Positions 1-64,000 of a stretch of DNA of 64,000 nucleotides are shown in pieces. The stretch is from Paludibacteraceae bacterium (lineage in GTDB: Bacteria > Bacteroidota > Bacteroidia > Bacteroidales > Paludibacteraceae), in NCBI GenBank assembly GCA_024693065.1, contig JAILLP010000013.1, forward strand, positions 1 to 64,000, in the 5' to 3' direction. The first letter of the stretch is position 1, and each line of letters opens with the position of its first letter. A model generated the notes under the pieces. It saw only the letters and a program-made list of their open reading frames with translations. It did no database searches and was not told where the DNA came from. Both the position numbers and the translations under genes were made by a program.

Positions 1-1534
1 GGGGTGATCATAATACAGGCACGGGTGTTAACCCGTGTGTGCACAGCGTAGATACGGTCCAGAACCCCGAAGGGGTGGCACGTTTTGGGTATTTACGATT
101 TGTGTGGGAACATTCATGGATGCGTATCCCCCGATAACGCCCATATTGTTTCCACCCCTTCGGGGTTCCCATCACACACACCGTTCGCCCAACAGGGGTT
201 GACACCCCTGCCTGTGATGTTGTCGCCCCTTTGGGGCTTAGGGTATGCGCATTGTATGGGGGATACGCACACCCGTTTGCCCAACAGGGGTTACCCCTTT
301 TTTATGATGTTGCCGCCCCTTTGGGGCTTAGGGCGTGCGCATTGTGTGGGATACGCACACCCGTTGCGGCACATGGGAACCCCGAAGGGGTGATCATAAT
401 ACAGGCACGGGTGTTAACCCGTGTGTGCACAATGCGGACACGGTCCAGAACCCCGAAGGGGTGGCACGTTTTGGGTATTTACGATTTGTGTGGGAACATT
501 CATGGATGCGTATCCCCCGATAACGCCCATATTGTTTCCACCCCTTCGGGGTTCCCATCACACACCCGTCCGCCCAACAGGGGTTGACACCCCTGCCTGT
601 GATGTTGTCGCCCCTATGGGGCTTAGGGTATGCGCATTGTGTGGGGGATACGCACACCCGTTTGCCCAACAGGGGTTACCCCTTATTTATGATGTTGCCG
701 CCCCTTTGGGGCTTGGGGCGTGCGCATTGTGTGGGATATGCACGTCCGTTGCGGCACATGGGAACCCCGAAGGGGTGATCATAATACAGGCACGGGTATT
801 AACCCGTGTGTGCACAATGCGGATACGGTCCAGAACCCCGAAGGGGTGGCACGTTTTGGGTATTTACGATTTGTGTGGGAACATTCATGGATGCGTATCC
901 CCCGATAACGCCCATATTGTTTCCACCCCTTCGGGGTTCCCATCACATACACCATTCGCCTAACAGGGGTTGACACCCCTGCCTGTGATGTTGTCGCCCC
1001 TTTGGGGCTTAGGGCGTGCGCATTGTATGGGGGATACGCACACCCGTGCCCAACAGGGGTTACCCCTTATTTATGATGTGGTCGCCCCTTTGGGGCTTAG
1101 GGCGTGCGCATTGTGTGGGATATGCACGCCCGTTGCGGCACATGGGAACCCCGAAGGGGTGATCATAATACAGGCACGGGTATTAACCCGTGTGTGCACA
1201 ATGCGGACACGGTCCAGAACCCCGAAGGGGTGGCACGTTTTGGGTATTTACGATTTGTGTGGGAACATTCATGGATGCGTATCCCCCGATAACGTCCATA
1301 TTGTTTTCACCCCTTCGGGGTTCCCATCACATACCCATTCGCCTAACAGGGGTTGACACCCCTGCCTGTGATGTTGTCGCCCCTTTGGGGCTTAGGGTAT
1401 GCGCATTGTATGGGGGATACGCACACCCGTTGCAACACACAGGAACCCCGAAGGGGTGATCATAATACAGGCACGGGTGTTAACCCGTGTGTGCACAGCG
1501 TAGATACGGTCCAGAACCCCGAAGGGGTGGCACG
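1..1534. repeat. Tandem array of ~385-bp palindrome-rich units
   Basis: Units beginning with the same GGGGTGATCATAAT stretch start at 1, 387, 772, 1156 and 1453, giving periods of 386, 385, 384 and 297 bp; the last unit is cut off near 1534. Each unit contains several GC-rich inverted repeats (AACCCCGAAGGGGTG, CGCCCCTTTGGGGC, CACGGGTGTTAACCCGTG) and an internal duplication of about 88 bp; the 297-bp unit lacks one copy of it. Open frames run through the array only because of its composition; none looks like a gene. Similar arrays are common between genes in Bacteroidota. The left end is cut by the window edge. Confidence 0.9.
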
Positions 1535-1540
1535 AATCCA

Positions 1541-1843
1541 TGGGCGCCCACACGTTCCCTCTTTGCATCATTTTCCTGACGTCAGCAAAATGATACCATC
1601 AGTGGGAAATCATCCGTTGGAAATCGATTACAAGAATCTATTGGACAATCAAACAGGGTTTTGTTGAATCTGACAGGAGATTATAATCTCAGACATTTGG
1701 CGACAGATGTCCGCCATTATTTCGAAAATTCACCATCGTCACTTGAAGTGCTTATTTTCAAGGGGAACAAGAAAATATCCATAACACGCAACATTGCCGA
1801 AAGTAGCGGATTCCTAAAAATGCTGCTAAAAGCATTCAGATAA
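1541..1843 (+). pseudogene. Unrecognised ORF remnant
   Basis: Directly after the array, non-repetitive sequence encodes a short frame running into the repeat and closing near 1667, then a second frame from a TTG at 1661 to the stop at 1843 (about 60 residues, ending FLKMLLKAFR). Neither has a convincing start, promoter or recognisable domain. Together they look like the tail of a former gene interrupted by the array, perhaps a transposase or other accessory gene, but the family cannot be named. A terminator follows immediately, which fits a real gene end. Confidence 0.35.
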
Positions 1844-1871
1844 AAAGCCACAGCGTTTCTGCTGTGGCTTT
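1844..1871 (+). terminator. Intrinsic terminator, likely bidirectional
   Basis: Eleven-base perfect stem AAAGCCACAGC / GCTGTGGCTTT with a 6-nt loop directly after the stop at 1843. The stem ends in A and T runs, so it could terminate in both directions. Confidence 0.8.
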
Positions 1872-2204
1872 TCTATATTGGGTAGTGACGTATACGGCTT
1901 GCCCACACGGGATTCTGCCCGGATAGCCAGGGCTCTCACCCAGACATTGCAAATATACATTCTTTAAATCTAAAAAACAACTTCCCATCATCTTTTCCCC
2001 ATGAATTTTTCTATCCCCAACAGATTAAAAGGCCATGTAAATAAAAAAGATCTTCCTCCCCACCCCCAAAATCTCTCAAAAAATTTTATCCTTGCATCTG
2101 TCGTGTGTGCCTTCGTTGGCATACATGGCACTATATACTAACAAGGCGTTACTTACGCTTGGGGGTGTACTATTCGAAATTAGCACTTTCAGAATCATCC
2201 TACA
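1872..2204. other. Intergenic stretch, no gene seen
   Basis: AT-rich spacer between the terminator and the promoter of the DUF4365 module. No ORF, tRNA or convincing repeat was seen. A GC-richer patch at 1890-1940 may be a remnant but is not recognisable. Confidence 0.5.
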
Positions 2205-2238
2205 TTGTTTCATCCAGTTAATTATTTGTGTAACTTTG
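2205..2238 (+). promoter_or_regulatory. Bacteroidota-type promoter of the DUF4365 module
   Basis: A -7 element TAACTTTG lies at 2231-2238 with TTG at 2205-2207 (23-bp spacer, slightly long). The inferred start is near 2245, about 40 nt before the ATG at 2288. An ATG at 2250 opens a 19-codon frame that overlaps the real start and is probably incidental. Confidence 0.6.
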
Positions 2239-2287
2239 GAGAATTAAAAATGGACTACGATTCATCCCGAATAAATGTAAAGAAAAT

Positions 2288-2809
2288 ATGCCAAATCCAA
2301 TACAAATAAGACAAGAAGATATGAGTGTAGCATATTTGACAGCTTTATGTGCTGCAAATGGATATACCCTAATGCACGAGGAGCATGATAATGATGGAGT
2401 TGACAAGACAATTAAATGCAAAGACAAACCAGCGGAAAACTGTTTAATGAAGTCTCCTAAACTTGATGTTCAATTAAAATCGTGTTTCTCTAAACATATT
2501 AGGTTTAATTCCAACGGGGATATCTGTTATGATTTAGAATCTAAAAATTACAATGTCCTAGTTGACAATGAACGAATAACTCCCATTATTCTAATTGTTC
2601 TTCATATGCATGATGATGAAAATCTGTGGATTGAGCAAACTCCCGACTATTTAAAAATAACGAAATGTGCGTATTGGATTAGTTTGGTGGGAGAACCATC
2701 GACAAACAATTCCACAACAAAAACTATAACTATACCAGCTTCAAATGTTTTATCTAAGGACACCTTGAGGAATATAATGATTAAAGTCGCAAATAACGAA
2801 AAATTATGA
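2288..2809 (+). CDS. DUF4365-type nuclease-like protein
   Basis: 173 residues. The pattern G37-V-D39 followed by D60-V-Q62-L-K64 matches the GxD...QxK core of DUF4365 proteins, members of the PD-(D/E)xK nuclease superfamily in which Q often replaces the second acid. The strands and helices around it (residues 15-110) fit a small restriction-like fold; no DNA-binding domain is visible. The stop overlaps the next start by 4 nt (ATGA), so the two are translated together. Low GC and the adjacent restriction system suggest a defence function, possibly nucleolytic; this is inferred, not shown. The start at 2288 is supported by the promoter upstream. An active nuclease and a degenerate recognition domain are both possible. 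Confidence 0.7.
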   Translation: MPNPIQIRQEDMSVAYLTALCAANGYTLMHEEHDNDGVDKTIKCKDKPAENCLMKSPKLDVQLKSCFSKHIRFNSNGDICYDLESKNYNVLVDNERITPIILIVLHMHDDENLWIEQTPDYLKITKCAYWISLVGEPSTNNSTTKTITIPASNVLSKDTLRNIMIKVANNEKL

Positions 2810-3933
2810 AAGATTACAAACTTATAATAGACAAGTTGGATGCACAAAATCTATGCCTCTATTTGAAAAATATGAAGTGGCAACAACTTCCCGATTTGTA
2901 TGATGGGAGAATAAAACAATTCCAGTCGGAAAGAGGAGATGATGTTGTTCTTGTCCCTATGTCAAAAAAATTCACAGATTATTATCGAGAAGTAAAAGAA
3001 ACACTTACAGTGATTGCTAATACTGAAAAAAAAACAATAGAAGAATTAACAAACAAACTGTTGAATCCTTCACATGACATATTAAAATGGCGCATTGCCG
3101 ACGAATTAACAAGTAAAGGTTCTATTCCTTTTAATTCGATGGCAGAAAACATTGAACACATTAAAGATTTATTAGCATCAGCAATATTAGACACCACATC
3201 TCCTGCAAAAATTCATTCTCGACTTAACACAAAAGAGGTATCATCTCAACTATCAAAGTATCAATTTGGACAGACAGAAATTGGGAGTTATATTTTGAAT
3301 ATTTTATGTCCATTAGGATATTATCAGTATACAATATTTGACCCAAAACAAGAAGATCTTCCATTAAGCAGGAAAGTAAACATACAGATTTTAAGTGGAA
3401 TATCGAAAATACAGTCATCTATTTCTAGTAAAAGCAGAGAATTGCAAGATATTCTTGACGAAGGTCGAATAAGTGTCAATTTTCTCACAGCTATAGCAAA
3501 AATATATGATGAGAACATTAATTCTCAAGTATTTGTAAAAGCAGATTGGAATATATATGTGCCATTATCTTCTAAATTAATTCCATCACAAACAGAGTTA
3601 AATTCAAAATGCTACGAGCCCTTGATGGATATAATCGAAAAGAACACACCTCAGCAGGAACAAAATGTTGAAAAATTGTATTGTGGTAAGATATCTTCAA
3701 TAAGTGGCGATGCTAATATCGAAAATAGAGACATTATAACAATAAATGTAGCTGTCATTGATGATGATTTAAGAAAGACAAATATTAAAGTTGAATTAAA
3801 TAGTCAAGAATACTCGACGCTTGCAACCGAAGCATTCAAATCTGGCGCCAATGTGATAGTAAAAGGCATTGTGTCGAGAACCTTAAAGTCGACAAAAATA
3901 ACAGGTGCAAGTATTGAGTATTTGGAACACTAA
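2806..3933 (+). CDS. Unknown protein coupled to the DUF4365 gene
   Basis: 375 residues, no family recognised. The first ~270 residues are mostly helical, with a long polar helical stretch around 205-245. The last ~80 residues (from about 292) alternate strands and turns and read like a small beta-barrel or OB-like domain, a guess from pattern only. No nuclease, ATPase or transmembrane motif is visible. The ATG at 2806 overlaps the DUF4365 stop, a layout typical of proteins acting as a complex. It may bind nucleic acid or sense the trigger for its partner. Codon use is AT-rich like its neighbour and unlike the housekeeping genes further right. No clear terminator follows. Confidence 0.6.
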   Translation: MKDYKLIIDKLDAQNLCLYLKNMKWQQLPDLYDGRIKQFQSERGDDVVLVPMSKKFTDYYREVKETLTVIANTEKKTIEELTNKLLNPSHDILKWRIADELTSKGSIPFNSMAENIEHIKDLLASAILDTTSPAKIHSRLNTKEVSSQLSKYQFGQTEIGSYILNILCPLGYYQYTIFDPKQEDLPLSRKVNIQILSGISKIQSSISSKSRELQDILDEGRISVNFLTAIAKIYDENINSQVFVKADWNIYVPLSSKLIPSQTELNSKCYEPLMDIIEKNTPQQEQNVEKLYCGKISSISGDANIENRDIITINVAVIDDDLRKTNIKVELNSQEYSTLATEAFKSGANVIVKGIVSRTLKSTKITGASIEYLEH

Positions 3934-4155
3934 ATTTTACCGAAAACAGTTTCTTCTATATTCGTCGAAAAGACGAAATTCATAAAAAAATCCGATCAAA
4001 AACGTAAAAAAACAAATAACATATCTCCTAATAACACAAAGATAAAGCTTGTTATTGCAGAATATTTGGCGGCAGAGGTATCTATTACGAGATAGTTGCA
4101 TATAATACTCATTAAATAAACTCATGCAGCATTGACTGTATTCCTATTGTTTTCA

Positions 4156-4192
4156 ATTTGCAAACAAAAATGCATACATTTGCAAACAAAAA
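4156..4192 (+). promoter_or_regulatory. Promoter with two TTTGCAAA boxes, possible operator
   Basis: A 15-nt direct repeat, ATTTGCAAACAAAAA, occurs at 4156-4170 and 4178-4192, a 22-bp period. Each copy holds the palindrome TTTGCAAA (4157-4164, 4179-4186), and the second overlaps a -7 element TACATTTG at 4175-4182. A 22-bp period places both boxes on the same helix face, as for a dimeric repressor. If this promoter is used, transcription starts near 4189, so translation should begin at the ATG at 4230. Confidence 0.5.
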
Positions 4193-4229
4193 AAATTGCA
4201 TAATCTACAAAGATGAAAATTCAAGTCCG

Positions 4230-5411
4230 ATGATAGATCATAGATATATAACAACAAACGATGATTCTGCAATTATCACGCATTATCTTCAAAACAAAAA
4301 CAGCAAATACGGCATCCCATTTGAAAAGGACGCTTTGCGGTTACTGAATGAGAAAGAAACAACTGAAGATGAATGTGTTGTGGCTGAACCAATAGCTTCT
4401 TATGGATTATTCCCAGACTCGTTTTCAGTTCCTTTTCCCGCACCAGAGAATCCTAAATTCACATTTATAGACCTGTTTGCTGGGATTGGAGGATTCAGAA
4501 TTGCCATGCAAAACCTTGGTGGAAAGTGTGTATATTCATCAGAATGGGATGCTCAGGCACAGAAAACATATTTGGCTAATTACGGAGAAGTTCCATTTGG
4601 AGATATTACAAAAGAATCAACGAAACAATATATTCCCAATGATTTTGATGTACTATGTGCAGGATTTCCGTGTCAGGCATTTTCTATTGCAGGATATCAA
4701 AAAGGTTTTGAAGACACAAGAGGTACGCTGTTTTTCGATGTAGCAGAGATAGTTAAGAGGAAACAACCCAAAGCTGTTTTCCTCGAAAATGTAAAAAATT
4801 TATACACCCATGATAGCGGGAAGACGTTTTCAACAATAAAAAATACTCTCGAAGAATTAGGATATGTTGTATTTCACAAGGTGATGAATGCCATGGAATA
4901 TGCAAATGTGCCCCAGAACAGAGAACGTATCTTTATTGTTTGTTTTAACAAAGAAAAAGTCACCAACTATAGTAAATTTGTATTTCCTGAAAAAGAAACA
5001 TTGAAAAGAAACATCCATGATTGCATAGATTATAGCAACATGGAGAAGAAGCTTTTTTATGGAGAGAGCATGGGACACATCGCAGATTTACGTGCAGGAG
5101 TTGTTTCCAAAGATACAATATATCAATGGAGACGACAATATGTTCGAGAAAACAAAAGCAAGGTTTGTCCCACATTAACTGCCAACATGGGAACAGGAGG
5201 TCATAATGTGCCAATAATACTGACAGACAATGGGATACGCAAATTATCACCGAGGGAGTGTTTGAACTTCCAGGGGTATCCACAAGAGTTCATATTTCCC
5301 ACAACTATTGCAGATTCAGCCAAATACAAGCAGGCTGGAAATTCAGTAGTTGTACCACTTATCCAAAAAGTATGCAAACAAATAACATCAATAATCTTGA
5401 AGAGTTCCTAA
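4230..5411 (+). CDS. DNA (cytosine-5-) methyltransferase, type II modification enzyme
   Basis: 393 residues from the ATG at 4230; in-frame starts at 4170 (ATG) and 4158 (TTG) would lie upstream of or across the inferred promoter. Canonical C5-methylase motifs appear in order: I FIDLFAGIGG (about 79-88, SAM binding), IV GFPCQAFS with the catalytic Cys148, VI ENV (about 186), VIII QNRERIFIV (about 229), then a short target-recognition region, IX around RKLSPRECLNFQGYP and X QAGNSVVVP near the C-terminus. It transfers methyl groups to cytosine in an unknown DNA site and protects it from the overlapping endonuclease. The ~78-residue N-terminal extension has no recognised domain. The 3' end overlaps the next gene by 40 nt. 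Confidence 0.93.
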   Translation: MIDHRYITTNDDSAIITHYLQNKNSKYGIPFEKDALRLLNEKETTEDECVVAEPIASYGLFPDSFSVPFPAPENPKFTFIDLFAGIGGFRIAMQNLGGKCVYSSEWDAQAQKTYLANYGEVPFGDITKESTKQYIPNDFDVLCAGFPCQAFSIAGYQKGFEDTRGTLFFDVAEIVKRKQPKAVFLENVKNLYTHDSGKTFSTIKNTLEELGYVVFHKVMNAMEYANVPQNRERIFIVCFNKEKVTNYSKFVFPEKETLKRNIHDCIDYSNMEKKLFYGESMGHIADLRAGVVSKDTIYQWRRQYVRENKSKVCPTLTANMGTGGHNVPIILTDNGIRKLSPRECLNFQGYPQEFIFPTTIADSAKYKQAGNSVVVPLIQKVCKQITSIILKSS

Positions 5412-6547
5412 ATAGCTGGACTTCATACGAAAAATATTTTGACATGTTGAAGCTAATGGCTCAACTAAGTCGATTGTTTTCTGAAAGTGATATACCATAC
5501 TTGGATTATCGATTAACAGAAAATCTATTTTGTCGTTATTACAAAGCATATAACGATGCACGTTCCTGCACCGCCTACGATGCCAGATTCTCTAATGTCG
5601 GCATAGGAATCAAAACATTCATCTTAAAAAACAATCAATCTGTAGAAAAGATTGCAGAGTTCAACAAACTTAAAAAAACATTAAATGGATTACATGGCAT
5701 CGATCTTGCAAAACAACTCGGTCAATACCGTAACGACAGAATGCGTTTCGCAAATGACCAATATGGTGTAAATGAAACTCAATATCATATTGTTGGCAGA
5801 TCAGATGGTTTGTTGAGAATATTTAACACTCCATACGAAGAGGTGGATCTGGAGCACATTCATTTGATTTCAGATGATGAAACCTCTTGCAAATTCGAAG
5901 ATGAGAAAAATGAATTTTCCTTCAACAAGAGCAAAAGTGTTCTGATGAAACGCTTCTATGTCCCACGAATTTGCAAAGATGTAAAAGTAGATATCATAGA
6001 AGACCCACTTGCTTTGCTCGAATCTTTCTTTATGACAAAGAAAGAAGTAATTAAAGAAGCAAAAGCAAGAACAAAAGGGGTGGATTATGTTATTCTACCA
6101 CTTTATGCTCTCAAAAAAGGCACCAAATATATTCCAGAAAAATCTGGGCTTAACCAATTTAATGCAGGAGGGCGCAAAAGAAATCCCTTGGAAGTTTATG
6201 TGCCAGTACCAATCGCCGTACATAAAAACTACCCTGATTTCTTCCCAGGCAGGGATACTCCTTTTGTAATGGAAATGCCTGACAAATCTATTCTTAGCGC
6301 AAAAATCTGTCAAGATAACGGGAAGGCTCTAATGTCCAACCCAAATAAAGATTTAGGAGAATGGTTATTAAGGAAACTCTTACACAAAAAAGAATTCGAA
6401 TTAGTAACTATTGAAGACTTAGACCGTCTCGGATTTGATAGTATTTGCATAGAGAATCTACATCAAATTACAAATGAAGGAGAACCTCTTTATCGGCTGT
6501 CATTCTCTAATACAGAAATGAATTACGATGATTTTATTGGACAATAA
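5372..6547 (+). CDS. Type II restriction endonuclease with B3-like C-terminal domain
   Basis: 391 residues; the ATG at 5372 lies inside the methylase gene in another frame, giving a 40-nt overlap. The C-terminal ~125 residues (PLEVYVPVP, a DNGKAL patch, then GEWLLRKLL) resemble the B3-like DNA-binding domain of NgoFVII-type enzymes. The N-terminal region does not show an obvious phospholipase-D HxK motif; instead D70 and GIGIK81, with acidic residues upstream, could form a PD-(D/E)xK-like site, which remains uncertain. Its partner cytosine methylase identifies it as the cutting half of the system. Overlap with the modification gene should keep expression coupled, methylase first. The recognition sequence cannot be read from the protein. 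Confidence 0.8.
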   Translation: MQTNNINNLEEFLNSWTSYEKYFDMLKLMAQLSRLFSESDIPYLDYRLTENLFCRYYKAYNDARSCTAYDARFSNVGIGIKTFILKNNQSVEKIAEFNKLKKTLNGLHGIDLAKQLGQYRNDRMRFANDQYGVNETQYHIVGRSDGLLRIFNTPYEEVDLEHIHLISDDETSCKFEDEKNEFSFNKSKSVLMKRFYVPRICKDVKVDIIEDPLALLESFFMTKKEVIKEAKARTKGVDYVILPLYALKKGTKYIPEKSGLNQFNAGGRKRNPLEVYVPVPIAVHKNYPDFFPGRDTPFVMEMPDKSILSAKICQDNGKALMSNPNKDLGEWLLRKLLHKKEFELVTIEDLDRLGFDSICIENLHQITNEGEPLYRLSFSNTEMNYDDFIGQ

Positions 6548-6779
6548 ACTTAGCCTTTGCTATCACAGGCATCTTTGATGTAGGAAAAAACAATTTCGTA
6601 AATCCACCTCAAATTGGCAAACTACATTTGTCCGAAGCAATTAAATAATTTTTAATACCTTCGTCCAAATGCTCCAGCGAAGTAATGATGCACATCCTCT
6701 ATGTGGTCATTTCCATAGAATGCTACATAAATCACCCCCTTCCACCCAACGTTTCCTTCCCCATCTCCCAAAAATTTCG

Positions 6780-6787
6780 TAACTTTG
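6780..6787 (+). promoter_or_regulatory. -7 element upstream of RhuM gene
   Basis: TAACTTTG lies 27 nt before the ATG at 6814; no good -33 TTTG is present. Its position makes 6814 the likely translation start rather than an in-frame upstream ATG at 6685. Confidence 0.5.
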
Positions 6788-6813
6788 GAAAATTAATTTA
6801 CAAGATAATACGT

Positions 6814-7953
6814 ATGAAATCAATCAACATGACCTGTCCTAAATGCCAATCTCATGAGGTACAGTCCGTAGGGAACAAGTACCGTTGCCAAGCCTGTGGC
6901 TGTGAGTGGCAGTTTGCAGAAGATGCACCCGTGCATGAAAAAACGTTGTCCATCCGCAATAGCACGGCTGAGTTCCTGATCTTTCAGGCTCAAAGCCAAG
7001 CCAACGGGGTGGAAGTGCTGTATGCCAATGAGACTATATGGTGTACACAGAAAGCTATGGCGGCTCTCTTTGATGTGGGGATTCCTGCAATCAGTAAGCA
7101 TCTAGCTAATGTGTTTGAAACAGGGGAATTGTCAGAAGAGGCAACTATTTCCAAAATGGAAACAGTTCAAACGGAGGGCAACCGTCAAGTGAAACGTATG
7201 GTTGTCATGTATAAACTCGATGCCATCATTGCAGTTGGCTATCGTGTCAACAGCCTACGTGCCACACAGTTCCGACAATGGGCCACAGCCGTGCTCCACC
7301 AGTTCGCCATCCGTGGCTACGTGCTGGACAAGAAACGCATGGAGAATGGCGCCTTCCTCACAGTGGATTATTTCGAACATCTATTGTCGGAAATCCGTGA
7401 GATACGTCTGAGCGAGCGCCGTCTCTACCAGAAAGTGACCGACCTCTACGCCACTGCTATCGACTACAACAAGGATGCTCCGACCACACGCCAGTTCTTC
7501 GCGAAGGTGCAGAACAAACTACACTACGCCATACATGGACACACCGCCGCCGAACTGATCGTCAGCCGTGCCGATGCCAACAAGGAGCACATGGGTCTAA
7601 CCACATGGGAGAACGCACCCGACGGCAAAATCGTAAAAACAGACGTTTCCATCGCAAAAAACTATCTGAAAAGCGATGAACTGGATAGCCTCGGACGGGT
7701 GGTGAACGCTTTCCTTGAGTTGGCCGAGAACAGAGCGAAACGTCATATCCCGATGACCATGGAGGATTGGGCAAAACACATCGACCGTTTCCTGTCCATG
7801 GATGATTACCAACTATTGCAAGACAATGGCAAAGTAACGGCGGAAGAGGCCAAAACCTTTGCCGAATCAGAGTTCGAGAAGTACCGCATCGTACAGGATC
7901 GCCTGTTCATGTCGGACTTCGACAAGGAACTGGAGAGATTGCTGGGGAAATAA
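6814..7953 (+). CDS. RhuM family protein with N-terminal zinc ribbon
   Basis: 379 residues. Residues 1-32 carry CPKC (8-11) and CQACGC (25-30), a compact zinc ribbon of the kind that binds nucleic acid or protein. The rest matches the RhuM family: an N-terminal helical KilA-N/Bro-like portion around residues 50-170, then a C-terminal part with ERRLYQKVTDLYATAIDY and the closing DFDKELERLL. RhuM was named from a Salmonella pathogenicity island; its molecular role is unsettled and members are frequent in mobile DNA of Bacteroidota. The N-terminal ribbon is an addition to the usual ~330-residue core. GC is higher than in the restriction island to the left. A second, broken RhuM copy follows. Confidence 0.85.
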   Translation: MKSINMTCPKCQSHEVQSVGNKYRCQACGCEWQFAEDAPVHEKTLSIRNSTAEFLIFQAQSQANGVEVLYANETIWCTQKAMAALFDVGIPAISKHLANVFETGELSEEATISKMETVQTEGNRQVKRMVVMYKLDAIIAVGYRVNSLRATQFRQWATAVLHQFAIRGYVLDKKRMENGAFLTVDYFEHLLSEIREIRLSERRLYQKVTDLYATAIDYNKDAPTTRQFFAKVQNKLHYAIHGHTAAELIVSRADANKEHMGLTTWENAPDGKIVKTDVSIAKNYLKSDELDSLGRVVNAFLELAENRAKRHIPMTMEDWAKHIDRFLSMDDYQLLQDNGKVTAEEAKTFAESEFEKYRIVQDRLFMSDFDKELERLLGK

Positions 7954-8003
7954 TCTAAATTTCGCATCATCGGTTGCATAAATTCAAACTATCAGAAAAG
8001 ACA

Positions 8004-8527
8004 ATGGACAAAACAAATAAACTAATACTCTACAAAGACGATGAAGGTCGCATAAGCGTCAACGTGCGCTTCGCCGACGAGGATGTGTGGCTGACAAGAG
8101 ACAATCTTGCAGATATATACGCTACCACGCCACAGAATATAAGTCTTCATATCGGCAATATATACCAAGACAAAGAACTTACAGAAGAGGCAACTCGAAA
8201 GAAATTCTTTCTAGTTCGTCAAGAGGGCAAACGTCAGGTCCAAAGAGAGATCGACCACTACAATCTCGATATGATCATCGCCCTTGGCTACCGCGTGCAA
8301 TCACCTGTGGCGGTGCGGTTCCGTCGGTGGGCGACACAACAGTTGCACGAGTATATCCAAAAAGAAAACATTCTGGAAGGCAACGGAACATTTTCGCACC
8401 AGGATGCGATCGAAAGGCGGAACGTGAGTTTGAAATATACCGAGAGAGAGAAATGCGGATGCTGGAAAGCGACTTCGACAAGGCGATCAAAATGCTTAAG
8501 GAGAACCCGACAAACAACGATGATTGA
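8004..8527 (+). pseudogene. Decayed RhuM gene
   Basis: From the ATG at 8004 the frame encodes a RhuM N-terminus (VWLTRDNLADIYATTPQNIS, then the ALGYRV signature). Near 8410 the similarity jumps to another frame that encodes the typical RhuM C-terminus (EREMRMLESDFDKAIKML) and stops at 8527. The middle of the family, roughly 100 or more residues including the conserved ERRFYQK region, is missing. This is an internal deletion that also shifts the frame. It may be a remnant of duplication with the intact gene at 6814 or a separate acquisition. Confidence 0.75.
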
Positions 8528-8554
8528 TAGATTTGAATAGTGATAGAAGAGACA

Positions 8555-9913
8555 ATGCTGACATTTCATCCGTTGACCATTTCCGACCGCAAGGCTGTGC
8601 AGTCCGTGTCGCTCAAGGCGGGACGACGTAATTGCAACTACACGTTTGCCAACCTTGTGGGCTGGCAGTTTTGGTTCCACACCGAGGTCTGCGTATGCAA
8701 GGAGGCTGTGGTGCTGCGCTTCACCTTCGAGGGCAAACGGGCCTATATGGTCTGCATGGCGGGTGATTTGCAACCGGAACTGCTGACGGAGCTGTTCGAA
8801 GACAGCGGTGGCAATCTAATGATAATCGGTCTGGAGGATTCACAACTGCAAGCCATCCATCCCCATCCCGCATTCACCGTTAAAATTGAACCGTGTCGTG
8901 ATCAATACGACTATATTTATCTCCGAACCGATCTCGCATCGCTTCATGGGAAAAAGCTCAACGCCAAACGGAATCACGTCAACCGCTTCCGAGCGGAACA
9001 TCCCGACTTCATCTATCGTCCGCTCACACCAGACCTTTTCGATGATTGCCGCCGACTCATGGCAATATGGCAGGAGGAGAAAACGGATGACAGCGTGACC
9101 ATCGAAGCCGAACGGCAGGTGATGGAGACTGTCTTTGCCAACTGGGAGGCGTTGGGAATGATGGGCGGAAGCATTTTTGTCGAAGGACGAATGATGGCAT
9201 TCACCTATGGCGCCGCCGTGACGACCGACACCTTCGACATCTGCGTGGAGAAAGCCGACCGTCATGTGGAGGGTGCCTTCTCCATCATCAACCAGCAATT
9301 CGCCGAACATCTGCCCGAACAATACATCTACCTGAATCGTGAAGAGGACATGGGTATTCCCGGGCTTCGGCAATCCAAATTGTCGTATCATCCCGAAACA
9401 CTGCTGACCTACAATTCAGTAAAGATTAACAAAGCGTATGTCTTACAGCGGATGACCGCCGATGATGCGCCACTGACGGTTGACTGGATGGTCCATCAAT
9501 ACGGGTTCGACCGTCATGAGGTGGAGACGTGGGTGCGCGACCTACATTTCAACTGGTCGTTGAGCGTGAAAGCCGTGGACACCGACGGGAAGGTGGTCGG
9601 TCTGCTGAACATGAGCGACTACCGCATAGAGGAAGAATCATCACAAATAGCCACCGAGGCTCCCGATTTACTTGCCAGCCTTAACGCACGTCGCTACACG
9701 GCGGTTTTCTCGTTCATCGTAGCCGAGCCCCACCGTGGAACACGTCTGAACTACGACATGCTCAATTCCATAATGCCCGAGCTGAGGTCTCGCTACGACT
9801 TCGTTTTCATCCCCGTGCTTCACCGTCTCAAAACCCACCAGTATTGGCAACGCTGGGGAGCCACCGAGTTTTACCGTGATGCGGAATGTGTATATTACAA
9901 ACTTGAACTGTAG
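8555..9913 (+). CDS. DUF2156 / phosphatidylglycerol lysyltransferase-domain protein, GNAT-like tail
   Basis: 452 residues from the ATG at 8555; a GTG at 8540 is a weaker in-frame option. The first ~290 residues match DUF2156 (LPG_synthase_C), a double-GNAT fold relative of MprF and Fem transferases, including the stretch around KLNAKRNHVNRF and the later INQQFAEHLPEQYIYLNRE. The last ~150 residues look like a further GNAT domain (FIVAEPHRGTRLNYDML). Such proteins are thought to move aminoacyl or acyl groups to lipids or amines; substrate unknown. There is no membrane segment, so it is cytoplasmic. It converges with the flavodoxin operon, the stops being 14 bp apart. Confidence 0.8.
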   Translation: MLTFHPLTISDRKAVQSVSLKAGRRNCNYTFANLVGWQFWFHTEVCVCKEAVVLRFTFEGKRAYMVCMAGDLQPELLTELFEDSGGNLMIIGLEDSQLQAIHPHPAFTVKIEPCRDQYDYIYLRTDLASLHGKKLNAKRNHVNRFRAEHPDFIYRPLTPDLFDDCRRLMAIWQEEKTDDSVTIEAERQVMETVFANWEALGMMGGSIFVEGRMMAFTYGAAVTTDTFDICVEKADRHVEGAFSIINQQFAEHLPEQYIYLNREEDMGIPGLRQSKLSYHPETLLTYNSVKINKAYVLQRMTADDAPLTVDWMVHQYGFDRHEVETWVRDLHFNWSLSVKAVDTDGKVVGLLNMSDYRIEEESSQIATEAPDLLASLNARRYTAVFSFIVAEPHRGTRLNYDMLNSIMPELRSRYDFVFIPVLHRLKTHQYWQRWGATEFYRDAECVYYKLEL

Positions 9914-9926
9914 TTTTCCGAATCGT

Positions 9927-11039
9927 TCATTCTTGAATCAACCATTTTCTCCCATCCTGGATATAAACCTGACCATTCGTTGGAGCAGTGATTTCATGTC
10001 CTTGCAAATCGTACATCGGAGAGCGGGAGCTTTTCATGGCATTATTGGCATCTCCATGAACCTTTTGAACCCCTGTCGAAAAATCCTTTGACAACGATAA
10101 TGTGATGGTGCAATTTCCATCCCCCAACACGGATTTCAGCTTCTCCTGACTGATGTCGTCGATTTTACCTATACGGGTGTAGCTCCATGAGTTTGAACCA
10201 TAGAAAATCACTATCTGATTGCCGTTGTAAAGCACGATGTCGCCAGCCTGTGTGGTTGTTTGTTCGTTTGCAGTCGGCAGAGAGCGACCGAGCGGTCCCA
10301 CCTTCTCAAAATCGCCATAATCGGAGGCCTCGTATGAGATGGGCGACTCCTTCAGTGCGGCAATGAGGGCTTGCGTGGCAACGTTATCAACCATCGTGGC
10401 GGCGATTGTAGCGTTACCAATCGTGATGAAAAGTTTTTGTGCCATAGTGTCTGAGAAATTAAGCGTCTTGATCCAGTTGCCGAGCAAAGAAGGCATGTTG
10501 TTTCGGTTACTGTTGTTTATCCATAGAGCTTCGTCAGAAAAATTCCCATCGGGAATCAATCTGTGAGCATCGTCCACGACCGATGAAATGCCACTGCTCG
10601 CACTTGAGACAACCAGGGCGATATTCTTCCCCGCCATTTTCCCTCCGTTATGGAAAAGGAAGGTCTGCATAGGAGCCGCCATATTGCTCCACCAAAGCGG
10701 AGTAGCCACTATAATGTTGTCGTATTGGCTGAAGTCGATGTCAACAGGTTTGATTTCGGGATAACTTCCCGCATCGTCTGGATTTGCCCGTATGGCACCA
10801 ATCAGTGCGCTGCCAAGAGCGTAGTTGTCAGCCTCGTATTTCAGTCCTTCCTCTGCTGGTTGAATTTCCACCACATCGGCCCCTGTCAGTTTCAATGACT
10901 CATCAACAATGGCTTGCACATTGCCCGTGTAGCTATAGTAAACAATCAAGGTGCGGGAAGTAGGCTCCGCAAGGACGTCACTCTCCTTAGAACAGGATGA
11001 GAAAAGCACGATAAGTAAAAATAATAGAATCTGTTTCAT
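9927..11039 (-). CDS. Flavodoxin-cyclophilin-like fusion lipoprotein
   Basis: 370 residues. A lipoprotein signal (SSC with Cys16) is followed by a flavodoxin domain (FMN loop near residues 33-45, VYYSYTGNVQAIV; PLWWSNMAAP later), then from about 235 a small beta domain with the look of the cyclophilin-like family (VGPLGRSLP, GDIVLYNGNQIVIFYG), and finally a short tail beginning MYDLQGHEI and ending with QDGRKW. That tail resembles the C-terminal element frequent in Bacteroidales exported proteins. It is the last gene of a leftward operon, 12 bp after the AraC-type gene. An envelope flavoprotein with a redox or quinone-reducing role is likely; the fusion partner's role is unknown. Confidence 0.8.
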   Translation of the reverse strand: MKQILLFLLIVLFSSCSKESDVLAEPTSRTLIVYYSYTGNVQAIVDESLKLTGADVVEIQPAEEGLKYEADNYALGSALIGAIRANPDDAGSYPEIKPVDIDFSQYDNIIVATPLWWSNMAAPMQTFLFHNGGKMAGKNIALVVSSASSGISSVVDDAHRLIPDGNFSDEALWINNSNRNNMPSLLGNWIKTLNFSDTMAQKLFITIGNATIAATMVDNVATQALIAALKESPISYEASDYGDFEKVGPLGRSLPTANEQTTTQAGDIVLYNGNQIVIFYGSNSWSYTRIGKIDDISQEKLKSVLGDGNCTITLSLSKDFSTGVQKVHGDANNAMKSSRSPMYDLQGHEITAPTNGQVYIQDGRKWLIQE

Positions 11040-11051
11040 GACAATTTAACT

Positions 11052-11945
11052 TTATGCCGCCCTATATTCGGAAGGTGTTTTGCCGGTTTTGCGTTTGAAG
11101 AAACGGACAAAGTGCTGCGGGTAGCCGAATCCCAGTCTATTGCTGACCTGGGCGATGCTGAGCGTCTGGCAGTTGAGCAACTCTTTGGCACGGCTGACTA
11201 TGTGGTCGGCAATGAAATCCTGCGCAGTCTTGCCACTTTCCACTTTCACCAATTCGCCGAAATAGCCTGGGGTGAGATTACATTTTTCAGCGAAATAAGC
11301 CACGGTTGGGATACCTTTGGTTTCAGCCTGATTGTCGATGTAATCGCTCAGCAGTGATTCGAATTTCTGCACGGTCACATGGTTGATTTCCTCTCGGGTG
11401 ATGAATTGACGGTCGTAGAAACGCAGACAATAGTTGAGCAAGAGTTCGATATTGGAAACGATCAGTTCACGACTATGCTTGTCGATAGCGTGTTGCAGTT
11501 CCTGCTGAATCATCGACAGAACACCACGGAAAATCTCCATTTCGCCAGAGGAAAGATGCAACGCCTCATTGCTTGAATAAGAGAAGAACTCATAACGGGA
11601 AATCTGTCGTCCGAGCTGTGTCCGAGCCAGGAAATCAGGATGGAAGAGCAAGCCCGTCCACTTGGGATTCGGGACTTCGGGATTCGGCTCGATATGGATT
11701 GTTTGTCCAGGAGCGAATGAGGTGACAGTCATCTCGTCGAAGTCATATTTCGTGCGGCCGTACGAGAGTTTACAGCCTTTGTTTTCCTTTAAGAAGAGCG
11801 CATACAAGCCGTAGTGAACCAAACATTCATCGATAGGCAGTTGCTTATCGTAGCGCACCACACTCACAAGCGGATGTAGGGTCTCAAATCCGTAGTAGTC
11901 GTTAAACTGTTGCACCGAATCGAAATGTATCTCGTTCATAATCAA
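11052..11945 (-). CDS. AraC family transcriptional regulator
   Basis: 297 residues. The N-terminal two thirds form a cupin-like sensor region; the C-terminal ~95 residues carry two helix-turn-helix motifs typical of AraC/XylS (AQVSNRLGFGYPQHFVRFFK then KTGKTPSEYR). Two starts are possible, 11945 and 11939. It lies between two flavodoxin genes in the same operon, so it probably regulates that operon in response to a small molecule or redox stress. The ligand is not readable. Confidence 0.92.
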   Translation of the reverse strand: MIMNEIHFDSVQQFNDYYGFETLHPLVSVVRYDKQLPIDECLVHYGLYALFLKENKGCKLSYGRTKYDFDEMTVTSFAPGQTIHIEPNPEVPNPKWTGLLFHPDFLARTQLGRQISRYEFFSYSSNEALHLSSGEMEIFRGVLSMIQQELQHAIDKHSRELIVSNIELLLNYCLRFYDRQFITREEINHVTVQKFESLLSDYIDNQAETKGIPTVAYFAEKCNLTPGYFGELVKVESGKTAQDFIADHIVSRAKELLNCQTLSIAQVSNRLGFGYPQHFVRFFKRKTGKTPSEYRAA

Positions 11946-11975
11946 TTATTATTGAATTGAAAAACGCACAAGGAA

Positions 11976-12548
11976 TCATTGTTCTTTCACGAAGTTCTGC
12001 AACTCTTGCTTACTTGCGGAGTTGAGCAATCGTCCATTTTTGATATTGATATCAGGATAAGCCGCTTTCAAGTCACGGACAGCCTTGTCGATGGTACTTC
12101 CGCCACTTGTAGCAAACAAATAGACGGTTTTGCCTTTGAAATCATAGCTTTCGAAGAAGGTGTTGATGATTGTAGGAGCAGTGTACCACCAGATAGGGAA
12201 ACCCACGTAAATTGTCTGATAGTCGGACATGTTGGCAAGTTTATTCGTGATGGCAGGACGAGAATTCTTGTCGGCCATCTCCACAGAGGAGCGTGAGTTC
12301 TTGTCGTGCCAATCGAGATCAGCGCTGGTGTAAATCTTTTCGGGTTTGATTTCGTGGAGATCGGCATTTGCCACTCCCGCAAGTTCCTGAGCCACCTTTT
12401 TCGTTACACCCGAAGCCGAAAAATAAGCCACTAACGTTTTGTTTTCCATTTGATTAGATTTTTGTTTGTTGTTATTACTTTGAGAACATGCACTTAATGC
12501 AACTGCAATAAATGCGGTGATGAATAAAACTATTTTCTTCATTTTCAC
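11976..12548 (-). CDS. Flavodoxin-like lipoprotein
   Basis: 190 residues. A lipoprotein signal ends at Cys21 (LSACS). The flavodoxin fold follows, with the phosphate-binding loop [14 protein letters not shown] near 42-55 and [14 protein letters not shown] later. Proteins of this type bind FMN and act as small NADPH- or quinone-linked reductases; this one should be anchored in the envelope. It is preceded by an iron-sulfur flavoprotein gene (18-bp gap) and followed by the AraC gene (30 bp). The presence of two flavodoxin lipoproteins in one operon suggests a shared electron path. Confidence 0.85.
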
Positions 12549-12566
12549 TTTATCTTTTTATCGTTA

Positions 12567-13190
12567 TTATCTAATAAAATGCATAGGTTTCCATTCTTCC
12601 CGTTCAGGATAGAGGGGCGTTCCATTGGCATGAATCTGTTTGAGCAGGAATGCCATGTTGTTGGCTAGCGTACGCATAGTTTGCATACCCTCCGTATCGA
12701 GAGAAGCCTGACCCTCTTCACGTCCGTAAACAATGTTCCAATATTGCGAACTCACAACGGGCATGTTCATCATCTGGAAAGGCATATTCAGCGTCTGGAA
12801 CGCAGCCGTTGCACCCCCTCGACGACACACACAGACAGCCGCCGCCGGTTTGTTCTGCACCTTTTCACCTGCCGAGAAAAACATTCTTTGGATAAGAGAA
12901 AGCACTGACCCATTCGGTTGTCCGTAATAGACGGGAGAACCTACTACAAGGGCATCTGCGCCTTCCATCTTTTCCACTACACGATTGCAAATATCATCGT
13001 CGAATACGCATCGTCCCAATTGCTTTGTTTGGCATTGCGCACATGCGATGCATCCCCTGACAGGTTTTGTGCCAATCTGAACGATTTCCGTTTCTATGCC
13101 TTGTTTCTCCAATGATTTAGCCATTTCGTTCAAGGCGAGGAACGTATTGCCGTTTTTGCGGGCACTGCCGTTAATTAATAACACCTTCAT
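12567..13190 (-). CDS. NADPH-dependent FMN reductase / iron-sulfur flavoprotein
   Basis: 207 residues. It starts with the FMN reductase pattern INGSARKNGNT (6-16). A compact cysteine motif C47-x2-C50-x2-C53-x7-C61 matches the [4Fe-4S]-binding loop of Isf-type flavoproteins. The fold is that of WrbA/Isf enzymes that pass electrons from ferredoxin or NAD(P)H to small acceptors. No signal peptide is present, so it is cytoplasmic, unlike its two flavodoxin neighbours. It sits 43 bp downstream of the alpha/beta hydrolase gene. Confidence 0.88.
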   Translation of the reverse strand: MKVLLINGSARKNGNTFLALNEMAKSLEKQGIETEIVQIGTKPVRGCIACAQCQTKQLGRCVFDDDICNRVVEKMEGADALVVGSPVYYGQPNGSVLSLIQRMFFSAGEKVQNKPAAAVCVCRRGGATAAFQTLNMPFQMMNMPVVSSQYWNIVYGREEGQASLDTEGMQTMRTLANNMAFLLKQIHANGTPLYPEREEWKPMHFIR

Positions 13191-13233
13191 GTTTTTTGGC
13201 TGTATAAATTTAATATATTCCTATCCATCCGTT

Positions 13234-14325
13234 TCATTTCAAATTCTCCTTGAAAAACGTCTCGATTTTATCGTACGGTATCTTTCCGTTTTTGTCATCG
13301 TAGAGATTGGTATGGACAGCATCGGGAATAATCATGATTTCCTTATTGCCCTCTATCATGCTTTTGCCGTCGCATTGTTTACCCGTCATTTTCTCGAAGG
13401 CATATTCGCTGAAGTAGCGACTGTGAGCCTTTTCACCGTGGATCAAAAGCACCGGTGTGTTGATTTCGTTCGCATAACAAAGGAGAGGTTGGTTCAGGAA
13501 GGATTGGCAACCGATCACGTTCCATCCGTCGTTGGAATTGCCGCTACGTTTATGGTAGCCACGTGGCGTTTTGTAATAATCATAGTAATCCTTCACGAAC
13601 CATGGCGCATCGTCGGGAAGAGGGTCAACCACGCCACCAGCTCGCTTGTAACCACCTGTGCGATAATCCTCTGTACGTTGCATGGCAATAGCCTTACGTT
13701 TTTCCATACGTTGTTCCGGCGTGTTTTCACTCGCGAAGTAGCCCTCCGCGTTCACCTTGCTCATGTCATACATGGTAGAAGCCACGGTTGCTTTGATTCT
13801 TGGATCGATAGCGGCGGCGTTCACTGCCATACCGCCCCATCCACAAACACCTATGATTCCAATGCGTTCAGCATCAACATCTTCACGAGTTGAGAGATAA
13901 TCGACGGCCGCCAAGAAATCCTCCGTGTTGATATCGGGCGAAGCCATACGGCGAGGTTCGCCACCCGATTCACCCGTAAACGAAGGATCGAACGCAAGGG
14001 TGAGGAATCCACGCTCCGCCATGTGCTGCGCATAGAGTCCGCTTGTCTGCTCCTTTACAGCTCCGAACGGACCAGAGACAGCGATTGCCGCCATTTTCCC
14101 TTCGGCATTTTTAGGCACGTACAAATCAGCAGCCAGCGTTATGCCGTAGCGGTTGTGAAACGTGATTTTAGAATGATTCACCTTGTCACTTAAAGGGAAA
14201 ACCTTATCCCATTCCTGCGTGAGAGACAATTCTTGCTTCTGATTATCCATTGTTATTTCTTGCTTTTGTTGAGAGCAGCCAGCCAATAGAGCCATGCATG
14301 CGCTGATAAATACAAATCTTTTCAT
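13234..14325 (-). CDS. Alpha/beta hydrolase lipoprotein (dienelactone hydrolase-like)
   Basis: 363 residues from the ATG at 14325, where a clean lipoprotein signal begins (LLAGC, Cys17); an upstream in-frame ATG at 14367 would spoil the signal. The nucleophile elbow reads IIGVCGWGGMA, so the nucleophile is probably Cys, as in dienelactone hydrolases, rather than Ser. A late Asp (about INTPVLLIHGE) and His (DAVHTNLYDD) complete the triad. It hydrolyses an ester or lactone-like substrate in the envelope, identity unknown. It is the first gene of the five-gene flavodoxin operon. Confidence 0.87.
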   Translation of the reverse strand: MKRFVFISACMALLAGCSQQKQEITMDNQKQELSLTQEWDKVFPLSDKVNHSKITFHNRYGITLAADLYVPKNAEGKMAAIAVSGPFGAVKEQTSGLYAQHMAERGFLTLAFDPSFTGESGGEPRRMASPDINTEDFLAAVDYLSTREDVDAERIGIIGVCGWGGMAVNAAAIDPRIKATVASTMYDMSKVNAEGYFASENTPEQRMEKRKAIAMQRTEDYRTGGYKRAGGVVDPLPDDAPWFVKDYYDYYKTPRGYHKRSGNSNDGWNVIGCQSFLNQPLLCYANEINTPVLLIHGEKAHSRYFSEYAFEKMTGKQCDGKSMIEGNKEIMIIPDAVHTNLYDDKNGKIPYDKIETFFKENLK

Positions 14326-14349
14326 CTTATAATTTTTAAATCCTAAGAA

Positions 14350-14357
14350 CAAAAGTA
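14350..14357 (-). promoter_or_regulatory. -7 element of the hydrolase-flavodoxin operon
   Basis: On the minus strand TACTTTTG fits the TAnnTTTG consensus, about 25 nt before the start at 14325. The -33 box is poorly defined, which may fit dependence on the AraC-type activator in the operon. Confidence 0.45.
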
Positions 14358-14456
14358 TTAGTTTCAAAGCAAAAAGTCTGTATCTAAATTGGGGAGAAAG
14401 TTACCATTTTTTAGGATATAAAACAGGACTGATATGCCGATGAACGGGTTATCCCG

Positions 14457-14870
14457 TCATCCCATCACCGTAGCCACCACACGTCTCGCTCCGCCATAGT
14501 TGCGGAACTCGCAGAGGTAGATACCTTGCCATGTGCCGAGGTTCAGGCGGCCGTGTGTGATAGGGATGGTCAGGCTCACGCCGAACATGCTGCATTTGGC
14601 GTGTGCCGGCATGTCGTCCGCCCCTTCGAGCGTGTGGTCGTAGTAGGGGGCATTCTCCGGAACCAGGTGGTTAAGGATCTGCTCCATGTCGCCCCGCACG
14701 TCCGGGTCGGCGTTCTCGTTGATCGAGAGGGCGCAGGAGGTGTGCTTCACGAAGAGGTTCAGCAAACCCGTCTCGGGCAGATGTCCCGAAAGATGTTGCA
14801 ACACCTCTTGGGTGACCAGATGACAGCCGCGACGCTTCTCCGATAATGTGAATTCAGTTTGGTATATCAT
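14457..14870 (-). CDS. yjbQ: YjbQ family protein (UPF0047)
   Basis: 137 residues, the usual full length. The HTSCALSINENADPDVRGD segment, a later His-rich strand (YYDHTLEG, ITHGRLNLGTWQGI) and the C-terminal RRVVATVMG are diagnostic of this compact trimeric family, reported to have secondary thiamine-phosphate synthase activity. A metal or phosphate site formed by the conserved histidines is expected. It is the last gene in the long leftward run, separated from DUF5131 by about 100 bp. Confidence 0.92.
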   Translation of the reverse strand: MIYQTEFTLSEKRRGCHLVTQEVLQHLSGHLPETGLLNLFVKHTSCALSINENADPDVRGDMEQILNHLVPENAPYYDHTLEGADDMPAHAKCSMFGVSLTIPITHGRLNLGTWQGIYLCEFRNYGGARRVVATVMG

Positions 14871-14968
14871 TTTTTTCGTCTATTTGCGAATTATGCGCCC
14901 CGTCCGACCTACGGCCCCATCCGATGCCTCCGAAAGCCTCACAGGGGCTTAAAATGGTTCGTGCGGCC

Positions 14969-15754
14969 TCAGTCCCAGCCCTCCGTATCCGCATCCTCGG
15001 GTGCGAAATAGCCATCGATGCCATAATCGATGCCCGCCTTATGGGCTTGGCTCAGCTGGTATCTCCGCTTGATGCGGTAGGTCCGGCCGTCCTTCACGAA
15101 GTAAGCGCCGGTTTGGTGGAACCGAAAGGCCACCCGCTTCTCCACGCACTGACGCCTCAGGTCGAGCACCCAATCGTAGTGGCACGGACGGGCATTCACG
15201 CCCGACTCGCCGCCCACCGAGACCTCCTCGATCGACGGGTTCAGGTAGGGTGAGAGGTCGATCCGCTCCAGCAAGGGCGCCGCCGTGATGATCTTATGCT
15301 TGATGGGGGCGGCGAGGAAAATGGGCAGACGGTAGTCCGCCATCGCCTGGTTCTCGACTGTGCAACCGATCAGCACATTGTCGTAGCCGTCGCCCCAGTC
15401 GTCGGGAATGCACTCCGCAAAGCGGTCTATGCGTTTGGTGAAGAAATAGAACATGCAGTCGCTCCGTTCACGCATCATGCGCCAACAGTCCGGCCGCCAT
15501 TCGTCGGCATCCTTCAAGAAGAAATCAGAGGTGAAACAGGTGAAGACCACCTTGCCCGGCGGCAACTTGTACGACTTGTCACGCTTGCGCTTAACGGGGA
15601 AGTCGAACGCAGCCGTTTTCCGGGCGATGTTGCTCCCTATCTCGCTCCCGTACATCTCGTCCTGCCGATAGACATAGCAGAACTTACAGCCCGCACTGAG
15701 CTTCGTGCAGCCGTGCCACGGGTTCCAATCCGCGTATGTGCTCCAGGACTCCAC
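14969..15754 (-). CDS. DUF5131 family protein (phage Gp37/Gp68-like)
   Basis: 261 residues. The N-terminal WNPWHGCTKLSAGCKFCY places cysteines at 16, 23 and 26 (C-x6-C-x2-C), the hallmark of the Gp37/Gp68 family, which resembles radical SAM proteins in fold and may bind an iron-sulfur cluster. Further family blocks are the VFTCFTSDFF stretch and a VSVGGESGVNARPC segment. Function is unknown. It lies 2 bp from the stop of punA, so it is cotranscribed with purine salvage and lipid genes, an unusual context for a family often seen in phage and mobile DNA. Confidence 0.85.
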   Translation of the reverse strand: MESWSTYADWNPWHGCTKLSAGCKFCYVYRQDEMYGSEIGSNIARKTAAFDFPVKRKRDKSYKLPPGKVVFTCFTSDFFLKDADEWRPDCWRMMRERSDCMFYFFTKRIDRFAECIPDDWGDGYDNVLIGCTVENQAMADYRLPIFLAAPIKHKIITAAPLLERIDLSPYLNPSIEEVSVGGESGVNARPCHYDWVLDLRRQCVEKRVAFRFHQTGAYFVKDGRTYRIKRRYQLSQAHKAGIDYGIDGYFAPEDADTEGWD

Positions 15755-15756
15755 GC

Positions 15757-16587
15757 TCAGACGCTCGCCTTCACCATCTCGGTAAATATCGTGGCGAGGT
15801 TCTCCTGCGCCAAGAGCGTGTTGCGCTGCACCTCCTCGTGCGTCACGTTGCTCAGGTTCGCATCGACACCCACGTTGGAGATTACGGAAACGCCAAAGAC
15901 GGACATGCCCGCATGGTTCGCCACAATCACCTCAGGGACGGTGGACATGCCGCAGGAGTCGCCCCCAATGATCCTGAAGTAGCGGTACTCGGCCAAGGTC
16001 TCGAACGTCGGACCTTGCGTACCCACGTATACGCCAAACTTCAGCGGTATTCTAAATTTCTCGCCGATCTTCTCGGCCTTCTTAATCAACTCCTTGTCAT
16101 ACGCATTGCTCATATCCGGGAAGCGGGTGCCCAGCTCCTCGATGTTCGGTCCGTGCAACGGATGCTCCGGGAAGAGGTTGATGTGATCCTTGATGATCAT
16201 GATGTCACCCGGCACATACTCGGGGTTCAGACCACCCGCCGCATTGGAGACCATCAATGTCTTGATGCCGAACTCCTTCATCACACGCACAGGGAAGGTG
16301 ATCTCCTGCATGGTGTAGCCCTCGTAGTAGTGAAGCCGGCCCTGCATGGCCATCACAGGCACACCCGCCACATAGCCGAAAATCAGCTTGCCGGAATGAC
16401 CCTGCACCGTACTCGTCTTAAAACCGGGGATATCGGAATAAGGGATCGTGTCCGTCACGACAATGCGCTCCGCGAAACTACCCAAACCCGTGCCTAACAC
16501 AATCGCTACCGTGGGACGCAAAGCGGTCCGCTTCCTCAAATAATCACCTGAGGCTTTTATCTCTTTCAACAAATCCATATCATTCAA
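15757..16587 (-). CDS. punA: Purine-nucleoside phosphorylase
   Basis: 276 residues, typical of the trimeric class. The GTGLGSF loop (about 33-39) binds phosphate; VSNAAGGLNPEYVPGD and the following DHINLF block form the base and ribose sites; GPTFETLAEYR and MSTVPE complete the family pattern. It splits inosine or guanosine with phosphate into free base and ribose-1-phosphate in the cytoplasm. The gene follows lpxK with a 16-bp gap and precedes DUF5131 with 2 bp, in one leftward operon. Confidence 0.95.
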   Translation of the reverse strand: MNDMDLLKEIKASGDYLRKRTALRPTVAIVLGTGLGSFAERIVVTDTIPYSDIPGFKTSTVQGHSGKLIFGYVAGVPVMAMQGRLHYYEGYTMQEITFPVRVMKEFGIKTLMVSNAAGGLNPEYVPGDIMIIKDHINLFPEHPLHGPNIEELGTRFPDMSNAYDKELIKKAEKIGEKFRIPLKFGVYVGTQGPTFETLAEYRYFRIIGGDSCGMSTVPEVIVANHAGMSVFGVSVISNVGVDANLSNVTHEEVQRNTLLAQENLATIFTEMVKASV

Positions 16588-16603
16588 AAAATAAAATTAA
16601 CAA

Positions 16604-17698
16604 TCAATTTTTCTTATGCAGCAAATCCATAAAGCTCTCCGCGAAAAGCGCGTCGTCCCCCCGCATGAAGTCGATGGAGAGCGGTAGGTAGTAGATCTTA
16701 GACTTCAGCGCATTCGGGAAATCAGGGTGGTCCATCAGGCGCACCGCATCCTTCTCCGTCGTGATGATATACCGTTTCTGGGACTCCAACGAATCGAACT
16801 GCTTCTCTATCTTCTTCAAGTCGGACGCAGAGAACGCATGGTGGTCGCCGAACGAGCAGGCGGATACCTCGGAGACGTTGCTCTTCAGATACTCCACGAA
16901 AGGCGCCGGAGAGGCGATGCCCGTGAGGGCCAACACACCACCGTCGGAAAGATCGGCGAGCGTCACCTTTTTCTTCGATCTGCCGGACTTTGGGGAAGGG
17001 AACAATGGTTGTAGTTCACCATAAGCCAATCTCGTGAAACAGAGCGTCTGATACGGGTATGGATTGAGGTGCTTACGGAAAAGCCGCATGTCCATCGGTG
17101 TGATGGAGTCGGGGCACTTGGTCACCACGATGATATCCGCACGTTTCATGGAACGTTTCGGCTCCCGCATCATGCCGACGGGGAGAAGGTGGTCCTCCGC
17201 AATGTTACGGTTATAGTCAACCAGTAGGATAGAGACCTTCGGGTGCACGTAGCGATGCTGGAACGCATCATCCAAGAGGATCAGTTCCGGAGATTCCCCC
17301 TCCATCTTCATGAGCGATTTGATGCCCCGTCTACGATCCGCGTCGACGGCGACCGTCACATCCGGGAACTTGCGTTTTATCTGGAAAGGCTCATCGCCCA
17401 CCGTATCGGGCGTATCCTTCTCCTTGACGATCCTGAACCCCGAGGTGCTACGCTTATATCCACGACTGAGGACGCCTAAGCGATACTGATCCTTCAGCCA
17501 GCAGATAAGGTACTCCGTGAAGGGAGTCTTTCCCGTTCCGCCCACCGTGATATTTCCAACGGAGACAATCGGCAGATCAAACTTCTTGGATGTGAGGATA
17601 CCACGGTCGAAAAGCCAGTTACGCACACACACGCAAAGCCCGTAGACCATCGAGAATGGCCACAATAAGACTTTTAGTATGAGTGGTTTGTTTTTCAT
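16604..17698 (-). CDS. lpxK: Tetraacyldisaccharide 4'-kinase
   Basis: 364 residues. An N-terminal membrane-associated helix precedes the P-loop GNITVGGTGKTPF (about 47-59); VLSRGYKR and the DDAFQHR block are LpxK signatures. The enzyme phosphorylates the 4'-position of the lipid A disaccharide at the inner face of the cytoplasmic membrane. It lies in the lipid operon between sppA and punA. Confidence 0.95.
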   Translation of the reverse strand: MKNKPLILKVLLWPFSMVYGLCVCVRNWLFDRGILTSKKFDLPIVSVGNITVGGTGKTPFTEYLICWLKDQYRLGVLSRGYKRSTSGFRIVKEKDTPDTVGDEPFQIKRKFPDVTVAVDADRRRGIKSLMKMEGESPELILLDDAFQHRYVHPKVSILLVDYNRNIAEDHLLPVGMMREPKRSMKRADIIVVTKCPDSITPMDMRLFRKHLNPYPYQTLCFTRLAYGELQPLFPSPKSGRSKKKVTLADLSDGGVLALTGIASPAPFVEYLKSNVSEVSACSFGDHHAFSASDLKKIEKQFDSLESQKRYIITTEKDAVRLMDHPDFPNALKSKIYYLPLSIDFMRGDDALFAESFMDLLHKKN

Positions 17699-17751
17699 TG
17701 TGTACGTAATTTAAGGTGAAAGAGCCCTTCCGCACACAAATGGATTGGAAG

Positions 17752-19488
17752 CTATCTCAGCTCTATGGTATATGGCATAATCGCTTGGAACCTCTCCAAG
17801 TTCCGTATTTTTTCAAAAATATATCTTTCTTTCGAAAAAACCTCGTTTTCTTTCAATTTTTCATAGCCAATAGAAGGTATTTCTTGCAATTTTTGGAAAA
17901 AATCTTTCTTTTCGGGGTATTCGACAACGGAATAGTCGGTCAATTTAGCCATTGCGGCAGCCGAATCGATGGCGCAGTGTAACCCGCCAGCATAGTCAAC
18001 CAAACCGATCTTCAAGGCGTCGACACCAGACCATACACGACCTTCGGCGTATTTTTTCACCTGTTCCATCTCCATGCCGCGGCCCTCGGCGCAACGTTGC
18101 AGGAACGTATCGTAGAAATCATCGACGGAACGTTGCATGGCAGCCCGCTCGGCGGCAGTCAACGGACGGAAGATATTCTCCATGACATCTGCGTTCCTAT
18201 TGGTCTTAACCGTCTCGTAGTGCACACCGATCTTGTTCGATAGTTCCTGCGCGTTAGGCAAGAGGGCGATTACGCCGATGGACCCCGTGATAGTATTCTT
18301 GTCCGAGAATATGCGCGATGCGTTTGAAGATATGTAATAGCCTCCCGAAGCCGCATAGTCACCCATGCTGGCGATGACAGGCTTGTTCTTTTTCACCTCC
18401 ATTATGGCATGGCAGATCTGATCCGAACCGTAGGCGCTGCCGCCAGGCGAATTGACGCGCAACACGACCGCCTTCACCGTGCTATCCTTCCCCAGTTTCC
18501 GCAGTTGCTTCACCGTTTCGGGAGAACTGATACCATCAGTGCTACCATTGTCGATCTCTCCGCTTAGATACAAGATGGCCACCTTGTCCGAAGTCTTTTC
18601 TTCCACCTTATTCGCCACAAGATCCGCCACATAGTCTTTGACCGAAACGGTAGGCAAATCTGCAGTGGAGTCAACATCCAGTTTTGAGCGGATAAGCGAC
18701 TCGAACTGATCGTTGAAGAGTAGACCGTCGACGAATCCCTGCTCCAGCACGTAAGAGGAGGAGCGCAAGGGAATCATGCTATCCGCCAAGGCCAATAATC
18801 TATCCTTTTCGATTGACCGGCTGATGGAAATAGAGTCCACGATACTGTTCCAAAGGGAGGATATCAGTTCGTTCAATTGTTCCCGGTTCTCGTTGCTCAT
18901 CGAATCGTTGATGTACGATTCAGCGTATGACTTGTAGGAGCCCGCCTTCACGACCTGCATCTCCACGCCAATCTTCGTCAAGAAATCCTTGCAGAAGAGG
19001 GATGAGGAAGATATGCCCGTGAAATCGAGGGATCCGCGAGGGTTCATGAAAAGGGAATCCGCCACAGACGCCACATAGTAGGCGCCTTGCGAATACAAGC
19101 CTGAGTAGGCGTAAATGAATTTGCCGCTGGATTTGAAGTCGGCGAGTGCGGCGCGGATCTCCTCCAAGGTGGCGTACCCGGTTTGCAGCACGTTTGTCTT
19201 CAGGTATATACCCTTGATTCGGTCGTCTTTCTTCGCCTCCTGGATCGCATAGCGGATATCACTCAGACCCGTTTGACCCACTTGGGAAGGAAATAGGTTA
19301 ACGTAGACATCATCATCCTCCCTGTCTACGATCTCGCCATCAAGGGAGACAAGCAAAACGGAAGAGTCCTTTATCTCAGAGGAAGAGTCGGAGCTCACAG
19401 CTATCACGACAACAACCATGATCAGAAGGAAAAATGCCAATATAACGCCCAGGCATGAGGCAAAGACCGTTTTTATGAATTTCTTCAT
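17752..19488 (-). CDS. sppA: Signal peptide peptidase SppA, 67K type
   Basis: 578 residues, the double-domain long form. One N-terminal transmembrane helix (about 5-32) is followed by two S49 domains. The catalytic pair is visible: Lys186 in the N-terminal half (GSYKSYAE) and Ser381 in the C-terminal half (DYAASGGYYI), with RVNSPGGSA before it. It clears cleaved signal peptides and membrane protein fragments. Its start overlaps the pssA stop by 4 nt, so it is translationally coupled to phospholipid synthesis. Confidence 0.95.
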   Translation of the reverse strand: MKKFIKTVFASCLGVILAFFLLIMVVVVIAVSSDSSSEIKDSSVLLVSLDGEIVDREDDDVYVNLFPSQVGQTGLSDIRYAIQEAKKDDRIKGIYLKTNVLQTGYATLEEIRAALADFKSSGKFIYAYSGLYSQGAYYVASVADSLFMNPRGSLDFTGISSSSLFCKDFLTKIGVEMQVVKAGSYKSYAESYINDSMSNENREQLNELISSLWNSIVDSISISRSIEKDRLLALADSMIPLRSSSYVLEQGFVDGLLFNDQFESLIRSKLDVDSTADLPTVSVKDYVADLVANKVEEKTSDKVAILYLSGEIDNGSTDGISSPETVKQLRKLGKDSTVKAVVLRVNSPGGSAYGSDQICHAIMEVKKNKPVIASMGDYAASGGYYISSNASRIFSDKNTITGSIGVIALLPNAQELSNKIGVHYETVKTNRNADVMENIFRPLTAAERAAMQRSVDDFYDTFLQRCAEGRGMEMEQVKKYAEGRVWSGVDALKIGLVDYAGGLHCAIDSAAAMAKLTDYSVVEYPEKKDFFQKLQEIPSIGYEKLKENEVFSKERYIFEKIRNLERFQAIMPYTIELR

Positions 19489-20204
19489 CTTTTAACGAAA
19501 GCCGTGTAGATGGACATCAATATAAACAGTATGATAATCAAAGGGATAGCAGCCATTTGGAAAATAGCGGCCAACACAACAGACGAAATAATCAGAATGA
19601 AACGTATCTTATTGTCTTCCCACTTCAGGTTCTTGAACTTCAACGAGAACATCGGAAGTTCGCACACCAATAGGTAAGAGAACAAGAAGACCAAACAAAG
19701 GATCACGATCGGTGAGGTGACGATGTCATGGATGACCTCCACATCGAACCAACCTGGGATCGGAGCGATCGGGTCGGACAAAGCCGCGAGCGAAGACATG
19801 AACATCGCATTCGCCGGCGTAGGCAAACCGATGAAGGAAGAAGTCTGCCGCTCATCGACATTGAACTTAGCCAACCTCAGGCCCGAAAAGATAGCCAGCA
19901 GGAAAGCCAAGTAAGGGAGGCACGAATCATCCCCCATGATGCTACGAAGCAAATTATAGATGATAGCGGCCGGCGCCAGACCGAAACTAACCGCATCGGA
20001 CAAAGAGTCCAGTTCTTTTCCTATATCGGACTTCACATTCAGGAGACGGGCGACCATGCCGTCGAAAAAGTCAAACACAGCGGCCAACAGAATATAGATC
20101 GCCGACCAAATGAAATTACCCTGAAAAGCCATCACCACCGCAATGCACCCACAGGCCATATTCATGCATGTGATGGTGTTAGGTATATGTTTTTTTATGC
20201 TCAT
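19485..20204 (-). CDS. pssA: CDP-diacylglycerol-serine O-phosphatidyltransferase
   Basis: 239 residues with several hydrophobic helices. The CDP-alcohol phosphotransferase signature is intact: DFFDGMVAR, then GKELDSLSD (D-G-x2-A-R...G-x3-D-x3-D). It makes phosphatidylserine from CDP-diacylglycerol and serine in the inner membrane. The next enzyme of the pathway, psd, is just upstream with a 4-nt overlap, and cdsA, which supplies the substrate, precedes that. Confidence 0.95.
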   Translation of the reverse strand: MSIKKHIPNTITCMNMACGCIAVVMAFQGNFIWSAIYILLAAVFDFFDGMVARLLNVKSDIGKELDSLSDAVSFGLAPAAIIYNLLRSIMGDDSCLPYLAFLLAIFSGLRLAKFNVDERQTSSFIGLPTPANAMFMSSLAALSDPIAPIPGWFDVEVIHDIVTSPIVILCLVFLFSYLLVCELPMFSLKFKNLKWEDNKIRFILIISSVVLAAIFQMAAIPLIIILFILMSIYTAFVKR

Positions 20205-20872
20205 TTCGTATTCAATTTCGCGATAACCGTTTGGTTACCCACAACCTTTTGCTTTAAGTTCACTAAGATCTCGGCATCCTTCGGAACGAAGACATCCACG
20301 CGGGAGCCGAACTTGATGAAGCCCATTTGTTGATTGATGTGACACTCGTCACCCACCTTCGCGTAGGTTACGATTCTGCGGGCCAACGCACCCGCGACCT
20401 GACGGAACAGCACCTTCGTCTGGTTCACCGTCTCCACAACAACCGTCGAGCGCTCATTCTCCGTGCTCGATTTAGGAAGATTAGCCTTCCAGAACAAACC
20501 ATCGTTATGTGTGTAGTACAAAATCTTACCATTCACAGGATACCAATTCGCATGGACGTTGAAGACGCTCATGAAAATAGAGATTTGAATGCGTTCATCC
20601 TTCAGATATTCCCCTTCCACTGTTGGCTCAATCACCACCACCGTGCCATCCGCCGGAGCCATCACTAAGCCCGTGCTGTCCCCTTCGTAAACCCTGTTCG
20701 GATTACGAAAGAAGTTTAAGAAAAAAAGAAAGACCAAAAGACTGAAGAGGCAAAAACCTACCACAAACGTTGGATTGGATGCGTAGAGACACCATCCGAC
20801 TAAAACATCCACCACAAGGATAGATGCTAGCAATTTCGTCAATATACCCTTCCCTTCTTTATGAATCCTCAT
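20201..20872 (-). CDS. psd: Phosphatidylserine decarboxylase, short form
   Basis: 223 residues, the archaeal/short-type proenzyme. Two N-terminal hydrophobic segments (about 10-55) anchor it. Near the C-terminus GFIKFGSRVDVF holds the Gly-Ser pair where self-cleavage creates the pyruvoyl group. It converts phosphatidylserine to phosphatidylethanolamine. It overlaps pssA by 4 nt and follows cdsA by about 70 bp. Confidence 0.95.
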   Translation of the reverse strand: MRIHKEGKGILTKLLASILVVDVLVGWCLYASNPTFVVGFCLFSLLVFLFFLNFFRNPNRVYEGDSTGLVMAPADGTVVVIEPTVEGEYLKDERIQISIFMSVFNVHANWYPVNGKILYYTHNDGLFWKANLPKSSTENERSTVVVETVNQTKVLFRQVAGALARRIVTYAKVGDECHINQQMGFIKFGSRVDVFVPKDAEILVNLKQKVVGNQTVIAKLNTK

Positions 20873-20941
20873 CGTATTAATCCTATTAACAATGCAAAGT
20901 TAATATTTTTTGTTTATTTCAAGCATTTCAGCGCGAATATG

Positions 20942-21802
20942 CTACACAATTAGTGAAAAAATCACGTACAGCACTGGAGCTGCCAGTAAAGCGCTGTCAA
21001 ATCGGTCAAGCATTCCTCCGTGTCCCGGGATAATATTGCCCGAATCCTTCACCTTCAAGCTGCGCTTAAACATGGACTCGACCAAATCGCCCAACACACC
21101 GAACACGAACACGCATACCGACAATGTAATCCACAGTCCGACACGCAACGTCGGCACGCACTCGTAATAGTGGAAAATCAAGCCAGAGAGGATAGCGAAA
21201 GCCAATCCTCCGGCGAATCCCTCCCACGTCTTTTTCGGGGAAATGCGCTCGAACATCTTATGACGTCCCAAGAAACGGCCAACAATGTAAGCGCCCGTGT
21301 CCGAAGCCCATATGATCACGAAAAAGGCGAGCAACAACATCCTGGAATGGTTCGACTCCCCGCTCGCACCTTCAATCATGCAGAACATGCTGAACGGAAC
21401 AGCGATGTAAAAGTGTCCGAGCACGGATACGCCCAAGTTCAAGACCGGATTTTCCGACTTCCTGAACAGTTCGAACGCAAAAGTGCAGGCGACACACAGG
21501 AAATAAACCGAGAACAACGCCGGCGTCTTATGCAGGAAAGCCACGCAGAAAGCAATCACGAAGAGCAACGCTCCCCCCACAATGGACATCCATTTATCCG
21601 CACAAACACCTTCGCACTTCTCTGTCAAAACATAGAATTCGCGCAATGACAATACGGTTGCCAGTAAGAAAACCGCTCCAAAAACGTACGACGACATGCA
21701 AATCGACGTAACCATGATTGCCACAAAGGCAATTCCCGAGATCAATCTTAACACTAAATTATTCACTTCCGTATTCCTTTCTAAAAAATCACTCACCTTC
21801 AT
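20942..21802 (-). CDS. cdsA: Phosphatidate cytidylyltransferase
   Basis: 286 residues, about eight membrane helices. The C-terminal signature KRSLKVKDSGNIIPGHGG followed by LDRFDS is diagnostic of CdsA. It makes CDP-diacylglycerol, the precursor for the pssA product. The start codon lies inside the end of the preceding long charged protein gene (14-nt overlap), so expression of the two is tied. In many Bacteroidales the neighbour at this spot is ftsH; here it is not. Confidence 0.95.
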   Translation of the reverse strand: MKVSDFLERNTEVNNLVLRLISGIAFVAIMVTSICMSSYVFGAVFLLATVLSLREFYVLTEKCEGVCADKWMSIVGGALLFVIAFCVAFLHKTPALFSVYFLCVACTFAFELFRKSENPVLNLGVSVLGHFYIAVPFSMFCMIEGASGESNHSRMLLLAFFVIIWASDTGAYIVGRFLGRHKMFERISPKKTWEGFAGGLAFAILSGLIFHYYECVPTLRVGLWITLSVCVFVFGVLGDLVESMFKRSLKVKDSGNIIPGHGGMLDRFDSALLAAPVLYVIFSLIV

Positions 21803-24800
21803 TTTCAGAGGATTCCTCCTCCTCTGGTTCGGAAGATCTTCTCTTCCTTCTAGATTTCTTTTTCTTGGAGGAAGAATCCTCTTCCTCGCCCACAGAATCC
21901 GTCTCCTCCGCAGGTTTCGGCTCTTCTACCTTAGGGGTCTCTTCGGATGACACATCCGCGTTCTGCGCTTCCTCCGCCTCCTTCGATTTCCTCCTTCTTC
22001 TTCTAGAGGACTCTTTCGGAGCCTCCTCGCTCTCGTCCGGTTGTGCCGCGGACTCATCCGGTGCAGAGGCCGTCGTTGGTGGCGTCGTTGGTGCAGGTGT
22101 AGGCTCCTTTGGCGTAGGAGGTTCCGGCTTTTTCGGCGTACCCGCATTCAGATTGTCGAGGATGGAAGGCCTTGTCGATGAAACCGGCACGGAAGGAGTA
22201 GCCAATGAGGAAGTCTTCTTCGCACTCTTCCCATCCTTTCGTTGCGCCTCCAGCATCTTGATGAACTTGCCTATGTCGTTCAGTGAGACAGGGTCGGACA
22301 CCGCAACTGGGAGCACCTCCTTCTGCGGCGCATCCGCCTCTTCCTCCGCCAACAGCGTCGAATCCGATGCGGTGGAATCCGCCGCGGCACCACCGAACAA
22401 CATATCATCCAACACCTGATGTAAGCTATCCTTCTCGGATCCCTCCATGGCCAGCTCGTTCGTCAGCATAGCCAAACTATCTTGGATACGTTGCAGGCTA
22501 TCCTGCTCCAGAATCTTCATACGGACAGCATCCAGAGAGTCCGCCAGATGTTTTTCCTGCATCTGCAGTGAGTCCGGCTTGATCAGCAAGGAATCGTACT
22601 GCGAAGCATCCAATTCCTCGATGACCCTACGACGGTTCGACGTATAGAACTTGATGTTACCCAAAGAGCCACCGCCCTCGTCATTGATCTTCGTAGGCAA
22701 TATCTTGGAGAGGATCTTGTCCTGCCGACGTCCCTTGTACTTGATCTTAATCTCGCCCGTTGCCAGATACTCGAGGTTCAATTGAGTAATCACACTATCC
22801 AGATACTCCACGACAGGGTAGTTAGGCAAGAAGCCGGCGATGGAATCCGCCACCTTGTTGAAGTCCGTATGACGGTACTTGGACCTGCCGACCAATTGCA
22901 TCACATACTTAGCGACGATACGGGTCGAGTCGACCATGTCATAGAATTTCTTCTTATGGAAATACCTATGGTCGAAGTAGTGCAGGAAGAAGTCATATTC
23001 ATACCTGAATTCGAACTTATCCCTGACGTAGTAGACATCGTTCAGATAACGACAATTAGGGATCTTGATCTTACGAAGGATGACATCTCCCTTACGGTTC
23101 TTATTTCTTTCCAACTCCTTGATATCCCGCACGTTCTGCAACTCACCTTCCAACTCGGCGATTTGCTGTTGCAGGAGCACGGAGTCGATCATGGAGGTGA
23201 CAAGGGTGGCCTCCTCTTCCTCATCCACGGCGAAGGAGTCGATATTCGCCATGTAAGTGGAATCCAACTCACCGCTGGCGAAAGCGAAGGAGTTCTCATC
23301 ATCCAGCACGACCTCTTCCTCCTTCTGTTTAGGTTCGACACGTTCACGCACATCAGGCGGCAAATCCGAGTTATCACGTTTGCCCGTAGCAATGTCGAAG
23401 TCACCATCCACCAACATCAAAGAATCCTTCGTGTTTTGTTCCTGAAGCTGACGTTTTTTCTCCTGTATACGTTTCAAGGCCTTCTGCTGCTTCTTCGTCA
23501 AAGCAACCGCCTCGTCCTGCGCATCCTCCTTGGCGAAACGCTCCAAATCCGCAGTCTCTTGCTCCGCCAACCTAGCCGAATCGCGCGCTATCTCATTACG
23601 CATCTTCTCGCGCATCTTCTCCTCCTTACGGCGCGCCTTATCCTCCGCATTCAGTTTCTTCTCCTTAGCGGCGACAATCTTCTTGGCGAGCTTCATCGTC
23701 TCCTTCTCGATCTTCTCGCGCTGTGCCTGGAGTTCCTTCTTTTTCTTCTCCTCCAGTTTATTCTCCCGTTCGAGACGTTCTTGTTCCTCTTTCAGGTCTT
23801 GTTGTTTCTGCTGGTACTCCTTCAGTCGCTCCTCGTCATTTCTCAACTGAGCTTTTTCCGCTTCACGTTCGCGGGCCTCCTTTTCGCGAGCGATCTGGAG
23901 TTCCATCATCTCTTTCTTCTTCTCGCGCAAAGCTGCGGCACGTTCCTTCTCCGCCTGCTTCCGCTCCAACTCTTTCTGGCGTTGAGCCTGACGCAGTTCG
24001 ATCTGTCTACGTTTCTCCTCCTGGCGTTTCTGCTTCATACGTTCAGCCAACGCCTTCTCCTTATTCTTGGTCAGTTCCTCACGGGCCTTCTCACGTTCGC
24101 GCATCTGTTGTATGAACTCACGATGGCGCTGTTGTGCCTCGCGGGCCTTTCTTTTCCTCTCAATCTCCTGTTGCCTTGCCTTTTCCTTGGCCGCACGCTT
24201 CTTCTCACGTTGCAGTCTCTGTCTCTCCTGCCTCTGCTCCTTCTGCTCCTGCTGTCTCTGCATACGCTCATCCTGCAGTTGCTTCTGCTTCTCCACCCAT
24301 TGTTCATGTTCGGCACGTTTCTGCATGGAAGCCTCTTGTCTCTTGCGGACAGCCTCCTCACGCTTAGCAGCTTGTTCCTCGCGGCGACGGCGCAGTTCCT
24401 CCTTCCTTGCCTCTTGGGCAAGTCTTTCCCTCTCACGCTCCTCCTGTTGCCTTTTAGCGCGCATTTGACGTTCCTGCGAAACGCGTTGCATCTCAGCCTC
24501 ATGCTCCGCCTCGCGACGCTTCCTTTCAGCCTCAGCCTGTTTCCTCATCTCGTCCTGCTGCTGTTTATGCTGCGCCCACATCTCACGTTCATTCTGTTTT
24601 TGCAGGGCCTCCCGCTTGCGTTGCTCCTCGCGGGTCTCACGTTGCTTGGCGATGATGGCCTCATACTCCTTTTGCCGGCGTTCATTCTCCTGCTTCTCCC
24701 GCTGGCGTGCCGCCTCGATCTCCGCCTTCTTCTTGTTCCAGAGTTCCGTGTAGCGTTGCTTCATCTCGTTCTCCTGACGGATACGCATTTCACGGGCCTG

Positions 24801-25490
24801 TCGCTCCAATTCGACGGCCTGGAGATATTCAGCCAACCGAGCCTCCCGTTCTTCGGCCTCCCTATTTTTATTTTGGGATAATTCGTTCTTTTTCTGCTGC
24901 CACTGCTGTGCCTGCTGGTTCCTTCTTTCCACCTCCTTCTGTTTCTGAATCTCGCGACGCAGTTTCTCGCGCTCCGAGGCGGCCACATACTCTTGCTGAC
25001 GTTTTTCCGCCGCCGCTTCGTCACGTTTACGGGCAGCGTCCAATTCTTTCTGTTTCTCCGCCCAACGCTCCTTGTCGTGTTGCTTCATCTCCGCTTCACG
25101 ACGTAGACGCATTTCACGGGCTTGCCGTTCTTGCTCGACTAACTGTTCGTATTCCTTGAGTTTCTTCGCCTCGTTCGCCTTCTCTTCCGCCTTGCGGGCA
25201 TCCACCTGAGCCTTGACTTTCTTCCACTCCTCCTTTTGGCGTTGCTTCTCTTCGCGCTCCGCCTGACGCCTCTCCTCCTGCTCTTTCTTCACCCTTTCAT
25301 TAGCCGCTTTTGCCTCTTCGAGACGTTTCTCCCTTTCATGCAACTCCTGTTGACGCCTCGCAGCCTGCTCCTCCTTCACCCTTTCGGCTCTGGCGCGTTG
25401 TTCCTCGCGAATGCGTTCCGAATCTGTTTGAGCGTACATACTGACGGCTAAAACAGTCGAAGTTAACAATATGGCTAATAATCTCTTCAA
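21789..25490 (-). CDS. Large secreted charged-helix protein with 54-residue repeats
   Basis: 1233 residues, family not recognised. An N-terminal signal peptide (about 1-20, ending MYAQ) is followed by ~660 residues almost entirely of E, R, K, Q and A, predicted as one long helix or coiled coil. Within it a 54-residue repeat is visible: EY pairs at 113, 167, 221 and 275, and Trp at 89, 143, 197, 251 and 305, exactly 54 apart. From ~690 the sequence becomes acidic, then a folded-looking region rich in Tyr and Phe (about 800-940) and a Pro/Ser/Glu/Lys-rich tail (about 1090-1233). It should sit in the periplasm or on the outer membrane and could act as a spacer or tether. It overlaps cdsA and has its own strong promoter. 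Confidence 0.85.
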   Translation of the reverse strand: MKRLLAILLTSTVLAVSMYAQTDSERIREEQRARAERVKEEQAARRQQELHEREKRLEEAKAANERVKKEQEERRQAEREEKQRQKEEWKKVKAQVDARKAEEKANEAKKLKEYEQLVEQERQAREMRLRREAEMKQHDKERWAEKQKELDAARKRDEAAAEKRQQEYVAASEREKLRREIQKQKEVERRNQQAQQWQQKKNELSQNKNREAEEREARLAEYLQAVELERQAREMRIRQENEMKQRYTELWNKKKAEIEAARQREKQENERRQKEYEAIIAKQRETREEQRKREALQKQNEREMWAQHKQQQDEMRKQAEAERKRREAEHEAEMQRVSQERQMRAKRQQEERERERLAQEARKEELRRRREEQAAKREEAVRKRQEASMQKRAEHEQWVEKQKQLQDERMQRQQEQKEQRQERQRLQREKKRAAKEKARQQEIERKRKAREAQQRHREFIQQMREREKAREELTKNKEKALAERMKQKRQEEKRRQIELRQAQRQKELERKQAEKERAAALREKKKEMMELQIAREKEAREREAEKAQLRNDEERLKEYQQKQQDLKEEQERLERENKLEEKKKKELQAQREKIEKETMKLAKKIVAAKEKKLNAEDKARRKEEKMREKMRNEIARDSARLAEQETADLERFAKEDAQDEAVALTKKQQKALKRIQEKKRQLQEQNTKDSLMLVDGDFDIATGKRDNSDLPPDVRERVEPKQKEEEVVLDDENSFAFASGELDSTYMANIDSFAVDEEEEATLVTSMIDSVLLQQQIAELEGELQNVRDIKELERNKNRKGDVILRKIKIPNCRYLNDVYYVRDKFEFRYEYDFFLHYFDHRYFHKKKFYDMVDSTRIVAKYVMQLVGRSKYRHTDFNKVADSIAGFLPNYPVVEYLDSVITQLNLEYLATGEIKIKYKGRRQDKILSKILPTKINDEGGGSLGNIKFYTSNRRRVIEELDASQYDSLLIKPDSLQMQEKHLADSLDAVRMKILEQDSLQRIQDSLAMLTNELAMEGSEKDSLHQVLDDMLFGGAAADSTASDSTLLAEEEADAPQKEVLPVAVSDPVSLNDIGKFIKMLEAQRKDGKSAKKTSSLATPSVPVSSTRPSILDNLNAGTPKKPEPPTPKEPTPAPTTPPTTASAPDESAAQPDESEEAPKESSRRRRRKSKEAEEAQNADVSSEETPKVEEPKPAEETDSVGEEEDSSSKKKKSRRKRRSSEPEEEESSENEGE

Positions 25491-25557
25491 ATCTTTCTAT
25501 TCAATTGCACAAATAATCATCCAAGTCACTACTCAACAAAGCATACTTACGAATTTA

Positions 25558-25589
25558 CAAAGATATTAAAAAAAGAGTTGAATTTCAAA
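25558..25589 (-). promoter_or_regulatory. Promoter of the charged-helix / phospholipid operon
   Basis: On the minus strand TTTG (25586-25589) and TATCTTTG (25558-25565) are separated by 20 bp, a textbook Bacteroidota promoter, about 68 nt before the ATG at 25490. It probably drives the whole leftward run to lpxK or beyond. The rest of 25491-25787 shows no gene. Confidence 0.75.
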
Positions 25590-25787
25590 AAGGATTTTTT
25601 GGGGCAAAAAAAGTTGCACGAACTGCCAATAAATTAGGTTTTTAAACAACAAATCGCCCCTAAAAAGATAGTACAAATCTATACATTCTTTTTGGATTCC
25701 GTCCATAAATTGTCCGTTTTCATCAAGCATAATGCATATAAACCTCTATTTTAAGCCATTAACAATGTTTCCCATGGCCGAACTAAG

Positions 25788-25823
25788 ACAAAAAAAACAT
25801 GGCTGCCTTCCGACAGCCATGTT
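25788..25823 (-). terminator. Intrinsic terminator of the efflux operon
   Basis: Stem AACATGGCTG / CAGCCATGTT around a short loop (25796-25823), followed on the minus strand by a run of T. It lies about 27 bp past the stop of the PII-like gene. Confidence 0.8.
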
Positions 25824-25849
25824 CCTTTCTGAAAAAGCCACACACTACA

Positions 25850-26143
25850 TCATATAGTCTGCTCAATATTCCATACGAATGCTCGAACACCCACATCTTC
25901 GTTTCGGAGGTCCAGCTTGTGCACCGTCTCCAAGAGCGTCGGCACTTGCTCGTCCTCCACGACCGTGATCACGGCCGAGTTCATCTCAGGCCAAGTGTGT
26001 GTGCCCCTACGAGGCTCACCGGTCTTGGTTCCGCGTCCTTGCACCTGCTCGAAAAAGGTGAAGCCACGAATGCCCAACTTATCCAACATATACTCGACAC
26101 GCTCCGTGTTCGCCTGATTGAATACTATCATTACAGATTTCAT
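25850..26143 (-). CDS. PII-like small protein
   Basis: 97 residues. The order of strands and helices, with MKSVMIVFNQANTERVEYML at the start and EDEQVPTLLETVHKL in the second half, fits the ferredoxin-like fold of PII/CutA-type signalling proteins. The long loop is short and lacks the uridylylated Tyr of classical GlnB, so nitrogen sensing cannot be assumed. It is the last gene of the RND operon, 15 bp after the permease stop, so it may sense a metal or nucleotide and tune the pump. Confidence 0.7.
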   Translation of the reverse strand: MKSVMIVFNQANTERVEYMLDKLGIRGFTFFEQVQGRGTKTGEPRRGTHTWPEMNSAVITVVEDEQVPTLLETVHKLDLRNEDVGVRAFVWNIEQTI

Positions 26144-26158
26144 ACTTCAGCCTTTTAT

Positions 26159-29100
26159 TTAGTTATTATTTTCACCTTCAACTACCTCCATTTTGCTTCC
26201 GTGCGTGTTGATATCCATGAAGATATATTGCGAACGGATCTCAGCCTCCTTGTCTCGTTCTCCATGTTTGGACATGATACCGTACAAGACAGGGACAACC
26301 ACCAAGGTGACGATTGTGGAGACAATCAGACCACCGATCACGACAATACCCATCGGCACCCACATCTCCGAACCGTCGGAAGTGGCCAACGCCATAGGCA
26401 ACATACCCAAGATGGTGGTCATGGCCGTCATCAACACAGGGCGGAGACGGGACTGTCCGGAAAGGGCAATCGCTTCGTTCAACTCGTAGCCACGGTCACG
26501 CATCAAGTTGATATAGTCCACCAACACGATACCGTTCTTCACCACGATACCGACCAGCATGACACAACCCAGCGCACCGATCATATCCAACGAGGTGCCA
26601 GTGATGAACAATGCCCAGATGACTCCCGAGAAGGCGAACGGAACCGCCATCATGATAATGAACGGCTTGGCGTACGACTCGAACTGTGAGGCCATCACAA
26701 CGTATACGAGAATTACAATGATCAACAACAATAGACCCATGTTCTGGAAAGATTCCTGTTGGTCTTCGTAAGCACCACCCAAGATGACGGAGACGCCGGT
26801 TGGCTTCTCGATCTGAGGCAATACCTTCTCGATTTCGGCGGCTAACTCTCCCAATGAGGTCTCGTAAGGTGTCACCTCAACCATCAAATAACGTTGACGG
26901 CTCTTACGGGTGATCTCCGGTGGTCCCCAATACTCCTCGATGGAGACTAACTCGCTCAACTTCACGTTGCCACCCGACGTAGGGATGGACAAATCCTTGA
27001 TGGCGTCGATGGAGCTACGGTTCTCCTCCTTCAGACGAACGAGGATATTGTACTCGTCACCATCCTCCTTCAAGAAGCCGCAGGACATACCATTGACACG
27101 GTTGCGTACAAATGAAGCGACCGAAGAAGAGCTCAATCCATGGCGAGCGGCCTTCACCTTATCCACCACGATCTTCAGCTCAGGACGGTCATCGTCACGG
27201 CTGATGTCCACGTTACGTGCCGTAGGGATCTTCGACTCGATCAACTGTTTCACCTGCGCGGCGTAAGAACTGGTCACATCAAAGTCATATCCGTAGATTT
27301 CCACCTCTACCGTGCTCTGTCCTCCCATTCCACCACCAGCTGAACTGGAGACCTTAAAATCAGAGACTTCCGGATAGGAGGCAATTTCTTGACGAAGCAC
27401 CTCGGCGATCTCCGTTATGGAGCGTGTACGTGTATATTTCTTGTCCGCATTGAAACGCATCTGGATCGTATTGTTTCTTGTGGAAGAGAAGAGTGCGGAA
27501 AGTCCGGCATCCTCATTGGAACCACAAGTCGTGGAGATGTTCTTCGTCTCCGGAACCAATTGGACGAAACGCTTCTCCAGCATACGGGCGAACTTAGCGG
27601 TCTCCTCCACACGGGTACCTTGCAGCAATTCCACATTGATGGTCAGACGACCATTATCCGGCGTAGCCATGAAGTCGGTTCCGATATAGCCTGTCAGCGC
27701 AGGAATCAGTGAGATGCCGAAAAACGCTACGACACCCAACATCGTTATCTTCTTGTGAGTCAGACACCAACGCAACAAGTTCGCATAGGCGGCATCCAAC
27801 TTATCCAGGAACTTCACCACCGTATTCTGGTAAGAAAGTTTCCTCGTGTTTTGCTTCTCGACGATCAAGTTACCTTCTTTATCCACCTTAACGGTCTTCG
27901 CCTTCAACAACTTGGAGCAAAGCATCGGCACAAGGGAAATAGCCACAGCGGTAGAGGTACAGCAGACGATCGTCACGATCCAACCCAACTCCTTGAATAG
28001 GATACCGGCGATACCTGTCAGCATTGTCAAAGGCACGAACACGGCGCAGATCACCAACGTCGTGGCGATCACGGATACCCACACCTCATTTGTCGCATAG
28101 ATGGCCGCCTCACGAGGATTCGAGCCACGGTCGATATGCGTGGTGATGTTCTCCAAGACCACAATGGCATCGTCCACCACCATACCCACCGCAATGGAGA
28201 GGGAACAGAGGGAGATGATATTCAGCGAACTATCGGCGCCCAACAAATAGAGGAAGGAAACCAGCAAAGAGATCGGGATGGTCAATCCGACAATCACGCT
28301 GGCACGCCACTTGCCCAGGAAGAAGAGCACCACGAGTACGACGAAGAAGACAGCATAGAGCACCGCCTCCTTCAAAGAATCGATGGCACTGACGATATCC
28401 GTGGACGAGTCATATATCTCGTTGATCTTCACATCCGCAGGAAGGGAGGCTTTGATCTTCTCCAACTCCTTGTGGATATCACGACAGATCTGCACAGTGT
28501 TTCCACCCGTCTGTTTCGAGATGATCAGACGGACAGCCTCTTGACCGGAGGCATCCCCCCTGGAGGTCATCTTCTCGTCCAGACTCAGGTCCTTGATGGT
28601 ATCGCGCACGGTCGCGATGTCGCGCACATAGATCTGCTTCCCGTCAGGCATGGTGGCCACGACGATATCCTTGATCTCGGAGCTCTCCAAGTATTCGCTG
28701 CGCACCTGCAAGGCGTATTGCTCTTTCTTCATCTTCACGTTGCCGGAAGAGAGGTTCAGGTTGTTGGCGGCCACCGCATTACCGACCGTCTCCAGAGAGA
28801 TACCATAAGCATCCAACTGCTTTTGGTCGATTTCAACGTAGACATAACGGTCCGGCTCACCAGACATCGTCACGTTACCCACACCGTCGACACGGTTCAA
28901 CTGAGGGATGACAATGTCGTTCATGATCTTCTCCAAGCCCGGATAACTCTCCTTCGCCTGAACAGCGAACTGGATGATCGGCATGGAAGAACTGTTAAAT
29001 TTAATAATCAGAGGGTTAGAACATCCGCTTGGCAGATTGTCCTTCGTCATATCCACATACGAACGGATATCGTTGACGACGTCATCCAGCTCTTCGCCCC

Positions 29101-29389
29101 ACTCGAACTCCAAGGCAACCAAGGAAAGATTATCTTTTGACGTGGAGGTCAACTCATCCAATCCGTCCACAGAGTTCAAACTATTCTCCAGGTATTTCGT
29201 CACGTTGCTCTCCACCTCACTGGCGTTGGCACCCGGGTAGGAGGTCATGACAGCGATGTACGGAGGTTCGATCTCCGGAAACTGGTCGATAGGTAACTTG
29301 ATATAGGCGAAGATACCCATCAACATGACGGCCACGAAAATCAGGATAGAGGTGACCGGCTTATTAATCGCGGTTTTGTATATACTCAT
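26159..29389 (-). CDS. RND efflux transporter permease (HAE1 family)
   Basis: 1076 residues, full length for AcrB-like pumps. A single N-terminal transmembrane helix, two large periplasmic loops and two six-helix bundles are apparent. The conserved Asp pair of helix 4 is present (GMVVDDAIVVLEN), as are ALGCVMLVGIVVKNGI in helix 10-11 and the QFPEIEPPYI entry motif. It exports drugs or other hydrophobic compounds using proton influx and works with the adaptor and TolC protein encoded upstream. The C-terminus has a short polar extension. Substrate cannot be deduced. Confidence 0.95.
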   Translation of the reverse strand: MSIYKTAINKPVTSILIFVAVMLMGIFAYIKLPIDQFPEIEPPYIAVMTSYPGANASEVESNVTKYLENSLNSVDGLDELTSTSKDNLSLVALEFEWGEELDDVVNDIRSYVDMTKDNLPSGCSNPLIIKFNSSSMPIIQFAVQAKESYPGLEKIMNDIVIPQLNRVDGVGNVTMSGEPDRYVYVEIDQKQLDAYGISLETVGNAVAANNLNLSSGNVKMKKEQYALQVRSEYLESSEIKDIVVATMPDGKQIYVRDIATVRDTIKDLSLDEKMTSRGDASGQEAVRLIISKQTGGNTVQICRDIHKELEKIKASLPADVKINEIYDSSTDIVSAIDSLKEAVLYAVFFVVLVVLFFLGKWRASVIVGLTIPISLLVSFLYLLGADSSLNIISLCSLSIAVGMVVDDAIVVLENITTHIDRGSNPREAAIYATNEVWVSVIATTLVICAVFVPLTMLTGIAGILFKELGWIVTIVCCTSTAVAISLVPMLCSKLLKAKTVKVDKEGNLIVEKQNTRKLSYQNTVVKFLDKLDAAYANLLRWCLTHKKITMLGVVAFFGISLIPALTGYIGTDFMATPDNGRLTINVELLQGTRVEETAKFARMLEKRFVQLVPETKNISTTCGSNEDAGLSALFSSTRNNTIQMRFNADKKYTRTRSITEIAEVLRQEIASYPEVSDFKVSSSAGGGMGGQSTVEVEIYGYDFDVTSSYAAQVKQLIESKIPTARNVDISRDDDRPELKIVVDKVKAARHGLSSSSVASFVRNRVNGMSCGFLKEDGDEYNILVRLKEENRSSIDAIKDLSIPTSGGNVKLSELVSIEEYWGPPEITRKSRQRYLMVEVTPYETSLGELAAEIEKVLPQIEKPTGVSVILGGAYEDQQESFQNMGLLLLIIVILVYVVMASQFESYAKPFIIMMAVPFAFSGVIWALFITGTSLDMIGALGCVMLVGIVVKNGIVLVDYINLMRDRGYELNEAIALSGQSRLRPVLMTAMTTILGMLPMALATSDGSEMWVPMGIVVIGGLIVSTIVTLVVVPVLYGIMSKHGERDKEAEIRSQYIFMDINTHGSKMEVVEGENNN

Positions 29390-29408
29390 CGTTTACTATT
29401 TAATGCGT

Positions 29409-30533
29409 TTATTTTTTCTCTGTTTTCACTTCAGCCTCTTTCGCATCCGATATCAATGTATCTGCCTCTATCTTTTCTTGATAGTCACCATCGATGATCT
29501 GCAACTCGACACCATCGATCAGACGAGCTTGACCTTGGGTCACCACTTCGCCACCTTCCACAACCTCGTCGGAAATAACCTCAACATAGCGGTTGAAACG
29601 TTGACCAGCCTCTACCGTCACACGTTTCGCGAAACCGTTCTCGTTCAAGAAGAGATAACGCTCGTTGGAACCCGTCAGCTTCAAGACAGACTGGTAAGGA
29701 ACGGCCAATACCTTCACCTTGCCCACATTGACGGCAGTATGCACATACATACCTGGGCGGAGCTTCATGCTACCGTTCGGAATCTTCACCTTGCACTGGA
29801 ACGTATGGGTGGCCGCATCGATCGTTGGGTAGATCGTCTCGATCGTAGCAGGGAACTTCGTGTCAGGGTAGATGTCGGAAATGATGTTCAGCTTCATACC
29901 CGCCTTGATTTTAGGGAAGTAAGCCTCAGGCACATCGATGATCGCCTTCAGCATATTCAGCTGCACCACCGTCAAAATCGGTCTTGCGCCATTGAAGAGC
30001 TCACCGCTCTCATAGTTCCTTGCGGAAACGACGCCAGGGAAGGTAGCCTTGAAGAAGGTGTTATTCTGCAAGAACTCCACCTGTTGCTTAGCTTGTTCAT
30101 AGGCCATCTTCGTCTTGTCGTACGTCTGTTGGGTCACGTTACCGCCCGCCAGCAAAGCGTCCATACGCTTCATCTCGGTCTCGAGGTTCGCGAGGTTCAA
30201 TTTCGCCTGGATCAATTGGTTCTGATCCATACGCACCAACAAATCACCGGTAGAGACGTGGTCACCCACATCCTTGAAACGCTTCTCGATGATACCCGTC
30301 AACGAAGGGGAAACATTCATCGTCTCATACCCTTCGAGCACAGCGGTACACTCCACATCACGTTCGATTTCCTGTTTTACGACAGGCTCGACACGAACCT
30401 TTTCCACTCTCGGTCCCTCGGACTCTGTGGACTCGCCCGCCTTCTTTTTGTCACTCTTGCCGCAACCAGCGGTCAAACCGACCAAAGCCAAAGCCATCAC
30501 GGAGACCCAGCCCCATCTTACTACTTTCTTCAT
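29409..30533 (-). CDS. RND efflux periplasmic adaptor (membrane fusion protein)
   Basis: 374 residues. A lipoprotein signal ends at Cys24 (LTAGC). The body has the beta-barrel, lipoyl and helical hairpin order of HlyD/AcrA-type adaptors, with the hairpin around residues 110-175 (NQLIQAKLNLANLETEMKR) and the second lipoyl half following. It links the inner membrane permease to the TolC channel. Gap to the permease gene 19 bp. Confidence 0.93.
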   Translation of the reverse strand: MKKVVRWGWVSVMALALVGLTAGCGKSDKKKAGESTESEGPRVEKVRVEPVVKQEIERDVECTAVLEGYETMNVSPSLTGIIEKRFKDVGDHVSTGDLLVRMDQNQLIQAKLNLANLETEMKRMDALLAGGNVTQQTYDKTKMAYEQAKQQVEFLQNNTFFKATFPGVVSARNYESGELFNGARPILTVVQLNMLKAIIDVPEAYFPKIKAGMKLNIISDIYPDTKFPATIETIYPTIDAATHTFQCKVKIPNGSMKLRPGMYVHTAVNVGKVKVLAVPYQSVLKLTGSNERYLFLNENGFAKRVTVEAGQRFNRYVEVISDEVVEGGEVVTQGQARLIDGVELQIIDGDYQEKIEADTLISDAKEAEVKTEKK

Positions 30534-30561
30534 CTGTATATTTGTTTTTAATTATTATCTA

Positions 30562-32004
30562 TTATTTGTTTAACAACACCTTCAAATCGACATAAGCGCT
30601 GACCATGTCCATAAGAGCGGTGATGTAAGTGTTTTGCGCACCGATCAATTCCGTGCTGGAAGTGGTCAACTGCATACTGGAAATCGTACCATATTTGAAC
30701 TTTTCGGTATTGCTCTTGAAGACACGTTGCATCACCTCAATGTTATTGGATTGATTCTCGTAGTTTTCGTAAGCGGATGTCAGATTATACCGCAATTGTT
30801 TTCCCTGAATACCCAATTGCAGCTCCGTATCCTCCAGTTCGTTAAGCGCCTTCGCGTAATCCATCTTCGCGCTACGGACGTCAGCCCAGCGGCTTCCGCT
30901 TGACCAAATTGGAACAGTCAACTTAAATCCGACGGTGTTCTTAGGAGAGCCACTGAACACTTCCAACATGTTCTCGATTTGCTCGTCTGCATTCACGTAT
31001 TTATGATCCGAGTAGTTGTAGAAAGCGGTCAACGAAGGAATATAAGCCGCCTTGCTAAGGCTAACCTGCTTTTTAGACAATTCCGCGCTCTTAGCCTTTA
31101 ACCTATAGTCATAATTATCGCCCAGATACAAATCCGTATCCAGCAAAGAAAGGATAGAACCCGGATTTATCACGTCGTCCAAGCTTTGGGAGAGAGAAAT
31201 CTCCACATCCGCAGGAACACCCATCATCATGCGGATCGTATTGTACAACACCTCTATCGTCCGCTTGGTCGTGTTGACCGAACTCTTCATGGAAGCCACC
31301 TGAATAGCGATCTGGTCAGCGTCGTTCTGCTCAGCCGCACCAGCCTTCACCGCATTCAAGGTCATATTGTACATCCTATCCATGTTTTCGAGGTTTCTCT
31401 CCAACAGATCCACCGTTGCCTGAAGAGCCAGGATGTTCACATATGAAGTCTCGATTTTGGACAGAATCGTTTGGTCCGTCTTGCCGACAGCAATCTCGGA
31501 CAATTCCTTTGCCACTTTCGACACCTGCACACCGACGATCTGTGCGCCACTGACGGTAGCCGTGACGTTCACTCCCCAATTAAGCGTCGAAGGCATTTTC
31601 GTTTCGCCGGATTGGGCGGAAGATTGTTGAGCATTCGTCTCATTGGCATTGCTACCAGCAACGCTATCTTGCTTGGCCGAAGCACCGCTCGCACCTCCCG
31701 TCATCATGGAGAAATCCCTTTTATAGCCACACATGTTGGAATATGTGGCATCACCATTCACCTGTGGCAACATACTTGCGATCGCCTTCCATCTCGCCGC
31801 CTCCGACTTCTGCACATCATAAGAGGCATTTCTAATCGTTCTGTTATGCGCCAACGCATATTGCTTCGCCTCATCTAACGATATAGTAAGTACTGAATCG
31901 CTTTGATTAGACGGAGAATCGCCCGACTGCGCGAATGCGGGAACGCCCAACGCCAAAGCCACTGCCAACAGGCACTCAACTTTACCAAAATTTCTTTTCA
32001 TCAT
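30562..32004 (-). CDS. TolC family outer membrane efflux protein
   Basis: 480 residues with a signal peptide (cleavage after PAFAQ). Two structural repeats of long helices are typical of TolC/OEP proteins (TISLDEAKQYALAHNRTI near the start). Start at 32004 or 32001 (MMK). It forms the outer membrane exit duct for the adjacent RND pump. A low-complexity Ser/Ala/Gln insertion occurs around residues 100-135. Confidence 0.93.
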   Translation of the reverse strand: MMKRNFGKVECLLAVALALGVPAFAQSGDSPSNQSDSVLTISLDEAKQYALAHNRTIRNASYDVQKSEAARWKAIASMLPQVNGDATYSNMCGYKRDFSMMTGGASGASAKQDSVAGSNANETNAQQSSAQSGETKMPSTLNWGVNVTATVSGAQIVGVQVSKVAKELSEIAVGKTDQTILSKIETSYVNILALQATVDLLERNLENMDRMYNMTLNAVKAGAAEQNDADQIAIQVASMKSSVNTTKRTIEVLYNTIRMMMGVPADVEISLSQSLDDVINPGSILSLLDTDLYLGDNYDYRLKAKSAELSKKQVSLSKAAYIPSLTAFYNYSDHKYVNADEQIENMLEVFSGSPKNTVGFKLTVPIWSSGSRWADVRSAKMDYAKALNELEDTELQLGIQGKQLRYNLTSAYENYENQSNNIEVMQRVFKSNTEKFKYGTISSMQLTTSSTELIGAQNTYITALMDMVSAYVDLKVLLNK

Positions 32005-32032
32005 ATTTATGTTACATTAACTCATTATTCTA

Positions 32033-32650
32033 TCAAGCCTCCTCATAACCACCCAGAAGATTCTTAATGATAGACAACCCGCTCTCCGTCGCGACGCCAC
32101 GGAAATAGATGTTGCTGAGGATACGGAACACCTCCGTCGCAGGCGTAAGGGTGAAATCGTACGCGTCAGGATCCTGTATGGATTTCATCATCTCATAATA
32201 GACCTCCGCCAAAACCACCGGTGAGAAAGAGCTGTTGATATGGCCTTCCCGCTGTGACTTCTCTATCAGTTCCTGGAAATTGGCGGTCATCGACTTCTTG
32301 TTCATCTTCACCTCCTTGACAAGGTCAGGAAACATCGCCTTGGCATCGGAGAAGAAATTCGAATTGATGGTTCTGAACATTGAGACATTGTACCGGAACA
32401 TCTCCAACAAATAGGAGAATGTGTTCTCCGTCGTCTGGCGGATCTCCTCCCGTTTCTTGTCATAATCCTCCTTGAAATATGCGAGGCAGTCAGAAACCAA
32501 TGCCTCCTTGTCGGCGAAATGCTCGTATATCGTTCGCTTAGAAACGGACAATGAGGTGGCGATCTTATCCATCGTCACCGATTTAATTCCTTGTGCCTGA
32601 AATAATTTCAACGCACCACGTATAATCTTGTCCCGGTTTTCCGTGTTCAT
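32033..32650 (-). CDS. TetR family transcriptional regulator
   Basis: 205 residues from the ATG at 32650. The N-terminal helix-turn-helix is clear (SVTMDKIATSLSVSKRTIYE, then HFADKEAL), and the rest is the helical ligand-binding domain. It is the first gene of the efflux operon and most likely represses its own promoter until a pump substrate binds. Gap to the TolC gene 28 bp. Confidence 0.93.
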   Translation of the reverse strand: MNTENRDKIIRGALKLFQAQGIKSVTMDKIATSLSVSKRTIYEHFADKEALVSDCLAYFKEDYDKKREEIRQTTENTFSYLLEMFRYNVSMFRTINSNFFSDAKAMFPDLVKEVKMNKKSMTANFQELIEKSQREGHINSSFSPVVLAEVYYEMMKSIQDPDAYDFTLTPATEVFRILSNIYFRGVATESGLSIIKNLLGGYEEA

Positions 32651-32712
32651 AATTAACAACATTTCTGGTAGGGCGCTTCACGCCTCGCATCAACGCTCTC
32701 AATATTCCGGCA

Positions 32713-32720
32713 CAAAATTA
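32713..32720 (-). promoter_or_regulatory. -7 element of the TetR-RND operon
   Basis: TAATTTTG on the minus strand, about 63 nt before the tetR-type start. No strong -33 box is visible; no clear palindromic operator was found nearby. Confidence 0.45.
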
Positions 32721-32879
32721 GTTGAAAACTTTTTAAACGAAAATAGTTTTTTGGGTTTTTATATTATTTAACATATTTTTTAACGCATAATACGATGCGG
32801 CACGCAGGGCGACACTTTTCACAAATTCACCTTTTCATCGCACCCGGCACAGTCCATGACGAGTCAACAGGTATGATTT

Positions 32880-33338
32880 TTATAAATCCTCATGCTTCTC
32901 CGCCCATATCCTAGCGGCGGAAGCCACGATCTCCACGCACGGGCGTTTCGCATAATAGGCGGCGTTGCGTTCGGCAGGCTGGGGAGACTCCTTCAGATTC
33001 TTGTCCAAGCCGAGGAGGTCACGGCACTTCAGGAAACCGTTGGCCTTCTTGAAATCCTCCGCCAACTCCTGGACGATACGGTAGTTCTCGCCCTTCGCGT
33101 CCGCATTCTTGGGGTCGGTCGAACCATACTTCAGTCCGGCCAGAAGGAAGATGCCGCAAGCCGCACCACAAGTCTCGCGCATACGGCCAATACCGCCACC
33201 GAAAGAGGCGGACACCTTCAAAGCCTGCTCCTCCGTCAATCCATACAGATCGGCGAAAGCGGCCACCACAGACTGAGAACAATTGAAACCACTCTTAAAA
33301 AGCTCCTTCGCACGCGCGATTCTCTCTTCCTTATCCAT
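32880..33338 (-). CDS. C_GCAxxG_C_C family protein
   Basis: 152 residues, typical length. The cysteine pattern that names the family is present: NCSQSV (Cys20), GAACG in the ETCGAACGIFLLAG block (GCAxxG variant), KCRDLLG and the C-terminal Cys of RPCVEIV. These proteins probably bind a redox centre; function is not established. It stands alone between the efflux operon and the tRNA gene. Confidence 0.85.
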   Translation of the reverse strand: MDKEERIARAKELFKSGFNCSQSVVAAFADLYGLTEEQALKVSASFGGGIGRMRETCGAACGIFLLAGLKYGSTDPKNADAKGENYRIVQELAEDFKKANGFLKCRDLLGLDKNLKESPQPAERNAAYYAKRPCVEIVASAARIWAEKHEDL

Positions 33339-33598
33339 ATTCCTTTTATTTTATATAAAATCCGACATTAAAACCTAGGGCAACCCCCTTTCTGGCGCTT
33401 ATCTCACCCGTCCATCAACACCCTAAAAAAACGCTTCGGAAATCGGTGAAAATCAATCATCAAGAAAAATTTCGCCAAAATATTTTTTCATCGAAATACA
33501 TCAAAAAGATACGTCCCAGCAAGGTTGTGGAAAAACTCCACACGAAGAAAAATACCGAGAGATGACGAATTTATAAACATCTATCACTCAATACATTA

Positions 33599-33626
33599 TA
33601 AAAAAAGGAGAAACCGTGTTTCTCCT
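33599..33626 (-). terminator. Intrinsic terminator downstream of the tRNA
   Basis: Nine-base stem AGGAGAAAC / GTTTCTCCT with a 3-nt loop, followed on the minus strand by a T run. Confidence 0.8.
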
Positions 33627-33632
33627 CAACTG

Positions 33633-33707
33633 TGGACCCAACAGGGCTTGAACCTGTGACCCCCTGATTATGAGTCAGGTGCTACTAACCAACTGAGCTA
33701 TGGGTCC
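33633..33707 (-). tRNA. tRNA with CAT anticodon (probably elongator Met)
   Basis: 75 nt folding as a cloverleaf: acceptor stem GGACCCA/TGGGTCC, D arm GCTCAGTTGG, anticodon stem CCTGA/TCAGG with loop CTCATAA, and T arm ACAGG-TTCAAGC-CCTGT. The anticodon is CAT. The variable and T-arm sequence GGGGTCACAGGTTC resembles elongator tRNA-Met; a lysidine-modified tRNA-Ile cannot be excluded from sequence alone. The 3' CCA is not encoded. Confidence 0.93.
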
Positions 33708-33710
33708 TGC

Positions 33711-33739
33711 TTGCAATTAACCAAAAATTGTTACCTTTG
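33711..33739 (+). promoter_or_regulatory. Promoter of ribF
   Basis: TTG at 33711-33713 and TACCTTTG at 33732-33739 with an 18-bp spacer. Transcription would start near 33746, supporting translation from the ATG at 33807. Confidence 0.65.
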
Positions 33740-33806
33740 CAAAACGAAGGCAAAAGTAGTATTTTGTCTCCAAAGTACAAAATATTCGAATAAAAAAAGA
33801 AGCAAG

Positions 33807-34733
33807 ATGGAATTGATAGAGGAGACGGGATTAGCAAGTAAGGAAGGGCTTGCGCTCACAATCGGATTCTTTGACGGAGTCCACCATGGACATCTGTTTT
33901 TAGCGAAGCAATTGGCCAAAGTAGCAAAAAGCGAAGGGCTGAAGTCTGCGATTCTGACCTTCTGGCCACATCCAAGGATCATCCTCCACGAGGCCTATCA
34001 GCCGAAATTGCTGAACACCCATGAGGAGAAACTGGAATTGCTGAAGCAACTGCCTGTGGACTACTGCATCCAGATGGAATTCACCACGGAGGTCTCCAAC
34101 CTCAGCGCCCACGACTTCATGGAGAAAGTGCTCAAGGACCGTCTCAACGTGAAGCACCTCCTCATCGGATACGACCATCGCTTCGGAAAGAACAGGGAAG
34201 AAGGTTTCGACGACTACTGCACATACGGGGAAGAACTTGGCATGAAGGTCACGAGAGCCGAGCCTTACGAAGAGAACGACTTCACCATCAGCTCCTCCTT
34301 CATCCGCAACCTGCTAGGGGTAGGCGACATCGAGTTGGCCAACCGTTACCTCGGCTACAACTACAACATCTCGGGTACGGTCATCCACGGCAAGCAGAAC
34401 GGCAGGAAACTGGGCTTCCCGACCGCCAACATCGAGCCGGAGATCGAGAACAAATGCATCCCTTGCTTCGGCGTCTTCGCCGTGAAGGTCACCGTGAGGG
34501 GTGAGACCCACAAGGGCGTGGCCTGCATCGGTACCCGACCAACCTACGGAGGAGGTGAGGTATCCATCGAAGTCAACATATTCGACTTTGACGAAGACAT
34601 CTACGGAGAGCGCATCAACATGCAGTTCCTCCACAAACTACGCGCACAAAACAAATTCTGCTCGGAGGACGACCTGCGCGCCGCCATCGGTGAAGACAGA
34701 ATAAAGGCGGAACAAATGATGGCGAACGAATAA
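33807..34733 (+). CDS. ribF: Bifunctional riboflavin kinase / FAD synthetase
   Basis: 308 residues from 33807; an upstream in-frame ATG at 33711 overlaps the promoter. The N-terminal FMN adenylyltransferase domain has GFFDGVHHGH and the ISSSFIRNLL motif; the C-terminal riboflavin kinase domain has GRKLGFPTANI and a conserved Glu (EVNIFDFDEDIYG). It makes FMN and then FAD. The upstream tRNA is divergent. Confidence 0.95.
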   Translation: MELIEETGLASKEGLALTIGFFDGVHHGHLFLAKQLAKVAKSEGLKSAILTFWPHPRIILHEAYQPKLLNTHEEKLELLKQLPVDYCIQMEFTTEVSNLSAHDFMEKVLKDRLNVKHLLIGYDHRFGKNREEGFDDYCTYGEELGMKVTRAEPYEENDFTISSSFIRNLLGVGDIELANRYLGYNYNISGTVIHGKQNGRKLGFPTANIEPEIENKCIPCFGVFAVKVTVRGETHKGVACIGTRPTYGGGEVSIEVNIFDFDEDIYGERINMQFLHKLRAQNKFCSEDDLRAAIGEDRIKAEQMMANE

Positions 34734-34804
34734 CCCGACCATACAATAATCCGGGGGACGCTCCGTTCCCCTCATAGAAGTATCATCAACAGAAAAAGGA
34801 TATT

Positions 34805-36244
34805 ATGGTCGTCACTTTCATCGTACCGCCCGCACTGGACGGGGAAATGCCCGCCGAGCGTACCGCCGGTTGCACACACCTCGTCTACCCGATGCCCAAC
34901 ATATATGAGCTCATCGTTGCGGCCGTATTGGAAAGAGACGGACATGACGTGCGGCGTGAGGATTTCGTGATGGAAGAGAAGGGAGAAAAGGAATTGTCCG
35001 ACTTCCTACGGAACGACCGCAGCGACATCTACGCTTTTTGGTGCGTGAACCTATCCCTAGAAACAGACCGGAAGTGCATCCAAATGATCAGGGAGAACCA
35101 TCCCGACGCCTGGGTCATCACCATGGGTCCCGGCGTGACTTACTACACGGACAAGCTGCTTATAGACGATCATGTCATCATCGTCCGAGGCGAGCCTGAA
35201 CTGACAACCTCCGTGGCGGTGCGGACCATCGAGCAAGGAGGCGACCTCTCGCAGGTGAAAGGCCTCACATGGCTCCAGGAGGGCAAGGTGACGCACAATC
35301 CGACGCGCGAGTTGCTACGGGACTTGGACGAGCTGCCATTCCCCGCGCGCCATTTCATCGAGAAATATACCTTCACCAACCCGAAGCTGAAGAAGCATCC
35401 CTACACGACGGTGCTCACCAGCCGCAACTGCCCTTTCCATTGCATCTACTGCGTGCCTAGCTCGCTAACCTTCGCAAGGGAAATAGAGAACAAACGGGTG
35501 ACGGGGAAGAAACCTTTCATATCCTTCCGTTCCGTCGAGAACGTCATCGAGGAGATCGAGATGCTCGTCAGTCAAGGCTACAAGGCCATCTGCTTCATCG
35601 ACGACAACTTCATCACGACGGCCAAAAGACTACGCCCCATCTGCGAATGCCTGAAGAAGCACCAACTCAGTTGGGGATGCCAGGCACGTGTGGACGCCAT
35701 CACGGAGGAGACAGCGCAACTCCTTGCGGACGCCCAATGCCAATTCGTCGACCTCGGCGTGGAAAGCTTCAACGACGAGATCCTCCAATACATCAAGAAG
35801 GGGATCACCTCCCAACAAATCTACGAAGGCATTCAGCTCCTGAAGAAATACAATGTGCCAGTAAAACTGAACATCCTCATCGGCACGAGCCCGCTCGAGA
35901 CGAAGAAGACCATCAAGGAGACGCTCAAGAAGGCCAAAGAATTGAAGGTCTCCCAAGTGATGTTCAACATCGTGGCGCCTTTCCCGGGCACCGAATTCTA
36001 CGAACTTGCGAAGCAAAACAACTGGATCAAGGGGGGAGAGTACGTCCCGACCGACGTGCAGCACAAATCCATCATCAACTACCCCAACCTATCCAGCGAG
36101 GAGATGGAGAAAATGTTGTTCTGGAACAACGTGAAGTTCTTCATCCGTCCTTCCTTCATATTCAACCACATAAAGAAATTCAATTCTTGGTCGGACTTCC
36201 GCATCGCAGCTACCGCACTAAGAAGAAAATTGTTCCACAAATGA
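34805..36244 (+). CDS. B12-binding domain radical SAM protein
   Basis: 479 residues. An N-terminal cobalamin-binding-like Rossmann part (1-180) precedes a radical SAM barrel with the cluster motif SRNCPFHCIYC (C-x3-C-x2-C, about 213-223) and the YxxDDxF-like FIDDNFIT. A C-terminal helical part follows. Enzymes of this class carry out methyl transfer or ring chemistry on lipids, antibiotics or polysaccharide parts; the substrate here is unknown. The stop overlaps the glycosyltransferase start by 4 nt, suggesting a shared role in making a surface glycolipid. Confidence 0.88.
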   Translation: MVVTFIVPPALDGEMPAERTAGCTHLVYPMPNIYELIVAAVLERDGHDVRREDFVMEEKGEKELSDFLRNDRSDIYAFWCVNLSLETDRKCIQMIRENHPDAWVITMGPGVTYYTDKLLIDDHVIIVRGEPELTTSVAVRTIEQGGDLSQVKGLTWLQEGKVTHNPTRELLRDLDELPFPARHFIEKYTFTNPKLKKHPYTTVLTSRNCPFHCIYCVPSSLTFAREIENKRVTGKKPFISFRSVENVIEEIEMLVSQGYKAICFIDDNFITTAKRLRPICECLKKHQLSWGCQARVDAITEETAQLLADAQCQFVDLGVESFNDEILQYIKKGITSQQIYEGIQLLKKYNVPVKLNILIGTSPLETKKTIKETLKKAKELKVSQVMFNIVAPFPGTEFYELAKQNNWIKGGEYVPTDVQHKSIINYPNLSSEEMEKMLFWNNVKFFIRPSFIFNHIKKFNSWSDFRIAATALRRKLFHK

Positions 36245-37038
36245 CCAATAAATCACTCTCCGTCATACTCCTCACATGGAACTCGGGGAAGGATGTCGAG
36301 CCATGCCTCTCCTCCATACTGGAAGCCACGAAGGGGATCCAGACCGAGATCATCGTGGTCGACAACGGTTCGCAGGACAACACCCTCCAACTACTCGACT
36401 CATTCAAGGGAAGCGTCACGCTCCACCCCTTGACGGAGAACAAGGGCGTCGCATCCGCGCGCAACATCGGGATGAGGCTAACCAGCAATGAAGTCATTTG
36501 GCTACTGGACATCGACACCATCGTGAACAAAGAGGCGGCGGAGGGAATGTTCCATTACATCACGGAACACAAGGAGTGCGGACTCTGCGCCTGCAAGTTG
36601 ACCGATGCGGAGGGAATTCCCCAAGAGAGTTGTCGAAAACTCCCTTGGCCGAAATATAAACTGATGAACCTCCTCGCGACGAAGAAATTCCTCCCGAAAG
36701 GTTTTTCCCAATGGATCAACGAAAAAAACGAGCGACAATTCTATCACAAGGAATTATCGATGGAATCGCCCTTTTCCGCGGAATACGCCATAGGGGCTTG
36801 TCAGATGTTCAGGAGGGAAATCCTCGATGAAATCGGCTTTTTGGACGAAAAGATATTCTACGGACCGGAGGATGCGGATTTCTGCCAAAGAATCGCCCGG
36901 ACAGGGAAAGAAATCACCATCCTACCCCAGTTCCAAATCATCCACCACTACAACCGGGCGTCCCAAAAAAAGTTCTTCTCCGTCGCGACCCTCAAACACA
37001 TCAAGGGACTAATCCATTATTACGTCAAGCAGATATAA
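36241..37038 (+). CDS. Family 2 glycosyltransferase
   Basis: 265 residues. A GT-A fold starts at once (SVILLTWNSGKDVEPCLSSI), with IIVVDNGSQDNT for the nucleotide and LLDIDTI as the DxD metal site. A later FYGPEDADFCQRI matches the rhamnosyltransferase-like ED motif. It moves a sugar from a nucleotide donor to a cell-surface acceptor. The gene begins inside the stop of the radical SAM gene (ATGA). Confidence 0.92.
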   Translation: MTNKSLSVILLTWNSGKDVEPCLSSILEATKGIQTEIIVVDNGSQDNTLQLLDSFKGSVTLHPLTENKGVASARNIGMRLTSNEVIWLLDIDTIVNKEAAEGMFHYITEHKECGLCACKLTDAEGIPQESCRKLPWPKYKLMNLLATKKFLPKGFSQWINEKNERQFYHKELSMESPFSAEYAIGACQMFRREILDEIGFLDEKIFYGPEDADFCQRIARTGKEITILPQFQIIHHYNRASQKKFFSVATLKHIKGLIHYYVKQI

Positions 37039-37213
37039 TTCTAAAATTTCACTTTTTGAACAGAAAAGAGAAGGAAACAAAAATCCACAGACCTTAGTAG
37101 AAATGGGACTTCCCAAGGTTTCACACCCCTTAAAATAGATGAAACTTTATATATATCGGAAAAATTGAATAATAATAATAAATAAAGTTCAGTGGATTTT
37201 TTCTACAAGAATA

Positions 37214-37245
37214 TTTGGATGGTCTGTGGAAATATTCTACATTTG
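37214..37245 (+). promoter_or_regulatory. Promoter of first orphan transcription unit
   Basis: TTTG at 37214-37217 and TACATTTG at 37238-37245 with a 20-bp spacer, a very good match to the Bacteroidota consensus, with no ORF downstream. Confidence 0.7.
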
Positions 37246-37251
37246 CAACGT

Positions 37252-37410
37252 GTTAAGGGAATAACGAATTTAGGTACAAGTATAATAGTTTTCAAAACAA
37301 GCTGATAACAAAATAAGACTTCAATATTCAATCATATACACATCATATACATAAGATTATAAAAGTTAATAGTAGAGTTCCATTCGTCGTGAGATGAGTG
37401 GAATTTTTTT
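37252..37410 (+). ncRNA. Candidate small RNA 1 (~160 nt)
   Basis: Predicted transcript from the promoter at 37214-37245 to a terminator hairpin (37378-37403, TTCCATTCGTC paired with GATGAGTGGAA including G-U pairs) followed by seven or more T. No start codon with a sensible frame is present. It could be an sRNA or a standalone attenuator; no known family was recognised. Confidence 0.5.
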
Positions 37411-37611
37411 GTTACATACCCAACAATAAACCAACCGTTCCCTTTTTTCATTCCAATATAGAAGAACGGGGATGATGGCTAGGTGCAATGCATACCCCCA
37501 AGTGCCATTCTCCAACATCCAGACAAATACGATTTAGAAATATTATCATAACGAGAAATAATAGAATTATGATATTATTTTAATTTATGGGCAAATTTAT
37601 CACGTTATTTA

Positions 37612-37642
37612 TTTGCGATTGACTCAGAAAATGGTATCTTTG
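37612..37642 (+). promoter_or_regulatory. Promoter of second orphan transcription unit
   Basis: TTTG at 37612-37615, 19-bp spacer, TATCTTTG at 37635-37642. Near-ideal spacing. Confidence 0.7.
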
Positions 37643-37648
37643 CTCTCA

Positions 37649-37728
37649 CTGATAGATATTTAAATAACTTTAAGAAAAACCACGAAAAGAATGCGACACG
37701 TTGTGAAACGAGTCGCATTCATTTTTTT
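37649..37728 (+). ncRNA. Candidate small RNA 2 (~80 nt)
   Basis: Short transcript predicted from the promoter at 37612-37642 to a strong terminator: nine-base perfect stem GAATGCGAC / GTCGCATTC (37689-37697, 37712-37720) followed by a seven-T run. The region before the hairpin is A/T-rich and unpaired-looking, as in many trans-acting sRNAs. No ORF is present. Confidence 0.55.
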
Positions 37729-37884
37729 GTCCTTTCTAAAACCGGCCCAAGACAACACAATGTTTCTAAGAATCAGCAGACGACCACGAACCCAACGCGC
37801 AAAAAGGATCCGCACATGCATAAACAATGTATGAGAGAGAAAAAGATTTCAAGCACCGCAAACGAAAAATATCGAAAATATTAG

Positions 37885-37892
37885 TATATTCG
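37885..37892 (+). promoter_or_regulatory. Weak -7 element upstream of the second glycosyltransferase
   Basis: TATATTCG (one mismatch to TAnnTTTG), about 49 nt before the ATG at 37941. No clear -33 box. Confidence 0.35.
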
Positions 37893-37940
37893 TAGTCCAA
37901 TTTAAAGGGAAGCAGAGAAAACAAAATTCATAACTGGAAA

Positions 37941-38693
37941 ATGGCAAACATCTCAGCAGTCATCATTACTCGGAATGAAGAGAAGAAAATCGAGCGTTGC
38001 ATACGCTCGATAGGGGTGATTGCAGACGAAACAATTGTTGTGGACTCCTTCTCCACCGACAGGACGGAGGAAATATGCAGGGGATTGGGCTGCAAGTTCG
38101 TGCGGCACGAATTCTCCGGATATGGACCACAGAAACGTTTCGCCGTCGGTTTAGCCAACTACGATTGGATTATCAGTCTCGACGCAGACGAGGAATTGTC
38201 GCCCGAACTCGCGGAAACCATACTCAAACTGAAGGAGGATGGTCTCAAGGACAATACGGTGGTTTATTCGATGAAAAGGCGAAATTATTACTGCGGAAGG
38301 CTGATACGATTCTATAACGGCGGATATGAAAACAAAGTGCGGATATTCAACCGCACCCACGCCAACTGGAACGACAAGCTAGTGCACGAAGAAGTGGAGT
38401 GCCAACGTCCTTTCAGCGTCGTGAACATGAAGGGAATCCTGAAGCACTACACGTACGACAGTGTGGAACAACATGAGAGGAAAACGAGGGAGTACGGACG
38501 ATTGGGTGCCATCGACCTGAAAAAAAGGGGGAAAAAGCACAGCAAATTCGTCGTCGTCATCAAGGCGATCTACCGTTTCATCGCCAACTTCATCTTTAAG
38601 CTGGGCTTCATGGACGGATACTACGGCTTTAAGTTGAGCCAAATGGGCGCATTGTACGTCTATCTCAAATACATGGGAGTATGGGAAAAATGA
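37941..38693 (+). CDS. Family 2 glycosyltransferase, WaaE/KdtX-like
   Basis: 250 residues. The order ISAVIITRNEEKKIERCI, then ETIVVDSFSTDRTEEIC, then SLDADEELSPEL and WNDKLVHEEVE is that of LPS core beta-glucosyltransferases of the WaaE/KdtX group. A C-terminal amphipathic helix probably touches the membrane. It overlaps the next gene by 4 nt. A role in LPS core or another glycolipid is likely. Confidence 0.9.
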   Translation: MANISAVIITRNEEKKIERCIRSIGVIADETIVVDSFSTDRTEEICRGLGCKFVRHEFSGYGPQKRFAVGLANYDWIISLDADEELSPELAETILKLKEDGLKDNTVVYSMKRRNYYCGRLIRFYNGGYENKVRIFNRTHANWNDKLVHEEVECQRPFSVVNMKGILKHYTYDSVEQHERKTREYGRLGAIDLKKRGKKHSKFVVVIKAIYRFIANFIFKLGFMDGYYGFKLSQMGALYVYLKYMGVWEK

Positions 38694-39460
38694 AGATCGT
38701 ACTCAACGACAAATACGCTCACCTGCGAACCTTCATCGAGAGTCTGCCCGACATCTTCGACAAGGAGGGGGAATCGATCTTCCTGGCAAGAAACGAAATC
38801 AGACTATACAACGAGGGAGGATTTACCCTCAATGTGAAATCATACAAGGTGCCGATTCTCATCAACCGCATCGCCTACACCTTCTTCAGGCCTTCCAAGG
38901 CCTCCCGCGCCTACGAGCATGCGCTCACGCTCCTCTCGAAGGGGTTCCAGACGCCGGATCCCGTCGCCTACATCGAGACGAAAAAGAACGGCCTGCTCCA
39001 TAGGAGTTTCTTCATCAGCCTGCATACCCCTATGGACGGTCACATGAGGCTCTTCAACGACGAGGACAAGGATAATGTGGGGAAGGAGGATCTGATCAAG
39101 GCCTTCGCGGAATTCACCGCACGACTTCACGAAGCGGACATCCTGCATTGCGATTATTCTCCGGGAAACATATTGCGCGAAAAAGTCGATGAAATGGGGA
39201 AAATATCTTATAATTTCTCCCTCGTGGACATCAACCGTATGCAGTTCCGTCCGGTCAGCGTCAAGATGGGTTGCAAGAACTTCAGAAGGATGCGCGGCAA
39301 CGATGAGTTCTTCCGCCTATGCGCCACCTACTATGCGAAAGAGCGCGGCGCGGACGTGGAGCAGTGCGTCCAATCTTTCCTCGATTGGAAATACAAGGAT
39401 AGAGCGAAAAGGAAGCGGAAGGAAAGATTCAAAGAGTTCACAAGGAAAATCTTCAAATAA
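38690..39460 (+). CDS. LPS core kinase-like / InaA-type kinase
   Basis: 256 residues from the ATG at 38690, which overlaps the previous stop (ATGA); an ATG at 38681 is also in frame. The catalytic loop HCDYSPGNIL and the metal-binding VDINRM follow the pattern of Kdo/heptose kinases and InaA proteins (HxDxxxxN...D). It probably phosphorylates a core sugar assembled by the coupled glycosyltransferase. Confidence 0.85.
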   Translation: MKIVLNDKYAHLRTFIESLPDIFDKEGESIFLARNEIRLYNEGGFTLNVKSYKVPILINRIAYTFFRPSKASRAYEHALTLLSKGFQTPDPVAYIETKKNGLLHRSFFISLHTPMDGHMRLFNDEDKDNVGKEDLIKAFAEFTARLHEADILHCDYSPGNILREKVDEMGKISYNFSLVDINRMQFRPVSVKMGCKNFRRMRGNDEFFRLCATYYAKERGADVEQCVQSFLDWKYKDRAKRKRKERFKEFTRKIFK

Positions 39461-39473
39461 ATAACATCTCTCC

Positions 39474-40658
39474 GTGAGATTCATCCACACATCGGACTGG
39501 CATATCGGGCAGGATTTCTACCGATATGACCGTGAGGAGGAGCACCGCAGCTTCTTCCAACAATTGTGTGCCATCGTGAAGCGGGAACAACCCGACGCAC
39601 TGCTGGTCAGCGGAGACATCTACCACACCGCCGTCCCTTCCGCCGCGGCGCAGAAACTCTACACCGACAGCATGGTGGCCATCCACAAAGCGTGCCCATC
39701 CATGTCCATCATCGTCACCGCCGGCAACCATGACAGCTACTCCCGACTGGAGTCGGCCGACGAGCTCTGGCAATTGGCGAACGTGAAGGTGATCGGTCAC
39801 GCCGAAAAAGATGAAAACAACGAATCCATCGAAAAAAAACATATCATTCCCATCCAAGGGAAAGGCGGAGCAACCATCGCCTACGTCATCGCCATCCCCC
39901 ATATCAGGGAGAGTCAAATGGGACTGTTCAACACCGCACAGGAAATCGTCCGTAAAAAGAACAAACAAAATGTGCCTGTCATCATGATGGGGCACCTCAC
40001 CCTCTGCGGGGCGGACACCAGGGGGCACGACGAGCAATCGGTGGGTGGCATGGATTACGTGGAGATCAACACGCTGGGAAATTACTACGATTACTTCGCC
40101 TTGGGCCATATCCACCACCCGCAATTCATCAAAGGGGATGAGAAGGCGAGGTACAGCGGCAGCCCGATCCAAGTCAACTTCGACGAGATGTACCCGCACT
40201 CGGTCTCCTTGGTGGAAATCAACCGACACGGCGAGAAGGCTTCCGTCAAGGAGGTCACCATCCACAACGACCATCGTTTTTTAACGATTCCATCGGAACC
40301 TTTGCCCTTCGAAGAGGCGTTCAAGGCCTTCGCCGAAACCCCTGTCGACCCCTCTTCCTACGTCTGCCTCAACGTGGAGGTGGAGGAGTATGTGCCTTCG
40401 GACGCGGAGACGAGGATAGAGCAACTGCTCCAACTGAAGAAGTGCCGGTTCTGCAAGATAAAGACAACAAAGAAGGCGAGGAAACACTCGTCTGCCGCCC
40501 AAATCATCGACTCCTACGAAATCACGAACATGGAACCCGCCGAACTCGCCAACACCTACTACCAAGAGGTATACGGCAAGGAGCTGGACAAAGAGATGAG
40601 AACGATGATCCGGGAGATCACGGAGGAACTCCGTAGAAAGGAGCGGGAGGAAGCATGA
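39474..40658 (+). CDS. sbcD: Exonuclease SbcD (Mre11-type)
   Basis: 394 residues from a GTG start at 39474. All metallophosphoesterase blocks are present: HTSDWHIGQ (5-13), SGDIYHT, TAGNHDS, MGHLTL and GHIHHPQ. Together with SbcC it forms the nuclease that trims hairpins and blocked DNA ends. Overlaps sbcC by 4 nt. Confidence 0.95.
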   Translation: MRFIHTSDWHIGQDFYRYDREEEHRSFFQQLCAIVKREQPDALLVSGDIYHTAVPSAAAQKLYTDSMVAIHKACPSMSIIVTAGNHDSYSRLESADELWQLANVKVIGHAEKDENNESIEKKHIIPIQGKGGATIAYVIAIPHIRESQMGLFNTAQEIVRKKNKQNVPVIMMGHLTLCGADTRGHDEQSVGGMDYVEINTLGNYYDYFALGHIHHPQFIKGDEKARYSGSPIQVNFDEMYPHSVSLVEINRHGEKASVKEVTIHNDHRFLTIPSEPLPFEEAFKAFAETPVDPSSYVCLNVEVEEYVPSDAETRIEQLLQLKKCRFCKIKTTKKARKHSSAAQIIDSYEITNMEPAELANTYYQEVYGKELDKEMRTMIREITEELRRKEREEA

Positions 40659-43600
40659 AATACCTATCGCTACATATAAAAAACATCGCTTCCATCGAGA
40701 AAGCGGACATCTATTTCGATCGGGAGCCTTTCTCGGGAAACCCTATATTCCTCATCTGCGGAGAGACAGGTTCCGGCAAGAGCACGATACTGGACGCCAT
40801 CTGCCTCGCCCTCTACGCCAACACGCCAAGGATCAACAACAGCGCGTCCGTCAAAGAGAAGGAGGAGAACGAGGTGATGGGCTTCAAGGACATCAGGCAG
40901 ATGATGCGCCGGGGAGCGAAAGAGGGCTCCGCCGAACTACGCTTCATCGGGAACGACGAACAAACCTACATCGCGCTTTGGACGGTACGGCAGAAGAGAA
41001 CCGGCAATGTGGAGGACAGCCGCAGCCTGGAATGTCCGGCGAAAGGGCTATATTTGACCAAAAAGAGGGAGATCGACACCGAAATCGAACGATGCGTGGG
41101 AATGAAGTACGAACAATTCTGCCGCACCTCCCTACTAGCCCAAGGCGAGTTCACCAAGTTCCTCTCCAGCAACGAGAAGGAGAAGTCCGATATATTGGAA
41201 AAACTGACAGGCACAGAGATCTACTCCCAAGTAGGTATCGCCATCTTCGAGAAAGCGAAGGCGGTCAAGGAGGCTTGCGCCAACGAGGAGAAGAAGATAG
41301 AAGGGTTCGAGATCCTCACCGAGGAGGAGACCCGCCAAAAGAAAGAGGAGCTGAAGATCCTGAACGACCGTCAAGCGATGGTCCAAAAAGGGAAACGCCA
41401 AGCGGAAGGAATCAGAGAGTGGTTGACGACGGAGAAGAAGCTGCAACAGGATCTCGCCACCGCCACCCAAAACCGCCAACAACTGGAGGAGGAGATAAAA
41501 AAGCCCGATTTCATCCGACAAAAAAGGGATATCGAGGAGTGGAGCGCCACCATCGAGGTGCGCAACGAAATGCTCAACCTGAAGAACCGGGAGGCGGAGA
41601 GAATCACCCTGTCGGAGAAGGAGGCGAACATCCGGAAAGAGTTCCGCCGGATCAGCGGTGGCATCACTTGGGCGAAGGAGAAACTCAGCGAGAAGAGGAT
41701 CCTCGACCAAAAACTGACGAAGGAGTTGGAGGAGCAGAAAGAGGAGGCGGAGATGTATGAGGCCTTCCCTTCCATCCAAGAGAACCTGAACGGATACCTG
41801 AGCGAACGGAAAGAGGCGGAGAAATCCCGCGGCGAAGCGAAGAGAATCGAGGCGGAGGAGTTGCCCAATATCCAGAAAAAAATCGATGAAATCGCAAAAA
41901 TAAAACAAGAGTGCGACGAAAAAGAGCAGCAGAAGCAAACCGAACTGACCGCCAAACAGGATGAGTTGAAGGGCAAAGACCTCAACCGGCTGAACGAGGA
42001 GATCACCCGTCTGCAACAACTCGACACCGAATGGAGACTCCAACAGAAGGAGGAGATGCAGCTCAACGCGCAACAGGAGAAGCTAACCGCCCTGACCGGA
42101 GAGGAAAAGAGCCTCTCCCAAAGAGTACCCGACGAGAAGAAGAAGTACGAGGATTGGAAGGAGGAAGAGCAGAAACACGCCAAGAGCCTGCAAACCCTAC
42201 GATTGGCCGTGGGAGACGCCATCAAGGAGATACGCCACTCGCTGAAGGTCGGGGACGAATGCCCGATATGCGGGAAAAAGATCGATTCCATCGTGAAAGA
42301 GAGTGAACTGGAAGCCGCCATCGCCCCTTACGAAAAGGAGTTGGAGGAGATCCGCAAATCCAAGGAAAACGCGTTGAAATCGCTGACCGACTGCGAGAAG
42401 CGAATCGAACTGATCCTCCAGGAGAAGAAGAACCTCACAGAGGAGATCCGCAAAATCGAGGAGGAGACAAAGCACAGAGACGCAACGATACAGCAATTGT
42501 GCCAAAGCCTATCTATTCCCCAAGAGAAACTAAAAATCGGCGAATCCATCGCAGAAAAGAAGAGCATAAAAGAGCAAGAGCGGGAGACCTTCCTCAACAC
42601 GCAAAAGGTTATCGGCGAACTGCAGAAGGAGAAGGACGCCATCGTCCAATCCCGCAACAAAGCCCAAGAGGCGCTCAGCGAGGCGGAGAAGCGGGCGAAC
42701 GCCGCCAAGGAGCGGATCACAGAGAGCCTGAGCATCGCTAAAACCCACGATGAAAACGCCAAAAAAAGATACGAAACCGCCGCGAAGAAGATCAAGCGGG
42801 AGGATTGGGAAACGGACATCCCAGCCTTCCTCGTCTCCTTGGAGCAGGAGGTGAAGGCATACAAGGAACGTTGCCAGACGAAGGAGCGGCTCATCCTTGA
42901 GATCAGCCAATGGGAGAATGCCCTCGAGGCCATCGAAGGAGACCAGAAATGGATCCTGCAGACATTCCCCGATTGGGAGAGCGATGGCGTCTCCACCCGA
43001 ATCGACCAACTCACCCAGCTCACTTCCCAGTTGGCGAAAGAGTGTTCGTCGCTCCAAAGCGACCTAAGGAAAAACCAGGAGGAGAGAAACCAGTTGACAC
43101 AAAAAATAGACGATTTCATCCGAGAAAACAGCACCTTCACGCAGGAGCGCCTCGCCGAATTGCAACAGATCACCAAGGAGAGATTTGAGGAGGAGAAACG
43201 GGCAATCGAGGAGAAGGGAAGGCAAATCGACATGGCGGAGGGCGAGATCAAGAGCCTCAACAAAAGAATCGAAGAGACCCAAACGCAAAAACCTGAAGGA
43301 ATAACCTCGGAGACCACCCTCGCGGCCATCACGGAGAAAATCGAGCAAGCCGAGGCGGAGATGAAGGAAATCATCGAATCCACCGCAAAAATCGAGCTTG
43401 AATTCAAGCGGAGCGAGGAGAACATACGGAAGGTGGCGGAGGTCAGGAAGAACGTCGAAAAGCTCAGGGAGGAGTGGAGCAAATGGGACATCCTCAACCA
43501 GCACTTCGGAAGCAGTGACGGAAAGGCCTTCCGCCTCATCGCGCAAAGCTACGTGCTCCGCCAACTGCTGAACAACGCCAACGCCTTCCTGATGAAACTG

Positions 43601-43984
43601 AACGACCGCTACGAACTGAGCTGCAACAGCCGGAGCCTCGGCATCTGGGTACGCGACCTCTACATGGGCGGCAACGTGCGCCCCTGCAACACGCTGTCGG
43701 GAGGCGAGAGCTTCATCATCTCCCTCGCCTTGGCCTTAGGCCTCTCCACGCTCAACAAAAGCAGGCTGACCACCGACATCATCTTCATCGACGAGGGATT
43801 CGGCACCCTCAGCGCAGACTACCTGGACGCTGTGATGAACATGCTGGAGAAGCTCCACAACCTCGGCGGCAAGAAAGTCGGCATCATCTCGCACGTGGAG
43901 ATCCTGAAGGAGCGCATACCGACGCAGATACGGGTCAGCAAGAGAGGCATCAACGGGTGCAGCGAGGTTCAGGTGAAAGGATAA
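40655..43984 (+). CDS. sbcC: SbcC ATPase (Rad50-type)
   Basis: 1109 residues. Walker A GETGSGKST at about 36-44; two long coiled coils; a zinc hook CPIC near 535; ABC signature LSGGES near 1013; Walker B DIIFIDEGFG. It opens and bridges DNA for SbcD. Its role in cutting hairpins is notable beside the palindrome-rich arrays of this genome. Confidence 0.95.
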   Translation: MKYLSLHIKNIASIEKADIYFDREPFSGNPIFLICGETGSGKSTILDAICLALYANTPRINNSASVKEKEENEVMGFKDIRQMMRRGAKEGSAELRFIGNDEQTYIALWTVRQKRTGNVEDSRSLECPAKGLYLTKKREIDTEIERCVGMKYEQFCRTSLLAQGEFTKFLSSNEKEKSDILEKLTGTEIYSQVGIAIFEKAKAVKEACANEEKKIEGFEILTEEETRQKKEELKILNDRQAMVQKGKRQAEGIREWLTTEKKLQQDLATATQNRQQLEEEIKKPDFIRQKRDIEEWSATIEVRNEMLNLKNREAERITLSEKEANIRKEFRRISGGITWAKEKLSEKRILDQKLTKELEEQKEEAEMYEAFPSIQENLNGYLSERKEAEKSRGEAKRIEAEELPNIQKKIDEIAKIKQECDEKEQQKQTELTAKQDELKGKDLNRLNEEITRLQQLDTEWRLQQKEEMQLNAQQEKLTALTGEEKSLSQRVPDEKKKYEDWKEEEQKHAKSLQTLRLAVGDAIKEIRHSLKVGDECPICGKKIDSIVKESELEAAIAPYEKELEEIRKSKENALKSLTDCEKRIELILQEKKNLTEEIRKIEEETKHRDATIQQLCQSLSIPQEKLKIGESIAEKKSIKEQERETFLNTQKVIGELQKEKDAIVQSRNKAQEALSEAEKRANAAKERITESLSIAKTHDENAKKRYETAAKKIKREDWETDIPAFLVSLEQEVKAYKERCQTKERLILEISQWENALEAIEGDQKWILQTFPDWESDGVSTRIDQLTQLTSQLAKECSSLQSDLRKNQEERNQLTQKIDDFIRENSTFTQERLAELQQITKERFEEEKRAIEEKGRQIDMAEGEIKSLNKRIEETQTQKPEGITSETTLAAITEKIEQAEAEMKEIIESTAKIELEFKRSEENIRKVAEVRKNVEKLREEWSKWDILNQHFGSSDGKAFRLIAQSYVLRQLLNNANAFLMKLNDRYELSCNSRSLGIWVRDLYMGGNVRPCNTLSGGESFIISLALALGLSTLNKSRLTTDIIFIDEGFGTLSADYLDAVMNMLEKLHNLGGKKVGIISHVEILKERIPTQIRVSKRGINGCSEVQVKG

Positions 43985-44067
43985 CACATCCAATCCATCC
44001 AACCAATCTTTTTCGTGTTTTCCCGGCCATATCAGGCAAGGAGAACAGCAATTTTCATCGACCCATT

Positions 44068-44183
44068 GAAGGAATTTACGTTAATTCGTTCAATGCAACT
44101 GAATGAATTTACGTTAATTCGTTCAGTGAGACTGAAGGATTTTACATTAATTCGTTCAATTGGACTGAAGGAATTTACATTTT
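44068..44183. repeat. 33-bp tandem repeat
   Basis: Units starting with GAAGGAATTTACGTTAATTC or close variants lie at 44068, 44101, 44134 and 44167, an exact 33-bp period; the fourth is partial and runs into the palindrome. They lie just after sbcC and show no coding sense. Confidence 0.85.
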
Positions 44184-44185
44184 CC

Positions 44186-44213
44186 GTAGAGACGCACGGC
44201 CGTGCGTCTCTAC
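44186..44213. terminator. Perfect 28-bp palindrome between convergent genes
   Basis: A 28-bp sequence (44186-44213) whose two halves, beginning GTAGAGACGCACGG, are exactly complementary. It can form a long hairpin in either transcript and overlaps the stop codon of the leftward small gene. No T run follows, so it may act as an mRNA stabiliser, a transposon-type REP element or a weak bidirectional terminator. Confidence 0.6.
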
Positions 44214-44398
44214 TCGCGACGAGCCTTATTGATCGAACGGCGCATAGCGGGCGTAATGGTCTTATCGTCGTTGAGGGTGGCCACCCGTACCGACGTCACA
44301 CCACGTATCAGCTTCAAAGCCTTTTTGATGTCGGTTATGAGCGCATCGTCTTCCAGCGTGATAATCAACTGTGCAGGTTTGGGTACTGATGTTGCCAT
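44210..44398 (-). CDS. Small unknown protein (62 residues)
   Basis: 62 residues from the ATG at 44398; an in-frame ATG further up (44458) lies beyond the promoter. It reads as two strands and two helices with a basic C-terminus (ITPAMRRSINKARRE). No family was recognised; the size resembles small antitoxin or ribbon-type regulators but no partner gene is adjacent. A -7 element TATTTTTG at 44427-44434 (minus strand) supports the start. Its stop falls within the 28-bp palindrome. Confidence 0.65.
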   Translation of the reverse strand: MATSVPKPAQLIITLEDDALITDIKKALKLIRGVTSVRVATLNDDKTITPAMRRSINKARRE

Positions 44399-44426
44399 AT
44401 CGTTGTCGTTTAATAATCCTTTGTTA

Positions 44427-44434
44427 CAAAAATA
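44427..44434 (-). promoter_or_regulatory. -7 element of the 62-residue gene
   Basis: TATTTTTG on the minus strand, about 29 nt before the ATG at 44398. Confidence 0.5.
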
Positions 44435-44542
44435 CGAAATCACCCTGAAATTAGCCATAACCCTCCTTGTCTTTTATTCAAATTCATTGGACTATGACCA
44501 ATTTTCCGTCCACCACCACTAAAAATTATGCAATTCTTTTAT

Positions 44543-44550
44543 TAAATTTG
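44543..44550 (+). promoter_or_regulatory. -7 element upstream of the RNA leader and type ISP gene
   Basis: TAAATTTG fits the Bacteroidota consensus. Transcription from it would begin near 44557 and leave a ~425-nt leader before the ATG at 44982. Confidence 0.55.
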
Positions 44551-44644
44551 CAAGGCATCATGCACCCTTCAAAAAGGGGAACATGGTTGTGACATAGTAA
44601 AATTCAATTAATAGCGTCGCTATTTATTCTGGAAACGCTTCAAA

Positions 44645-44798
44645 GCTTGGCCGCATAGAAGATTTGAGAACAGAATGATAAACAGCAACGCCCGCGGTTT
44701 GCGTGGGTGGTGTTTTATCTGTTCTCATGGGTCTGGCCAAGCACCCGAAGCGTAGGTAAGCATTTGCCCACGCTTCGTGTGTTTAGACAGACCCTTTT
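44645..44798 (+). ncRNA. Structured leader RNA ending in an intrinsic terminator
   Basis: Four nested or adjacent helices can be drawn. P1: GCTTGGCC (44645-44652) with GGCCAAGC (44735-44742). Inside it, P2: GAGAACAGA (44666-44674) with TCTGTTCTC (44718-44726), capped by further pairing of CCCGC with GCGTGGG. P3: CGAAGCGT (44746-44753) with ACGCTTCG (44770-44777). P4: GGGTCTG (44729-44735) with CAGACCC (44788-44794) followed by TTTT, an intrinsic terminator enclosing P3. P1 and P4 share one base, so they stack or compete. No known riboswitch or RNA family was recognised. It lies between a promoter and a restriction gene on the same strand. Confidence 0.6.
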
Positions 44799-44947
44799 CG
44801 TTTGCACGTAATAGTCGTACGCTCTAACCTACACCAGGGGAAGGGCAAAAACAGCAATTGAATCTGGTTCTATTTTTCTCCGTAAAAACTATTTTACGGC
44901 AGTGTGGGGATGGTGTGTCTTCACGTCAATGCCAGTGGTATGGATGG

Positions 44948-44981
44948 AATGCTCTTCTTCCTGATGCAAAAGAGCATTTTT
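44948..44981 (+). promoter_or_regulatory. Terminator-like hairpin abutting the type ISP start codon
   Basis: AATGCTCTT (44948-44956) pairs with AAGAGCATT (44970-44978) around a 13-nt loop, and the T run 44977-44981 ends at the ATG at 44982. It could stop transcription or hide the ribosome landing site. A further A/T-rich hairpin CCGTAAAA / TTTTACGG lies just upstream (about 44880-44900). Confidence 0.55.
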
Positions 44982-47900
44982 ATGAGCATTTATGACATCC
45001 TCGCAAAATTCAGACAGGAGACTGTCACTGAGCGCCAAAAAGGCGATGTTTTTGAAAAACTAATGCAGCGTTGGCTGCTATCTGATCCTTCTTATTCCAA
45101 TTTGTTTACAAAAGTTTGGATGTGGAAAGATTCTCCATGTACTGAGAGTTTAGGAAAACAAGATTTGGGTATCGATTTAGTTGCATCAGACGACAATGGT
45201 GGTTACTGGGCTATACAATGCAAATGCTATGACGATAAAACAGTTATTCAGAAAGCGGCAGTAGATTCCTTTTTAGCTAATAGTTCACGTCAATTCAATA
45301 TAGACAATCAAACATATTCATTCGCTGGTAGACTTTGGATTTCTACTACAAATAAATTTGGGAAAAATGCAGAGCAATCTTTAGAGAATCAAAACCCGCC
45401 AGTCAACAAAGTAAGTCTAAACACTTTAAATGATTCACAAGTGGATTGGGAGTTGTTGTTGAATGGAAAGAACGGAACCGATGCACTTCGTAAAAAGGCC
45501 ACACCCAGGGATTATCAATTGCCTATCATTGATGCTGCACTAGATCATTTCAGTCAGAACGAGAGAGGAACATTAGTAATGGCATGCGGAACAGGAAAAA
45601 CTCTAACCTCAATGTTTATAGCTCAACAAATGCTTAAAAACAAGGGGTTGGTTTTGTTTTTGGCTCCATCAATAGCATTGGTTGCACAATCTCTCAATAG
45701 TTGGTTCGCAAATTCGGAGAAACCTATCAAAGCAGTTTGTGTATGCTCAGACAGTAGTGCTGGGTCTATTGAGTATAATGAAGAGGAAGACCACATGGTA
45801 GAATCCTTAACAGACTTGCCAATACGTTCATGCACTAATCCTAAGGCAATCATAGATGAAATCGAGAGATATAAGAATCATGATGGTTTACTTATTTGTT
45901 TCTCCACTTACCAGAGTATTGATGTCGTAAAAACAGCGCAAAGCACGTTGATGGAGAAAAGCGGAGGGGAATTTGGAGAATTTGATCTAATCATTTGTGA
46001 CGAGGCTCATAGAACTGCGTCTGTAAAAATAAGCGGGAAAAATGAGACAGATTTCACAAAAGTACATAATGGAAATTATGTCAAAGCCAAGCATAGAATG
46101 TATATGACCGCTACTCCGAAGATATACAACGAAGCAAGTAAAAACAAAGCAGACTTGAACGATGATCTTCTTTTCTCCATGGATAAGGAGGAGTATTTTG
46201 GAAAGCATTTCTATAATCTTGATTTCGGCACAGCTGTAGATAAAGGGCTATTGACTGATTATAAGGTTTTAGTCCTTACCATAGATGAAAAAAATGCCAA
46301 TTCTGAGTTTCTTAATGCTTATAAGAGATATGTGGATCAACATAATCAAGAAACTCCCGATAAAGAACATATACATCATATAACTCCAGAACAGCAAGCG
46401 ATGATTATAGGTTCAGTAAGTGCTATGAGTAAGCAATTGCTGTACGCCAACAAGGATGACTTTGCTGAAGATGAAAATATAGGCAAACCAATGCATACGG
46501 CCATTGCCTTCTGCGATAACGTAAGACGCTATAAAAAAACAAAAGAAGGGGTTTATGTGGCGGAAGAAATATCACAGGCTTTTGAGGATGTTACTGCTGT
46601 TTACAAAAAAGTTTTTGAGGGGGATGAGGATTCAAAAGAATTCTTGGAGAAGCTTGTTGATGTGAAATCCACTATGGTAAGCGGTGATATGCCGACTAAT
46701 GAAAGGAACGAAAACTTGAACATACTTCGTGAATCTTTTGATCCTTATGAGAAGCGCAGTAACATCGTGTGCAATGTTAACTGTCTTAGTGAGGGTGTGG
46801 ATGTCCCTGCTCTGGATGCCGCAATTTTCTTGGCTTCTAAGAAGTCCATGATAACCATTGTCCAATCCGTAGGACGTGTCATGCGAAAATTCGAGGGCAA
46901 GAAGTACGGATATATCATAGTTCCTGTGGTGATTCCTATAGGTGCCGACCCTGTCAAGGAGATGGACAAAAACGAGCGTTACAAGTTAGTGTGGAACATC
47001 TTGAATGCGATGCGCTCTCATGACGAACGTTTGGCGGCAGAACTTAGCAACCACAATTACACTCATGTGAAAATCGTATCGCCTCGTCCTCCAAGAGGAG
47101 GAAATGGAGGAACTGGCGGTGGCAGACCTACTGGAGGCGGAGGAAAAACTGAGGGACCAATCCTCTTCCCTGAAGAGTTAGAGTTCGTTGATAAACTTTA
47201 CGCCCGTATGGTGGATAAGGTAGGTGATCGTCTTTATTGGGATAAGTGGTCTACAAAAGTTGGAGACATCGCCCAAAACTTTATCGCCAGACTTAATGAG
47301 TTGGTGGAGAACGACAAATATGTTAAAGAGGTTGATCATTTTGTATCTGACTTACAAAAAAACATCAACCCTTCAATTGACAGAGAACAAGCCATCACGT
47401 TCCTTGCCCAGCAATTGATTACGAAACCAGTGTTCGATGCGTTATTCCCAGATTATCAATTCGCTAAGAACAATACAGTCAGCAAGAGTATCCAAAGTGT
47501 CTTGGATGTGATTCAAGACGAAGCCTTCGTATCGGATAGGAATGTGTTGGAATCTTTCTACAACAATGTTTCCCAAGTTTGTGGAACATTACGAACTATC
47601 GATGAGAAGCAAGATACAATTAAAACGTTGTATGAGAAGTTCTTTAAGAAAGCCTTTCCTCGGATTGTAGAACAATTGGGAATAATATATACGCCCGTCG
47701 ATTGTGTCAACTTTATCATCAAGAGCGTAGATGATGTTTTGAAAAAAGAATTCAAAGTGTCACTAAAAGACAGAGGGGTGAATATTCTTGATCCATTTAC
47801 TGGAACAGGTACATTTATCACCCAAACATTGAACTATCTGAAAAATCATGGCATAACTGACGAAGATTTAAGATATAAGTACCTCAACGAGATACACTGT

Positions 47901-50660
47901 AACGAAATCGTCCTGCTCTCTTATTACATCGCCGATGTGAATATTGAAAGCGTATACAATGACATTGTTTCTGAAAAAGGGTATCTTCCGTACAACAACA
48001 TTTGCTTGACTGACACATTCCAATTAACTGAAAGTAAACAATATAAATTCAAAGGTGAAGGTTATTATTTCATCGAGAACACGAAACAAATAGAACAACA
48101 AAAAAAGACTCCGATTAAGGTTATCATAGCCAATCCTCCATATTCAATAGGACAAAAATCTGCCGATGATATGGCTGCGAACTTACATTACGAGGATTTG
48201 GAGAGTAGGATTGAGCAAACCTATGCCAAGAGATCCTCAGCTAATCTCCAAAAGTCCATCTATGATAGTTACATCAAAGCTTTCAGATGGGCTTCTGACC
48301 GTATTCATGAGAATGGAGAAACGGGAGGTGTTGTGGCATTCATAAGTAATGGTTCTTGGCTAGATGGTAATGCATTGGATGGTTTTAGAAAGTGTATCGA
48401 GGAAGAGTTCAGCGATATATATGTGTTCAATCTTCGAGGCAATCAGAGAACAAGCGGCGAATTGAGTCGTAAAGAGGGAGGTAAAATATTCGGAAGCGGA
48501 AGTAGGACTCCTGTTTCCATTACCATTCTTGTCGATAACCCACATAAGTCTCCAGAAAGATTTGCTGTTTGGAAGAAGCTTAAAGATGCAGAGATAGAAT
48601 TCAAACAATGTATTTTAACGGATGAAGAGAAAAAGTTGATGAAAGCTGATATCCATTATCTTGATATTGGCGATTATCTGACGCAACAACAGAAACTTGA
48701 TAAAATCAAGAAGATAGGATCCGTTCTATCAAAAGACTTTGGAAAAGGAAGAATCTCTCCAAACGAACATGGAGATTGGATTTCCATGAGAAATGATGCG
48801 TTCAAAGAACTAATTTCGATTAATCCAGAGAAGAACTTTGACGAAAAGTCGAATGCATTCTTTACAATGGAAGCCGTCGGTGTAGCTACAGGAAGAGATC
48901 CATACGTTTGCAAATTCTCAAAAAAAGCATTAAAACAGGGAATAGACAAATTCATTGCTTTCTATGATAATCAGAGGAAGAATTATGCTTTAAAATCAAA
49001 AACCAATCCAACACTTAAAGTTGAAGATTTAATTGATACCGACAAGACTCAGATATCCTGGACTGTAAATATGAAGAAGTATTGTGAAAAGAACATAGAA
49101 CTGTCTTATAGCGATACTGATTTTATTGAAGGATCATATCGTCCTTTCCAAAAAATGAGCCTATGTTACAATCAGTATATGATAGAACGTCCAGGTCAAT
49201 GGAGAAAATTGTTTCCTACAAACGAGCATGGCAATTTTGTTATTGGAATAAGTTGCATTGGATCATCCAAACAACTCACATCGATAGTATCAAATAACAT
49301 TGTTGATTACCACTATTGTGGTGACACACACTGTTTCCCTCTTTATTGGTATGAGACCAAAGAGGAATATAACAAACGTACTAAGAAGAAGGGAAATCCA
49401 GGAATGAAATCATTATTTGATGATGACGATATGTATGATTATAAAAGAATAGGCTTCGATGAGTATGGCTATCTTCGTCATGATGGAATCTCTGATTATA
49501 TTCTCAAAGAATTCAGAACTCGTTACGGTTTAAGTGCTAAATCTACGGACATTACCAAGGAAGATATATTCTACTATGTGTATGGACTTCTTCATAGTGA
49601 GGATTATAGGACAACTTTTGAAGCTGATTTGAAGAAAATGTTGCCAAGGATTCCGATTGTCGAAAGTGCAAAAGAGTTCAAAGCATTTATGGAAGCAGGA
49701 CGAAAACTAGCTGAATTACATCTGAATTATGAGGAGGTAGAACCATACCCAGGCGTAACCGGCAATGAGACCGGCACGAAACAGGATGAGTACGCCTACT
49801 ACACCGTGGAGAAGATGCGTTTCCCTACTGGAATGAAGGCCAAAGACAAGCCAAACACCATCCTCTACAACGGACATATCGTGGTGAAGAACATACCACA
49901 GGTGGCCTACGACTACGTGGTGAACGGCAAGTCAGCCATCGAATGGATTATGGAGCGGTATCAGGTCACCATAGACAAAGAGAGCCTTATCAAGAACGAC
50001 CCGAACGACTGGAGCCGAGAGCACGAAAAGCCTCGCTACATACTCGACCTACTGCTGAGCGTCATCAACGTGAGCGTGCAGACGGTGGCAATCGTGAAGA
50101 GCCTGCCAGCCCTCCATCTGGACGCGGCACAGCGCACCGCCGCCCAACAAGCAGAAGAAAGAGTAGCTAAGCCTGCTATAGAAATCATGGAAGAGGTGGA
50201 AGAAGAAGCGAAGTTTGTCCAATTCCTGCCATACTACAATCTGAAGGCAGCCTGCGGTGCATTCGAGTCAAACGAACTGCCTACACAAACAGGCTGGATA
50301 GACATCTCAGCAAGCGGAGTCCATCCGAAGGGAGACAAGAATTATTTCGTCTGCCAAGCCAAAGGCAACTCCATGCAACCAAGAATCGAGGATGGCGATT
50401 GGGTCATCTGCCGTTTCTATACACCAGACAACGGAGGTAGTCGTAACGGTAAGATGGTGATTGCGCAAATCAGCGAATATGACGGCGACTATGATGGCAA
50501 ATACACCCTCAAGGAGTATCACAGCGAGAAGAACGCTGACGGTAGCCGCAAATCCATCACCCTCCGTCCGCTCAACAAAGCCTACTCCCCTATCGAACTG
50601 CACGAAGAGGATGATGTGAAGGTGGTGGCTGTGGTAGAGGCGGTAATGAGAGGAGACTAA
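44982..50660 (+). CDS. Type ISP restriction-modification enzyme with C-terminal S24 (LexA/UmuD-like) peptidase domain
   Basis: 1892 residues from the ATG at 44982 (an in-frame ATG at 44904 lies within the leader). Domains in order: Mrr-type PD-(D/E)xK nuclease (GIDL near 62, QCK near 80); SF2 helicase with MACGTGKT (~203), CDEAH (~337) and SVGRVMRKF; coupling region; N6-adenine methylase with LDPFTGTGTF (~936) and NPPY (~1049); recognition domain to about 1750. This is the LlaGI/LlaBIII layout: one chain methylates one strand and, on unmodified DNA, translocates and cuts. The last ~140 residues are extra: KAACGAF, then GNSMQPRIEDGDWV with Ser1797 and a Lys about 47 residues later in YTLKEY, matching S24 peptidases with a UmuD-like Cys-Gly site. 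Composition shifts to higher GC from ~49.74 kb. Confidence 0.92.
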   Translation: MSIYDILAKFRQETVTERQKGDVFEKLMQRWLLSDPSYSNLFTKVWMWKDSPCTESLGKQDLGIDLVASDDNGGYWAIQCKCYDDKTVIQKAAVDSFLANSSRQFNIDNQTYSFAGRLWISTTNKFGKNAEQSLENQNPPVNKVSLNTLNDSQVDWELLLNGKNGTDALRKKATPRDYQLPIIDAALDHFSQNERGTLVMACGTGKTLTSMFIAQQMLKNKGLVLFLAPSIALVAQSLNSWFANSEKPIKAVCVCSDSSAGSIEYNEEEDHMVESLTDLPIRSCTNPKAIIDEIERYKNHDGLLICFSTYQSIDVVKTAQSTLMEKSGGEFGEFDLIICDEAHRTASVKISGKNETDFTKVHNGNYVKAKHRMYMTATPKIYNEASKNKADLNDDLLFSMDKEEYFGKHFYNLDFGTAVDKGLLTDYKVLVLTIDEKNANSEFLNAYKRYVDQHNQETPDKEHIHHITPEQQAMIIGSVSAMSKQLLYANKDDFAEDENIGKPMHTAIAFCDNVRRYKKTKEGVYVAEEISQAFEDVTAVYKKVFEGDEDSKEFLEKLVDVKSTMVSGDMPTNERNENLNILRESFDPYEKRSNIVCNVNCLSEGVDVPALDAAIFLASKKSMITIVQSVGRVMRKFEGKKYGYIIVPVVIPIGADPVKEMDKNERYKLVWNILNAMRSHDERLAAELSNHNYTHVKIVSPRPPRGGNGGTGGGRPTGGGGKTEGPILFPEELEFVDKLYARMVDKVGDRLYWDKWSTKVGDIAQNFIARLNELVENDKYVKEVDHFVSDLQKNINPSIDREQAITFLAQQLITKPVFDALFPDYQFAKNNTVSKSIQSVLDVIQDEAFVSDRNVLESFYNNVSQVCGTLRTIDEKQDTIKTLYEKFFKKAFPRIVEQLGIIYTPVDCVNFIIKSVDDVLKKEFKVSLKDRGVNILDPFTGTGTFITQTLNYLKNHGITDEDLRYKYLNEIHCNEIVLLSYYIADVNIESVYNDIVSEKGYLPYNNICLTDTFQLTESKQYKFKGEGYYFIENTKQIEQQKKTPIKVIIANPPYSIGQKSADDMAANLHYEDLESRIEQTYAKRSSANLQKSIYDSYIKAFRWASDRIHENGETGGVVAFISNGSWLDGNALDGFRKCIEEEFSDIYVFNLRGNQRTSGELSRKEGGKIFGSGSRTPVSITILVDNPHKSPERFAVWKKLKDAEIEFKQCILTDEEKKLMKADIHYLDIGDYLTQQQKLDKIKKIGSVLSKDFGKGRISPNEHGDWISMRNDAFKELISINPEKNFDEKSNAFFTMEAVGVATGRDPYVCKFSKKALKQGIDKFIAFYDNQRKNYALKSKTNPTLKVEDLIDTDKTQISWTVNMKKYCEKNIELSYSDTDFIEGSYRPFQKMSLCYNQYMIERPGQWRKLFPTNEHGNFVIGISCIGSSKQLTSIVSNNIVDYHYCGDTHCFPLYWYETKEEYNKRTKKKGNPGMKSLFDDDDMYDYKRIGFDEYGYLRHDGISDYILKEFRTRYGLSAKSTDITKEDIFYYVYGLLHSEDYRTTFEADLKKMLPRIPIVESAKEFKAFMEAGRKLAELHLNYEEVEPYPGVTGNETGTKQDEYAYYTVEKMRFPTGMKAKDKPNTILYNGHIVVKNIPQVAYDYVVNGKSAIEWIMERYQVTIDKESLIKNDPNDWSREHEKPRYILDLLLSVINVSVQTVAIVKSLPALHLDAAQRTAAQQAEERVAKPAIEIMEEVEEEAKFVQFLPYYNLKAACGAFESNELPTQTGWIDISASGVHPKGDKNYFVCQAKGNSMQPRIEDGDWVICRFYTPDNGGSRNGKMVIAQISEYDGDYDGKYTLKEYHSEKNADGSRKSITLRPLNKAYSPIELHEEDDVKVVAVVEAVMRGD

Positions 50661-50709
50661 AGACTAAAAATAGGGAAGAGAAGTTCCAAACAACCCAACC
50701 ATCCTAAGC

Positions 50710-51867
50710 CTAAAACAACTCCCCGTCCCATAAGGCTTTCAGGAAATCGGTGGCATATAAAACGCTGATGCCGTCTTCTGTCGCACGACTGATTTTATCA
50801 AGTCCCACGACAATTAGCTTCGTGTCGGGATATTCGTCCCGAAAACTTCGCAACCCCTTTAGATGTCTGTTCTGTATTTCCTCGGACGATTTAATCTCTA
50901 TGGCAAACAATATATCTGATGAGTATTCATCTGAAACGACAACATCCACCTCAATGCCCGATGCGGTGCGCCAATAGCTGAGTACGACATGTTTTTGCCT
51001 ATAATCAACGTATGCCACAAGTTCCTGAACGATAAAGTGTTCGAACGCATGACCGAAGTCAGCGGAACCAGGAAGGAGGTTCACCCTGTGCGTGAGATAA
51101 TTGACGATACCCACATCGAAATAATAGAACTTGGGAGCCTTTATGACTCTACGCTGCCGAACCTTGGTATACGCAGGGAGCATGAATCCGACAAGCGTCT
51201 CCTCCAATATCGAAAAATATTCCTTGACCGTCACAGCGCTCACTCCGCAGTCTGACGCAATGTTGTTATAATTCACCATCTCACCATCGGACAAGGCGGC
51301 AACCTCGAGAAAACGGGTGAATGAGGACAAATTGCGGCTCAATGCCTCGGCCATGATCTCCTGTTGCAGGTAATCGCCAACGTATGCCTGTAACCTCTTG
51401 GTGGCATTCTCCGTCAGATAATGGCGGGGAAGCATACCGTTATTGCAGGCCTTGATCAGATTGAAATCAGGGATTTCTGCGCTAACCAATGGCAAGAGCC
51501 TGCATCGCAACGCCCTGCCACCCAGCAGATTTGTTCCGTAACGCTTGAGTTTCCTTGCGCTGGAACCACTGAGAATGAAATGGATATCCTTCCTGACGAT
51601 AAGCCACTGCACCTCATTGAGTAAATCCGGGAGTTTCTGCACCTCGTCTATGATAACAATGTCGCCGGGCTGTTTGCTTTGCAGGTCTTCCCGCAAAAGG
51701 GAAGGATTACGCCGCAACCGCTCAAAAGTGTCGAGACGCAGCAAATCGATGTACGTCGCATCAGGGAAAAGATTGACAAGCAAAGTACTTTTCCCTGTTT
51801 GTCTAGCACCCCATAGGAACACGCTGTCGGTTTGAACATCCTCTATTTTCAGAATCCTTTCTATCAT
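50710..51867 (-). CDS. AAA ATPase with DUF4143 domain
   Basis: 385 residues. Walker A GARQTGKST (about 20-28) and Walker B IVIIDEVQKLP, sensor ILSGSSARKL, then the C-terminal DUF4143 domain, which has a restriction-like fold (EVDVVVSDEY, FAIEIKSSE). Members are widespread in Bacteroidota with unclear function; the C-terminal E...IEIKS resembles a nuclease core. It converges on the type ISP gene and is divergent from the HerA gene. Confidence 0.9.
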   Translation of the reverse strand: MIERILKIEDVQTDSVFLWGARQTGKSTLLVNLFPDATYIDLLRLDTFERLRRNPSLLREDLQSKQPGDIVIIDEVQKLPDLLNEVQWLIVRKDIHFILSGSSARKLKRYGTNLLGGRALRCRLLPLVSAEIPDFNLIKACNNGMLPRHYLTENATKRLQAYVGDYLQQEIMAEALSRNLSSFTRFLEVAALSDGEMVNYNNIASDCGVSAVTVKEYFSILEETLVGFMLPAYTKVRQRRVIKAPKFYYFDVGIVNYLTHRVNLLPGSADFGHAFEHFIVQELVAYVDYRQKHVVLSYWRTASGIEVDVVVSDEYSSDILFAIEIKSSEEIQNRHLKGLRSFRDEYPDTKLIVVGLDKISRATEDGISVLYATDFLKALWDGELF

Positions 51868-51892
51868 TGCTCATAACGTTATTTCAACGTTG

Positions 51893-51974
51893 CAAACATA
51901 GTAATTTTTCATGATAATCCAAAGTGCAACTTTATTTTATCATGATAATCTAAAGTACAACTTTAGTTTATCAT
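51893..51974 (-). promoter_or_regulatory. Promoter with 31-bp operator-like repeats (DUF4143 ATPase)
   Basis: On the minus strand TTTG (51920-51923), a 19-bp gap and TATGTTTG (51893-51900) form a strong promoter about 20 nt upstream of the start. Two 31-bp repeats (51910-51940, 51941-51971) each begin CATGATAATC and contain an AAAGT...ACTTT inverted repeat plus TTATCATGATAA at their junction. The first overlaps the -33 box, as an autoregulatory operator would. Confidence 0.6.
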
Positions 51975-52057
51975 ACTTTTTCATCTGTCTGCCCCTCCAC
52001 TTGTTCGGAGCAGCAAACTAACCTCCTATAAACCTTAACATTTCGCTCTTTTTTTAC

Positions 52058-52065
52058 TATATTTG
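52058..52065 (+). promoter_or_regulatory. -7 element of the HerA-like gene
   Basis: TATATTTG, 30 nt before the ATG at 52095. Confidence 0.55.
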
Positions 52066-52094
52066 CGGAAAACAAAGAATAAAAACGACATACT

Positions 52095-53579
52095 ATGTTA
52101 GATAACGAAAACCGCTTATACATAGCGCATTCGGACCATCCGCTCTACATCGAGCCTAAGATGGCGAACAGACACGGCCTCATCGCAGGCGCGACCGGAA
52201 CAGGAAAGACAGTTTCCCTCCAAGTATTGGCAGAATCATTCAGTGATTTGGGTGTCCCTTGCTTCATGGCTGACATGAAGGGCGACCTCTCGGGCGTCTA
52301 CAAAGAGGGTACCCTGACCAAATTCATCGAAAAGAGACAAAACGAGTTTGGCGTCACGTTCGACTTCCAACCTTACCCTGTCCAGTTCTTCGATGTCTAC
52401 GGGGAACAAGGTGTTCCGATGCGTGTGACCATCAAGAACTTCGGCGTACTGCTATTCTCCCGCATCATGTCGCTCACCGACACGCAGGAGGGCGTGCTGG
52501 CCGCTGTCTTCCGCATCTGCGAGGATAGGAACATGCCGCTGGACGACCTGAAGGACCTCCGCGCTGCGCTCAACTACATAGGGCAGAACGCCAAGGAGTT
52601 CCAAACGGAATACGGTAACATCTCGTCCATATCCGTAGGCGCCATCCAACGAAACCTGTTGGCGCTGGAGGAGCAGGGCGGCGACCTCTTCTTCGGCCTT
52701 CCTGAATTCAAGATCGAGGATTTCTTCGTCACGGAAAGAATGCACGACACCAAGAAGGGTATGCTCAACATCCTCGCGGCGGATAAGCTCTACCACAACC
52801 CAAGGCTCTACTCCGCCTTCCTGATGTGGCTCCTGACCTCCATCTACAACGAGTTGCCTGAGGTGGGAGACCTGGACAAGCCTAAGTTCATCTTCTTCTT
52901 CGACGAGGCGCACCTGCTGTTCGACGACGCATCCAAGGCGTTGCTGACGCAGATAGAGAAGATCGTCCGCCTGATCCGTTCCAAGGGAGTCGGCGTCTAC
53001 TTCATCACCCAAAACCCGATGGATATTCCGGAAAACGTTTTGGGTCAATTGGGTAACAAGATACAACACGCCCTCCGCGCCTTCACGCCTAAGGACCAGA
53101 AGGCGGTCAAGGCCGTGGCGCAATCTTTCCGCACCAACGAATCCTTCGACACGGAGAAGGCGTTGCTTGAATTGGAGACGGGAGAGGCCCTGATCTCCTT
53201 CCTCGACGAGAAAGGTGCCCCTAACGTGGTGGAAAGGGCGAAGATGCTCTGCCCGCAGGGTCAAATCGGTCCGATCACCGAGGAGGAGAGGAAGAAGGCC
53301 ATCAAGGAGTCTGGTCTCGAGAAATCGTACCGCGAGACGGAAGACCGCCGCTCCGCCTACGAGATACTGATCGACGACGCGAAGAAACAGGAAGAGCAGA
53401 AATCCAAAGAGATAGCCGCCAAAGAGGAGGAGAGCAAGAAAAAGCAAAAGGAGAAGGAGGACGAGAAAACTCAAAAAGCCTCTAAGAAGAGAAACAAGGC
53501 CATCTGGAAATGGATCGTCACGAACATATTGAAACCACTAGGGAAAGCCTTGGTCAAGAACATAACGAAGAAACGTTAA
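52095..53579 (+). CDS. HerA/DUF853-type ATPase
   Basis: 494 residues. Walker A AGATGTGKTVSLQ near 32-44 and Walker B FIFFFDEAHLLF in the middle, with the DUF853 blocks MADMKGDLSG and YFITQNPMDIP. The last ~80 residues are a Lys/Glu-rich coiled coil with a basic end. Family members are hexameric DNA pumps or are linked to defence; nothing here proves a partner nuclease, though the DUF4143 ATPase is divergent next door. dacB follows after 30 bp. Confidence 0.9.
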   Translation: MLDNENRLYIAHSDHPLYIEPKMANRHGLIAGATGTGKTVSLQVLAESFSDLGVPCFMADMKGDLSGVYKEGTLTKFIEKRQNEFGVTFDFQPYPVQFFDVYGEQGVPMRVTIKNFGVLLFSRIMSLTDTQEGVLAAVFRICEDRNMPLDDLKDLRAALNYIGQNAKEFQTEYGNISSISVGAIQRNLLALEEQGGDLFFGLPEFKIEDFFVTERMHDTKKGMLNILAADKLYHNPRLYSAFLMWLLTSIYNELPEVGDLDKPKFIFFFDEAHLLFDDASKALLTQIEKIVRLIRSKGVGVYFITQNPMDIPENVLGQLGNKIQHALRAFTPKDQKAVKAVAQSFRTNESFDTEKALLELETGEALISFLDEKGAPNVVERAKMLCPQGQIGPITEEERKKAIKESGLEKSYRETEDRRSAYEILIDDAKKQEEQKSKEIAAKEEESKKKQKEKEDEKTQKASKKRNKAIWKWIVTNILKPLGKALVKNITKKR

Positions 53580-53609
53580 CACAACCATTCGATATGGGAG
53601 GAAAATAAC

Positions 53610-55043
53610 ATGCGGAAAGTCTTTTTAAACCTTATCCTATCCGTTACGCTTTGCATGTCCGCCATGGCGCAGGAGAACAAAGCCATCGAGGAGTTCGTCA
53701 ACTCCGACAACCTCATACAGGCGGGCATAGGTTTTTTGGTGAAGGATATCACCAACGGACGTGTCGTGGCGAGCTACCAGGAGATGACGGACAGGAACCC
53801 TGCCTCCGTCACCAAGATCATCACGACGGCCTCCGCCATGGAGATGCTTTCCGACACTTTCCGATTCAAGACAAACATCGAATACTGCGGCACGATCGTC
53901 GATTCGACGCTTCACGGCGACCTCTACATCCGTGGTGGAGGCGACCCGACCTTGGGCTCCGCCTATGCGCCGAGCGCAGGCGATTTCTACGCCGAGGCAC
54001 TGCTTGCCCTGCAACAGAAGGGCATCAAACGGATCACGGGACATGTGGTGGGCGACGCCTCCGTCTTCAGGGAGGACGGCGCACCGTTCCATTGGCTGGT
54101 GGAGGACATCGGATCCTCCTACTCGCCGACCCCCTCCGGCCTCAACATCCATGACAACCTGCTGGGCATCGTGCTGTCGTCCGACTCCTGCGGGGTCTCC
54201 TACACGAGTTGCACGCCCTCTACGGGACTTTTACAGCCTAAGATAGAGATGACCCAGACCGGGAAGGAAAAAGCGTGGAGAATGACGAAAACGGACTTCT
54301 CCTGGGCTCCCACGTTCAGGGGCAACCTGCCGGTCGACACGAAACAATTCCTCAAGACGGAGATGCCAGAGCCTGCCCTCTTCTTGGCCGACTCCCTCCG
54401 CAACCTGCTGATCAGCGCAGGCATCACGGTCGATTCACTCGCCACCACGGTCAGATGGTACAAGCGGGACTCGATCCGCGACACGCTCTTCGTGCACAAG
54501 TCCGCCACGCTGAAGGAGATCGAGCGGGTCACCAACCACAAGAGCAACAACCTCTATGCGGAGAGCATCTTCCTCATCCTATCCAAGCAGAAGGACAGCC
54601 TCGCGCCCTGCGTGGGATGGCGGTCCGCCAGTGTGATATCCAAGTATTGGTCGGGGCTGGGCATCGAGACAAAGCGGGTCTTCCAAGTGGATGGATCGGG
54701 GCTCTCGATGAAAAACGCCCTCTCGCCGAAGTTCATGGTGGACGTGCTCTCCTACATGCATAATCAAAGCACCTATTCGAAATCCTTCCTCCAGACACTA
54801 CCCACAGCCGGCAGGAACGGCACCGTGGCGGGTTTCATGAAGGGCACCGCCTTGGAAGGCAAGGCGTTCGTCAAGAGCGGTAGCATGGAGCGCGTGCAGA
54901 ACTACGCCGGCTACATCAACGCCAACAACAAATGGTACGCCTTCAGCATCATGGTCTCCAACTTCTCCGGACAGCGGAAACCGATGGTGCAACAAATCGC
55001 CAAGATGATCAATACGGTAATCGCGGAGGATAAGGGGAAATAG
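53610..55043 (+). CDS. dacB: D-alanyl-D-alanine carboxypeptidase / endopeptidase (PBP4 type)
   Basis: 477 residues with a signal peptide (cleaved after AMAQ). The penicillin-binding triad is intact: SVTK (about 65), SNN (about 311) and KSGS (about 422). A large inserted domain between SxxK and SxN is typical of class C PBP4. It trims peptidoglycan cross-links in the periplasm. An unusually strong Shine-Dalgarno site (GGGAGGAAA) precedes the start. Confidence 0.94.
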   Translation: MRKVFLNLILSVTLCMSAMAQENKAIEEFVNSDNLIQAGIGFLVKDITNGRVVASYQEMTDRNPASVTKIITTASAMEMLSDTFRFKTNIEYCGTIVDSTLHGDLYIRGGGDPTLGSAYAPSAGDFYAEALLALQQKGIKRITGHVVGDASVFREDGAPFHWLVEDIGSSYSPTPSGLNIHDNLLGIVLSSDSCGVSYTSCTPSTGLLQPKIEMTQTGKEKAWRMTKTDFSWAPTFRGNLPVDTKQFLKTEMPEPALFLADSLRNLLISAGITVDSLATTVRWYKRDSIRDTLFVHKSATLKEIERVTNHKSNNLYAESIFLILSKQKDSLAPCVGWRSASVISKYWSGLGIETKRVFQVDGSGLSMKNALSPKFMVDVLSYMHNQSTYSKSFLQTLPTAGRNGTVAGFMKGTALEGKAFVKSGSMERVQNYAGYINANNKWYAFSIMVSNFSGQRKPMVQQIAKMINTVIAEDKGK

Positions 55044-55069
55044 AAGTATTCTGACATAACATTGCCAAT

Positions 55070-55353
55070 CTATTTAATGCCCTTTCGCCAATCCTCCAAA
55101 CTTTGTGTTTTGACGAATTCGGTGTCTTCATCGTACAAGCACTCTAATCTTGAAGAATGGATATATCCTCCTTCGATTATTTTCTCATCCTTGTCCGCTG
55201 TGAAATCTATCTGAATTTTGATTAATTCATCGACTGCAAAAGGTGCGTCGATTTGAGAGAAAAAGTAGGCATCTTTTTCTCAATGTTTGTATTTGTTTGA
55301 GCAGATGATGAAATGCAAATCAATAACATCAAAAGAAAAATCTTATTTCTCAT
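55070..55353 (-). pseudogene. Frameshifted small secreted protein
   Basis: From the ATG at 55353 a clean signal peptide is encoded (MRNKIFLLMLLICISSSAQ). After ~28 codons the frame is lost; another frame carries on from the A-run (plus strand TTTTT at 55274-55278) through a plausible mature protein beginning AYFFSQIDAPFAVDEL to the stop at 55070. One extra A would restore a single ~94-residue protein. The total length of 284 nt is not a multiple of three. It may be a recent mutation, a phase-variable tract or a sequencing error. Confidence 0.7.
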
Positions 55354-55374
55354 CATTGAAAGTTTTTGTGATAA

Positions 55375-56217
55375 TTATAGTATCAACGACGATTTTTTGT
55401 TTGATGATTCATACCAAACATCGTAATCCTCCGAAAGGATTGAACGAATCTGTTTGGCAAAATTCAATCCTTGTTGATTCCATTTTTCAAAATCAAAATT
55501 TGGTTGTTTTTTATTGTTAACCCATTCCTTTATGCCGGAGATCTTAAAGGTTTCAAATCCACTTATATGTACCAAATCATTGGCATTGCCAATAAGACAG
55601 ATAGGTGAGCCGTCTTCAAGATAGCCACAAATATCTTTTCCTGCACAAATTGTAATTATATGATTAACAACAGTTTGTCTTTTTATTATTTCCGGTTTTG
55701 GGCAATTAGCCTTTAAAAAGGTTTCTACTATACCAGATTTTAATGTGTTATAGATATTTAATCCGCACGAATATCTCCAATCATTAAAATCAAATTCTTT
55801 GCAGGTAGCAAAAGATCTACCCAGTTGCAAAAACGCTTCATAAATTGCACTAATAACTTGCAAAGGCTCGCAAAAACCCTCAATGGTATTAGTTTTTGTA
55901 AAACAATTGGGTAAAATTTGAAGGTGTAATATATCTGAATGTTTTATACTTCCATCAGACATTTTTGCATTTACACCATGTTGTTTAAATATAAATTCAG
56001 TAGGATCATCCTCAAAATTTATATTAATGTTGCCATTATGGGGATAAAAAGTAAGGCCTTCTAACTGATGTCTTAGTAAATCAAAGTTTACAGACCAATT
56101 ACTTAGATAACTTTTAATTGTCTGACTACCGATTTTTGCAGTAAACGGAATATCGCAAGCATCATATTTACCGAAACTCAACGAAAACTCTTTTATTTTA
56201 AATTCACTATCTGTCAT
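55375..56217 (-). CDS. Unknown protein (280 residues)
   Basis: 280 residues, no signal peptide, no family recognised. The first half is strand-rich with an acidic FEDDPTEFIF patch; the second half contains helices and ends with a polar tail. The length, low GC and acidity are seen in immunity proteins of polymorphic toxins, but no toxin gene is nearby, so this is only a possibility. It lies 21 bp upstream of the frameshifted secreted gene and may share its transcript. Confidence 0.6.
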   Translation of the reverse strand: MTDSEFKIKEFSLSFGKYDACDIPFTAKIGSQTIKSYLSNWSVNFDLLRHQLEGLTFYPHNGNININFEDDPTEFIFKQHGVNAKMSDGSIKHSDILHLQILPNCFTKTNTIEGFCEPLQVISAIYEAFLQLGRSFATCKEFDFNDWRYSCGLNIYNTLKSGIVETFLKANCPKPEIIKRQTVVNHIITICAGKDICGYLEDGSPICLIGNANDLVHISGFETFKISGIKEWVNNKKQPNFDFEKWNQQGLNFAKQIRSILSEDYDVWYESSNKKSSLIL

Positions 56218-56566
56218 TTATCCATTTTTAACATCAACTATTCCCCTACCAAAATCTCTGAAACACAAAATGTTAACATATTCTTTAGTTTCTGAATCAA
56301 GCAATTATAGAAGTTTTGCAATAGGAAAGTCAAAATTACTCCCAGTATCATCCCAACCTCGGGCATATCCCCCAAGCCATATTTTTTGCATTAATTGCCG
56401 CTTTGCAACCTCTTATGTAAAATTGCCAAAGTTAACAATAGTATCCAAAAAAAAGTTTTGTTTCTAAGTAATATATAATGTTTTTCACATGTCCATCATT
56501 TACAGAACCTAATTTGAAGGTTTAACAAAGAGACATCGAGGAAGCCACAACAAATGGTCTGTAAAA
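56218..56566. other. Intergenic stretch with possible -7 element
   Basis: No gene is visible in these ~350 bp. TAACTTTG on the minus strand at 56427-56434 could be the promoter of the 280-residue gene with a leader of ~200 nt. Confidence 0.4.
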
Positions 56567-57187
56567 TCACCAAAAGAGGAAGTTGAAGCCCACAAAGATT
56601 CTGTGGCAAGAGTTACGGCTATGCTCCCCTGGGATAAAGTCAGTCAAGTCCTTCGTGAACCGATAACCCAAATAAAGGAAAAATAAATTAACATCAACAC
56701 CGGCATTCAGTCCCAGCTGGAAACGTTTTGCGTTCAAATCATCGAAATAATCAATGCGTCCATAGCCATCGGCATGCGACTTGGCGATCATGTTCAATCG
56801 GGCATCAATCCCCATATAAGGGTCTATAGAGCATCCAACATCGCCAAAACAAATGCCTAAATTCAACGGCATAGAGACAGAGGAAAAGCGGTCGGCACAC
56901 TCAACCTCCTGAAGATCCAGACATTTTTCAGCATGCGACGCCATATAATCCAGTTGTATACCGCCTTGCATCATCAGCCAAAACCGATCAAAAACGTTAC
57001 AGCTTTCGGGAGCATATATGAACGTACCACCTATGGTCACACCATAAGCAGGCGCATTCAGGTAACCTGCCGTTGACCGCAGACCGCCAACAACAACACG
57101 TTCATACGGAAAATCATAGACATAGTGGCCAAAAGCATCGAAGCTAAGGAGAAAAAGCAAAGCACCGACAAATGCTTTTTTATACAT
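56567..57187 (-). CDS. Probable outer membrane beta-barrel protein
   Basis: 206 residues from the ATG at 57187, where a signal peptide begins (FVGALLFLLSFDAFG); a longer in-frame start at 57244 would bury it. Alternating hydrophobic strands and the closing aromatic residues (RIFVGFNFLFW) are those of small beta-barrels. Function unknown. Confidence 0.65.
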   Translation of the reverse strand: MYKKAFVGALLFLLSFDAFGHYVYDFPYERVVVGGLRSTAGYLNAPAYGVTIGGTFIYAPESCNVFDRFWLMMQGGIQLDYMASHAEKCLDLQEVECADRFSSVSMPLNLGICFGDVGCSIDPYMGIDARLNMIAKSHADGYGRIDYFDDLNAKRFQLGLNAGVDVNLFFLYLGYRFTKDLTDFIPGEHSRNSCHRIFVGFNFLFW

Positions 57188-57336
57188 GCGTCTCAAGACC
57201 TCCTTTTTACCGGACAGAAAAAAACATGGAATTTTATTTGACATAAAAATCGGTTTTAAACTTAATTAAAAACTTATTCGAAAGGGTTCTAATAGACTTT
57301 TTAGTTAGTGTATTTTGATTTAAGCGACACCATTCC

Positions 57337-57720
57337 CTATCTCACCACACACAACACGATCCAAGTTACCATTATCTGGAAGAAATGGAACAACTGATCC
57401 GCCAACAAACTCACATCCAGCTTATTCGCTTTCCTATTGTCCATGATCGCATGAAGGATCCCATTGATCAGAAAGGCGATTAACAGCATCGTTCCGGGAA
57501 CATCCGGGGCAAAGAATATCAAGGGGAGCAGGATCCATCCCGACCATGAGAAACTATGCACAACTAAACCCACATAGTAATCACGTTTATACAACTCATT
57601 GTCCGTCTGAGACATCCACCACGATTTCTGCTTGAGCTTACTTAAACACGCAAGCTGTAACACAAAGTCATCTAGCACATGACAGATAAACATTAATATC
57701 AAAAGTCTAAACTCATCCAT
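57337..57720 (-). CDS. DUF3307-like small membrane protein
   Basis: 127 residues with about four membrane helices. The FICHVLDDFVLQ motif and the AIMDNRKANK block with a late DQLFHFFQ match DUF3307, a family also found in phages. Function unknown. Confidence 0.65.
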   Translation of the reverse strand: MDEFRLLILMFICHVLDDFVLQLACLSKLKQKSWWMSQTDNELYKRDYYVGLVVHSFSWSGWILLPLIFFAPDVPGTMLLIAFLINGILHAIMDNRKANKLDVSLLADQLFHFFQIMVTWIVLCVVR

Positions 57721-57746
57721 GATTCTCTAAATTTAATGGGTTCTTA

Positions 57747-58481
57747 TCATCTATTATCGTCTATGTAATCTCCCAAGAATGTAATATCCTCCTTTTTCAC
57801 ATTACATTGAATGGTTCCTTTATTTTTGGTCCAAACTTCCACTTGACACGTGGCGCCATCGGTTTTCAACACTCTCAAAATATCTTTCTTGCCAATTTGG
57901 ATATTCTCTCCATCCTTTTCCCCATTTATAGACTCTTTTACAGGAAGAGCAAGTTCAAACTTTAAATATTTAAGGACATAATTTTTGAGATTCTTAATTG
58001 ACACGTCACGTAGCAAGGACAAAAAATCAAAGCTAAAGTTCGTCATCCTAATATATTCATGGTTGTAGATATACATGCTCTCCTCATCGCATGATACAGG
58101 CCACGCCGTATGATCGCCAGAACCGATTCGACCATTGGTGCCAAAAGCATCCCAACCATCTGGACGGTCAGTAACAAAGACACCCACCTTGGAATTACGA
58201 TCTTCTATTTCCGCGATTTTAGAATCCTGATTAAGCGGTCTGGAGTCATATTCGCTTTCCAACAGATGCTTCTTCACCAATACGATATGCTCTTCACTTG
58301 CCGATTGGAGTCCGTCCGATCTATATAAATCAAGCTTATTGTAGCCATCTATTATAATATAAATCGTTTCGCTTTCATCAAAAGACAATTGGCACCAATT
58401 GCCTTGAATACAATCGAAGCCGTCCGAATATATACGCATTGTCATTACAGACATTATAAGCAACAAAAATATCTTCTTCAT
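57747..58481 (-). CDS. Unknown exported protein
   Basis: 244 residues from the ATG at 58481, which opens a signal peptide (KKIFLLLIMSVMTMRIYS). The first ~50 residues read like a lipocalin-type QGNWCQLSF strand; the C-terminal ~80 residues look like an SH3-like domain (KDILRVLKTDGATCQVEVWT). Family not recognised. It lies 19 bp after the 130-residue gene and is likely cotranscribed. Confidence 0.6.
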   Translation of the reverse strand: MKKIFLLLIMSVMTMRIYSDGFDCIQGNWCQLSFDESETIYIIIDGYNKLDLYRSDGLQSASEEHIVLVKKHLLESEYDSRPLNQDSKIAEIEDRNSKVGVFVTDRPDGWDAFGTNGRIGSGDHTAWPVSCDEESMYIYNHEYIRMTNFSFDFLSLLRDVSIKNLKNYVLKYLKFELALPVKESINGEKDGENIQIGKKDILRVLKTDGATCQVEVWTKNKGTIQCNVKKEDITFLGDYIDDNR

Positions 58482-58500
58482 GGGTTTTACTTTTAATAGA

Positions 58501-58893
58501 TTATATGGTTCCATCGGATTCCCCGATCTTGTATTCCTCACTGTTTTGAAACTCTTCTTCTATCACTTTGAAATTTTTAGCGTGTTCGTCTATAATATGG
58601 AATGATTCAATGATTCCATCTTTGGTGCAATTACTTCCTGAAAAACATATTTTAATGTAAACATTGTTCGCCAGTTTTATCATTTGATCTAAATCCTCAT
58701 TTGTTCGAATTGACACAATCTCTCCTGACAGGTTATAGTCAACCCACTCCTTCGGAAACGTCAAATTCTCTTTAATCTCGAATTTACGTACTCTATATAG
58801 CAAAACTTTATTTCTTTGAGATAAAAGAAACGCAATCTCTATAAAGATTTCATTGAAATAGCGATATTTAATTCCGTCGAAATGCACCTTCAT
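58501..58893 (-). CDS. Unknown protein (130 residues)
   Basis: 130 residues, strand-rich N-terminal half with a helical acidic C-terminus. No signal peptide or motif was recognised. Upstream of and probably cotranscribed with the exported 244-residue protein; the pair could be a chaperone/immunity and partner, but this is a guess. Confidence 0.5.
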   Translation of the reverse strand: MKVHFDGIKYRYFNEIFIEIAFLLSQRNKVLLYRVRKFEIKENLTFPKEWVDYNLSGEIVSIRTNEDLDQMIKLANNVYIKICFSGSNCTKDGIIESFHIIDEHAKNFKVIEEEFQNSEEYKIGESDGTI

Positions 58894-58962
58894 TTAATGA
58901 TATGAATACCCGTGTTCTTAGGTGATACGATTCCTTTTATGTTAAAACTATAATCATATACA

Positions 58963-60537
58963 TTATTTGATTCCCTCTCCCCTGTCATTCAAGAAATACC
59001 ATCTGTCATTGTACTTTACCCGCAATAACTCATCTGAGAAGGAGGATATCTCTTTGAATTCTTTTTCCACGCCCGTTTCTACATTTTTTATCATGTAAGT
59101 CTTATTCCCGTCAACTTCCTTATTCATAAACTTCACATTCAATTCATTATCTTTTGGGGAAGTAGTGACATCATACTTACTAAGCGGAAGATATTGGGGA
59201 AGCGGGAGGGTACGATACTTTGACAAATCCGATATTTTTAGGATTCCAGCATTCAGATAGTCGAAGATAGGATGATATTCAGGGATCCATGCTGTGTCCC
59301 CTGTGACGACATCAATACAAATATGAGAGATTTCTCTTTCACTTTCTTCAGATTCCACCTCTATGATTCTTTTCCCAAAAAATTGCCGATCTTTAAGATA
59401 TAGAGGTTCCTTTATTATTGCATTCCCTTTTGCATCTTCATACATCCATGATGATCTCTCATCCTTCACAATAAGCCTTAACCTATTTTGGCCAACAGGT
59501 ATGATCATTGGATTCACCTCTTTCCCTTCCAAGGTGTATAATTTTTTTTGTTTCGCCGATTCTGGAATACCTTGTATGCCATGTTCATTCAGCATAGATA
59601 TATAAGTTGACGAAGGCGAATATCCATCGAAAAATAGATATTTCCCATATACCTCCACCTCCTTGTATAACTTATCTACTAAGATCCTTTTGTTTCTATA
59701 AATGGTCATAGTCAATGGAAGGACCTGTTCCCCTAACCCAGAGTCATCGATGACACACTTTTTGGACAGGATTGTCCCGTCAATATAGTCTTCTATTATG
59801 TCAGTGCTTTCAATGATAAACGGACAGACGACATTGAAATTCATGTCGACGACGCCACACTTGCCGTCTTTTTTCATCACAAGACATTCTCTGAGGGCTC
59901 TCCCGGCACAATAATTATAACGATTATAATCATCAAGAGATTGAAAGCCTTGCTTTTTCACCTGCTCTTCACCCAAATATTCTTTTTCCCCTTTCTTGGT
60001 AATAGAAAGAACTTCTCCCGTACGGACGTTCACTACCGGCCAATCATTATCCATCGTAAACAGGAGTTTCCCATATTCGAAACAATATGTGACTTTTTTG
60101 CCTGGTTCAGTCTCAATTTGAATGATATCCACCGGTTTGAAATAAGAAAATTCATTAACCCACCAACTATGAATCCGCACAGCAGGCTCATAGCACATAG
60201 GAAGTCGAACAATTCTTATCACCTTCCCCTCTGGGACAACTCTATTACCCATGCTGTCGATAACACCTACCGATTCGTCGCACCATAGCCCATTTCTGAA
60301 CTTCCCTTCTCTTTTTACATTCTCAAACTGCAATGGTATGACCACCTCACCTGATTTGTTGATGAATCCTGATTTGTTATCTTTTGTCACAAGAGCTCTG
60401 TTCTCGCTGAATACGCCCACATAATCGTAGTCTTTGATTTTATCGTTCAACGCCTCTGTTTGCTCTTTCGTAAGTGAGGCGGACGATGCCATGAATGCAA
60501 CTGATAATGCGAATAGAGTGATAATGATTCTTTTCAT
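58963..60537 (-). CDS. WG-repeat secreted protein
   Basis: 524 residues from the ATG at 60537 with a signal peptide (LFALSVAFMASSAS). At least two WG-type repeats are visible near the N-terminus (ALVTKDNKSGFINKSGEVVI and WCDESVGVIDSMGNRVVP) with further degenerate copies (GKCGVVDMNFNVVCPF, RSSWMYEDAKGNAI, DRWYFLNDRGEG). Such repeats form beta-propeller-like scaffolds; partner unknown. A -7 element TAATTTTG lies at 60601-60608. Confidence 0.75.
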   Translation of the reverse strand: MKRIIITLFALSVAFMASSASLTKEQTEALNDKIKDYDYVGVFSENRALVTKDNKSGFINKSGEVVIPLQFENVKREGKFRNGLWCDESVGVIDSMGNRVVPEGKVIRIVRLPMCYEPAVRIHSWWVNEFSYFKPVDIIQIETEPGKKVTYCFEYGKLLFTMDNDWPVVNVRTGEVLSITKKGEKEYLGEEQVKKQGFQSLDDYNRYNYCAGRALRECLVMKKDGKCGVVDMNFNVVCPFIIESTDIIEDYIDGTILSKKCVIDDSGLGEQVLPLTMTIYRNKRILVDKLYKEVEVYGKYLFFDGYSPSSTYISMLNEHGIQGIPESAKQKKLYTLEGKEVNPMIIPVGQNRLRLIVKDERSSWMYEDAKGNAIIKEPLYLKDRQFFGKRIIEVESEESEREISHICIDVVTGDTAWIPEYHPIFDYLNAGILKISDLSKYRTLPLPQYLPLSKYDVTTSPKDNELNVKFMNKEVDGNKTYMIKNVETGVEKEFKEISSFSDELLRVKYNDRWYFLNDRGEGIK

Positions 60538-60634
60538 AAACAATAATTCTAATTGGGTGAAATAGTACTTTATCGTTCCCTATACTTCACTGATATACTG
60601 CAAAATTAATGAATTTATAATTACAACGAGGCTA

Positions 60635-60904
60635 TTAAATACCATCATCATGCATTTCATAAACCGATGCCTTGTCAAATTCCATTGTGCTCCAATGGCA
60701 ATCGCATACGATACGGTTTCCCACCACTTTAGCTCCTTCGAAGTGCAGCGTTTTTATGATCTCAGGGTTAGCGTTCACGCGGAAATAGAACTCATGGAAA
60801 TGGTAATCGCTCATGCGACTTTCGGCCAAAGGGATATTTCGTTCCTCAAGCTGATCGATGAGGTTCCGCATCACGGGACATATGTATTGATCTTCTTGTT
60901 TCAT
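60635..60904 (-). CDS. Unknown small protein (89 residues)
   Basis: 89 residues, mixed alpha/beta, no signal peptide. It contains several His and Cys (HFHEFYFRV, CDCHW) that could bind a metal. Lies ~125 bp downstream of the 45-residue membrane protein and could share its promoter. Confidence 0.5.
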   Translation of the reverse strand: MKQEDQYICPVMRNLIDQLEERNIPLAESRMSDYHFHEFYFRVNANPEIIKTLHFEGAKVVGNRIVCDCHWSTMEFDKASVYEMHDDGI

Positions 60905-61029
60905 GCTTTTGTTGCTTTTTTCGGCTAGGAGGGGGAGAATAAATGCTTCGTCATATCTGCATCTTCGGGTTTTAGGCAGGATAAGTTTATGCTAAAAACA
61001 TGAAAGGGTGGAATAAACGCCCTTTTCCT

Positions 61030-61167
61030 TTATTTTTCCCTCCATTTCGTTCTCCACTCGTCAGGAAGCCACCAAGCGTAATCCGTCCAATGCGTATCCT
61101 TGGGTATGGCGAAGACAAGGCGGATGCAGAAAATCAGAACCGCAAGCCAAAAGATGAAACTAATCAT
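61030..61167 (-). CDS. Small membrane protein (45 residues)
   Basis: 45 residues, one N-terminal hydrophobic helix (FIFWLAVLIFCIRLVFA) and a Trp-rich charged tail (DTHWTDYAWWLPDEWRTKW). A strong Shine-Dalgarno site, AAAGGAGG, lies 8-10 nt before the ATG at 61167, and a promoter with -33 TTTG (61218-61221), 20-bp gap and -7 TATATTTG (61190-61197) lies just upstream, so the transcript leader is very short. Family unknown. Confidence 0.65.
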   Translation of the reverse strand: MISFIFWLAVLIFCIRLVFAIPKDTHWTDYAWWLPDEWRTKWREK

Positions 61168-61189
61168 AACATCGTCCTCCTTTCTTTCC

Positions 61190-61221
61190 CAAATATAACA
61201 AAAATAACCAAGGAAAGCAAA
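61190..61221 (-). promoter_or_regulatory. Promoter of the 45-residue membrane protein
   Basis: Minus-strand TTTG, 20-bp spacer, TATATTTG; near-perfect Bacteroidota promoter 23 nt before the start codon. Confidence 0.7.
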
Positions 61222-61269
61222 TGGCAGGTTTTTAGGTAATATATTCCCTTTATGGCAAAAAACTCAAAA

Positions 61270-61718
61270 ATGATCTGTCCCAGCCCTTCAGGCTGGCATG
61301 GATCCGGCGTCCCTTACCCCAAGGCGTTGCCATTGGGCTGTATCTGTTACAGCCTTTCAGGTTGAATGGTTCGGACGAATATTGGCGACATCTCTTAGTG
61401 GTGCTTTCCCGAGCCTGAAAGGCTCATATAGATATAGCCTATGGCATCGCCGTAGATTAAATTGTTACAGCCTTTCAGGCTGAATGGTACGGATGAATAT
61501 TACATCACAAAATAACGCATAACGGTGCCGTCCCCCCAAGGCGTTGCCGTTGGGCTAAATATGTCACAGCCTTTCAGGCTGAATGGCTCGAACGAATATT
61601 AGCAACCTCCCTTAGTGGCAACTTCCCGAGCCTGAAAGGCTCATATAGATATAGCCTATGGCACCGCCATAGGTTAGGCGCATCCCGCCACGCTCCCGAG
61701 CCTGGAGGGCTCGAACAA
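61270..61718. repeat. Palindromic repeat array, left copy
   Basis: Repeats of ~100-115 bp built around CAGCCTTTCAGGCTG, GAGCCTGAAAGGCTC and the GCCTATGGCACCGCCATAGG hairpin. Copies of the first hairpin lie near 61349, 61464 and 61566. No gene is within. Confidence 0.85.
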
Positions 61719-61734
61719 AATGGAATACAACACG

Positions 61735-62298
61735 CTATTCTTTTTTAAATCGTATCTCGTTTACTATCTGATACCCAACAACAAAACAAACCGTCCCTCC
61801 GACCAACGCATAAGCATCCGCAACAGCAGCATCTCCCGGTCCAAGGCATTCCTTTGTCACCTCCAACACAAAAGAGACGAGAAAACGGATAAACAGAGCA
61901 ACCACAATTGTCGGAATCAGCAGAAACACCATTTTGCTAATCTGCTCTTCAATGTTATTATGCTGAACCATACAGGAACATACGACAACGCAGATTAGAT
62001 AACACGGTAGGATCCAATGACTATCAACGACAAAATCGAGGAAGAGCAAAGCTATCACAACAAGTCCAGTTATTACCGAAGCAATAATTCCATATTTGAG
62101 AGATGTGAATTTGGAGACCACTATCCGCACCATCATAGTGACCAATAAACCAACAGTCATTAAACAATCCTTCGTCTGAGTCGTCCATTCTCCCGCAGTT
62201 TCGTAAAAAGGTCCATATTTATACAAATATCCTAAGAAAAAGATAGACATAAGGATCTCCACAGGACATTGAATCAGAAGTTTGTATATTTTATTCAT
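61735..62298 (-). CDS. Unknown multi-spanning membrane protein
   Basis: 187 residues with about six hydrophobic segments and no signal peptide or motif. Flanked by palindromic arrays. It follows the 168-residue membrane protein by 69 bp. Confidence 0.6.
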   Translation of the reverse strand: MNKIYKLLIQCPVEILMSIFFLGYLYKYGPFYETAGEWTTQTKDCLMTVGLLVTMMVRIVVSKFTSLKYGIIASVITGLVVIALLFLDFVVDSHWILPCYLICVVVCSCMVQHNNIEEQISKMVFLLIPTIVVALFIRFLVSFVLEVTKECLGPGDAAVADAYALVGGTVCFVVGYQIVNEIRFKKE

Positions 62299-62367
62299 AT
62301 CATTATTTCACTTTTTTGGGGGGATAAAGATATAATTTATATGCTAATAACTCATATGTCATGGCAA

Positions 62368-62874
62368 TTATTCAACAGGCATTTGAGCCTTCGTTTTCTT
62401 TATAATGTTTTTCCCATACACCAAGTATACATCGTCACATATTTCTCTATATTCCATCTGTACAAGATAATCATTTCTGAGTGTCTCCTCATCGTCTATA
62501 AAGGCACGACACGAAACATTAATATCTCTAAAGTGGAAGTAACATTTATCAGATTTCCATGACTGTCCACGACAAGATTTATCTATACTAAAGCATTCAA
62601 TTTTTTTATCGTCGGAATTTAAATAATAGTAATATAGGCAACAAGAGGATAACGACAATAGGAAGAATATTGCATACACCACAATTGCCATCACATTTAT
62701 GATCTTATTTTCTAAAAACAGCAACGCAACCATAATAAAAGGGACAACCACCACACATAAATCCACCCAACTACACGTCAATACTCTGTCACATGACCAG
62801 AAAATATAAATAAAAACATATCCGGCCAACCACTTCGCAAATTTACCTTTATTTACAGTATTCGCCTGATTCAT
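62368..62874 (-). CDS. Unknown membrane protein (168 residues)
   Basis: 168 residues with three predicted transmembrane helices in the first ~85 residues and a cytosolic or periplasmic tail containing four Cys. Family unknown. Probably cotranscribed with the 187-residue protein. It sits between two related repeat arrays. Confidence 0.6.
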   Translation of the reverse strand: MNQANTVNKGKFAKWLAGYVFIYIFWSCDRVLTCSWVDLCVVVVPFIMVALLFLENKIINVMAIVVYAIFFLLSLSSCCLYYYYLNSDDKKIECFSIDKSCRGQSWKSDKCYFHFRDINVSCRAFIDDEETLRNDYLVQMEYREICDDVYLVYGKNIIKKTKAQMPVE

Positions 62875-63059
62875 AATGAATTTGGTTTAGTGTTTTAGGT
62901 TTTAAGTAATATAAATTCCTTTATGCTAAAGACATTACGATAGAACAAAAAATTGGTTGCTAATGGTGGGCAGCTCCAATTGCTGCCGAGCATAACAACC
63001 AACTATTTATATTCAGAAAAAGACTCTTCTAATATTGCAAATATAATAAAAATCCAAAA

Positions 63060-63835
63060 AGGAAAAAATGATCTGTTCCAGCCCTTCAGGCTGGCATGGA
63101 ATCTGCGCCCTATCCTTACCCCAAGGCGTTGCCGTTGGGCTGTATCTGTTGCAGCCTTTCAGGCTGAATGGCACGGATGAATATTACATCACAAAATAAC
63201 GCATAACGGTGCCGTCTTCCCCCAAGGCGCTGCCGTTGGGCTATATCTGTTGCAGCCTTTCAGGCTGAATGGCACGGATGAACATTACATCACAAAATAA
63301 CGCATAACGGTGCCGTCTTCCCCCAAGGCGCTGCCGTTGGGCTATATCTGTTACAGCCTTTCAGGCTGAATGGTACGGACGAATATTAGCAACCTCCCTT
63401 AGCGGCAGTTCCCAGAGCCTGAAAGGCTCATATAGATATAGCCTATGGCACCGCCATAGGTTAATCGGCGCATTCCACCACTCTCTCCCGAGCCTGAAGG
63501 GCTCGAACAAAATAAACCGGGCATGAGCCCATGTGTGAAACGGGTTGTGCGGTAATGGAACTCAAAACGGGGCGACACATAATTACACCGCAAAACATAA
63601 CGGTGCCGTCTCCCCCACCCAAGGCGCTGCCGTTGGGCTATATCTGTTACAGCCTTTCAGGCTGAATGGTACGGACGAATATTAGCAACCTCCCTTAGCA
63701 GCAGTTCCCAGAGCCTGAAAGGCTCATATAGATATAGCCTATGGCACCACCATAGGTTAATCGGCACATCCCACCACTCTCTCCCGAGCCTGAAGGGCTC
63801 GAACAAAATGAAACCGGGCATGAGCCCGTGTGAAA
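63060..63835. repeat. Palindromic repeat array, right copy
   Basis: The same elements as the 61.3-61.7 kb array: CAGCCTTTCAGGCTG copies near 63152, 63253, 63354 and 63650 (101-bp period, then 296), plus GAGCCTGAAAGGCTC and GCCATAGGTTA hairpins. Nothing coding was seen within; 62875-63060 is plain AT-rich spacer. Confidence 0.85.
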
Positions 63836-63874
63836 TCGGGTTGTACGGTATGTTTGTTGCTTTTAAAATCACCC

Positions 63875-64000
63875 TCATTCGATGCCTATATACTTATGCG
63901 TCTGCAACGAGAGGCGCCAATAGGGGTGTTCGAGGATATATCGCACCACCTCCTGGGTGTTCCGGCAAGAGCAGGGCTGCAGGAAATAATGGTCCGCACG
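63875..64000 (-). CDS. queE: 7-carboxy-7-deazaguanine synthase, C-terminal fragment
   Basis: Only the last 41 residues are inside the window. They match the QueE C-terminus (HYFLQPCSC, then EHPYWRLSLQTHKYIGIE). The enzyme is a radical SAM protein of queuosine synthesis. The start lies beyond 64000. Confidence 0.8.
   Translation of the reverse strand, partial: RADHYFLQPCSCRNTQEVVRYILEHPYWRLSLQTHKYIGIE

Follow-up and report, generated by a model that had tools for sequence, protein, structure and literature searches.

A family of leader RNAs with competing helices ahead of restriction-modification and other accessory genes of Bacteroidota

As regulators of gene expression, transcription-attenuating riboswitches and attenuator leaders share a common architecture: a promoter, a structured RNA in which an antiterminator competes with a terminator, a T-run, and the gene. 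The timing and limiting of restriction-modification (R-M) enzymes is a long-standing question, and the answers so far are mostly protein regulators; R-M operons can be controlled by C proteins or by antisense RNA. The leader RNA described here has the same layout as the attenuating riboswitches, and almost invariant loop letters, but differs from them in that no known aptamer class is matched, in its chain of pairings (A:B / B:C / C:E' / E:F), and in its genes, which belong to R-M systems or encode secreted proteins. With control by C proteins or antisense RNA it would share an action on R-M gene expression, and it differs in being a large structured leader common to R-M systems of types I/II-like, IIG, III and ISP. 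The DUF805 and DUF805b RNAs (RF03081, RF02914; clan CL00115) are likewise of cis-regulatory type, and matches to them lie inside leaders of the present family; they are however 35 and 68 nt long and have no match in 44400-45050 of our sequence at E up to 5. An RNA tied to a phage-defence gene is known in the AbiF-associated RNA (PMC12373285), which, going by its description, belongs to another gene and another organism. No title or abstract opening was found that describes the present leader, the literature covered extending also to term-matched passages of PMC8040213, PMC9723704 and PMC2864571, though it may have been described before.

The DNA analysed (the window) is a stretch of 64,000 nucleotides from a Paludibacteraceae bacterium (contig JAILLP010000013.1, positions 1 to 64,000), in which positions 44557 to about 44827 are one copy of a large cis-acting leader RNA family of Bacteroidota. 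A preliminary description had drawn the leader at 44557-44981, of which the RNA fills the part up to about 44827; the remainder, 44828-44981, is additional spacer, with a hairpin (AATGCTCTT/AAGAGCATT, 44948-44978, from the fold) that ends 3 nt before the start codon (ATG, 44982) and has similar counterparts, by eye, in other ISP leaders. The promoter that it had placed at 44543 is borne out: the sequence at 44543-44550 (plus strand) is TAAATTTG and fits TANNTTTG, the consensus of the Bacteroidota -7 box, which is enriched before the copies. A sigma-70 promoter scan of the window copy made no call on the plus strand. A tandem repeat (44067-44178, period 33, 3.4 copies) lies just upstream of the RNA locus.

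Computed folding agrees with the structured RNA of the preliminary description: 44557-44800 has a minimum free energy (MFE) of -92 kcal/mol (z -5.6, matched by none of 200 shuffles), the longer stretch 44557-44985 has a z of -5.2 (0 of 100 shuffles equal), the hairpins at 44666-44726 and 44729-44794 are both present, and homologues covary. On the plus strand, the copy begins with a 5' hairpin seen in the fold (44557-44587) at the likely transcript start, followed by strand A (AGCGTCGCTATTTATTCTG, 44613-44631), the partner of strand B in the early fold according to covariation and prefix folds, and by strand D (44636-44652; covariation), the 5' side of helix P2 (D:E). The P3 hairpin (44666-44726; fold and covariation) joins its arms 44666-44674 and 44718-44726 and has an inner stem of 44689-44696 with 44702-44709; both strand B (44671-44690) and strand C (44712-44721) lie inside it. 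Strand E (44735-44752; covariation) is the 3' side of P2, and its 3' end doubles as the 5' arm of the terminator stem E:F (GAAGCG..CGCTTC, 44747-44777; fold and covariation), within which strand E' (GGTAAG, 44755-44760; covariation) offers strand C an alternative partner. An outer extension of the terminator hairpin (GGGTCTG/CAGACCC) with its TTTT tail spans 44729-44798, as judged from sequence and fold, and is weak in this copy. A possible 3' partner of strand A (AATAG..ACGC, 44810-44824), giving a long-range helix P1, is suggested by the fold and by complementarity over the copies; in many of them a strand lying between the terminator and the start codon is likewise complementary to strand A, as the same complementarity test shows. 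The terminator-like last helix of the preliminary description is thus partly upheld: the nested hairpin 44729-44794 is followed by TTTT at 44795-44798, but it is weak, has four T, and is uncalled by a terminator scan, whose sole plus-strand call is the inner P3 hairpin (44689-44709).

The family extends far beyond the window. By blastn, matches were found in five genomes, its own included, among 61 relatives, and in 16 of 200 family genomes, where the weakest matches are short; most of the strong ones lie ahead of an ISP gene, three copies (in genomes G007, G127 and G144) precede other DNA methyltransferase genes, and one (G162) precedes the gene of an LRR protein; core and gene start are 21-47 nt apart in these four. 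The covariance model R1, built from 12 sequences, has matches in 193 of 358 genomes from the host's own family (E<=0.01; at most eight candidates scored per genome). A second model (R2) was made of 87 copies, from whose alignment (A5) eight reverse-strand matches present in A4 had been removed; it matches 100 of 295 genomes of the order (E<=0.001) and 26 of 296 genomes of a phylum sample (E<=1e-4), 24 of them outside the order and 22 of these in the same class. All these E-values are rough because calibration was short. In five genomes (G052, G426, G435, G529 and G627) all ten scored candidates matched, several near contig ends, and the copy number there may be higher.

Three sets of copies were compared. 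The first comprises 92 copies, or 86 after a 90% identity filter. The second consists of 80 named loci, from at least 117 stretches, that contain the exact 19-nt pattern TAGCGTTTGCTATTTRTTC of strand A, a choice that avoids choosing by gene; 72 of the 80 have a model match, and with one locus omitted that is cut by the locus end (L125) there are 73 matches in 71 loci, 71 with an open reading frame (ORF) of at least 50 aa. Two of the 73 matches owe their detection to the model rather than to the motif; they are second copies in L154 and L158, neither of them ahead of an R-M gene. A further set, for covariation, joins 59 of the 80 named loci to 39 found when the order and the phylum sample were searched, leaving out the eight loci with no match, L125 and 12 presumed training loci; its 100 matches, minus three near-duplicates of training copies, came to 95 after the 90% filter. 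One Balneolaceae locus (L122) has the 19-nt motif without a model match, which was taken as chance. Among viral contigs there was one exact match to the 19-nt motif and none to a second pattern.

A common layout unites the copies: a promoter box, an RNA of about 180 nt, a hairpin with a T-run, and a gene start about 40 nt on. In the 105 nt upstream of strand A, 53 of 91 copies carry the box TANNTTTG, where mononucleotide shuffles predict 5.5; for the second set the figures are 42 of 71 and 3.2. Runs of five or more T near the 3' end are found in 71 of 92 copies (19.1 expected) and in 54 of 73 of the second set (11.6 expected); most family copies thus have a U-tract of T5, and the window copy T4 only. 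The median distance to the gene start is 43 nt in one set and 41 nt in the other, with 55 of 80 and 48 of 58 copies at 0-80 nt, figures that are approximate because ORFs of at least 120 aa with script-chosen starts were used. Covarying structure that precedes a gene start on the coding strand is what defines a cis-acting leader, and the preliminary description, which had allowed for either a leader or a free-standing RNA, is narrowed accordingly: since the gene start is usually within 80 nt, a free-standing RNA is less likely for most copies. In six loci outside the order (L264, L265, L267, L269, L271 and L274) a small hairpin with a GGGAC/GGGTTT-like loop is seen by eye directly ahead of the ATG.

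The structure was examined by covariation. In the 12-sequence alignment 91.6% of cells pair (83.6% when shuffled, 34-42% when slid) and 13 pairs have changed on both sides. An early consensus with P4 as a single 3' helix was dropped in favour of a set of competing helices after a structure-free covariation scan of the 86 copies, which gave high ranks to pairs of P2 (D:E), inner P3, A:B, B:C, C:E' and E:F, and connected a chain of columns (81-132-171-211) via three competing pairings; many non-pair column couples rank high too, as expected from relatedness. With helix columns picked beforehand on the same 86 copies, covariation was 0.59 in P2a (0.23 shuffled), 0.57 in P2b (0.29), 0.44 in P3c (0.34), 0.22 in B:C (0.19), 0.29 in the lower and 0.37 in the upper part of A:B (0.19 and 0.23), 0.44 in C:E' (0.25), and 0.43 in E:F (0.33), so that all eight tested helices, competing ones included, beat the shuffles (0 of 200; B:C, 1 of 200). 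The result repeats in the 95 further copies with the columns fixed (0 of 200 shuffles), the lower part of A:B being weakest (8 of 200); strand A varies less there because many of these copies were chosen by an exact motif within it. Shuffles ignore relatedness and slid controls preserve it, and the slid controls gave lower pairing and lower covariation for every helix in both sets.

Several of these pairings are mutually exclusive, yet all are conserved: A:B competes with B:C, B:C with C:E', and both C:E' and D:E with E:F. Conserved pairings that cannot coexist are the main evidence for a switch, and, as far as conservation tells, the exclusive terminator and antiterminator helices of a transcription attenuator are both maintained. 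Compensatory changes, which the preliminary description had named as its test, are abundant in homologues; its proposal of alternative folds survives in altered form, as competing helices do covary but extend far past the one base at which P1 and P4 had been thought to meet. Within the internal loop of P2, two facing letters hardly vary among 181 copies, A being kept in 98.9% and C in 97.8%.

Computed folds indicate an order of events. When the transcript is folded only as far as strand B, the MFE structure contains half or more of the A:B pairs in 81 of the 86 copies, and in full-length MFE structures of the same copies the mean share of pairs held is 82% for P3, 68% for P2a, 40% for E:F, 2% for A:B and 1% for C:E'. 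When the two states are enforced, they differ on average by 5.1 kcal/mol (sd 10.3; pseudoknots unscored), state I being lower in 33 of 86. A complement of strand A lies within 110 nt past the core in 41 of 82 R-M leaders, against 4.1 expected from mononucleotide shuffles, and in 19 of 72 other leaders, against 3.6; R-M labels in the first set were assigned from motif and by eye.

Comparison with known RNAs yielded no family. Rfam 15 finds only a tRNA (33633) in the whole window and leaves the RNA stretch unassigned; at E up to 5 it returns one miRNA match in 44400-45050, far under the cut-off, and no Rfam family overlaps the RNA core in 18 and 20 further loci (38 in total). The earlier statement that no known riboswitch class is recognisable therefore holds for the window and these 38 loci, and the covariance search that had been proposed, with Rfam and with models of homologues, gave no Rfam family and many matches to our own models among relatives. 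A housekeeping RNA, which would have spoken against the preliminary description, is found neither at the window nor at the 38 other loci: 6S RNA, tmRNA, RNase P and SRP have no Rfam or ARAGORN match at the RNA locus, and 165 of 358 family genomes have no match to the model (at most eight candidates scored per genome). DUF805b was rejected as the same element, the matches to RF02914/RF03081 lying 3' of the core and overlapping no core in four loci (L039, L050, L237 and L245). There, RF02914 follows the 3' end of the switch RNA and precedes the next gene (L039 1344-1378, L050 1779-1813, L237 1455-1490, L245 1605-1641), and the DUF805b RNA and the switch RNA may form one leader. A phage or plasmid element was likewise rejected, as blastn of the window copy finds no phage or plasmid match. 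A minus-strand match of R1 at 44725-44895 (36.9 bits) is an artefact of the palindrome, being the window copy read in reverse complement.

The genes that follow the RNA often belong to one functional class. In the motif-chosen second set, 39 of 71 first ORFs match R-M or DNA-methyltransferase Pfam families at E<=1e-5 (35 above Pfam's cut-off and four, all MmeI_Mtase, just under it): EcoRI_methylase, MethyltransfD12, DNA_methylase (C5), N6_N4_Mtase, N6_Mtase/Eco57I, MmeI domains, TypeIII_RM_meth and HSDR_N_2. Five R-M homologues, one of them weak (L138, 1e-6), are added by blastp, bringing the count to 44 of 71. In a like-for-like blastp comparison with the other 38 R-M proteins, homologues were found for 43 of the 71 first ORFs and for a single one of 188 upstream ORFs of at least 120 aa, which itself sits behind another RNA copy (Fisher p 7e-29, with loci that are not independent since several genes are related). 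The first genes that do not belong to R-M systems number 27 to 32 of the 71. Secreted and surface proteins form the second main class, and these genes include those of fimbrillin-like and other secreted proteins and of HTH, WYL, radical SAM/SPASM, GtrA, PAP2 and HAD proteins. A small HTH-like ORF comes right after the RNA in L193, L152, L119 and L241, with Pfam HTH_3 in L193 and by eye in the rest.

The window's own genome has five copies, four of them ahead of R-M operons: the ISP gene, two pairs of type III-like mod and res genes, and a gene of 382 aa with a 1,325-aa Eco57I/ResIII protein behind it; the fifth lies ahead of a lipoprotein-like gene with no Pfam match. Of seven N6_Mtase or N6_N4_Mtase genes in this genome three have the leader (for C36, one of the other four, the search covered only about 150 nt upstream of the frame). 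Outside the order, none of 11 loci has a methyltransferase motif in the first ORF; nine first ORFs are secreted or lipoprotein-like by eye, one locus has no ORF >46 aa, and several gene starts are >100 nt away. The RNA is therefore not dedicated to R-M genes. The association with type ISP genes expected in the preliminary description is real at eight related loci, but the RNA also stands before other R-M types and non-R-M genes, and is thus specific neither to type ISP nor to restriction. Given such mixed downstream genes in and outside the order, it is a general accessory-gene leader of Bacteroidota, heavily used by R-M systems in gut Bacteroidales.

The window's gene itself is a type ISP R-M gene (44982-50660, plus strand, start codon from homologues), whose 1,918-aa open frame matches the Pfam families Type_ISP_C, ISP_coupler, Mrr_cat_2, ResIII, N6_Mtase and Peptidase_S24. 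The last, LexA/CI-like, occupies residues 1783-1911 at the C-terminal end, and is also present in the ISP homologue of G019 (L008 7888-13545); this fusion is unusual and could link a self-cleavage signal to the enzyme. Immediately after the R-M gene, on the minus strand, lies an AAA_14/DUF4143 protein gene (50710-51867) with a PADLOC match to PDC-S01. The eight loci with RNA and type ISP gene (G000, G001, G011, G019, G100, G116, G130 and G140) were recognised by N-terminal similarity, and the type ISP identity of the G000 and G019 genes is backed by Pfam. After the outer hairpin, one of these eight copies has T5, three have TTTT, two TTT and two no run; with the T-run so reduced, termination in the ISP branch may be weak or replaced by translational control. 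Since computed energies place the terminator state of the window copy 24 kcal/mol lower (pseudoknots unscored), this copy may be locked rather than switching.

Taken together, we read the RNA as a cis-acting leader family whose likely mechanism is a strand-exchange transcription attenuator, at a probability of about 0.7. Such a switch is the most economical reading, its steps of termination, read-through and response being deduced from sequence. Strand A would pair first with the emerging strand B. Were A:B kept, C would be free for E' and D would pair with E, so that the 5' arm of the terminator would be occupied and RNA polymerase would read through; were C to displace A, forming the P3 hairpin, the terminator stem E:F could form and transcription would stop, perhaps leaving the displaced A to pair with a strand close to the start codon. 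The balance would be set by some signal, or by transcription kinetics alone.

Three refinements of the attenuator reading concern what sets that balance. A small molecule in a pocket around the conserved P2 internal loop may pick the fold, as in a riboswitch: the two near-invariant facing letters, the interleaved helices joined to a terminator platform, and the many copies ahead of unrelated genes suit this tentative idea, against which stand the lack of a ligand candidate and genes without a common pathway (R-M, fimbrillin-like, LRR, lipoproteins, HTH). The fold might be set in trans, by a protein or small RNA that binds the leader, which is possible if rather doubtful; hairpin P3c and strand A are conserved, and the diversity of accessory genes is compatible with a global regulator. 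It is somewhat unlikely that the switch is signal-free, a bistable or kinetic device giving cell-to-cell variation of costly accessory genes. A:B does form early and P3 late in computed folds, and R-M and surface genes are, as general knowledge has it, classical variable genes, but pure strand exchange would have no need of near-invariant letters in the P2 loop.

The remaining explanations dispense with switching. The terminator-like 3' end, and the single fold favoured by full-length MFE structures, might be those of a constitutive terminator or insulator with strong hairpins; covariation of the competing helices in two sets of copies, and the position of the RNA between promoter box and gene, make this improbable. 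Long inverted repeats, several copies per genome, and copies at least 160 nt from the next ORF (L050-L052, for example, and 4 of 11 outside the order) could even indicate a DNA-level element (a palindrome, MITE or recombination site) or a free-standing small RNA. We give this very little credence, as the competing helices covary and most gene starts lie close behind the RNA in both sets, and as the window copy has no blastn match in phage or plasmid records.

If the attenuator reading is right, the earlier suggestion that the leader decides whether the restriction enzyme is made would fit, with the reservation that the terminator of the window copy is weak; because R-M operons, more than other genes, have adopted the family in gut Bacteroidales, the leader probably sets how often, or in what condition, the enzyme is produced there. 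One leader across several R-M types in a major gut lineage would give these systems a common control point, open the trigger of R-M expression to direct test, and add a large RNA family absent from Rfam 15. That R-M and surface genes both use it suggests, speculatively, that phage defence may be controlled together with phage receptors. More tentatively still in its scope, the family may be a new riboswitch-like class of Bacteroidota in which a signal sets R-M systems of many types and surface proteins as one regulon, a possibility that we hold doubtful; if true, a dial sensed by RNA would set DNA self-marking and phage defence across the whole cell.
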